From Gemmatimonadota bacterium (lineage in GTDB: Bacteria > Gemmatimonadota > Gemmatimonadetes > Gemmatimonadales > Gemmatimonadaceae), in the NCBI GenBank assembly GCA_023249375.1, contig JAHFCT010000037.1, positions 1 through 32,756 of the forward strand: a stretch of 32,756 bases of DNA. The letters run 5' to 3'. This document shows positions 1 to 32,756 of the stretch, in pieces. Every line of letters starts with the position of its first letter. Position 1 is the first letter of the stretch. The position numbers and the translations under genes were made by a program. The notes under the pieces are model-generated. The model searched no databases. It had not been told where the DNA came from and worked only from the letters and a program-made list of their open reading frames with translations.

Positions 1-1203
1 ATCGGACGAGATGCCCACATGCTCGATGCCGATCAGCTTGACGGCGTAGTCGATGTGATTCACGAAGTCCTTGACGTTCGCGCGCGGCGCCGGTGGGAAC
101 TTGGCGTCGATGGCGGCCAATTTTTCCCGATACACTTTCATGACCGAGTCGTTCGGCGCGCCGCCGGCGCGCCGCGGCGCCGCCGCCGCCGCCGCACCGG
201 AACCGGCTACGGCACCGGCTACGGCACCGGATGGGGCACCGGCTCCTCCGCCAGCCCCGGCGCCGGCAGCAGCGCCGCGCGCGCCCATGCCGAGTTGCTG
301 CCGCAGCGCGGCGATCGCCGCGGCGCGCTCTGGTGAATCCGGCGTCGGGAGCTTCACGTAGCCGGCAAAGGCCACCATTTGCGCGACACCGCCGTTCTTC
401 TTGAGCGCCAGCAGTTGCTCGTCGTCGAGGTTGCGGCTGTGGTCGCAGAGCGCGCGCACGCCCGAGTGGCTGGCGATCACGGGCGCCACCGACAGCTCCA
501 TCACCTGCATGTTGCTGGCCTTCGACGGATGCGAAATGTCGAGCATGATGCCGAGCCGATTGGCTTCTCCCACCACCTGCCGGCCGAGCGGACTCAGGCC
601 GTTCCACTTCCATACCTTATCGCTCTCACCCGTGTTCGAGTCTGAGAGTTGATTGTGCCCGTTGTGCGCCATCGAGAGATACCGGGCGCCGCGGTCGTAG
701 AAGAGCTTCACGTTCGTGATGTCGGTGCCGATGCCGTACCCGTTCTCGACGCCCATCAGCGCGACCTTCCGGCCGGACTTGCGAATGCGGCGCACGTCGG
801 CGGCCGTGTACGCAATCGCAATACGATCGGGCGCAATCTGTTCGGCGAACATGTGCACGGCATCGAACTTCTCGAGGTCGGCTGCCTTGGCCGCCGCGTA
901 GCCGGCGTCGGTGAAATCCTGTCGCTGCCCCACGTAGATACTGAAGAAGACGGCGTCCAGCCCGTTCTTCTCCATCTTGGGAAGGTCCACCTTGTTTCGC
1001 TCGATGCCCGTGAGGTAGTTCGGCGCCGGATCCGTCATCTGGGCCGGGCTGAAGTCCACATGCGTGTCGATCTTGATCGCCTTGGCGTGAATCGCCTTGG
1101 CCTTGGCAATGAGCGCGGCGTCGTTCTGTGCCTGGGCAGCCGTGGCGGCAGCGGCGGCCGCAGCGGCGAGCGCGAGGGTGCGAATGAGGCGCGAGGCAAT
1201 CAT
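1..1203 (-). CDS. Membrane dipeptidase-like metallopeptidase (M19), C-terminus cut by window edge
   Basis: M19 (renal dipeptidase family) enzyme that would hydrolyse dipeptides with a dinuclear zinc site, probably exported. The ATG at 1203-1201 opens an Ala-rich signal peptide ending near ATAAQAQ. Family landmarks are visible in order: the HxD metal motif (KIDTHVDFS), the bridging Glu in GVENGYGIG, SMAHNGHNQLSDS, the His ligand in DISHPS, the His ligand in VIASHSGVRALC, and HIDYAVKLIGIEHVGISSD at the left edge, just before the expected FDG. The frame is open throughout, so it is truncated only by the window. Between the last His motif and the C-terminal Asp motif there is a roughly 50-residue Ala/Gly/Pro-rich insert built partly from a 12-bp tandem repeat. 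It is transcribed away from the redox operon at 1663. Identification is firm; substrate is unknown. Confidence 0.9.
   Translation of the reverse strand, partial: MIASRLIRTLALAAAAAAAATAAQAQNDAALIAKAKAIHAKAIKIDTHVDFSPAQMTDPAPNYLTGIERNKVDLPKMEKNGLDAVFFSIYVGQRQDFTDAGYAAAKAADLEKFDAVHMFAEQIAPDRIAIAYTAADVRRIRKSGRKVALMGVENGYGIGTDITNVKLFYDRGARYLSMAHNGHNQLSDSNTGESDKVWKWNGLSPLGRQVVGEANRLGIMLDISHPSKASNMQVMELSVAPVIASHSGVRALCDHSRNLDDEQLLALKKNGGVAQMVAFAGYVKLPTPDSPERAAAIAALRQQLGMGARGAAAGAGAGGGAGAPSGAVAGAVAGSGAAAAAAPRRAGGAPNDSVMKVYREKLAAIDAKFPPAPRANVKDFVNHIDYAVKLIGIEHVGISSD
199..246. repeat. Four tandem copies of a 12-bp unit inside the dipeptidase gene
   Basis: Units at 199-210, 211-222, 223-234 and 235-246 follow the pattern GGCACCGGCTAC with small changes. 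They are in frame with the dipeptidase and encode a repeating four-residue Gly-Ala-Val/Pro-Ala/Ser pattern in its low-complexity insert. Because the period is a multiple of three, copy-number change would lengthen or shorten the loop without a frameshift. Confidence 0.8.
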
Positions 1204-1662
1204 ATGGGGACTCCGTATTTGGTGGTCGTGTCACCGCGGCATGCGGCCGAACAGCCGGCGGCATCTGCCTGTGCCACACGTCAGACTACGCGCCACGCCC
1301 CGCAAGCGATGAACGGCGGTCAGGCCCTTCGCCGCCGGAGGTGCCTGGCCGCCCGGCGGAAAGTGCTGACAGACGCGCCTGCCGATGCCATCGGTTCCCT
1401 CGCCGACGAGTACGCATTCGGCTTACAACGCCGGGGACTCCGAGCGCCGCCAGCCGAGCCGGGCGCGTTTCCGCGCCCTTGGCGACGCCGCGGGCGCATT
1501 TGCCGACTTCATACCAGCATCGCGCGCTGCCGATCGCCATTGCTGACGTCGATGGTAAAGCCCTACATCGCGTAGGCCCGAATACGATAGGCGCGTATTG
1601 ATCCCGACGATATCGTGTCAGTGCCCCCTCTCTCGCATACAGCCACGAGGGATGCGCACCAT
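1204..1662. other. 459-base divergent intergenic region
   Basis: Lies between the divergently transcribed dipeptidase and the redox operon. I see no credible gene: the open frames here lack recognisable motifs and look like GC-rich shadows. The right end (1562-1616) carries three short dyads, listed separately. It must hold the promoters for both directions, but I could not place clear -35/-10 boxes. Confidence 0.6.
1562..1616. promoter_or_regulatory. Cluster of three short dyads upstream of the redox operon
   Basis: Three inverted repeats sit within 55 bases, ending 46 bases before the ATG at 1663: CCTAC-5-GTAGG (1562-1576), AATACG-7-CGTATT (1581-1599) and the perfect palindrome ACGATATCGT (1607-1616). 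A TTGAT half-site like that of FNR/DNR regulators occurs at about 1597-1601, but its partner half is not a match. The position suits operator sites for the operon. No regulator can be assigned. Confidence 0.35.
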
Positions 1663-2565
1663 ATGAAATCGCAGAATCGCCGGTCCTTTCTCAAGGCCAG
1701 CACCGCCATAGCCGCCGCCGCCGGGCTCACGCCAGCCACCGCGAACGCCGGACCGAAGAACATCCTCTCGCCCAATCGCATGGGCGTGCTGGTCGATACG
1801 ACGGTCTGTATCGGCTGCCGCAACTGCGAGTGGGCCTGCAAGACGGCGCACGGGCTCGACACGCCGCCGCTCGAGACGTACGAGGACAAAACGCCGTTCG
1901 ACCAGATGCGGCGCCCCGACACCACGGCGCTGACCGTCGTGAATCGGTACGAGAATCCCGAAAACCCCGAACTGCCGACCACCGTGAAGGTGCAGTGCAT
2001 GCACTGCGACCATCCAGCCTGCGTGTCGGCCTGCATTGTCGGCGCCATCTCCAAGCAGGCAGACGGTGCGGTCATTTGGGACACCGACAAGTGCATCGGC
2101 TGCCGCTATTGCATGGTGGCCTGTCCGTTCCAGATCCCGGCCTTCGAGTACAACAAGGCCATCGGCCCGCGCATCATGAAGTGCGACTTCTGCACCGAGC
2201 GGCGCGGCGAGGGCAAGCTGCCGGCCTGCGTGGAGTCCTGCCCGGTCGAGGCGCTCACCTTCGGGCCGCGCGAAGACCTGGTGCGCATCGCCAAGGATCG
2301 TGTGCGGCACGCGCCCGAACGCTACGTCGATCACATCTACGGCGAGTACGAAGTGGGCGGCACGAGCTGGTGCTATCTCGCCGGCACCGAGTTCGACAAG
2401 CTGCAGTTCCCGAAGCTCGGCGTGAACCCGGCGCCCGGCGTCTCGGAGAGCATTCAGCACGGCATCTTCGCGTACTTCGTTCCGCCGGTCTCGCTCTACG
2501 CACTCCTTGGTGCCGTGATGTGGACCTCACGGCAACGCGGCGATGAAGAGGAGGAGCACTCATGA
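1663..2565 (+). CDS. Tat-exported 4x[4Fe-4S] ferredoxin subunit, HybA-like
   Basis: 300-residue electron-transfer subunit of the HybA/DsrO/NrfC type, expected on the periplasmic face and passing electrons between a membrane quinone site and a cytochrome or catalytic partner. The chosen ATG at 1663 follows a GAGG and opens a twin-arginine signal (NRRSFLKAS) with an Ala-rich hydrophobic stretch; an in-frame GTG at 1615 would add residues ahead of the Tat motif and is less likely. Four cysteine groups are visible: CIGCRNCEWAC, CMHCDHPACVSAC, CIGCRYCMVACP, and CDFC with CVESCP. A C-terminal hydrophobic segment (FAYFVPPVSLYALLGAVMW) resembles the HybA membrane anchor. The stop overlaps the next ATG (ATGA at 2562). 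No hydrogenase or molybdopterin catalytic subunit is adjacent. Confidence 0.9.
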   Translation: MKSQNRRSFLKASTAIAAAAGLTPATANAGPKNILSPNRMGVLVDTTVCIGCRNCEWACKTAHGLDTPPLETYEDKTPFDQMRRPDTTALTVVNRYENPENPELPTTVKVQCMHCDHPACVSACIVGAISKQADGAVIWDTDKCIGCRYCMVACPFQIPAFEYNKAIGPRIMKCDFCTERRGEGKLPACVESCPVEALTFGPREDLVRIAKDRVRHAPERYVDHIYGEYEVGGTSWCYLAGTEFDKLQFPKLGVNPAPGVSESIQHGIFAYFVPPVSLYALLGAVMWTSRQRGDEEEEHS

Positions 2566-3800
2566 GCGGCTACATGCGGTCTCAGCCGGTGACCACGCGG
2601 AAGTTCCTCACGCCGGGCGTGATGGTCCTGCTGCTGCTCGCGGCCAACGGGCTGTTCTGGCTCGGCGGACGCTTCCTGTTCGGCATTGGCGCCGTCACGC
2701 ACCTCAACAACCAGTACCCGTGGGGCATCTGGATCGGCATTGACGTCGCGGCCGGCGTTGCCCTCGCCGCCGGCGGGTTCACCACCGCGGCGCTTGGGCA
2801 CGTGATGCACCGCGAGCAGTACCACGCCGTGGTGCGTCCCGCGCTGCTCACGGCGCTGCTCGGCTACACGATGGTCGCGGTCGGCGTCTCCATCGACATC
2901 GGCCGGTACTACTACATCTGGCATCCGCTCATCATGTGGAACGGCAGCTCGGCGCTGTTCGAGGTCGGCATCTGCGTGATGATCTACATGACGGTGCTCT
3001 ATATCGAGTTCCTCCCTGTCGTCACCGAGCGCTTCATCGGGCGCGTCAACCTGCCCGGCCCGCTCGCGCGATTCAATGAGCTGATCGACAAGCTGTTGCG
3101 CCTGCTCGACCGCACGCTCGACCGCACGATGTTCGTCTTCATCATCGCCGGCGTGGTGCTCTCGACGCTGCACCAGTCGTCGCTCGGCACGCTGATGGTC
3201 ATCGCCGGCCCCAAGATGCATCCGCTCTGGCAGACGCCCATCTCGCCGCTGCTCTTCCTGCTTTCCGCGGTCTCGGTTGGGTTCCCGATGGTGATCTTCG
3301 AGTCGCTGCTCGCGTCACGATCGTTTGGACTCAAACCCGAGATGCACATCCTCGGGCGCATGGGCCGCATGGTCGCGCCGCTGCTTGGCATCTATCTCGC
3401 TTTCAAGCTGGGCGACCTGTTTATCCGAGAGACGTTTGTCTACCTGAAGACGGTGACCACGGCGAGCGTGATGTACATCATCGAGTTGCTGTTCGGCGTG
3501 ATCGTGCCGATGCGCATGTTCATGTCGCCGACGGTGCAAAAGTCGCCGCCGCTGCTGTTCACGGCCGCCACGCTCGTCGTCGGCGGAGTGCTCCTGAACC
3601 GCCTCGACACGTTCGTCGTCGCCTACACGCCGCCGTACACCTACGGTCCGTACTTCCCGTCCTTCGGAGAAATCTCCGTGACGGTTGGTTTCATCTCGAT
3701 TCTCGTGCTGCTCTACCGCGCGGCGGTCATCATCTTCCCGGTGATCAGCTTGCCCGACCGGCGGCTGTCGCCCCAGTCGAAGTACTCGGTCCGGGGATAA
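2562..3800 (+). CDS. NrfD/HybB-family integral membrane quinone-interacting subunit
   Basis: 412-residue polytopic protein with about ten hydrophobic segments, matching the HybB/NrfD (PsrC-like) family that binds menaquinone or ubiquinone and exchanges electrons with an adjacent iron-sulfur subunit. The early segment NQYPWGIWIGIDVAAGVAL is typical of HybB-type members. Its start codon overlaps the stop of the ferredoxin gene, so the two are translationally coupled, as expected for two subunits of one complex. The multiheme cytochrome follows after four bases. The family carries no redox cofactor of its own, so the direction (quinol oxidation or quinone reduction) cannot be read from sequence. 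The co-encoded cytochrome favours quinol-to-cytochrome transfer, but this is inference. Confidence 0.9.
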   Translation: MSGYMRSQPVTTRKFLTPGVMVLLLLAANGLFWLGGRFLFGIGAVTHLNNQYPWGIWIGIDVAAGVALAAGGFTTAALGHVMHREQYHAVVRPALLTALLGYTMVAVGVSIDIGRYYYIWHPLIMWNGSSALFEVGICVMIYMTVLYIEFLPVVTERFIGRVNLPGPLARFNELIDKLLRLLDRTLDRTMFVFIIAGVVLSTLHQSSLGTLMVIAGPKMHPLWQTPISPLLFLLSAVSVGFPMVIFESLLASRSFGLKPEMHILGRMGRMVAPLLGIYLAFKLGDLFIRETFVYLKTVTTASVMYIIELLFGVIVPMRMFMSPTVQKSPPLLFTAATLVVGGVLLNRLDTFVVAYTPPYTYGPYFPSFGEISVTVGFISILVLLYRAAVIIFPVISLPDRRLSPQSKYSVRG

Positions 3801-3804
3801 GAAC

Positions 3805-4935
3805 ATGAAACCCATCACCCTGATTGGTTTGCTGTTCGTCGCCGGCGGCGCGCTGTCCGCGCAGAGCGCGGCACCGAAGAGCGGTTCCTCGATGGATTGT
3901 CGCGCCTGTCACACGGCGGCGACGCCCACCAAAGCGAACCCGTCACTCGTCGCCTGTCCGCGACTGAAGATCAAAGGCTATCACGCGATCGACGAAGCGC
4001 CGGCGACCATGTCGCTCGGTGCCGAGGGCGCCAAGTATGGGCCGGTGAACTTTGCGCACCGCGCGCACGCCCACATGGCCGAAACGGGCAAGGGCTGCGT
4101 CGGGTGCCATCACTACGACCAGGCGCGTCCCATCCAGAAGTGCAAGAACTGCCACGCCGTCTCGCGCAAGCGTGAGGATCTGGGCAAGCCAGACCTCAAG
4201 GCCGCGATGCACCGACAGTGCCTCGATTGTCACCGCGACTGGAATCCCACGGGATCCTGCGCATCGTGCCATCAGGTGAAGGACGCGGTGGCCAAGGCGG
4301 CGGCGAAGAAGTCAACGACCGTCGCCGCGCCGCAGAAGATCATCTACGAGACGGGCTCCAAGGAAGGAAAGACCGTCACCTTCTTCCACGCGGATCACAC
4401 GGGGCGCTTCGCGCTCGCCTGCGCCGAGTGCCACCAGCAGGAATCCTGCCGCGGCTGCCACGATCGCAAGCGCATCGGCGCCAACAACGCGGTGCTCACG
4501 CGGCACACCACCGCCGGCATCACCGAAGAGCAGGCGCACGCCCGTTGCGCGACCTGCCACGCCAAGGACGAATGCTCCGTCTGCCACAAGGGGATGTCGC
4601 CCAAGTCCATTGGCTTCGACCACGGCCGCCGCACCGGCTTTGCCCTCAACCGGTTCCACGCGCCACTCGACTGCAAGCAGTGCCACAAATCGGCTGGCGG
4701 CTTCACGCGCGTGAACGCCGACTGCGAGAGCTGTCACAAGGGATGGCAGGCGAAGTTCGATCACGCCAAGACAGGACTGGCGCTCGACGAGCAGCACAAG
4801 GACCTCGACTGCACGAGCTGCCACGAGGACAAGACCTTCCACGCGAAGCCCGTGTGCAAGAGCTGCCACGATGACAAGGCCTGGCCGGCGCAGAGGCCGG
4901 GCAAGGCCGTCGGCCGCGAGACGGCCAAGAAGTAG
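3805..4935 (+). CDS. Exported 13-heme c-type cytochrome
   Basis: 376-residue periplasmic multiheme cytochrome. A signal peptide (MKPITLIGLLFVAGGALSAQ) is followed by thirteen CxxCH motifs: CRACH, CVGCH, CKNCH, CLDCH, CASCH, CAECH, CRGCH, CATCH, CSVCH, CKQCH, CESCH, CTSCH and CKSCH. Many additional His residues (for example FAHRAHAH, FFHADH, FDHG, FHAPLDC, FDHAKTG) sit where distal ligands occur in class III-type cytochromes, which suggests bis-His hemes. The spacing is irregular, with a Lys/Ala-rich linker near residues 155-172 that may separate a five-heme N-terminal part from an eight-heme C-terminal part. It lies four bases after the NrfD-like gene and three bases before the kinase. Probable electron acceptor or donor of the membrane complex; its terminal partner is not in the window. 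Confidence 0.9.
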   Translation: MKPITLIGLLFVAGGALSAQSAAPKSGSSMDCRACHTAATPTKANPSLVACPRLKIKGYHAIDEAPATMSLGAEGAKYGPVNFAHRAHAHMAETGKGCVGCHHYDQARPIQKCKNCHAVSRKREDLGKPDLKAAMHRQCLDCHRDWNPTGSCASCHQVKDAVAKAAAKKSTTVAAPQKIIYETGSKEGKTVTFFHADHTGRFALACAECHQQESCRGCHDRKRIGANNAVLTRHTTAGITEEQAHARCATCHAKDECSVCHKGMSPKSIGFDHGRRTGFALNRFHAPLDCKQCHKSAGGFTRVNADCESCHKGWQAKFDHAKTGLALDEQHKDLDCTSCHEDKTFHAKPVCKSCHDDKAWPAQRPGKAVGRETAKK

Positions 4936-4938
4936 CGC

Positions 4939-6813
4939 ATGAAGATCTTCCGGACGCTCGGCTCGAAGCTCACGGTCGCCGTGGGGGTGATCGCCCTCGT
5001 GACGATCGCGAGCTTCGCGTTCTTCAATAGCCGGTCGGACAACCGGTTCCTGTTGGCGGAGGTCGAACGGCACGCGAACCAACTGAGCGAAGCGGTAAAG
5101 TCGAGCACCGAGTTCGACATGCTGCTCAACCAGCGGGAGCGCATCCACGAGACCATCACGCGCATCGGGCACCAGCCGAGCATCCAGCGTATTCGGATCC
5201 TGAACAAGGCGGGGCAGGTCATCTATTCGTCCGACACCGCCGAGATTGGCAAGTCGGTGGACAAGAACGCGGAGGCGTGCACGCTGTGCCACGCGGCCGG
5301 CAAGCCGCTGGAGCGCGTTGACATTGCGGATCGTACGCGGGTGTTTCGCGTGCACCCCGATTCGGCGCGCACGCTCGGTATCATCAATCCCATCTACAAC
5401 ACGCGGTCGTGCTCGTCGGCGGCGTGCCACGCCCATCCGGTCTCGCAGAAGGTCCTCGGCGTGCTCGATGTCACGCTGCCGCTGGCGGAGGTCGACAAGG
5501 CCATTCGCGAGGGGCAGATGGAAGTGGTCAGTCTCGCGGCCGGCGCGTTCTTCGCGCTGAGCCTCATCATCGGCCTGCTCGTGCGCCGCTGGGTGGCGCT
5601 GCCGGTGCGGCGGCTCGCCGAGGCGACGCGCCATGTCGCGGGCGGCGACCTCAGCTACGTCATTCCCGAAGAACGGGACGACGAGCTTGGCATGCTCGCG
5701 CGATCGTTCAACAACATGACGCAGCGCCTGTCTGAAGCGCGGCTGCAGCTTGTGCAGTCCGACAAGCTCGCGTCTTTGGGTCGCCTGGCCGCTGGCGTGG
5801 CGCACGAAATCAACAATCCGCTCACCGGCGTGCTGACGTACAGCAGTTTCCTGCAGAAGCGGACCAAGGATCAGCCCGAGGTGCAGGAAGACCTCAAGGT
5901 GATCGTGCGCGAGACCATTCGCTGCCGCGAGATCGTCAAGAGCCTGCTGGACTTCGCGCGTCAGTCGGTGCCCAAGAAGACGCAGGCCGCCGTGAACGAG
6001 ATCATCCAGCGGGCGGCGGTTGTGGTGGAGAACCAGCTGGTGCTCAACCACGTGAAGCTGGTGCAGGAACTCGGCGCTGACGTTCCGCCGGTGACGGTGG
6101 ACGCCAACCAGATGCAGCAGGTGTTCATCAACCTGTTCGTCAACGCGTCCGACGCCATCGGCCCCGACGCCGGCAGCGGCACCATTACCGTCACGACGTC
6201 GCGGCTCAAGCTGTCGCCCATCGGCATCACGCAGATCAAGCAGGCGCAGTGCCCCAAGCGGCACAGTCTCATCAACGCCGAGGTGCGAATCGACGGCAAG
6301 CCGTCCATTCGCGTGCGGGCGCGCGCTGAGGGGAATGAAGGCTTCATCTATCGCGATCCGATGTACGGGCTCGCGCGACACCAATTTGGCATTGCCCCCG
6401 AACCGGGGATGGTCGTGCAGGTGATGTGCCCGGAGTGCGCGTCGTCGCTCACCGTGCATGGCTCGCCTTGCCCGGACTGCGGCGCGTCGACGTTCCAGTA
6501 TGAGGTGCCCGGCAAGGGCTTCGTCGAGGGATGCACCAACCGCGCGTGCACGTGGCAGCGGTGGGCCGAACTCGAGCGCCTCGGCGACCGCGACTTCGTG
6601 GAGATTCGCGTGCGCGACACCGGCAGCGGCATCGCGCGCGACGAACTGCCGCGTATCTTCGAGCCGTTCTACTCGACCAAGGGGCAGAAGGGCAACGGCC
6701 TCGGCTTGGCCGTGATCTGGGGCATCATCGACAACCACAACGGCACCATCACCGTGGATAGTGAAGTGGGACGCGGCACGACGTTCATCATCCGCATCCC
6801 GGTGGAGCCATGA
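4939..6813 (+). CDS. Sensor histidine kinase with periplasmic c-heme motifs and a Cys-rich insert in the ATPase domain
   Basis: 624-residue two-component kinase. Order: TM1 (about 10-29); periplasmic sensor (30-190) with a CxxCH motif (C114, C117, H118) and a C-x4-CH motif (C158, C163, H164), both possible covalent heme sites; TM2 (about 194-216); HAMP; the HisKA phospho-acceptor H289 in GVAHEINNPL; the N-box with N398 and N402; G1 DTGSG (560-564); the F box EPFYSTKG; and G2 GNGLGLA. Between the N and G1 boxes is an insert of about 110 residues (roughly 430-540) not usual in HATPase_c domains. It contains seven Cys (438, 497, 500, 511, 514, 532, 537), including CPEC and CPDC knuckles that look like a zinc ribbon. 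It starts three bases after the cytochrome gene and overlaps the next regulator by ATGA. Likely senses redox state or a heme ligand. Confidence 0.9.
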   Translation: MKIFRTLGSKLTVAVGVIALVTIASFAFFNSRSDNRFLLAEVERHANQLSEAVKSSTEFDMLLNQRERIHETITRIGHQPSIQRIRILNKAGQVIYSSDTAEIGKSVDKNAEACTLCHAAGKPLERVDIADRTRVFRVHPDSARTLGIINPIYNTRSCSSAACHAHPVSQKVLGVLDVTLPLAEVDKAIREGQMEVVSLAAGAFFALSLIIGLLVRRWVALPVRRLAEATRHVAGGDLSYVIPEERDDELGMLARSFNNMTQRLSEARLQLVQSDKLASLGRLAAGVAHEINNPLTGVLTYSSFLQKRTKDQPEVQEDLKVIVRETIRCREIVKSLLDFARQSVPKKTQAAVNEIIQRAAVVVENQLVLNHVKLVQELGADVPPVTVDANQMQQVFINLFVNASDAIGPDAGSGTITVTTSRLKLSPIGITQIKQAQCPKRHSLINAEVRIDGKPSIRVRARAEGNEGFIYRDPMYGLARHQFGIAPEPGMVVQVMCPECASSLTVHGSPCPDCGASTFQYEVPGKGFVEGCTNRACTWQRWAELERLGDRDFVEIRVRDTGSGIARDELPRIFEPFYSTKGQKGNGLGLAVIWGIIDNHNGTITVDSEVGRGTTFIIRIPVEP

Positions 6814-7616
6814 AGACCGTGCGCGACATCCTCGTCATCGATGACGAAGACGTCATCACGCACGCCGTGGAGCGGGTGTGCAGCGCCGAGGGGCTGACCG
6901 TCGATGTGGCGGAGAGTGCGACCTCCGGCCTGCTGCGCATGACGCATGTGACGTACCGCCTGATCATCTGCGACGTGATGATGGCCGACGTTGACGGCTT
7001 CGAGTTCCTGGCCGAGATGTCGCGCACGCACACCCGCACGCCGGTGATCATGTCGACCGGCATGTCCACGATGGAGAACGCGGTGCGCGCGCTGAACTCG
7101 GGCGCCATCGACTTCATCCCGAAGCCGTTCACGGCGGACGAACTGCTCACCGCGGTGCGCCGCGGACTCAAGTATGCGAGATTGCAGGACGACGCCGCGG
7201 CGCCCCCCCCGGGATCATATCCGGAGTCGCTGGCGTGGGTGCCCTGTCCGGCGCAGTACTACCGGCTCGGCTACGCGAGCTGGCTCGCGACGGAGCGATC
7301 CGGCACGGTGCGGGTGGGCGTGACGGATCTCTTCCTGCGGACGCTCGACACGGCGCAGGCCATCTCCATGGCCGCCGTCGGCGACGAGGTGGTGCAGGGG
7401 AGTACGTGTGCGACGATCACGGCGGTCGACGGCCTCGAGCATGGCGTCTTCTCGCCCGTCACCGGGCGCATCGTCGAGGCGAACACCGCCCTGACGCGGG
7501 CGCCCGCGGGGTTGGAGCGCGATCCGTACTTCGAGGGCTGGCTGTACCGGGTGCTCCCCTCGGAGCTGCAGTACGACCTGAAGCACCTGACGGCATGCAG
7601 TTCTGACAGGATGTAA
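6810..7616 (+). CDS. Response regulator with C-terminal GcvH-like domain (no lipoyl lysine)
   Basis: 268 residues. Receiver domain (1-125) with acidic pocket D11/D12, phospho-acceptor D55 (ICDVMM), T83 and K105 (PKPF). There is no helix-turn-helix, AAA+ or GGDEF output. Instead residues about 140-258 match the glycine-cleavage H protein fold in order: the W-containing strand GYASWL, GTVRVGVTDLFL, a VGDEVVQGS turn, FSPVTGRIVEANTAL, and DPYFEGWLYRV. At the position of the lipoylated Lys in GcvH (eight residues before the Pro of SPVSG) there is Gly, so the domain cannot be lipoylated there. The start overlaps the kinase stop (ATGA), so it is almost certainly the cognate partner. The output is probably a protein interaction. 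Its paralogue follows 26 bases downstream. Confidence 0.88.
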   Translation: MKTVRDILVIDDEDVITHAVERVCSAEGLTVDVAESATSGLLRMTHVTYRLIICDVMMADVDGFEFLAEMSRTHTRTPVIMSTGMSTMENAVRALNSGAIDFIPKPFTADELLTAVRRGLKYARLQDDAAAPPPGSYPESLAWVPCPAQYYRLGYASWLATERSGTVRVGVTDLFLRTLDTAQAISMAAVGDEVVQGSTCATITAVDGLEHGVFSPVTGRIVEANTALTRAPAGLERDPYFEGWLYRVLPSELQYDLKHLTACSSDRM

Positions 7617-7642
7617 CGACACTTCGATTGAGGACTCACTAT

Positions 7643-8806
7643 ATGGTACCCCTGATTCTGCTCGTCTCTGTCGTCCTGTTCGTACTCGCCGATCTGGGAG
7701 TGCGTTCGGTGACGAAGTCCATGAGCGAGAAACAAAAGCGGCGCGAGCGCGCGGAGGCGCTGGCGGTGAGCCTCACGCTCGACGTATCGCGCGAAGCCAA
7801 ATCGCTCAAGCGCGCCGAGGTCAAGGAGCCGGTGGCGCGGATCCTCTGCGTCGACGACGAGGACGTGATTCTCGACTCGTTCCGCAAGATCCTCGTCCTC
7901 GACGGCTACGCCGTGGACACGGTGAATACCGGGCAGGAAGCGCTCGGCCTCATCCAGACGCACCACTACGACTTCGTCTTCACCGACCTCAAGATGCCGG
8001 CCATGCCCGGCGAGGATGTGGTGAAGGCCGTCAAGCACATGCGTCCCGACATCGACGTGATCGTCATCACGGGCTTCGCGACCGTCGAGACCGCGGTAAG
8101 CTGCATGAAGTTCGGCGCCACCGACTACGTGCAGAAGCCGTTCACCGAGGATGAACTGCTCGCCTTCGTGAAGAAGACGCTGATCCGGCGGCAGGACCGC
8201 ATTGCCAAGCTGCTCAAGCCGTCGGTGCACGTGTCGCACCTCCCCGAGGCCGACCGTGTGCGGCGCAGCGAGTTCTCGATTCCGGGCGGCGCGTTCATCT
8301 CGGCCGGCCACTGCTGGGCGAGCATGGCGCAGGACGGCTCGGTGAAGGTGGGCATGGATGACTTCGCCAAGAAGCTGCTCGGGCCCGTCGATGGCATCGA
8401 GTTTCCGCCGATCGGGATGACGGTCAAGGCCGGCGGGCCGCTGTTCAGCGTGCGGCAGAAGAAGCGCCGCATCGACTTCAATTCGCCGGTCAGCGGCCGC
8501 GTCACTCGCGTCAACGCACTGCTCGCGGAAGACTGCGAGGCGCTGGAAATGACGCCGTATCACAAGAACTGGGTCTGCGTGATCGACGCCGACAAGCTCG
8601 ATGTCGAGGTGCCGACGCTGAAGATCGGCAAGGCGGCGGTGGCGATGTTCGAAGAGGACATCGACAAGTTCCGCGGCGTGATGAAGGGCATGCTCGGGGA
8701 CGAAGCCACGGGCACGGACGCCGACGATGCACTCTATCGCGGCGAACTCGCCCAGCTCACCGAAGCGCAGTCGGAACGGGTGGCGAAGGAGTTCTTTGCG
8801 AGATAG
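7643..8806 (+). CDS. Membrane-anchored response regulator with GcvH-like domain
   Basis: 387 residues. The ATG at 7643 is preceded by GAGG with nine-base spacing; an upstream in-frame TTG at 7628 would add only five residues. An N-terminal hydrophobic helix (VPLILLVSVVLFVLADLG) is followed by a charged linker (28-62), a receiver domain (about 65-190; D71/D72, phospho-acceptor D115 in VFTDLKMP, VITGFA, QKPF), and a GcvH-like domain with GHCWASMAQDGSVKVGMDDF, a GMTVKAGGP turn and FNSPVSGRVTRVNALL. A Lys does align with the lipoyl Lys, but in the context RQKKRRID rather than the usual ES-V-KA, so lipoylation is doubtful. A charged C-terminal tail follows. It is a paralogue of the preceding regulator and the last gene of the operon; a hairpin region follows. 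Confidence 0.86.
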   Translation: MVPLILLVSVVLFVLADLGVRSVTKSMSEKQKRRERAEALAVSLTLDVSREAKSLKRAEVKEPVARILCVDDEDVILDSFRKILVLDGYAVDTVNTGQEALGLIQTHHYDFVFTDLKMPAMPGEDVVKAVKHMRPDIDVIVITGFATVETAVSCMKFGATDYVQKPFTEDELLAFVKKTLIRRQDRIAKLLKPSVHVSHLPEADRVRRSEFSIPGGAFISAGHCWASMAQDGSVKVGMDDFAKKLLGPVDGIEFPPIGMTVKAGGPLFSVRQKKRRIDFNSPVSGRVTRVNALLAEDCEALEMTPYHKNWVCVIDADKLDVEVPTLKIGKAAVAMFEEDIDKFRGVMKGMLGDEATGTDADDALYRGELAQLTEAQSERVAKEFFAR

Positions 8807-8810
8807 GACG

Positions 8811-8904
8811 GAGATCGCTGATCTCGGCGACTGATACTTGATACGAAGTGCGGATGGGGATTCTCGAAGAGACGATCGGCGTCTCCATCGTGAATCCCCA
8901 TTCG
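8811..8904. terminator. Hairpin pair between convergent genes, probable bidirectional terminator
   Basis: Two dyads follow the second regulator. A small one is GAGATC-GCT-GATCTC (8811-8825). The larger runs from 8851 to 8904: the outer arms ATGGGGATTC (8854-8863) and GAATCCCCAT (8892-8901) are extended by CGG/TCG with one G-T pair, and the inner arms GAGACG (8869-8874) and CGTCTC (8880-8885) close a five-base loop. It sits between the ends of the redox operon (+) and the cyclophilin gene (-). There is no long T-tract, so factor-independent termination is plausible but not proven. Confidence 0.55.
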
Positions 8905-8947
8905 CAATCTCCATCCGTGATCTGTGTCCGAAGTTCGGTCTTGTCCT

Positions 8948-9613
8948 CTACTTCCAGCGAGCCACCACTCGCGCCATCACAATCTTGTCCAGCTTCGGAT
9001 ACCCGCGCGCCAGATACGACTCTCCCAGCTTCGCGATGCTGTCCTGGCTCGGCCCCTTTCCGCGCGGCGGGCCGTCACCGTAGCCCTGATACAGCGAATC
9101 GACCACCGGCATCCCGGCCACGACCTGCGCGACCACGCTGAAGCCCAGCGGGTCGAGGCGCTGGTTGTCCTTGAGATTGATGAACAGCTGCGTCGTGCGC
9201 GTGTCCTTGCCGCCCGTGGCAAACGACAGCGTACCCCGCACGTTGCCGCGCTTCACCGTGTCGTCGGGGATACGGCGGTCTTTCCACGTCCGGTTCACCA
9301 CGGTGTCAGGCGGCATGCCGAACTGCACCACGAAGTTCGGCACCACGCGAAAGAACCGCGCGCCGTCGTAGAACTTGTGGTTCACCAGCCAGTAGATGCG
9401 GTCGGCGCCGCGCGGCGACCAGTCGCGGTGCACCTTCAAGTCGAACAGGCCATGCGTCGTCGTGAATCTCACCGTGAAGCTGTCGGGCCCCGCGGCATCG
9501 AGCCCCGCCGGCGGTGTTGGTGCGGTGAGCGGCGGCGTGCGGTGGCACGCGCCAGATGCGGCGCTAGCTACGGCGACAAGGACGGCGAGAACAGACGGAG
9601 AAAGAGAACGCAT
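8948..9613 (-). CDS. Exported cyclophilin-type peptidyl-prolyl isomerase
   Basis: 221-residue cis-trans prolyl isomerase of the cyclophilin family, assisting folding of exported proteins. The ATG at 9613-9611 opens a hydrophobic signal ending in ASGAC, a weak lipobox, so it may be a lipoprotein. Cyclophilin landmarks follow: FYDGARFFRVVPNFVVQFG (with the active-site Arg and Gln), RGTLSFAT, TTQLFINLKDN and a late GFSVVAQVVAGMPVVDSL. An insertion rich in charged residues (YGDGPPRGKGPSQDS) near the C-terminus is common in the exported subset. A TTG two codons upstream is possible but less likely. It lies 12 bases after the DUF4386-like gene on the same strand, so the two may be co-transcribed. 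Confidence 0.9.
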   Translation of the reverse strand: MRSLSPSVLAVLVAVASAASGACHRTPPLTAPTPPAGLDAAGPDSFTVRFTTTHGLFDLKVHRDWSPRGADRIYWLVNHKFYDGARFFRVVPNFVVQFGMPPDTVVNRTWKDRRIPDDTVKRGNVRGTLSFATGGKDTRTTQLFINLKDNQRLDPLGFSVVAQVVAGMPVVDSLYQGYGDGPPRGKGPSQDSIAKLGESYLARGYPKLDKIVMARVVARWK

Positions 9614-9625
9614 GCACAAATGATA

Positions 9626-10306
9626 TCAGCCACGCTCGCTCGGCGCCCGCGGCAGTGCGAACCCCCGCGCGAAGAGCGTACCGATGACCGCCAGATGGCT
9701 GAATGCGAGTCCAGGGGCGACGGCCCTGACGGCCGAATAGCCGGCGATGACCGGAAGCGATACGCCGCCGATGTGCAGGAGCGCGACCACCACTCCGAGG
9801 GCACCGACCCATTGCGGCACAGCGCGGGCGCGCCAAAGCGCGCCATAGAAGACCAGCATCCAACTGCCAATGGCGAGCAATGTGCTGTAATGCGTGAACC
9901 GACGACCTGACGCGACCACGGGCGCCATCGACCGAAGCGCGTCGCCGACCGCGCCCGCGGCGCCGACCGCGTTGCGGCTCAACGTCACCATCTCCATCAC
10001 CCGCGTGTTGTCCACCACCTGAAGCAGAAGCCAGGCTGCGCCGAGGATCATGAGCCATCGCGCCGCGGTCTCGCTCGCCGTGCGCAGCACGGGATACACG
10101 TACAGTGATATACCGGTCGCCAGTGCGCCGTTGGCGAGGAGCAGGACCAGCGCCGATTGGATGCGCCGAGCGTTGAGCGCCGCGGAGTGCACGAAGTCCG
10201 GCGGCGCGTAAATGACGTCCAACATGATGAACGGGACGATGAGCCCTGCGAGCTGCAGAACAAGCAGGGCGCCCAACGTGCGACCGGCGCTCCGGTCAGC
10301 GATCAT
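9626..10306 (-). CDS. DUF4386-like polytopic membrane protein
   Basis: 226 residues with about six to seven hydrophobic segments, resembling the uncharacterised DUF4386 family (short Arg/Asp N-terminus, then LGALLVLQLAGLIVPFIML, LVLLLANGALATGISLYVY and further helices). The ATG at 10306-10304 is chosen because a strong Shine-Dalgarno-like GGGAGAGG lies five bases upstream. No catalytic motif is visible and function is unknown. The downstream neighbour is the cyclophilin gene; the upstream neighbour is divergent. Confidence 0.72.
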   Translation of the reverse strand: MIADRSAGRTLGALLVLQLAGLIVPFIMLDVIYAPPDFVHSAALNARRIQSALVLLLANGALATGISLYVYPVLRTASETAARWLMILGAAWLLLQVVDNTRVMEMVTLSRNAVGAAGAVGDALRSMAPVVASGRRFTHYSTLLAIGSWMLVFYGALWRARAVPQWVGALGVVVALLHIGGVSLPVIAGYSAVRAVAPGLAFSHLAVIGTLFARGFALPRAPSERG

Positions 10307-10512
10307 GGCAGCCTCTCCCGATAGGGATGCGAGTACTGCAACCTGTACGAGGAGACAGCGACGTGGTTTCAGGGCGCCATGCACAACCCGTTATCGATCC
10401 AGCTGCTCTGGCAAATTCACGTCGGTCCGATTCAATTACTCACTCGTCATCCCCGCGCGCCGAGCACCGCCGCGCCCTCGCCCGACCGATGCAGTCCTTC
10501 CCAGGCCAAGTC

Positions 10513-11970
10513 ATGACCCCGTTCAACAATAAGATCCTCTTCGTCGGCTATGGCGCCGTCGCCGAGTGCACGCTTCCGATTCTCTTCAAGTACGTCGATG
10601 TTCCGCCGGGCAACGTCACGGTCATGGACTTCGAGGATCGCGCCGAGAAGCTCAAGCCATGGACCGCCAAGGGCGTCCACTGGGTGCGCGACCGCGTCAC
10701 CAGAAAGAACATGGGCAAGCTGCTCGGCTCGTACGTCGGCGCCGGCGATGTCATCATCGACCTCGCGTGGAACATCGACGCGTGCGAGATCCTCGACTGG
10801 TGCCACAAGAAGGGCGTGCTCTACGTGAACACGTCCACCGAGCTGTGGGATCCGTACGCCGCCGGCGAAAAGCAGCATCCCACCGAGAAGACGCTCTACT
10901 GGCGGCACATGAACGTCCGCCGCCTCATGGCCAAGTGGAAGACCAAGGGCCCCACTGCCGTGCTCGAGCATGGCGCGAACCCCGGCCTCATCTCCCACTT
11001 CACCAAGCAGGGCCTCCTCGATATCGCCGCTGCGTCGCTCGCCGACAAGAAGTTCAAGCCGAGGAAGGCCGAACTCATCGCCGAACTCGCGCAGACGCAG
11101 GCGTGGAACCACCTCGCGCATCAACTCGGCGTCAAGGTGATTCACTGCTCGGAACGCGATACCCAGATCAGCGACAAGCCCAAGCAGGTGGACGAGTTCG
11201 TCAACACCTGGAGCATCGAAGGTTTCCGCGAGGAAGGGCAGACCACCGCCGAGATGGGGTGGGGCACGCACGAGAAGGAGCTGCCGAAGTTCGCGTACAA
11301 GCACAAGGATGGCCCGCGCAACCAGATCTGCCTCGCGCGCATGGGCATGGACACGTGGGTGCGCACCTGGGTGCCCAACTACTCCGTGGTGGGCATGGTC
11401 GTGCGCCACGGCGAGGCGTTCACCATCTCCGATCACCTCACGGTGTGGGAGAAAGGGAGGGCCGTGTATCGTCCGACGGTGCACTACGCCTACTGCCCGA
11501 GCGACGTGGCCATCGCCTCGCTCAACGAGATGCGCGGCTACAGCGGCAAGCTCAACGACAACCAGCGCATCATGGGCGATGAGATCACGACCGGCGAAGA
11601 CATCCTCGGCGCGCTCATCATGGGCCATTCGTACAACTCGTGGTGGTGCGGCAGCGACCTGAGCATTCAGGAATCGCGGCAGCTGGTGCCGCACCAGAAC
11701 GCCACCACGATGCAGGTGGCGATCTCCGTCGTCTCCGCTACCGCGTGGATGATCCAGAACCCCGAGATGGGCGTCGTCGTCCCCGATGACCTGCCGCACG
11801 AGTTCGTGCTCGGCCTCGCCAAGCCCTACCTCGGCAAGTTCATCTCGACGCCGTCCGACTGGACGCCCACGAAGAACTATCGCAATCCGTTCCCCGGCTA
11901 CGCCAAGCCCGACTTCGATCGCAAGGATCCGTGGCAGTTCAAGAACTTCCTCGTCAAGGACGGCGAATGA
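10513..11970 (+). CDS. hss: Homospermidine synthase
   Basis: 485-residue NAD-dependent enzyme of the bacterial homospermidine synthase type (EC 2.5.1.44), forming homospermidine from putrescine (or putrescine plus spermidine) in the cytosol. The N-terminal Rossmann motif (KILFVGYGAVAECTLPIL) is followed by strongly conserved family segments: DLAWNIDACEILDWCHKKG, VNTSTELWDPY, LEHGANPGLISHFTKQGL, HCSERDTQ, VVGMVVRHGEAFTISDHLTV and ALIMGHSYNSWWCGS. The start at 10513 puts the Rossmann strand at the usual distance from the N-terminus; the frame is open further upstream but that part has no family character, and no strong ribosome site marks either choice. The stop overlaps the decarboxylase start (ATGA at 11967), which supports a two-step polyamine operon. 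Confidence 0.93.
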   Translation: MTPFNNKILFVGYGAVAECTLPILFKYVDVPPGNVTVMDFEDRAEKLKPWTAKGVHWVRDRVTRKNMGKLLGSYVGAGDVIIDLAWNIDACEILDWCHKKGVLYVNTSTELWDPYAAGEKQHPTEKTLYWRHMNVRRLMAKWKTKGPTAVLEHGANPGLISHFTKQGLLDIAAASLADKKFKPRKAELIAELAQTQAWNHLAHQLGVKVIHCSERDTQISDKPKQVDEFVNTWSIEGFREEGQTTAEMGWGTHEKELPKFAYKHKDGPRNQICLARMGMDTWVRTWVPNYSVVGMVVRHGEAFTISDHLTVWEKGRAVYRPTVHYAYCPSDVAIASLNEMRGYSGKLNDNQRIMGDEITTGEDILGALIMGHSYNSWWCGSDLSIQESRQLVPHQNATTMQVAISVVSATAWMIQNPEMGVVVPDDLPHEFVLGLAKPYLGKFISTPSDWTPTKNYRNPFPGYAKPDFDRKDPWQFKNFLVKDGE

Positions 11971-13106
11971 TCTCGAAAGCCCGGCTGAAGGGACTGGCCG
12001 AGAAGCACGGCACGCCGCTGCTCGTCGTGGATCACGACGAGCTGCGCAAGAACTTTCGGGCGTTTCGGCGGCACCTGCCGCGGGTGCAGCCGTACTTCGC
12101 GGTGAAGGCCGGCGCCGACCCGGCCATCGTGCGCACGCTGTTCGAGGAAGGCTCGAGCTTTGACGTCGCGTCGATGCCCGAGTTCGATCTCGTGCACGAG
12201 AACATCAAGGATCTGCCGGCGCGTGAGCGGCAGCAGTGGATCTGGGACAAGGTCATCTACGCCAATCCCATCAAGCCGGTCGAGACGCTCGTCGAGCTCG
12301 ATCAGTACAAGCCGCTCGTCACGTTCGACAACCTCGACGAAATCGAGAAGATCAAGCAGCATGCGCCGCGGGCGGGGCTCGTGCTGCGCCTGAAGGTCTC
12401 CAACACCGGCGCGATGGTCGAACTGTCGTCCAAGTTTGGCGCGCCGCCCGGCGAGGCGGTGGATCTCATTCTCGAGGCGGATCGTCAGGGACTCGTCGTC
12501 GAGGGCGTCAGTTTCCATGTGGGCAGCCAGACGACGAACTTCGAGAATTACGTGGAAGCGCTGAACCTCACGGCGGACATCTACGCCGAGGCGCAGTCAC
12601 GCGGCTACACCAAGATGAACCTCGTGGACATCGGCGGCGGCTTTCCCGCGCCGTACGACGCGACGGTGCGGCCGTTCAAGGAGCTGGCGCGCATTATCAA
12701 CTCCGAGATCAACCGGCTCTTCCCGAAGAACATCGAGATTCTCGCCGAGCCTGGGCGGTTCTTTGTGGCCACCGCGGGCTATTCCGTGTCGAAGATCATC
12801 GGCAAGTCCGTGCGCGACGGAAAACCGTCGTACTATCTGGATGACGGTGTGTATCATACGTACTCCGGGCAGATCTTCGATCACTGCAAGTATCCCGTGC
12901 GATCATTCAAGCGCGGCCGCACGAAGCTCTCGGCCGTGTTTGGCCCCACGTGCGACGCGCTCGACGTCATCTCGATGGCCGATCCGCTTCCTGACCTGGC
13001 GCGCGATGAACTGGTGTACAGCGAGATGATTGGCGCGTACACGTGGGCGTCAGCCACGACCTTCAACGGCTTCTCGCCGGCGAAGGTGGTGCATGTGAAT
13101 CAGTAG
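11967..13106 (+). CDS. PLP-dependent ornithine decarboxylase-type enzyme (fold type III)
   Basis: 379-residue alanine-racemase-fold decarboxylase, most likely ornithine decarboxylase (EC 4.1.1.17) making putrescine for the adjacent homospermidine synthase. K47 in PYFAVKAG is the PLP lysine. Other landmarks are FDVASMPEF, VSFHVGSQT, the phosphate-binding IGGGFPAPYD, EPGRFFVA, and near the C-terminus GPTCDALDVIS with the catalytic Cys (C329) and a YTWASATTFNGF dimer-interface segment. GPTCD followed by ALD is nearer ornithine than diaminopimelate decarboxylases; lysine or carboxynorspermidine activity is not excluded. It is coupled by a four-base overlap to hss. A hairpin follows at 13164-13201. 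Confidence 0.88.
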   Translation: MISKARLKGLAEKHGTPLLVVDHDELRKNFRAFRRHLPRVQPYFAVKAGADPAIVRTLFEEGSSFDVASMPEFDLVHENIKDLPARERQQWIWDKVIYANPIKPVETLVELDQYKPLVTFDNLDEIEKIKQHAPRAGLVLRLKVSNTGAMVELSSKFGAPPGEAVDLILEADRQGLVVEGVSFHVGSQTTNFENYVEALNLTADIYAEAQSRGYTKMNLVDIGGGFPAPYDATVRPFKELARIINSEINRLFPKNIEILAEPGRFFVATAGYSVSKIIGKSVRDGKPSYYLDDGVYHTYSGQIFDHCKYPVRSFKRGRTKLSAVFGPTCDALDVISMADPLPDLARDELVYSEMIGAYTWASATTFNGFSPAKVVHVNQ

Positions 13107-13163
13107 GGCGGCCTCGTCGCGGGCTCCGCGCTCGCGCTCCTGCTGCGCGTTCACACCGACGTC

Positions 13164-13201
13164 CCACGCGGCCCCGGAACCACGGTTTCTGGGCCGCGTG
13201 G
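13164..13201. terminator. Strong 11-bp hairpin between convergent genes
   Basis: CCACGCGGCCC (13164-13174) and GGGCCGCGTGG (13191-13201) form a perfect 11-bp, GC-rich stem with a 16-base loop, placed between the decarboxylase stop and the acetyltransferase stop at 13205. No T-tract follows on either strand, but position and strength fit a bidirectional terminator. Confidence 0.7.
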
Positions 13202-13204
13202 TCC

Positions 13205-13684
13205 TTACGTGCCTGGGTACCACTCCCACAGGTAGTAGTCCTGCCCGAACCAGTGGTTGGTGAGCGTCGCGATGCGACGGAATCCGGCGCGCTCGAGCAC
13301 GGACGCCGACTCGACGTTGTCCACGCGAGAATCGCACCAGATCTTGTGCGCATTGCGCGCTGGCAGCGTCTTGGCGAGCGCCTGCAACAACGCGGCGGCC
13401 ACGCCTTGGCGTCGGACCCGCGCCGCGGTCCCGAACCACGAAAGCCAAATGGTGCCGTCGTCGTAGCGGCTGACGCAAAAGCCGATCAGGCCGCGGTCGT
13501 CACGCGCCACAAGCACGGCGTGCGAGTCGCTGTCACGAAGCGCACGTAGCCCCGCCGCCGTGTACTTCGCGAGCTCCGCGTCTTTGGCCCGTTCGTTGTA
13601 GTACGACAGCCCCTCGATGGTCGACCGCATCAAGGCGGCAAGTCCATCAAACTCGTGGAGAGAAATTGGACTGATATCGGGCAT
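13205..13684 (-). CDS. GNAT-family N-acetyltransferase
   Basis: 159 residues. The acetyl-CoA-binding motif A is visible as ARVRRQGVAAALLQAL, preceded by strands LVARDDRGLIGFCVSRY and TIWLSWFG, and followed by the typical late motif DNVESASVLERAGFRRI. This is the order expected of GNAT acetyltransferases that move an acetyl group from acetyl-CoA to an amine; the substrate cannot be told. The ATG at 13684-13682 lies eight bases after the stop of the Ser/Thr kinase on the same strand, so the two are probably co-transcribed. Whether it acts with the kinase is unknown. Confidence 0.88.
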   Translation of the reverse strand: MPDISPISLHEFDGLAALMRSTIEGLSYYNERAKDAELAKYTAAGLRALRDSDSHAVLVARDDRGLIGFCVSRYDDGTIWLSWFGTAARVRRQGVAAALLQALAKTLPARNAHKIWCDSRVDNVESASVLERAGFRRIATLTNHWFGQDYYLWEWYPGT

Positions 13685-13692
13685 TCCCGCCC

Positions 13693-16287
13693 TCAGGGCC
13701 GTACCACCCGGTACATCCACGCGTCGCCGCGATTCTCCGCCCAGCCGATCGTTGCGCGCTTCAAGTCGTGTGACACGGAAAAGCGATTGGCGAGGTGCGG
13801 CAGCGCGCCGAGCGACTGCACCTTTCCAGCGCCCGTCACCTTGTTGATCACCACGCGCTCCGGGCCTGCCCACGCGACGAACGCGATGCTTCCATCGGCC
13901 AGCCAGCCCGCGCCACCCTGCTCGGCGAAGCTCCGCGCCCACGGCTCGGCCGCGCCGCCGCCAATTGGCACCACGTCCACGCGCAGCGTGTCGTCGGTGG
14001 CCGCGCCCCACCCCATGTACATCAGCCTCGAGCCATCGGGCGACACATCGACGCCGTTGAGCCGGCTGAACCACGCCGGCTTCGCGATCTCGTGGCGTCT
14101 GCCTGCCTGCTCCACCATCACCTTCGCTCCACCGGCGGGAATCCATGCCCAGCCAGTCGCAAAGGCGGCGATGGCGCTCACCGTCGAGTCCTTCAACTCC
14201 AACGGCATGCTTTGCGCGCCCGTTCGCACATCGACGCGGACGAACCGGCTCCCCGTCGGCGTGTTCGCCCCGATGACGAGCGTCACCGAATCGGCCCACG
14301 AGAGTCCGCGCGGGTGTCCCGGTGCCGACAGCGGTGTTTCGGCGCCACCCGGGAAGGGCGCCACACTCAGGCGCAACTGATCCTGCCCATCGGCGCCTGG
14401 AAGGCTGCGCATCATCAGCAGGCGACTGCCGTCTGGAGACACCTCGGCGAAAACGAGATTCGATGCCTGCATCAGCGGCGGACCAGCGGGCATCGTGCCC
14501 CTCAGCAGGTCGGGCAGCGACGCCGCGATCACCGAATAGTTGTAACTACCGTCATCGACCGCCATCTGCGATCCGTCAGCCGTGACCGAGAGGTTCGTAA
14601 AGCGGCCACTGTAGATGGTGTCCTGATGCTGTGCGAACTTTCCTGTCGTCGAGTCGAGCGCGACGCGCACCACGGCCTCGGCGGCGGTCGGGCCGGCGCG
14701 TGTCATCCAGAGTGCATCACGCGACGCCGCCGCGCCGCAGGTGCACGAGTTCAGCAGCTTGTCCGTGACCGTGCCGTCGCGATTGAGCACCTGCCACAGG
14801 CCGTGGGGCGACTGAATGACAAGCGCCACCAGACGCGATGAGCCCGGGATGGACACGAGCGACGCCAACGCCTGTCCCGGTCCCGGCACACGAATGCTGT
14901 CGCGCACGGTGCCGTCGAGCGCGGCGACCCGTACCATGAACACCGAGTCTGACGTACCAACGGCGCCGAGGAGCAGCGAGTCGCCGCCGGCATAGAACGT
15001 CGCGGCGCCCGCCGTGAGATATCGCGGCTGGCCGCCGAGCGCCGAGAGTAGGTACGTGCCGTATCGCCCGGCGATGGTGCCGTTGAAGATCAAGTTGCGG
15101 CGGTCGGGGCTCCATTCGAGCGCCCAGCCAGCGGTTGCGCCCTCGAGGATGCGCCGCGTCGTCGCACTACCGACGTCCTGCACGTCAACCGCGTATCGGC
15201 AGTCCGCCGACTTGCATTCTTTTGACAGGTAGGCGAGTTGCTTGCCGTCGGCAGACAGCGTCGGCGCCGACACCTTGCCCGAAAAGGTGAGCTGCGTACG
15301 GTCGCGCAGCGCCGCCGAGGTGTCGGCCTTCTTGAACTTCCCCGAGGCGGCCAGCGCCCCCGCGGCGAGGACGATCACCGCCGCGGCGGCCATGAGCGGC
15401 GTGCGCGAGCGCGGCCGCTGCGCGGCGGCGGCCCCCGATTGCGTTGTCGACGACGGTGTCGACTCGAGCGCGCGCACAAAGGCGCCGGCCGTCGCAAAGC
15501 GGTCGGCCGGCACCTTCGAGAGCGCCTTGGCCACGGCGTCGTCAATGCCCTGAGACACCGTGCTGCGCGTGGTGCGAATGCGCGTCGGTGTTTCCGTGAG
15601 CAGCTTCGCAATGACCGCTTGCACCGTCTTGCCCGTCATCGGCGGTTCGCCGGTGAGCATCTCGTAGAGCACGGCGGCCAGCGAGTAGACGTCGCTGCGC
15701 GCGTCGAGCGCGCGATCGCCGGTGGCCTGTTCAGGGCTCATGTACTGCGGCGTGCCGAGCGAGAGACCGGTCTCGGTCAGGCGATTGCCGCCCGATTCCT
15801 GCACCGCCAGCGCGATGCCGAAGTCGGCGAGCATCGCCTCGCCTTCTTGCAGCAGGATGTTCTCCGGCTTGATGTCGCGGTGCACCACGCCCTGGCGGTG
15901 CGCGTAGTCCAGCGCGCTCGCCACGTGCTTGGTGATGGCCAACGCCTGCTCGATGCCCAGTTCCTGCTCGCGGTCGAGCAGGTCGCGCAGCGACTCGCCT
16001 CGCACGTACGGCAGGACGTAATAGAGCAGGCCGCCCGCCGCGCCCGAGTCGATGAGCGTGAGGATGTGGGGATGGTCGAGTCGCGCCGTGATCTTCACTT
16101 CGGCGAGGAAGCGCTCGTTGCCCAGCACGGCGCCCAGTTCGGGGCGGAGCACCTTGAGGGCGACTTGGCGGTCGAGCTTCAGGTCGTCGGCGAGGTAGAC
16201 GGTCGCCATGCCACCCTGGCCGAGCTGTCGCTCAATGTGGTAACGGTCGCCAAGGACAGCGGCGAGCTGTTCGGTGGTCTCGGCCAT
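13693..16287 (-). CDS. PknB-type receptor Ser/Thr protein kinase with C-terminal TolB-like propeller
   Basis: 864 residues. Cytoplasmic kinase domain about 16-280: glycine loop LGQGGMATVY, ATP Lys K45 (VALKVL), HRDIKPEN with catalytic D138, DFG with D155, and GTPQYMSPEQ. A low-complexity linker leads to one membrane helix (about 296-314, PLMAAAAVIVLAAGALAA), then a large extracytoplasmic region of repeated WD40/TolB-like blades (for example PTLSADGKQLAYLS, LEWSPDRRNLIFNG, VSPDGSRLLMM, VSPDGSRLMYMG). This kinase-TM-propeller architecture is common in Gemmatimonadota and Acidobacteriota. The propeller probably senses a ligand or envelope partner. The gene is divergent from the PPOX-like gene and followed by the GNAT gene. 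Confidence 0.92.
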   Translation of the reverse strand: MAETTEQLAAVLGDRYHIERQLGQGGMATVYLADDLKLDRQVALKVLRPELGAVLGNERFLAEVKITARLDHPHILTLIDSGAAGGLLYYVLPYVRGESLRDLLDREQELGIEQALAITKHVASALDYAHRQGVVHRDIKPENILLQEGEAMLADFGIALAVQESGGNRLTETGLSLGTPQYMSPEQATGDRALDARSDVYSLAAVLYEMLTGEPPMTGKTVQAVIAKLLTETPTRIRTTRSTVSQGIDDAVAKALSKVPADRFATAGAFVRALESTPSSTTQSGAAAAQRPRSRTPLMAAAAVIVLAAGALAASGKFKKADTSAALRDRTQLTFSGKVSAPTLSADGKQLAYLSKECKSADCRYAVDVQDVGSATTRRILEGATAGWALEWSPDRRNLIFNGTIAGRYGTYLLSALGGQPRYLTAGAATFYAGGDSLLLGAVGTSDSVFMVRVAALDGTVRDSIRVPGPGQALASLVSIPGSSRLVALVIQSPHGLWQVLNRDGTVTDKLLNSCTCGAAASRDALWMTRAGPTAAEAVVRVALDSTTGKFAQHQDTIYSGRFTNLSVTADGSQMAVDDGSYNYSVIAASLPDLLRGTMPAGPPLMQASNLVFAEVSPDGSRLLMMRSLPGADGQDQLRLSVAPFPGGAETPLSAPGHPRGLSWADSVTLVIGANTPTGSRFVRVDVRTGAQSMPLELKDSTVSAIAAFATGWAWIPAGGAKVMVEQAGRRHEIAKPAWFSRLNGVDVSPDGSRLMYMGWGAATDDTLRVDVVPIGGGAAEPWARSFAEQGGAGWLADGSIAFVAWAGPERVVINKVTGAGKVQSLGALPHLANRFSVSHDLKRATIGWAENRGDAWMYRVVRP

Positions 16288-16404
16288 GCGGGGGGCACTC
16301 CGATCTTCATTGGGGGCATCGGCCGCTTCGCCGAATCCGACAATATGGGGTTTGCGGCGCGCCTTCGCGAGCGACGCGGTGGCAATTTCGCGGTTCGCAG
16401 CGCA

Positions 16405-16439
16405 ACGGGCTCACGTGCCCACGCGCGCACGGGCTCACG
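16405..16439. repeat. Short direct repeat in divergent intergenic region
   Basis: ACGGGCTCACG occurs at 16405-16415 and 16429-16439, a 24-base period, in the gap between the Ser/Thr kinase and the PPOX-like gene. Two equal-face copies could be regulator binding sites, but nothing else supports this. I could not place a convincing promoter in the 243-base gap. Confidence 0.35.
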
Positions 16440-16530
16440 CGCTGGAGCGCTTGCCGAGCATTGGCGAAAAAGCCCGTACCCGCGGCGCCGACTCTGCCCT
16501 TATCTTGCGAGACCCCTCTGAACCTCTCCT

Positions 16531-17133
16531 ATGGCCGACTCCACCACCCCCTCGTCAGACAGTCGCTCCACGCTTCACCAGCACCGCGAACGCAGCGCTC
16601 CCGCTGACGCCGCTGCATTCCTGGCGTCGGGCTACGTCGCACATGTGGGCGTCGCGGATGATCACGGCCCGGTCGTCATCCCGATGACCTATCACTTCGA
16701 CGCGGCGACGCCGGATGAGTTGTACCTCCACGGTGCGCTCAACTCGCGATTGATGGCAGCAGTGGCGAGCGGCGCGCCGGTCTGCGTGACCGTGACGATG
16801 GTCGATGGGCTGGTGTACTCCAAGACGGCGCTGAATCACTCGGTCAACTACCGCTCGGTGGTCTGCTTCTGCCGCGCCGCGGCCACGCAGCCGGACGACG
16901 CGCGCAAGCGCGCCTTGCTCGACGGCCTCATTGGCCGCTACTGGCCAGGCCGGGGGCCCGACGCGGGCTACGCGCCGATGTCCGACACCCATCTCAATGC
17001 CACGGCGTTCGTCGCCCTCCACATCGACGAGATGTCGGCCAAGACGCGCACCGGTGACTCAAAGGGGCCTGGTGATGACGATCCCTCGGTGCCTGGCACC
17101 GCCGGCGTGACGGAGCTGCGGCCGGGGTTCTAG
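16531..17133 (+). CDS. Pyridoxamine 5'-phosphate oxidase-related flavin-binding protein
   Basis: 200 residues. The split-barrel fold of the PPOX/NimA-like flavin-binding group is suggested by the segments ASGYVAHVGVADDHGPVVIPMTYHF, ELYLHGALNSRLM, PVCVTVTMVDGLVYSKTALNHSVNYRSVV and a late TAFVALHIDEMSAKTRTG. These match small proteins annotated as pyridoxamine 5'-phosphate oxidase family or flavin-nucleotide-binding. FMN or another flavin is the probable ligand; the true reaction is unknown. The final 25 residues (GDSKGPGDDDPSVPG) are low-complexity. It stands alone, followed by a 343-base repeat-rich gap. Confidence 0.82.
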   Translation: MADSTTPSSDSRSTLHQHRERSAPADAAAFLASGYVAHVGVADDHGPVVIPMTYHFDAATPDELYLHGALNSRLMAAVASGAPVCVTVTMVDGLVYSKTALNHSVNYRSVVCFCRAAATQPDDARKRALLDGLIGRYWPGRGPDAGYAPMSDTHLNATAFVALHIDEMSAKTRTGDSKGPGDDDPSVPGTAGVTELRPGF

Positions 17134-17197
17134 CGGATACGCCGGATCTCCGGCAACGACCTACCTACGGATGACTCGGACAACGCGCGGATAACGA

Positions 17198-17264
17198 CGG
17201 ATACGACAACGATCTGGGGAACGACCCGTCAGCCGGAGTCGTTCCCCTCAGTTGTCTTTGTCCG
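17198..17264. repeat. Composite inverted repeat able to form a long interrupted hairpin
   Basis: Nested arms: GGGGAACGAC (17216-17225) with GTCGTTCCCC (17238-17247) around a 12-base loop; GACAAC (17205-17210) with GTTGTC (17251-17256); and CGGA (17198-17201) with TCCG (17261-17264). The right arm merges into the TCCGTG tandem array, and the left arm carries scattered CGGAT copies, as if the array itself were half of a large degenerate palindrome. Confidence 0.75.
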
Positions 17265-17350
17265 TGCCTGATCCGTGCCCGATCCGTGCCCGATCCGTGC
17301 CCGATCCGTGCCCGATCCGTGCCCATCCGTGCAATCCGTGTCATCCGTGG
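17261..17350. repeat. Tandem array of TCCGTG units, mostly 11-bp period
   Basis: TCCGTG begins at 17261, 17272, 17283, 17294, 17305, 17316, 17326, 17335 and 17344. The first five intervals are exactly 11 bp (TCCGTGCCCGA, first copy with one change); the last ones shorten to 10, 9 and 9 bp. An 11-bp period is close to one helical turn. No open frame with family character uses it. Similar ATCCGTG strings are familiar in intergenic DNA of several GC-rich phyla; this last statement is recollection, not a search result. Confidence 0.85.
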
Positions 17351-17476
17351 TAGTCAGTTGCAGTTTCCATCTCCCGCATCGGACCCAGAGCAAGGACACG
17401 ACCCCCTCATCCCCGTCCTGCCAAACGTGTAACTTTCCCACGTTGCAGGACCGACCCTCGACACTCAGGTGCACGT

Positions 17477-19159
17477 GTGAGCACGGACGCCCCAAAGCGG
17501 GACTTCATTAGAGATATGGTCGCGGAGGACTTGGCATCCAACAAGTTCGGCCGCCAGATCTGCACGCGCTTTCCCCCCGAACCCAACGGCTTCCCGCACA
17601 TCGGGCACGCCAAGTCCATTTGTCTGAACTTCGGCCTCGCCAAGGAGTTCGGCGGCCGCATTCACCTGCGTTTCGACGACACCAACCCGTTCACCGAAGA
17701 CATCAAGTACGTCGAGGCCATCAAGAAGGACATCCGCTGGCTCGGCTTCGACTGGGACGCCGAGTACTACGCCAGCGATTACTTCGAGCAGCTGTACGAG
17801 ATCGCCGTGAAGCTCGTCGAACACGGCAAGGCGTACGTCGACAGCGAGACCGAAGACGAAGTGCGCGCGCACCGCGGCACCGTCACGTCGCCGGGCACGC
17901 CGTCCAAGTTCCGCGACCGCACGCCCGCCGAGAATCTGGATTTCCTCACGCGCATGAAGGCGGGCGAGTTTCCCGACGGCGCCCACGTGCTGCGCGCCAA
18001 GATCGACCTCGCGCACCACAACATGATCATGCGCGACCCCATCCTCATGCGCATCGCCCACGCCTCGCATTACCGCCGCGGCGACGCGTGGTGTCTGTAC
18101 CCGCTGTATGATTTTGCGCACGGCCTCAGCGACGCCATCGAGCACATCACGCACTCGCTGTGCACGCTCGAGTTCAAGGACAACAAGGACATCTACGACT
18201 GGCTGGTGCAGGCCGCCGGCTTCGAGAAGCCGCCCGAGCAGACCGAGTTCGCGCGTCTCGTGCTCGACTACACCGTGGTGAGCAAGCGCAAGCTGCTCAA
18301 GCTCGTCACCGACAGTCACGTCACGGGCTGGGACGATCCTCGGCTCCATACGCTGAGCGGCATTCGTCGCCGCGGCGTGACGCCCGAGGCCATCCGCACC
18401 TTCTGCGAAGGCGTCGGCGTGGCGCGCAAGCCGGCGCGCACCGAAATGGCGGCGTACGAACACGCCGTGCGCAGCGACCTCAACATGCGCGTGCCGCGCG
18501 TCCTCTGCGTCACCAAGCCGCTGAAGGTCGTCATCACCAACTATCCCGAAGGGCAGGTCGACGAACTCGACGCGTCGTACTATCCGCACGACGTCCCACT
18601 CACCGGCTCGCGCAAGATTCCGTTCTCGCGCGAGATCTACATCGAGCGCGAAGACTTCATGGAAGAGCCGCCCAAGAAGTTCTTCCGGCTGGCGCCGGGG
18701 CGCGAAGTGCGCCTGCGCTACGGCTACTTCATCACGTGCCAGGAAATCGTGAAGAATGCCGCGGGAGAAATCGTCGAGCTGCGCTGCACGTACGATCCCG
18801 AGACGCGCGGCGGCAACGCCCCCGACGGGCGAAAAGTGCAAGGCACCATTCATTGGGTGTCAGCGGCGCACGCCGTGGACTGCGAGCTGCGCCTCTATGA
18901 CACGCTGTTCACCGTGCCCGATCCGGACAACCTGCCGGAGGGCCAGGACTTCACGTCGGTGCTCAACGCCAACTCGCTCGTTGTCCTCACGGGCGCCAAG
19001 GTCGAGCCCAGCGTGGCGGCCGATGCCATCGGCACGCGGTACCAGTTTGAACGCACCGGGTACTTCATCTCCGACGACGATTCGCGCCCCGGCGCGCTGG
19101 TGTTCAATCGCACCGTCACGCTGCGCGATTCGTGGGTGAAAGAGCAGGGAAAGGCATAG
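17477..19159 (+). CDS. glnS: Glutaminyl-tRNA synthetase
   Basis: 560-residue class I aminoacyl-tRNA synthetase charging tRNA-Gln with glutamine. Class I signatures are the HIGH-type [16 protein letters not shown] and the KMSKS-type [11 protein letters not shown]. GlnRS-type segments include [43 protein letters not shown], and the C-terminal anticodon-binding beta-barrels with a [18 protein letters not shown] segment. Start is GTG at 17477; a weak AGG lies six bases upstream. Length is normal for bacterial GlnRS. A bacterium with GlnRS may not need the GatCAB route for Gln-tRNA, but that cannot be checked here. It is followed after 33 bases by two nucleoside kinases. Confidence 0.96.
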
Positions 19160-19192
19160 CTTTCGTGGCGCACGCGGACCTGGACTGAGACT

Positions 19193-19960
19193 ATGAATTT
19201 TCACATCGGCATCATGGGCAACCTCTTCTCCGGGAAGACGACGCTCATGAACGCCCTCGCGGCGCCGCCGTACCGGCGCGACTTGCAGCAGCTCATCGAG
19301 CACGGCGACACGTACGCCTTCAGTGAACGGGTGGACAAAGGTTCGCTGACCGACGAGTGCCTCGCGCTGTTCTATCAGGACCGCATCGCCAACATCTTCC
19401 CGACCGAGACGGCGTTCCTGCACATGCGCGTGCTGCAGCAGCGCGAAATCCGCCACCTCATGACGCGCGAGCAGAAAGGCGGCGGCGTGCTCATTCTCGA
19501 GGACCGCCCCTTCCTCGACGGCCCCGAAGTGTTCGTGAAGCGCATGATCAATGCCGGCGAAATGCCACCGGCGCACGCACGGCTCTACTACACGCTGCTG
19601 CACCAGACCATGCAGCACGATCGCATTCGCCTCCCCGATCTCACCGTCTACTTGCGCACCGAGCCGGAACTGCTCGAGAAGCGCCGCCTGAAGCGCGCCG
19701 CCAACGGCGACGATTACGCGGCAGGGATCAGTCAGGGATATCTCGAAGAAATCCACGCGGGGTACGAGGCGCTCTCCGCCAACTGGCGCGGCACGCTGCG
19801 GCGGTATCAGGAAATCGCCATCGTGCCGCCCGACGCCGACATCGTCATCCTGCCTGCCGAAATCGACATGTTCGAGCATCCCGACTACGTGCACGTCGCC
19901 GCCGGCACCATTCGCGAGAAAGTGCGCCGCATGATCGCGGCAAGGAAGCTCGAGCCGTGA
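19193..19960 (+). CDS. Deoxynucleoside kinase, copy 1
   Basis: 255 residues of the dNK/thymidine kinase 2-like P-loop family that phosphorylates deoxynucleosides for salvage. The Walker A motif is IMGNLFSGKTTLM near the N-terminus. LEDRPFLDGPEVF corresponds to the ED-R-S catalytic region, and LTVYLRTEPELLEKRRLKR to the sensor/LID segment with its Arg residues. The ATG at 19193 places the P-loop at residues 7-16, as normal. Deoxyadenosine/deoxyguanosine kinase is the likeliest assignment, but specificity is not readable. The stop overlaps the GTG start of the second kinase. Confidence 0.85.
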   Translation: MNFHIGIMGNLFSGKTTLMNALAAPPYRRDLQQLIEHGDTYAFSERVDKGSLTDECLALFYQDRIANIFPTETAFLHMRVLQQREIRHLMTREQKGGGVLILEDRPFLDGPEVFVKRMINAGEMPPAHARLYYTLLHQTMQHDRIRLPDLTVYLRTEPELLEKRRLKRAANGDDYAAGISQGYLEEIHAGYEALSANWRGTLRRYQEIAIVPPDADIVILPAEIDMFEHPDYVHVAAGTIREKVRRMIAARKLEP

Positions 19961-20886
19961 CCGCTGCCATGGGACGTACGCTTTCCGTCGAGGAAGATCC
20001 GAACATCCGGCGCCACGAGATCGCCAGCCGGCTCACGAACGTCGAACGCCGGCTGCTGACGTATCTCTCGCGGAACCAGACGCTCATTGCCTGTGTGGGG
20101 AACATCGGGGCGGGAAAGAGTTCGCTGGTGAAGCTTCTCGCCTACAGCACCGGCATGAACGCGCTCTTCGAACTGCCCGATGAAGGCTTCGAAGATCACG
20201 TCGCCAACAACGCCGCGATGTATCCACTGCTCGCCACCGCCAAGCACTCGGCCAAGCGCACACTCGGCCGCTACTACGGCGCGATCAACGATTTCATCAT
20301 TGCGCAGAAAGCCGAGCCGGCCAACAGCCCGGCGCTGCAATCAGCCAAGCGGCACCTGCATCAGGCGGCGCTCGACATCCAGCACGCCTATCTCGACCTG
20401 CGCAAGATGCAGTTGCAGGCGATGCCGCATTTGCAAGCGTCCACTTGCATTGATGGATCGCCACTCGCCGATCGCTACGCGTTCTGCGAGGTGCTGCACC
20501 GCGACATGGATGAGCCGTATCTCACCGCCGACGCATTGAAGGTCATCGACCAGCGGCTCGAGGAGGAGTTCCGCCCGCTGGTGCGTCCGGGGCTGCTCGT
20601 GGTGCTCAAGAGTCCGGTGGAGAACCTGCTGCGCAACATCGGCGACCGGCAGCGCGACGAGGAACGCGGCGGCGAAGATCTCCCCGAGGGGCTCGTGCGC
20701 TTGGTGCGCGCGCTCAACCCGCGCTACGATCACTTCGTCGACAACTTGCGTGCCGGCGGCTGGTACCACGGCCCCGTGCTCGAGATCGACGTCAGCCGCA
20801 TCGACTTCGTGTCGAACGTGCGGCATCTGATCGCCGTGTACGAAGGCATTGAGCAGTTGCTCGTGCCGCGGGAGTTTCGCGGGTAA
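19957..20886 (+). CDS. Deoxynucleoside kinase-like protein, copy 2, divergent
   Basis: 309 residues of the same P-loop family as the preceding gene but diverged and longer. Walker A is CVGNIGAGKSSLVKLL at about residues 46-61, after an N-terminal extension of some 40 residues. DGSPLADRYAF takes the place of the usual DRS region, and LLVVLKSPVENLLRNIGDR the place of the LID segment. A helical region rich in Ala, His and Gln lies between. The GTG at 19957 is preferred over the ATG at 19969 because AAGGAAG lies eight bases upstream and GTGA overlaps the previous stop. The pair may form a heterodimer, as tandem deoxynucleoside kinases do in some lactobacilli (family knowledge); here this is inference. 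Confidence 0.78.
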   Translation: MTAAMGRTLSVEEDPNIRRHEIASRLTNVERRLLTYLSRNQTLIACVGNIGAGKSSLVKLLAYSTGMNALFELPDEGFEDHVANNAAMYPLLATAKHSAKRTLGRYYGAINDFIIAQKAEPANSPALQSAKRHLHQAALDIQHAYLDLRKMQLQAMPHLQASTCIDGSPLADRYAFCEVLHRDMDEPYLTADALKVIDQRLEEEFRPLVRPGLLVVLKSPVENLLRNIGDRQRDEERGGEDLPEGLVRLVRALNPRYDHFVDNLRAGGWYHGPVLEIDVSRIDFVSNVRHLIAVYEGIEQLLVPREFRG

Positions 20887-20937
20887 CGCCGTTTGGTGAG
20901 CGGGTGGCGCGATCGCCGCGACGCAGCCGATCCCGTC

Positions 20938-22677
20938 TTAGTGCCGCATGGGGTTGCCGTGCAACACCGCGTGCACCGTCTTGACGGCCGCCTCAATGGC
21001 CGACAGGGTCGCCGATGAGGCGCCTCCGACTTCGATGTCGGCCGTCGTGCGCAGCGCGGCCTCGTAGTAGTCGCTCCACGTCCGCAGGATGTCGGCCTCG
21101 TGCAGCGCGTCGCCGCCGGCCGTGAGCACGGCTTCGCTCAGCTTCCCTTCGGCGTCGAGCCGTGCCAGCGCCGCGCGCTGCACCTCGGCGATCACCGCCC
21201 GCGCGACGCCACCGTCCGCCGACGCCAGCACCAGCGCGCTGACGAGCGCGCTCACGCCGGCGTTCTTCAGTTCGTCCGCCGATACCATTGGCAGGCGGTC
21301 GCCGTCGGTGTGATAGAACTGATCGGTGAAGTGCCAGAATAGCAGCCCGGGTTTCTGTGCTCGCAGAAACGGCGTGTGATCGCTGCCGCCCTCAAACGGA
21401 TTGGTCTTCACCACCCAGCCATTCGTCGACGCCTGCTCCAGGCAGCGCTGCAGCACAAAGTCATTGAAGTAGTGGGGCAAGAGCGCGCTCTTTTCGATGG
21501 GACGGCCGCCCCACTCGGTGTGCTTGTCCTCGCCGCGCGTCCAGATGGCGGAAGGATCTGGCATCTTTTCAATGAGGAAGGTGCCGCCGGTCTTTCTGGT
21601 GTCCTCACCCACCATGTCGAGCGAGAGGCCCCATCGAATCCCCGTCGCGCGCACGCTGTCCTGCGTGATGTAGCGGTCGGTGCTCCGAATCTCGAGTCCC
21701 CATAGAAACGTGATCGTCCGCTTGGGGTCGGCCTTGCCGCGCTTCACGAGATCCGCGGCCACGCGCGCCATCTCCACCTGTGCCCCGACACCCGACGCAT
21801 TGTCGTTGGCTCCCGGCTCCTGCACGTGCGCGCTGAACACGAACCGTTCATCGGGTGCTGCGCTGCCGCGGATGTCGGCCACCACCGTGCGCTCCACCGC
21901 GTTGGGCGTCCACGCCACGTCCGTCATCACACGCAGTCGCACCGGTCCCTTGGCGAGCGCCGCGCGCAGTCGCGCGCGCGCATCCGTTGACAGCACAATC
22001 GCCCATCCGCGATGCACCGTGTCGAGTGGAATCGACTGGAACTGAATGCTGGCGCGGTTCTTCTCCGGCTGCAGATAGGCGGGCAAGGCGTACGCGAGCA
22101 CTCCCACCGCGCCGCGCTTTCCCACTGCCTCGGCGAAGAGCTGTCCCACACGCCCGTCGGCCATCACGATCTTTCCTTTCACGTCGACCTTCGCCATCGC
22201 CGCCGCGGAATACGCGCCGACGTCAATGAGCTCTGCCTCAACGCCGCCCGCGGGCGTGGCGAAGGAGTTGTTGGCCAGCATGTTGCGGTTGGTCTTCCAC
22301 TGCAGCACCGGCGCGTCCGCGCCGGCCACGCGCACCTCGGCGCCGGTTGCCTCCCACGCCGGCGCATTCATTGGATAGCGCTCAATGCGGTAGGTCAGCC
22401 GGTCAGCGGGCGTGGCCCGCTCCTGCCGCACGTACCCGGCCTGCTCGAGTCGCTGCGCGATATGGTCGATGGAGGCATCGAAGCCGTGCGCGCCTGGCCA
22501 GCGCGCGAACTGGTCGAGGAACGCCACCGTCTCAAACGCCCGCGCGCCGTCATATCGTGGGCGCACCAGCCGAAACTCGGCGGTCGCTACAGAAGCCTGC
22601 GCGGCCGCCGTGGCCGAGATGATGAGCATCGCGGCGAGCGCGGCGAGGGGATGGGCGCGCGTAAGACGGTGCGGCAT
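20938..22677 (-). CDS. Exported M28-like metallopeptidase with altered metal-site motif
   Basis: 579 residues. A signal peptide (PLAALAAMLIISATAAAQA) is followed by a PA-like inserted domain (about 130-240) and an M28 peptidase domain. Zinc-site landmarks are FSAHVQEPGANDNASGVG (His and Asp ligands), LWGLEIRSTDRYI where family members usually have Glu-Glu, LSLDMVGED (Asp) and GGSDHTPFLRAQKPG (His). The Glu pair is reduced to a single Glu followed by Ile, and the HxD of the first motif is HVQ, so either a one-metal or otherwise modified site is possible. It would cleave peptides or amino-terminal residues in the periplasm. It lies downstream of the pilin operon, separated from it by a strong hairpin, so it is probably transcribed separately. 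Confidence 0.82.
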   Translation of the reverse strand: MPHRLTRAHPLAALAAMLIISATAAAQASVATAEFRLVRPRYDGARAFETVAFLDQFARWPGAHGFDASIDHIAQRLEQAGYVRQERATPADRLTYRIERYPMNAPAWEATGAEVRVAGADAPVLQWKTNRNMLANNSFATPAGGVEAELIDVGAYSAAAMAKVDVKGKIVMADGRVGQLFAEAVGKRGAVGVLAYALPAYLQPEKNRASIQFQSIPLDTVHRGWAIVLSTDARARLRAALAKGPVRLRVMTDVAWTPNAVERTVVADIRGSAAPDERFVFSAHVQEPGANDNASGVGAQVEMARVAADLVKRGKADPKRTITFLWGLEIRSTDRYITQDSVRATGIRWGLSLDMVGEDTRKTGGTFLIEKMPDPSAIWTRGEDKHTEWGGRPIEKSALLPHYFNDFVLQRCLEQASTNGWVVKTNPFEGGSDHTPFLRAQKPGLLFWHFTDQFYHTDGDRLPMVSADELKNAGVSALVSALVLASADGGVARAVIAEVQRAALARLDAEGKLSEAVLTAGGDALHEADILRTWSDYYEAALRTTADIEVGGASSATLSAIEAAVKTVHAVLHGNPMRH

Positions 22678-22737
22678 GACGCTCTCGGATCGGGGTCGCC
22701 CGCAACCTACGCCGCCCGCCTCGGCAGCGAAAGCGCG

Positions 22738-22775
22738 GAGGCGCGCGGCGGCCTCGTTCGCCGTCCGCGCGCCTC
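22738..22775 (-). terminator. Strong hairpin after the minor-pilin operon
   Basis: GAGGCGCGCGG (22738-22748) and CCGCGCGCCTC (22765-22775) form a perfect 11-bp stem; inside it CGGC and GCCG extend the stem after a one-base bulge, leaving a seven-base loop. It lies 25 bases past the pilX-like stop on the minus strand and before the M28 start, and fits a terminator. A clear T-tract is absent. Confidence 0.6.
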
Positions 22776-22800
22776 GAGCGCCGTGTACCTCGGCAAATAT

Positions 22801-24633
22801 CTACGGAACGAGCTGCGGCCAGTAGGTCGCGATGGCGAAGTTGGTCGGCTCGACTTCGTAGTAGTGCCCCTTGACGAAGCGCCCCGTCGTCGGGAAGTAC
22901 GGCGGCGGCATCAATCCCGCGCAGGCGTCGTACTGGTAGCGCTTGATATACCCGTGCCCGTCTGTCTGGCCGACGGGTCCGCGCGTGTTTTGAATGATCC
23001 CGCCGGTCAGGTACAGACACCCGCGGGCATCGTTGGAGCCTTGGCAATCCTCGACGTCGTTGGGGTCGGAGTCGTAGTTCTGCACCGTAAAGTTGCTGAG
23101 CGCGAGCACCACTCCGTGCACGTACTCATCCGAGCCTCGGCTCGCCCACGTGCGGTAGGTGCCGCCGCTGGTTGGAGGCATCGGGGCGTTCAGCAGGTTG
23201 TCGGCCATGATAACGTCGGCCCCGCTGAAGATCCCGAGCATGTCGCGCGTCGCCGAGTTGCAAGGGACAGTGCCGCCCGGGTTCGTCACATACGTCAGGT
23301 TGTCGGCGATGATGATGTTGCCGGTGGCCGCGAGCGTGATCGAGCCGCGAACCTTGCCGCTGACGGCCACCTTGCCCGTGACGTGAATGACGCCCTTGAA
23401 GTTCGGATTGAGCGCGCGCGAGATGGGCCACAGGTAGGCCGCGTCGGCCGGGCGCACCGCGGTCACGCGAGGATCCACCGTTCCCGTCCACGCCCTCCAC
23501 GACCCCAGCGAATCCGTCGCGAGGAAGCTGCCCGGCGTCGCGGTCCAGTCGTTCAGAATGTCAGAGCCGCCAAGGTAGCAGAACCGGTTCGTGCCGTTGT
23601 TGACCGCCCACCGCGCCTGGTCCGACGAGTTGCCGGTGTCGGTGTAGTGGTGCCGGAAGGTCTTGAAGGCCGCGTGATTGCCCGTGCCGGCCGTCAAGAT
23701 GTGGCCACAATTTCTCGACTGCTTGAGGCCGTTGGCATTGAAGCCCGTGGTGTCGCCCACCACCCACCACGCGTTCGCCGTGCTCGTCGCGTTGTAGATC
23801 TTCATGAAGCCTTCGTCCACGTCGGTCGAGTCACCGTCACCGTTCAGGTCGAGCGCCACGAACTCGATGCGCATGCTGGCCTGACCCTGATCGCCCGCCG
23901 TCGAGCTGGTGAAGTTCGTGCCGCCAGCGGTCGCCTGCGTCAGCAGCTTGTTCAGGTCCGCAACCTGCGGGAAGGGAATAGACGCCTGCGATTCCTGGTA
24001 TCCGGGGGCGGGGCTGCCGTAGTAGTTCCCGCGCGCGCGGTTGGTGATCGTCCCGTGCGTCCGCAGCAGTCCGTAGAACGACGCGCCTGGCGCCGTGTTC
24101 TGGAGCTGGATGTTGTCGTTCGAGAACACCGGACCGTAGATCACGTCGTTCGCACCAAAAACGATCGCTCCTTCGACGTCCGTGAAGTACGCAAACTTCG
24201 CAAAGCTCTCCTGCACCACTTCCATGCGACGGACGATGCGATTGTTGTTCGCATCGGTCACCACGATGACGACGCTGCCATAGACGCCGTACTGGCCGCT
24301 GGAAATGCCACTGGGCCCCACGTAGATCCAGCGGTGCACGCCGGCAATGGTGGTCCCCGCCGCGTCGGTCACCGTCACGCCGTTCTCACGCGTCGTGTAC
24401 AGCGTGTCCGGGTAGTTGGCGGCGTTCGCGTTCAGCCACGAGCGGGTCTCCTCGAGGCCGGCGTCGGCCACCGACTCGAGCACGCTGAGGCGACTGTGAT
24501 ACTTGGCGATCAGCGACGTGTTGAGGCTCAGGTACGCGGTTCCCGAGGCGATGGCCACCACGGCCAGCACCACCAGGATCACCACGATGAGCGCGATGCC
24601 GCGCCGCGGTTTCAGTGTGCGAAGGTTCGACAT
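22801..24633 (-). CDS. PilX/GspK-like minor pilin, large
   Basis: 610 residues. The N-terminus (LKPRRGIALIVVILVVLAVVAI) is a type IV prepilin-like leader with Gly at the cleavage site and a hydrophobic helix that lacks the Glu5 typical of other pilins, as in PilX_N and GspK proteins. The ATG at 24633-24631 is preferred because GGAGAAG lies six bases upstream; a TTG at 24651 is less likely. The long C-terminal part is beta-rich with repeated Gly/Asn/Thr segments (for example GVIHVTGKVAVSGKVRGSIT, GNIIIADNLTYVT) that read like a beta-helix or DUF4900-type region. It is last in a four-gene operon. Probable tip or initiation component of a type IV pilus or secretion pseudopilus. Confidence 0.82.
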   Translation of the reverse strand: MSNLRTLKPRRGIALIVVILVVLAVVAIASGTAYLSLNTSLIAKYHSRLSVLESVADAGLEETRSWLNANAANYPDTLYTTRENGVTVTDAAGTTIAGVHRWIYVGPSGISSGQYGVYGSVVIVVTDANNNRIVRRMEVVQESFAKFAYFTDVEGAIVFGANDVIYGPVFSNDNIQLQNTAPGASFYGLLRTHGTITNRARGNYYGSPAPGYQESQASIPFPQVADLNKLLTQATAGGTNFTSSTAGDQGQASMRIEFVALDLNGDGDSTDVDEGFMKIYNATSTANAWWVVGDTTGFNANGLKQSRNCGHILTAGTGNHAAFKTFRHHYTDTGNSSDQARWAVNNGTNRFCYLGGSDILNDWTATPGSFLATDSLGSWRAWTGTVDPRVTAVRPADAAYLWPISRALNPNFKGVIHVTGKVAVSGKVRGSITLAATGNIIIADNLTYVTNPGGTVPCNSATRDMLGIFSGADVIMADNLLNAPMPPTSGGTYRTWASRGSDEYVHGVVLALSNFTVQNYDSDPNDVEDCQGSNDARGCLYLTGGIIQNTRGPVGQTDGHGYIKRYQYDACAGLMPPPYFPTTGRFVKGHYYEVEPTNFAIATYWPQLVP

Positions 24634-24647
24634 CGGTGCTTCTCCGC

Positions 24648-25820
24648 TCAAGGGATCGTTACCATGCTGGTCGACCGCAGCGCCGAGAGCGACGGGGTGC
24701 AGTCCTGCGCCGCGACCGCGTAGTAGTATGACTGTCCGCTGCTCACCGAGCCGTCCGTAAACGTGTAGCTCGCGCTCCCGGCCGGCACCGTGACGTACGG
24801 GTCGCCCCAGTCCGTGGTGGACGAGAGGCGACGCCAGATGACGTAGCGCTGCACGTCCAACTCGCCGGCGTTTTCGTCAATGGACCGCACGAACGTGACG
24901 CGCACCACGGGGGTGACGCCGTCCACGGCAAACCCGTTGGCGGCCGCCGGCGTCGCCGTGAAGATGGGCAGGTCGCCGCAGCTCTTCGTGTTCACGAGGC
25001 CCACATTGGGGAGGCGGATGAGTCGCGACACGGCACGGAATCGTTCGTTCGTGCCCAGGCGCCCGTTGCTGACGGTGAAGCTCACCTTGACCGCGCGCAC
25101 GCTGTCGATGCGCGCCAGCGTGCCCGTGTCGGAGATCGAAAGGTGAATCGGTACGCTGTGGCGCCACGGCAGGCTCGCCTGCGGCACGGTGTCCAGCGAC
25201 TGCGCGCCGGCCGACGTGGTGCGCACCTTGTAGTACTGGAAAAATGGCGTTCCGGTCGTGCGCAGGATGTTCGTCGCCACTACTTCGGGCGCGAGGTTGT
25301 TGACGCGACGGAAAAGCAGGTAGTCGCCGGTGCGCGACGTCGACGAGTCGACGCGGAAGTAGAACAGGATCGTCTCGGAGTTGCTGTTCACGCCGCCCGA
25401 ATAGTAGTTCGAATCCGGGTAGGCCGTCGTCGTATACGGAATGGTGATTTGCCCCGTGCGTTTCATTGCCTGCACGGCGCTGTCCGGGGCGTCCGGATTG
25501 TAGTACACCGCCTCCACATCACCGGCCGTGTTCGTCCAGTAGTTGGCGTTGACCATCAAGACGCTGTCCGAGACGTACACGACCTGCGGCTGCATGTCCG
25601 GCGCGCCGGCGCCGGAGGTGCGCAGGTCTTTCTCCAGTTCGTTCAGCGCGAAGCGGCCGTTTTGGTACATCGCGATGCGCTCGCTGCCCAGCTGGAAGCT
25701 GCGACTCTCCGCGCTCAGCACCTTGAGGGTCGCCGCCATCACGATGGAAAAGATCAGGAGCGCCGCCAGCATTTCGACCAGCGTCATGCCGCGACGAGTG
25801 CGTCCGCGAGAGAGGGTCAT
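24648..25820 (-). CDS. PilW-like minor prepilin with C-terminal FN3-like domain
   Basis: 390 residues. The leader RTRRG is followed by MTLVEMLAALLIFSIVMA, a class III signal with Gly at -1 and Glu at +5. The next part (NGRFALNELEKDLRTSGAG) is typical of PilW/GspJ. From about residue 290 the sequence looks like a fibronectin type III module: VTFVRSIDENAGELDVQRYV, IWRRLSSTTDWGDP, and SYTFTDGSVSSGQSYYYAVA, the last matching the YxYxVxA end of FN3 repeats. This C-terminal module is unusual in PilW and may be exposed at the pilus tip. The start overlaps the preceding gene's stop (ATGA at 25817). The stop is 14 bases from the next ATG. Confidence 0.85.
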   Translation of the reverse strand: MTLSRGRTRRGMTLVEMLAALLIFSIVMAATLKVLSAESRSFQLGSERIAMYQNGRFALNELEKDLRTSGAGAPDMQPQVVYVSDSVLMVNANYWTNTAGDVEAVYYNPDAPDSAVQAMKRTGQITIPYTTTAYPDSNYYSGGVNSNSETILFYFRVDSSTSRTGDYLLFRRVNNLAPEVVATNILRTTGTPFFQYYKVRTTSAGAQSLDTVPQASLPWRHSVPIHLSISDTGTLARIDSVRAVKVSFTVSNGRLGTNERFRAVSRLIRLPNVGLVNTKSCGDLPIFTATPAAANGFAVDGVTPVVRVTFVRSIDENAGELDVQRYVIWRRLSSTTDWGDPYVTVPAGSASYTFTDGSVSSGQSYYYAVAAQDCTPSLSALRSTSMVTIP

Positions 25821-26191
25821 GGGGCCGCCACGCTCACCGTACGGGTGATCGCGGTCAGGATGCCTGTCCCGGTCACGGTCACGGTGAACTTCTTATAGTC
25901 TTGCCCCGACGTCGTCGTGCGCGTCACGGTCGTGACGCGGCGGAAGCCGGGGTAGGACGGGATGCTTGTCTCCGTCTTGCCGTACGCCGTGTCGAGCGCG
26001 GCGTAGTTGGGATCGGTGCGAATCTGATCGGTGCGGTCGGAGGCGAGCTGAATCGCCGACTGCTCGCGATCGCTCAAGGCCGTGACGTGCACGGTCTTTC
26101 CGGTCATCGTGATGAGCGAGACGATGACGACCAGAAGGATGGCCATCGCGAGGACGACCTCGGCTAGGGTAAATCCGGCGCGTGATTTCAT
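25817..26191 (-). CDS. PilV-like minor prepilin
   Basis: 124 residues. MKSRAG is followed by FTLAEVVLAMAILLVVIVSLI, a clean class III prepilin signal with Gly at -1 and Glu at +5. The rest (ALSDREQSAIQLASDRTDQIR, then short beta strands ending in TRTVSVAAP) matches PilV/GspI in size and layout. The ATG at 26191-26189 lies two bases past the stop of the FimT-like gene, and the stop overlaps the PilW-like start, so all four pilin genes are tightly coupled. Prepilin peptidase and assembly ATPases are not in the window. Confidence 0.88.
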   Translation of the reverse strand: MKSRAGFTLAEVVLAMAILLVVIVSLITMTGKTVHVTALSDREQSAIQLASDRTDQIRTDPNYAALDTAYGKTETSIPSYPGFRRVTTVTRTTTSGQDYKKFTVTVTGTGILTAITRTVSVAAP

Positions 26192-26193
26192 CG

Positions 26194-26823
26194 TCAGAAG
26201 AGTTTGACCCACCCGTTGGCGCCATAGCGGAACCACGAGGCGCGCCCCGTGGCCCGCTCGACAGACACAGCCCGCGCATCCGTAGCGCGGACGTTGCTCC
26301 GCTGTGCCTGCACGGACGTTACATAGAAGCCACCCACCTCGCTCGCGCTGCCGTCTCGATGGAAGACGAGGGCCGGGCGGCTGCTGATCCGCTTGACGAT
26401 CACGATCGAACTGCTCCCAAAGGCCATCGCCGGAGCCGGGCCCCGGCCAAAGACGATCGCCTCGCCGAGCGGGACGAAGCGCACGTGCTCTCCCGCGTCG
26501 ATGATGGCGTCGTTATCGCGGTCGGAGTGAATGCGCAGCCGGTTCGACGACGAGTCGAAGAGCACGATGACGTCGTGCTGCTCCGTGACGGCTTCGCGTT
26601 GGGCGGCCAGGATGGTGGTGCCGAGCATTTGCACCGCGCCATTCACGCGGAAGCGCGTCGGGTCAATCTTGGGAGCCGCGTACTTCACGACGATGCCGAG
26701 GATGACCACCACCATCAGCAACTCGATGAGCGTGAACGCGGCGCGGCGCCGTCGCGTCGCGCGCCGTCGCGTCGTGCGCTGCCCAGCGTCCTCTGCACTC
26801 TTGACTGTCGTCCGGTTCAACAT
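26194..26823 (-). CDS. FimT/GspH-like minor prepilin with Ala at the cleavage site
   Basis: 209 residues. A long Arg-rich leader (about 29 residues) precedes FTLIELLMVVVILGIVV, the N-methylated pilin helix with Glu at +5. The residue just before Phe is Ala (RRRAAFTLIE) instead of the near-invariant Gly. The rest follows GspH/FimT: a helix with QMLGTTILAAQREAVTEQHDV, then beta strands. The ATG at 26823 has no good ribosome site, and no better start was found between it and the leader's Arg block. It is the first gene of the minor-pilin operon; upstream is a region rich in GTCAC/GTGAC dyads. Confidence 0.84.
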   Translation of the reverse strand: MLNRTTVKSAEDAGQRTTRRRATRRRRAAFTLIELLMVVVILGIVVKYAAPKIDPTRFRVNGAVQMLGTTILAAQREAVTEQHDVIVLFDSSSNRLRIHSDRDNDAIIDAGEHVRFVPLGEAIVFGRGPAPAMAFGSSSIVIVKRISSRPALVFHRDGSASEVGGFYVTSVQAQRSNVRATDARAVSVERATGRASWFRYGANGWVKLF

Positions 26824-26885
26824 GCCGACGCTCGGAATTCGAGTAGCTCCCTCGCGGACGCGAAGGGGGAACGCTCTTCACAGCA

Positions 26886-26915
26886 AGATTACGCAAGACG
26901 GGCAAGCCCGCGCAA
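26886..26915 (-). promoter_or_regulatory. Possible promoter of the minor-pilin operon
   Basis: On the minus strand TTGCGC (26915-26910) and TAATCT (26891-26886) are separated by 18 bases, a tolerable sigma-70 layout, ending 62 bases before the FimT-like start. The hexamers are imperfect and the identification is tentative. GTCAC/GTGAC dyads lie just upstream. Confidence 0.35.
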
Positions 26916-26924
26916 TAACGTATT

Positions 26925-27038
26925 GTCACGATGTGATAGCGTGCTGTCACGTCTCCCTCTGAGACGGAGTTCGCACATCGTCACATGAAGTGACGATTAC
27001 GCATCACGGACACTCCATCCAATGGTGACGACCGTCAC
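26925..27038. promoter_or_regulatory. Cluster of GTCAC/GTGAC dyads upstream of the minor-pilin operon
   Basis: GTCAC-3-GTGAT at 26925-26937, a lone GTCAC at 26946-26950, a perfect ATCGTCAC-5-GTGACGAT at 26977-26997, and a perfect GTGACG-2-CGTCAC at 27025-27038. The related core recurring with different spacers suggests several binding sites for one regulator family. The second perfect dyad also overlaps an ACGACC/GGTCGT pair (27028-27048). GTGA/TCAC cores are typical of CRP/FNR-family proteins, but the arm spacing here differs from the canonical six. Confidence 0.5.
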
Positions 27039-27101
27039 ATTTGGTCGTAACAGGCCCCGTCATTGTCCGCCGCGACCGGCCCCGCGCGGCCGATTACCAG
27101 C

Positions 27102-27596
27102 TCAAAATCTGGATGAATCGCGCATCAGGACGACCTGCGCCTTGCGCGACACTTGCCCGTTGCGATACCAGAACGGCACATCGATGCGTCCGGGAGCGAA
27201 CGTGCCGTCAAGCATCTCGATGCCCTTGCCGCCACGCTTGGGATCGGGGATGAAGCGCAGCGCGTTGCCATGGGCCTCATACCTTCCATATACCGTCATC
27301 GACTGGATTGGTTCGCGGCTCAGCACCGTTCCCTTCACGGCGAGCGACTGGCGGTAGCGCAGCGACGCACGAAACTGACTGCCGGCGCGGATGGCGAGCA
27401 CCAACTCGTCGAACTCCACCAGATAGCGCGTGCCAGCGGCGTCGTTCACCTGGTCCGTAGACGGCAGCTTGCCGCTGTTCACCGACACGGCCACGTAACT
27501 GGCTAGGGCAGGACCTGACGCCGCTGTCGCGGCCGGTGTCTGGGCCTGCGCGATGGCTCCAAAAAGGAGCGCGAGTGAGAGCATGATGATCCGCAC
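27102..27596 (-). CDS. Small exported protein of unknown function
   Basis: 164 residues. The GTG at 27596-27594 is chosen because GGAGAGA lies eight bases upstream and it gives a compact signal peptide (MRIIMLSLALLFGAIAQAQ, cleavage after AQA); longer in-frame starts would bury the signal. The mature part is beta-rich (RYLVEFDELVLAIRAGSQF, then LRYRQSLAVKGTVLSREP and PFWYRNGQVSRKAQVVL). There are no Cys residues and no motif I recognise. It lies upstream of, and on the same strand as, the pilin operon, but a 278-base regulatory gap separates them. Confidence 0.6.
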   Translation of the reverse strand: MRIIMLSLALLFGAIAQAQTPAATAASGPALASYVAVSVNSGKLPSTDQVNDAAGTRYLVEFDELVLAIRAGSQFRASLRYRQSLAVKGTVLSREPIQSMTVYGRYEAHGNALRFIPDPKRGGKGIEMLDGTFAPGRIDVPFWYRNGQVSRKAQVVLMRDSSRF

Positions 27597-27911
27597 GAGC
27601 GAAGTCTCTCCGCTGGTTGCCAACTGCGCAACGGACCGCAAAAACACTGACGGGGATTCCTCGTCCTAAACGACACCCAATTGGTAGGGGAACCCTTTAG
27701 TGAAAACCCCGTAGCTCCCCGACAGACGAAGGCGCCACCACTATGGGAATTTCAAAACGTCGAAGGAGATGCCGCTTTGCCCCTCGGGGGTGTGCTTTAC
27801 CCGACATTTGCTTCGGCTCACAAGTGCTACGAGCCCGGCGTGTTCGCCACAGGATCTGCTGACCGTGACCGCGCAAGCCGGCGCCATCCCCCATGAGGTG
27901 TTAGCGCGATC
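27597..27911. other. 315-base divergent intergenic region
   Basis: Lies between the small exported protein (-) and korA (+). No gene is credible. It carries the dyad at 27684-27714 listed separately, and small hairpins such as GGCTC (27815-27819) with GAGCC (27831-27835). I looked for common riboswitch cores (TPP, cobalamin, c-di-GMP) and did not see one. Promoter boxes could not be placed with confidence. Confidence 0.5.
27684..27714. promoter_or_regulatory. Imperfect GTAGGGG/CCCCGTAG dyad
   Basis: GTAGGGG (27684-27690) faces CCCCGTAG (27707-27714) around an A/T-richer centre (AACCCTTTAGTGAAAA). The arms match except for one inserted base. It sits about 90 bases upstream of the small exported gene and about 200 upstream of korA, so it could be an operator for either. 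No regulator can be assigned. Confidence 0.3.
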
Positions 27912-29801
27912 ATGTCAGCCGCTTCCGCCACCGCCGCTCCGGCGCCGCCGAAGGTTCTCCGCGTCCCCGAGCACACCGTAGAAATCGTCTCCGACTCGGG
28001 CGAAGGCGCCCAGAAGTGCGGACAGATCTTTGGCGCCGTCTCCGCCAAGATGGGCAACGGCGTCTGGACCGTCGAGCTCATTCCGGCAGAAATCCAGCCG
28101 CCACCGCGGGTCCCCGAAGGGGCCAGCGGCAATCGCATTCGTCTGGGAGAGCATGCGGTCACCAACTGGGGCGACCGCACCAACCTCGTGATCGCCTTCA
28201 ACGAGCAGGTGCTGCTCGCGCGGCACCGCGTGGATTCGCTCGCCGACGACGCCGTCATCCTCATCGAGGACAAGTGGGCGCGCAGCGAAGACGCCGACAT
28301 CGTCGCCCAGTGGGACGCCGCGATGAAGGAGCTCTCGGGCAAGCACTACCGGATCATTCCGGTGGCGATGGAGGACCAGTGCCTCACCATCGTCGACAAC
28401 CCGAAGAAGGGCAAGAACATGTTCGCCCTGGGCCTGCTGGCCCGCGTGTACGGGCGCGACATGGAGCGCATCAAGGAGCAGATCGCCCACGCCTTCCGCA
28501 AGAAGAGCGAAGAGGTCTATAACTCCAACGTCGCGCTGCTCGAACTCGGCTACCACTGGGCCGAAGACAACATCGACTTCCGCGTCGAGATTCCCACGCA
28601 CGCCGCCGACAAGCCGCTCGTCGTGATGAACGGCAACGAGGCCATCGGCATGGGCGCCATCGCCTCGGGGATGGAACTCTGCGCGATGTACCCGATCACG
28701 CCGGCCACGTCGGTCTCGCACTACCTGTCCGAGGTGTTCGAGAAGTTCGGCGGCATCGTGCATCAGGCCGAGGACGAAATCGCGGCCTGCGGCGTGGCCA
28801 TCGGCGCCTCGTACGCCGGCAAAGTCGCATTCACCATCACGTCAGGCCCCGGCATGGCGCTCAAGACCGAGTTCCTCGGCCTCGCCGTCATGACCGAAAC
28901 GCCGCTCGTGCTCGTGAACGTGCAGCGTGGCGGGCCGAGCACCGGACTGCCCACCAAGGTGGAGCAGTCGGACATGCTGGCCGCGCTCTACGGGCAGACC
29001 GGCGACTCGCCGCACATCGTGATGGCGCCGGCGACCATCGAAGAGTGCTTCCACATCATGATCACCGCGCGCCGCCTCGCCGAGACGTTCCGCACCTTGG
29101 TGATGGTGCTGACCGACGCCAACCTCGCGACCGGCGTCTCGCCGTATCCCAAGCCCACGCTCGACGAAGCGTGGCAGGCGGCACCGCTTGATCTGGCGCC
29201 TGTCAAGGAAGGGCAGAAGGCCTACGCCTGGAACAAGGACACGGGGCTTAGCGATCGCATTATCCCCGGGCGTCCGGGCGGCATGTTCACGCTCACCGGC
29301 CTCTCGCACGACGAAGGCTCCAAGGTGGCGTACAGCTCGGGCATCCATCAGCACTCGTCGGCGATGCGTAGTCGCAAGATCGCGGTGCTGCAAAGCCTGC
29401 TGGTACCGCCGACCGTGTACGGTGAAGAGAGCGGCGACCTGCTGGTCGTCGGCTGGGGCAGCACGAAGGGCGCCATTGAAGAAGCGGTGGATCGCGCGCG
29501 CAAGGAGGGCCTCAAGGTCTCCTCGCTGCACCTGCGTTTCCTCTCGCCGCTCGAGCCGGGCCTGAAGGACATCTTCAAGAAGTTCAAGAAGGTCATGACC
29601 GTCGAGATCAACTACTCCGACGAGATCGGCGACCCCTACATCAACGAAGAGAACCGCCGTCGCGGCCAGCTCTCGATTCTGCTGCGCAACGCGACGCTGG
29701 TGGATGTGGATTGCTGGGGCCGCGTGCCGGGTGAGCCGCTGCGCCCGATGTCCATTGTCGACGCCATTCGCGGCCGCGTGCCGCGTGGAGGTGCCAAGTG
29801 A
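27912..29801 (+). CDS. korA: 2-oxoglutarate (2-oxoacid):ferredoxin oxidoreductase, fused gamma/alpha subunit
   Basis: 629 residues. The N-terminal third (about 20-210) is the gamma-type domain (SDSGEGAQKCGQIFGAVSAK, NLVIAFNEQVL). It is fused to the alpha pyrimidine-binding domain (from about 235: LVVMNGNEAIGMGAIASGM, CAMYPITPATSVSHYLSE, ITSGPGMALKTEFLGLAVM, NVQRGGPSTGLPTKVEQSD) and a C-terminal domain II (GDLLVVGWGSTKGAIEEAV). With KorB it oxidises a 2-oxoacid, most likely 2-oxoglutarate, to the acyl-CoA with reduction of ferredoxin, replacing or supplementing the dehydrogenase complex in the TCA cycle. ATG at 27912 with GAGGTG upstream. The stop overlaps the beta-subunit start (GTGA). Confidence 0.93.
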   Translation: MSAASATAAPAPPKVLRVPEHTVEIVSDSGEGAQKCGQIFGAVSAKMGNGVWTVELIPAEIQPPPRVPEGASGNRIRLGEHAVTNWGDRTNLVIAFNEQVLLARHRVDSLADDAVILIEDKWARSEDADIVAQWDAAMKELSGKHYRIIPVAMEDQCLTIVDNPKKGKNMFALGLLARVYGRDMERIKEQIAHAFRKKSEEVYNSNVALLELGYHWAEDNIDFRVEIPTHAADKPLVVMNGNEAIGMGAIASGMELCAMYPITPATSVSHYLSEVFEKFGGIVHQAEDEIAACGVAIGASYAGKVAFTITSGPGMALKTEFLGLAVMTETPLVLVNVQRGGPSTGLPTKVEQSDMLAALYGQTGDSPHIVMAPATIEECFHIMITARRLAETFRTLVMVLTDANLATGVSPYPKPTLDEAWQAAPLDLAPVKEGQKAYAWNKDTGLSDRIIPGRPGGMFTLTGLSHDEGSKVAYSSGIHQHSSAMRSRKIAVLQSLLVPPTVYGEESGDLLVVGWGSTKGAIEEAVDRARKEGLKVSSLHLRFLSPLEPGLKDIFKKFKKVMTVEINYSDEIGDPYINEENRRRGQLSILLRNATLVDVDCWGRVPGEPLRPMSIVDAIRGRVPRGGAK

Positions 29802-30751
29802 GCTACACCTGCGGCTTGCTTCCCGTCCTTGATCAGCACGAGGACCACCACTACGAGATGTCGGAGTACGAGGGCGCGAAGGCGCGCTGGTGCCCCGGCT
29901 GCGGCGACCACTCGATCCTCACCGCGGTGCAGCGCCTGCTGGCCGCGGAACAGCTCGTTCCCGAGCAGACCATGATGGTCTCGGGCATCGGCTGCTCGAG
30001 CCGTCTGCCGCACTACATGAAGACGTACGGATTCCACGGCCTGCACGGCCGCGCGTTGCCCGTCGCGACGGGCATCAAGCTGCACCGGCCGGAACTCACG
30101 GTCTTCGTGACCATGGGCGACGGCGACTGCACGTCCATTGGCGCGGGGCACTGGGTGCACGCCATGCGCTACAACGTGGACATGGTGGCGATGATGCTCG
30201 ACAACGGCATCTACGGCCTCACCAAGAACCAGACGTCACCCACCACGCCGCAGGGCTTCAAGAGCAACACGCAGCCCTACGGGTCGATCCTTCCGCCGCT
30301 CAATCCGCTCGAAGTGGCGCTCGGCATCACCAACGCTTCGTTCGTCGCGCAGACCGCCGAGTGGGCGCCGTCGCATCTCTATGCGACGCTGCGCGCGGCC
30401 TATAAGCACAAGGGCTTCAGTTTCGTGCGCATTCTGCAACGCTGCCCCGTGTACACGCCGGCGATCTACCAAAAGGCGGTGCAGGATCCGGCGCGCATTC
30501 AACTGCTTGTCCACGACGACGGCGTCGTGACGCCCGACCTCGACAAGATCTACCAGTCGCAGCTGCACCATGATCCGCGCGACCTCGCGGCCGCGCGCGC
30601 CCTGGCGGAACAGACCGAGACCATCAAGCTCGGTGTGTTCTACCGGGATCCCTCCAAGCCCCGATACGAAGAGACGCGCCGCGTCGCTCCCCGCACGCCG
30701 GCTGAACGCGTCGCTTTGCTCGAAAAGGAGTTCGCCCGCTATGCCGTCTGA
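29798..30751 (+). CDS. korB: 2-oxoglutarate (2-oxoacid):ferredoxin oxidoreductase, beta subunit
   Basis: 317 residues. The thiamine diphosphate/Mg site is GDGDCTSIGAGHWVHAMRYN followed by DNGIYGLTKNQ. Four Cys sit where the single [4Fe-4S] cluster of two-subunit enzymes is bound: two in WCPGCGDH, one in SGIGCSSR and one in ILQRCPVYTP. It starts at GTG 29798 overlapping korA, and its stop lies inside the next gene. The region after the core (about 230-317) is longer and charged, with a late YEETRR segment. Substrate preference between 2-oxoglutarate and other 2-oxoacids cannot be settled by eye. Confidence 0.93.
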   Translation: MSYTCGLLPVLDQHEDHHYEMSEYEGAKARWCPGCGDHSILTAVQRLLAAEQLVPEQTMMVSGIGCSSRLPHYMKTYGFHGLHGRALPVATGIKLHRPELTVFVTMGDGDCTSIGAGHWVHAMRYNVDMVAMMLDNGIYGLTKNQTSPTTPQGFKSNTQPYGSILPPLNPLEVALGITNASFVAQTAEWAPSHLYATLRAAYKHKGFSFVRILQRCPVYTPAIYQKAVQDPARIQLLVHDDGVVTPDLDKIYQSQLHHDPRDLAAARALAEQTETIKLGVFYRDPSKPRYEETRRVAPRTPAERVALLEKEFARYAV

Positions 30752-31745
30752 TCCGCGCGTTGCCCAGGCGCTGGCTGCGCTGGCGCAACCCATTGCCGAG
30801 TTCCGCGCCGCGGTGCAGGGCGCGCTGGCGCAGGCTGACGCTTTCCTGGCGGCGCAGACGGCGGATGCCGTCACGCAGGCCGCGAGCGCTGCCAAGTCGC
30901 TCGGCGTCTTTGGCTCGCATCTGGACGCGGCCAAGTTTGCCGCGATGTTCCCGAGCGTGGCCAAGGCCGACAAGGCCTCGCAGGCCGCGCTCACCAAGGC
31001 CGCCAAGATTCTGCGCAGCGTCGCCACGCAGGGCGACGACATGGCGCTCGCCAAGGTGAGCGACGGGCGCAAGCTCGGCGCCACCATCGACGCCGCGCTC
31101 GCCGGTGCGGGGCAGGCGTTCGGTGCCATCATCATCACCGAACTGGTGCGCGGCGGGCGCTACAAGGCCGCCGAGCACGAGCGCCTGCTCGACCCGAGCG
31201 AGTTCCGCGCGTGGAACAACGCCGAACGCCGCTTTGCGCCGCCGCTGGTTGTTGAAGTGGCCGGCGCCGACTTGCATGCCGGCGCGTTGCTCGATTTCGC
31301 CGACGGGCGCGAAAAGATCGTGCTGGTCGTCACGGGTGACGCTCCTCCCGCCGCGCTCGTTCGCTGCATCACGCCGGGTACCTTCGTGCTGCAGACGGTG
31401 GACGGCACGGGACTCGACCGCCTCGTCGGCTACGAGGGTCCGGCCATCGCCGCCTTCCTCCCCGAAGGCGCCGCGACGTTCATGCACGATCCGACCGCCG
31501 GCAAGGAACCCTGGCAGCGGCTCACCGTGCCCTTCCTTCCGACCACGCCGTTCAAGGCCGTCGGCGGATTCAGCGCGTGGCAGATGGAGCAGGATGTGAA
31601 GATGCTGGCCGATCTCGCCCGCACGCCGTTTGCGGTGCCGGCCGTCCCGGGCGCCAAGGGCGCACCGGCCATCGGCGCTGGCGACGCGGTGGATCGCATC
31701 GCGTCGTGGCTGCTCGGGACATCGGGCATCGCGGGCAACGGCTGA
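30741..31745 (+). CDS. Unrecognised 334-residue protein embedded in the ferredoxin-reductase operon
   Basis: I do not recognise this protein. Residues 1-105 are Ala-rich and helical (many AxxxA and AKxA steps), with no signal peptide or membrane segment. Residues about 115-290 look like a mixed alpha/beta domain (GAIIITELVRGGRYKAAEHE, PPLVVEVAGADLHAGALLDF, EKIVLVVTGDAPPAALVRC, GTFVLQTVDGTGLDRLVGYE). There is a single Cys, so it is not an iron-sulfur protein. The ATG at 30741 lies inside the end of korB (11-base overlap), and RnfB follows after 15 bases, so it is made with the ferredoxin-linked enzymes. A structural, assembly or regulatory role for that system is possible; I cannot assign one. 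Confidence 0.8.
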   Translation: MPSDPRVAQALAALAQPIAEFRAAVQGALAQADAFLAAQTADAVTQAASAAKSLGVFGSHLDAAKFAAMFPSVAKADKASQAALTKAAKILRSVATQGDDMALAKVSDGRKLGATIDAALAGAGQAFGAIIITELVRGGRYKAAEHERLLDPSEFRAWNNAERRFAPPLVVEVAGADLHAGALLDFADGREKIVLVVTGDAPPAALVRCITPGTFVLQTVDGTGLDRLVGYEGPAIAAFLPEGAATFMHDPTAGKEPWQRLTVPFLPTTPFKAVGGFSAWQMEQDVKMLADLARTPFAVPAVPGAKGAPAIGAGDAVDRIASWLLGTSGIAGNG

Positions 31746-31760
31746 GCGCGCGGACTTCCG

Positions 31761-32603
31761 ATGATCATCCTTCAGGCAATCCTGATCCTCGGCGGCACCG
31801 GTCTGGTGTTCGCCATTCTCATCGCCGCCGCCAACAAGAAGCTCAAGGTCTGGGAAGACCCGCGCATTGACGTGGTGGCCGCCATGCTGCCGTCCGCAAA
31901 CTGCGGCGCCTGCGGCCTGCCGGGCTGCCGCGCGTTTGCGGAAAAGGCGGTGGTGGGAGAAATCCAGCCGGCGAAGTGCACTGTGTCGAACGCCGAGCGC
32001 ATTGGTGAGATCGCGCACTTTCTAGGTGTCGATGCGGGCGAAGCCATCAAGCGCGTCGCACGTCTGCAGTGCGCCGGCGGCACCAACGTGGCCACGCAAG
32101 CCGCCGAGTATCGCGGCCTCGGCACCTGCCTGGCCGCCGCGGCGGTCGCTGGCGGTGGCAAGGGCTGCTCGTGGGGCTGCCTCGGCCTCGCCGACTGCGA
32201 GCGTGCCTGCACCTTCGGCGCCATTTCGATGAACGCCGACGGACTTCCCGTGGTGGACGTGGAGAAGTGCACGGCGTGCAACGACTGCGTGGTGGCCTGT
32301 CCCAAGGACCTGTTCGTGCTCCAGCTGCTGGATCATCCACTGCTGGTGCAGTGCAAGAACCTCGTGAATGGAGACGGGGTGCTGGAGTCGTGCACCGTGG
32401 CGTGCACGACCTGTGGCAAGTGCGTGCTGGACGCCGCGCCGGGGCTCATCAGCGTGGCGAGTGGTGTGGCAGTCATCAACTACGACAAGATCGCCGAAGC
32501 CGAGGAGAGCGCTGTGGAGCGCTGCCCGACCGGAGCGATTATCTGGCTACGCGGCGCTCAGTTTGCGCGCGTGCCGGCCCTCAGCAGTGCGGAGGCAGCA
32601 TGA
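31761..32603 (+). CDS. RnfB-like membrane-anchored iron-sulfur protein
   Basis: 280 residues. An N-terminal helix (IILQAILILGGTGLVFAILIAAA) anchors it. A PF04060-type cluster motif follows (C48, C51, C56, C73: NCGACGLPGC and PAKC). Then come two ferredoxin-like groups, CSWGCLGLADCERAC and CTACNDCVVACP, and a further Cys-rich tail (CTVACTTCGKC and a final ERCPTGAI). This is the RnfB layout with an extended C-terminus. In Rnf complexes RnfB accepts electrons from ferredoxin; here no other Rnf gene is present, so it may be a stand-alone ferredoxin acceptor beside the oxidoreductases. ATG at 31761. The stop overlaps the next start (ATGA at 32600). Confidence 0.88.
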   Translation: MIILQAILILGGTGLVFAILIAAANKKLKVWEDPRIDVVAAMLPSANCGACGLPGCRAFAEKAVVGEIQPAKCTVSNAERIGEIAHFLGVDAGEAIKRVARLQCAGGTNVATQAAEYRGLGTCLAAAAVAGGGKGCSWGCLGLADCERACTFGAISMNADGLPVVDVEKCTACNDCVVACPKDLFVLQLLDHPLLVQCKNLVNGDGVLESCTVACTTCGKCVLDAAPGLISVASGVAVINYDKIAEAEESAVERCPTGAIIWLRGAQFARVPALSSAEAA

Positions 32604-32756
32604 GTGCGATGAAGACGGGCGATGCCGGCAACGCCAAGTTCCCGGGCAGTCGTCAGGCGCTTGATGGATCATTTGCGGTGGTCGCGATGGAAACGGCGGG
32701 CAGCGAAGCCGCCGGCGCCTATCCGATTACGCCGTCCACGCAGATGGATCTGCCAT
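32600..32756 (+). CDS. Start of a second 2-oxoacid (probably pyruvate):ferredoxin oxidoreductase, cut by window edge
   Basis: Fifty-two codons before the right edge. The ATG at 32600 overlaps the RnfB-like stop. After a short leader the sequence reads DGSFAVVAMETAGSEAAGAYPITPSTQMDLP. YPITPST is the signature of the alpha (pyrimidine-binding) domain of pyruvate:ferredoxin oxidoreductases, and the preceding ETAGSEAAG resembles the single-chain NifJ-type entry better than KorA's GNEAIGMG. It is the fifth gene of the operon. Pyruvate is the likely substrate from context, but the gene is too incomplete to be sure. Confidence 0.78.
   Translation, partial: MSAMKTGDAGNAKFPGSRQALDGSFAVVAMETAGSEAAGAYPITPSTQMDLP

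Follow-up and report, generated by a model that had tools for sequence, protein, structure and literature searches.

What a protein of no recognised family may do when it is encoded between the subunits of a 2-oxoacid:acceptor oxidoreductase and a subunit of the Rnf complex is the question raised by one gene of the window, i.e. the whole stretch of 32,756 nucleotides analysed here. The gene (positions 30741-31745, forward strand; hereafter X) encodes 334 residues followed by a stop codon, with no internal stop in its translation. Its start overlaps the end of korB (position 30751) by 11 bases (ATGCCGTCTGA, positions 30741-30751, forward strand), and its stop at 31745 is separated by a 15-base gap from the start of rnfB at 31761. 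Coordinates and translation thus confirm the length, the overlap and the gap given in a previous sequence-only reading of the same DNA. Two further statements of that reading also hold: there is no Cys cluster, the X protein of the window (P0001) containing a single Cys and none of its 65 aligned homologues a CxxC motif; and neither a signal nor a membrane helix is recognised by eye or predicted in the secondary structure of the models described below.

That X is not a chance frame follows from its dN/dS values, which range from 0.16 to 0.27 (NG86; ten pairs of congeneric sequences) and indicate purifying selection, and from the recurrence of the 11-base overlap across homologous loci, namely in 48 of the 58 distinct loci where KorB could be measured (84/99 before duplicates were removed).

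Upstream of X in the window, korA (27912-29801, forward strand) encodes the 629-residue alpha subunit, a gamma-alpha fusion, of the 2-oxoacid:acceptor oxidoreductase (TIGR03710, 538 bits, above the cut-off of 482.75; Pfam POR_N, POR and PFOR_II), and korB (29798-30751, forward strand; GTG start; 4-base overlap with korA) its 317-residue ThDP-binding beta subunit (TIGR02177, 253.2 bits, slightly below the cut-off of 261.9). The cluster Cys residues and the GDG/N motif of this KorB are intact, the same Cys residues, the GDG and the N of LDN being kept in 60/60 KorB homologues, and Pfam detects no ferredoxin domain V in either KorA or KorB. Downstream, rnfB (31761-32603, forward strand) encodes the 280-residue subunit B of the Rnf complex, with PF04060 and Fer4 domains (NF005504, 202.8 bits, below the equivalog cut-off; TIGR01944, 55.6 bits, below the cut-off of 68.7), and is followed, with a 4-base ATGA overlap, by the start of a gene for a giant, one-chain PFOR (32600-32756, forward strand). 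The contig ends 157 bases into this last gene, so that the rest of the operon was not visible to the earlier reader. On another contig of the same genome (C30), the same PFOR gene, open from the contig start, is followed by rnfC, rnfD and rnfG (522, 300.4 and 111.5 bits, respectively, all above the TIGR cut-offs), rnfE (213.4 bits, at the TIGR cut-off; NF009070, 228.8 bits, above cut-off), rnfA (209.8 bits, below the cut-off of 229.3) and an apbE-like gene (123.3 bits, below the equivalog cut-off of 498), ApbE being the flavin attacher. The order of the operon is korA-korB-X-rnfB-PFOR-rnfC-rnfD-rnfG-rnfE-rnfA-apbE; in one other genome (G103) apbE lies between rnfG and rnfE. The giant PFOR, of about 1,700 residues, comprises POR_N, domain II, POR (gamma), Fer4 and ThDP domains and a C-terminal Fer4_13 domain (Pfam), and it is directly followed by an RnfC scoring above cut-off in 11 of the 12 genomes tested, the exception being genome G030, which is discussed below.

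Searches of family collections do not place X. The Pfam scan of P0001 returned 0 families, and that of 28 X homologues merely four, each in one member and with E of 0.14 or worse. The sole NCBIfam match of P0001 was PilP (TIGR03021), which scored 20.2 bits, below the cut-off of 34.65, and was therefore rejected as a homologue, and no model of an Rnf subunit appeared at E of 10; phmmer and hmmsearch of X against PDB sequences gave nothing significant, the best row (E 0.12) being a designed repeat protein. The absence of any recognised motif noted in the sequence-only reading stands, therefore, as far as Pfam is concerned, but X is not without relatives. The sensitive profile search proposed there, while assigning no Pfam family, relates X by profile comparison to domain VI of PFOR, and that reading had held that a clear match to an unrelated known family would speak against its view, whereas the match is to a related enzyme. 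On sequence grounds, X is very probably a degenerate paralogue of the ThDP domain VI (beta part) of PFOR, and this identity can be regarded as well supported.

The alignments on which the comparison is based included only matches covering at least 75% of the query, with identical rows dropped (65/99 sequences kept for X, 60/93 for KorB, 50/63 for KorA, 59/94 for RnfB and 43/91 for PFOR), and each of the hhalign E-values quoted refers to one single comparison. The X profile (65 sequences) matches that of the giant PFOR (43 sequences) with E of 1e-4 and is aligned only to residues 1152-1369, which lie within domain VI, the control comparisons (KorA, KorB, RnfB and reversed X) giving E of 0.063-0.67. 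When the giant is divided into six pieces, domain VI scores 47.2 against X (E 2.6e-5) and the other five 12.1-28.0; for comparison, a score of 28.8 is obtained when this domain VI is aligned with the profile of KorB, a true homologue. Direct descent of X from KorB was considered and rejected, the hhalign E of 0.063 for X and KorB being weaker than that of the giant's domain VI.

A search of 95 whole genomes, from the phylum of one Rokubacteria genome, with the X alignment found full-length X in eight of them and two other proteins, with E of 1.8e-4 and 7.4e-4 per genome, the chance expectation of such matches over the 95 genomes being below 0.1. Both of the latter are canonical split PFOR beta subunits that adjoin a PFOR alpha subunit and have the cofactor and cysteine motifs; the match spans X residues 244-328 and takes in the C-terminal helix of X, whose counterpart near the end of PFOR beta is ADRLANWRLLQ. 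The two split subunits match the model of the giant up to residue 1144 and again from 1199, the piece in between being absent from them and common to X and the giant, which makes the giant PFOR the nearest source of X. The X search of eight named genomes, of which four belong to the 95 as well, gave a fragment of a giant PFOR as the sole extra match. The reverse search, with the giant's domain VI as the query, reached one X only, that of G113 (E 5.2e-4).

The AlphaFold2 models of X (pLDDT 85.1 with 28 sequences and 90.3 with 46) also led towards PFOR, in that the top rows of VIA-align are PFOR residues 807-1170, i.e. domain VI (highest Z 8.4), below which come beta subunits of OFORs and further ThDP enzymes. 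Designed helical bundles tie with the PFOR rows (7unj, Z of 7.7 and 8.3), and the VIA-align result served only as a lead, a structural match deciding nothing by itself. Foldseek of two X models against the PDB found nothing at E of 0.001 or better; its top rows, mostly semialdehyde dehydrogenases, have a TM of about 0.15 with an rmsd near 20 or more and were discarded as meaningless. As far as the models can tell, X has probably retained the fold of PFOR domain VI.

What the X protein has lost is the equipment of that domain. Residues 166-199 (positions 31236-31337, forward strand) are aligned by hhalign with the 'CPPIVAMGGDGAMLDIGFQNLSRLLASGKPIRVVVLD' segment of PFOR, after which the YSNTGG cofactor loop is gone, NTGG occurring in 0/65 X sequences and X being some 35 residues shorter than PFOR around the cofactor site in the same alignment. 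No more than three Cys residues are found in any X, and 19/65 are Cys-free; the string GDG, counted at any position, occurs in 13/65. In the giant PFOR, by comparison, 41-43 of the 43 sequences retain the cluster cysteines (CMGCG, STGCSS and TPC) as well as GGDG and YSNTGG (GGDG in 42-43/43, the N in 41/43). X is, therefore, probably non-catalytic, as judged from these motif counts, which together with the profile comparisons describe the 334-residue product as a degenerate PFOR domain-VI, or pseudo-beta, protein. Other features have been kept. P167, P168, G189 and Q218 are found in 65/65 X sequences and W323 in 60/65, and residues 313-327 (31677-31721, forward strand) form a conserved C-terminal helix, D.VD.LA.WLL, which is recognised in the AlphaFold2 model, the column counts and the HMMER alignment, follows a linker of low confidence and corresponds in the alignment to the C terminus of the canonical PFOR beta chains. 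Four invariant residues in a protein that has lost the ThDP loop might be taken to reflect a new enzymatic or ligand-binding activity acquired by the old fold, such as the sensing of CoA or nucleotides, the place in the operon being a mere matter of history; however, no known ligand motif or family match is found, the conserved C-terminal helix would equally suit the docking of a protein, and we consider such an activity improbable.

The neighbourhood of X is remarkably constant. Among 60 distinct X loci, KorB is found upstream in 58/58 testable cases and RnfB downstream in 54/54, with KorA (49/50), PFOR (52/53) and RnfC (34/38) around them; the misses concern RnfC in L043, L046 and L096, KorA in L044, and both PFOR and RnfC in L077, and L043 and L044 have N gaps within the operon. 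The fixed place in the operon that had been supposed from the window alone is thus borne out, as is the conservation of the korAB neighbourhood: homologues lying mostly away from korAB, which would have argued against it, were not encountered, and no locus with room upstream lacked KorB.

A single-protein search, in which the genome of the window was counted, detected X in 12/41 related genomes and in 58/298 genomes of the phylum. KorA and the ThDP domain of the giant PFOR served as further queries against this set of 298 genomes, 'close' meaning at least 56% identity for the former and at least 59% for the latter, with excluded genomes at 39% or less among the matches listed. A close KorA is present in 59 and a close giant PFOR in 61 of them, and both accompany X in 57 of the 58 X-positive genomes, which is linkage within one operon and does not tell which partner X binds. 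One X match, that of G142, is probably spurious (35% identity over residues 33-131, E 3.4e-4, no operon gene in the locus), but it was retained among the 58. Conversely, X is present in 57 of the 59 genomes with a close KorA, the other two having an X-ferredoxin protein and assembly gaps, respectively. Such a distribution, together with the dN/dS values, makes it extremely improbable that X is a functionless hitchhiker in the operon, even if the lack of an annotated family would agree with that explanation.

Forty-six X loci lie in named GTDB contigs, all 46 being metagenome-assembled. Most are labelled Gemmatimonadetes, Gemmatimonadota, Gemmatimonadales, Gemmatimonadaceae or Gemmatimonas; the other labels are Rokubacteria (four), Planctomycetota (two), Acidobacteria, Vicinamibacteria and Candidatus Benthicola (one each), and individual off-phylum loci may be binning errors. 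Assembly also accounts for the split operons of G199, G213, G175 and G145, which are taken as assembly joins because 100-base N gaps are found in or beside the operon, and in G284 and G008 the giant PFOR is cut at a contig edge. Three genomes are of a different kind: in G065 a giant PFOR, its frame broken, stands alone within the 18 kb taken, G182 contains an additional KorAB from this clade that X does not adjoin, and G030, described below, encodes an X-ferredoxin protein in place of X. Judging from G065 and G182, neither the giant PFOR nor KorAB is always accompanied by X. Oxidoreductases existing without X would be compatible with an assembly factor, which would shield the exposed surface of the alpha subunit or aid cofactor loading until the docking of KorB or domain VI, and would then leave; the likeness to domain VI would allow X to occupy the same surface, and its cofactor motifs are gone. 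Against this stand the lack of any match to a chaperone family in Pfam and NCBIfam and the existence of a relative fused to a ferredoxin, which suggests a place in electron transfer, and an assembly role seems to us quite unlikely.

The ferredoxin-fused relative is encoded in G030 (case INTERMEDIATE), where KorA (56% identical) and KorB are followed, in place of X, by a protein of 672 residues (P0003). Its middle part is 22-33% identical to domain VI of the giants and, by eye, is without the GDG, YSNTGG and cluster-cysteine motifs, single cysteines remaining; its C-terminal ferredoxin domain is 43-61% identical to the C-terminal domain of the giants. With hhalign, X and P0003 score 49.4 over 225 columns (X residues 43-271), whereas 400 control frames have a mean of 15.0, an sd of 2.8 and a maximum of 26.2; these were drawn from the 566 of 707 long frames left after removal of 141 with family matches, real genes and shadow frames being mixed. 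HMMER sees the link weakly (best domain 4.9 bits), so that it rests on hhalign. The G030 genome, which is 98% complete, has no close giant PFOR and no RnfC above cut-off. A dead domain VI beside KorAB can, therefore, occur without a close giant PFOR or RnfC, and then bears its own ferredoxin. The full dead-domain protein is found in one genome, G030, only the ferredoxin end of a P0003-like protein being present in G304. The arrangement fits the idea that X mounts an electron acceptor on KorAB.

The case of G030 also bears on the possibility that X is a regulatory pseudo-subunit, which would replace domain VI in the giant PFOR or KorB in KorAB, yielding mixed dimers of lower or tuned activity. 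Compared with KorB, X is closer to domain VI of the giant; it may still possess the surface that contacts domain I of that enzyme, and the two are encoded in one operon. However, the overlap with korB and the association of the X-ferredoxin protein with KorAB in a genome with no close giant PFOR point to KorAB as the partner, and the steady co-expression of an inhibitor and its target from one operon would, in our judgement, be unusual; regulation of this type is regarded as unlikely.

The explanation that we prefer is that X is a non-catalytic pseudo-beta subunit docking KorAB, and perhaps the PFOR, to RnfB, which, taken as a whole, has about an even chance of being correct. In this view X is a copy of PFOR domain VI in which, as its sequence shows, neither the loop that binds the cofactor nor the proximal [4Fe-4S] cluster has survived, and it would probably be translationally coupled with KorB through the 11-base overlap. 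It would bind a 2-oxoacid oxidoreductase, most likely KorAB, via the domain VI and C-terminal-helix interfaces of the normal enzymes, and so place RnfB to accept electrons from the oxidoreductase. According to one source (PMC5020499), the C-terminal helix of domain VI extends over the other subunit, and in two-subunit OFORs, which are without domain V, domains III and VI leave between them a pocket apparently capable of binding an external ferredoxin. Since KorAB is without a ferredoxin domain of its own, X and RnfB would together replace a diffusing ferredoxin. The docking role itself has, in our estimate, slightly less than an even chance, and the main support for the electron-docking part comes from the G030 fusion. 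A further extension is conceivable but doubtful: X would serve as the adaptor within a membrane complex where KorAB and the giant PFOR feed RnfB directly and 2-oxoglutarate/pyruvate oxidation drives Rnf pumping without free ferredoxin, a dead PFOR domain having become the piece that couples the dehydrogenase to the pump. The proposal of the sequence-only reading that X is a candidate new subunit, chaperone or regulator of the ferredoxin oxidoreductase is accordingly kept in part: a subunit-like role is the best reading of its place and co-occurrence, but a subunit of Kor is only one option beside a link to Rnf and a partner of the giant PFOR.

The association, in overlapping genes, of two 2-oxoacid oxidoreductases, a dead PFOR-domain protein, all six Rnf genes and an apbE-like gene suggests that 2-oxoacid oxidation is linked to an ion pump by a dedicated route. 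If X were the link, the question whether a dehydrogenase can feed Rnf directly would become testable with one gene, X would add to the cases in which a domain of an enzyme has taken on a structural role, and a protein without a Pfam family would be given a meaning.

KorAB, PFOR, Rnf and ApbE are known parts. In the open-access literature, a scope that leaves subscription papers mostly uncovered and excludes bioRxiv, no report was found of X, of a separate degenerate PFOR-domain protein or of 2-oxoacid oxidoreductases in an rnf operon; the accessible sections of a 2025 review of RNF and NQR (PMC12174285) describe Rnf as the ferredoxin:NAD+ oxidoreductase that oxidises reduced ferredoxin, and contain no such operon or X. 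The rnf operon of Melioribacter resembles the present one in having extra genes, for a putative lipoprotein and an unknown protein, and differs from it in that the available text of its description (PMC3534657) mentions no genes for 2-oxoacid oxidoreductases within the operon. With the Rnf complex itself (RnfABCDGE), X shares its location, its gene lying within the rnf operon and adjacent to rnfB, whereas it matches no Rnf model and has no cofactor motif. With the beta part of PFOR/OFOR enzymes (6cin 811-1170, 5exd_F, 9bt4_C and KorB 6n2n_B) the likeness is one of profile homology, in pieces that jointly span most of X including its C-terminal end, but X is without the ThDP/Mg loop and the [4Fe-4S] cysteines, and is encoded in addition to a complete KorB and a PFOR. 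Finally, the giant one-chain PFOR of the same operon is the nearest relative of X among the proteins compared; the giant, however, is a full multidomain enzyme with its motifs intact, whereas X is a single degenerate domain.

The giant pyruvate:ferredoxin oxidoreductase (PFOR) of this operon, as found at L063:9858-14951 and in its homologues, is a protein of about 1,700 residues, in which an Ala/Pro-rich linker leads to a C-terminal Fer4_13 ferredoxin domain, and exceeds the 1,167 positions of the TIGR02176 PFOR model. The giant PFOR of genome G065 (locus L111) shares 73% identity with the one in the operon, but its frame is broken between positions 1045 and 1071 of the model, and the 18 kb taken there contain neither korAB, X (the degenerate PFOR domain VI protein) nor rnf genes. 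A second, divergent group of giant PFORs (L112, L113, L114 and L121, from G013, G079, G279 and G102, respectively) shows 35-36% identity over domain VI; korAB, X and rnf genes were likewise not detected in these four stretches.

In G030, korAB adjoins the gene for a 672-residue protein (L115:588-2606, minus strand) in which a dead PFOR domain VI is fused to a ferredoxin domain, and no RnfC above the cut-off was found in that genome. In G182, a second KorAB from the clade of this operon (L119, C1:4545000-4560000) has KorA split over two frames and neither X nor RnfB downstream. Within the window, two minus-strand frames at 25817-26823, with prepilin-like N-termini (GFTLAE and AFTLIE), are probably minor pilins or pseudopilins.

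Since the PFOR frame ends in STQMDLP at window 32740-32756 versus STQMGEG on contig C30 of the same genome (L135:50 onwards), the window's final few bases may be a contig-end error. The single-contig assemblies G199, G213, G175 and G145 (L108-L110, L043, L044, L122) contain 100-base N gaps that split the operon into far-apart pieces, so the order in which these records place the pieces is not to be relied on.

On C30 (L135:1-10380), as in L136-L142, the giant PFOR gene is followed by a full rnfCDGEA-apbE set, rnfB lying upstream of PFOR. This order, with rnfB before PFOR and rnfCDGEA-apbE after it, differs from rnfCDGEAB and rnfBCDGEA, the orders quoted in PMC3534657.
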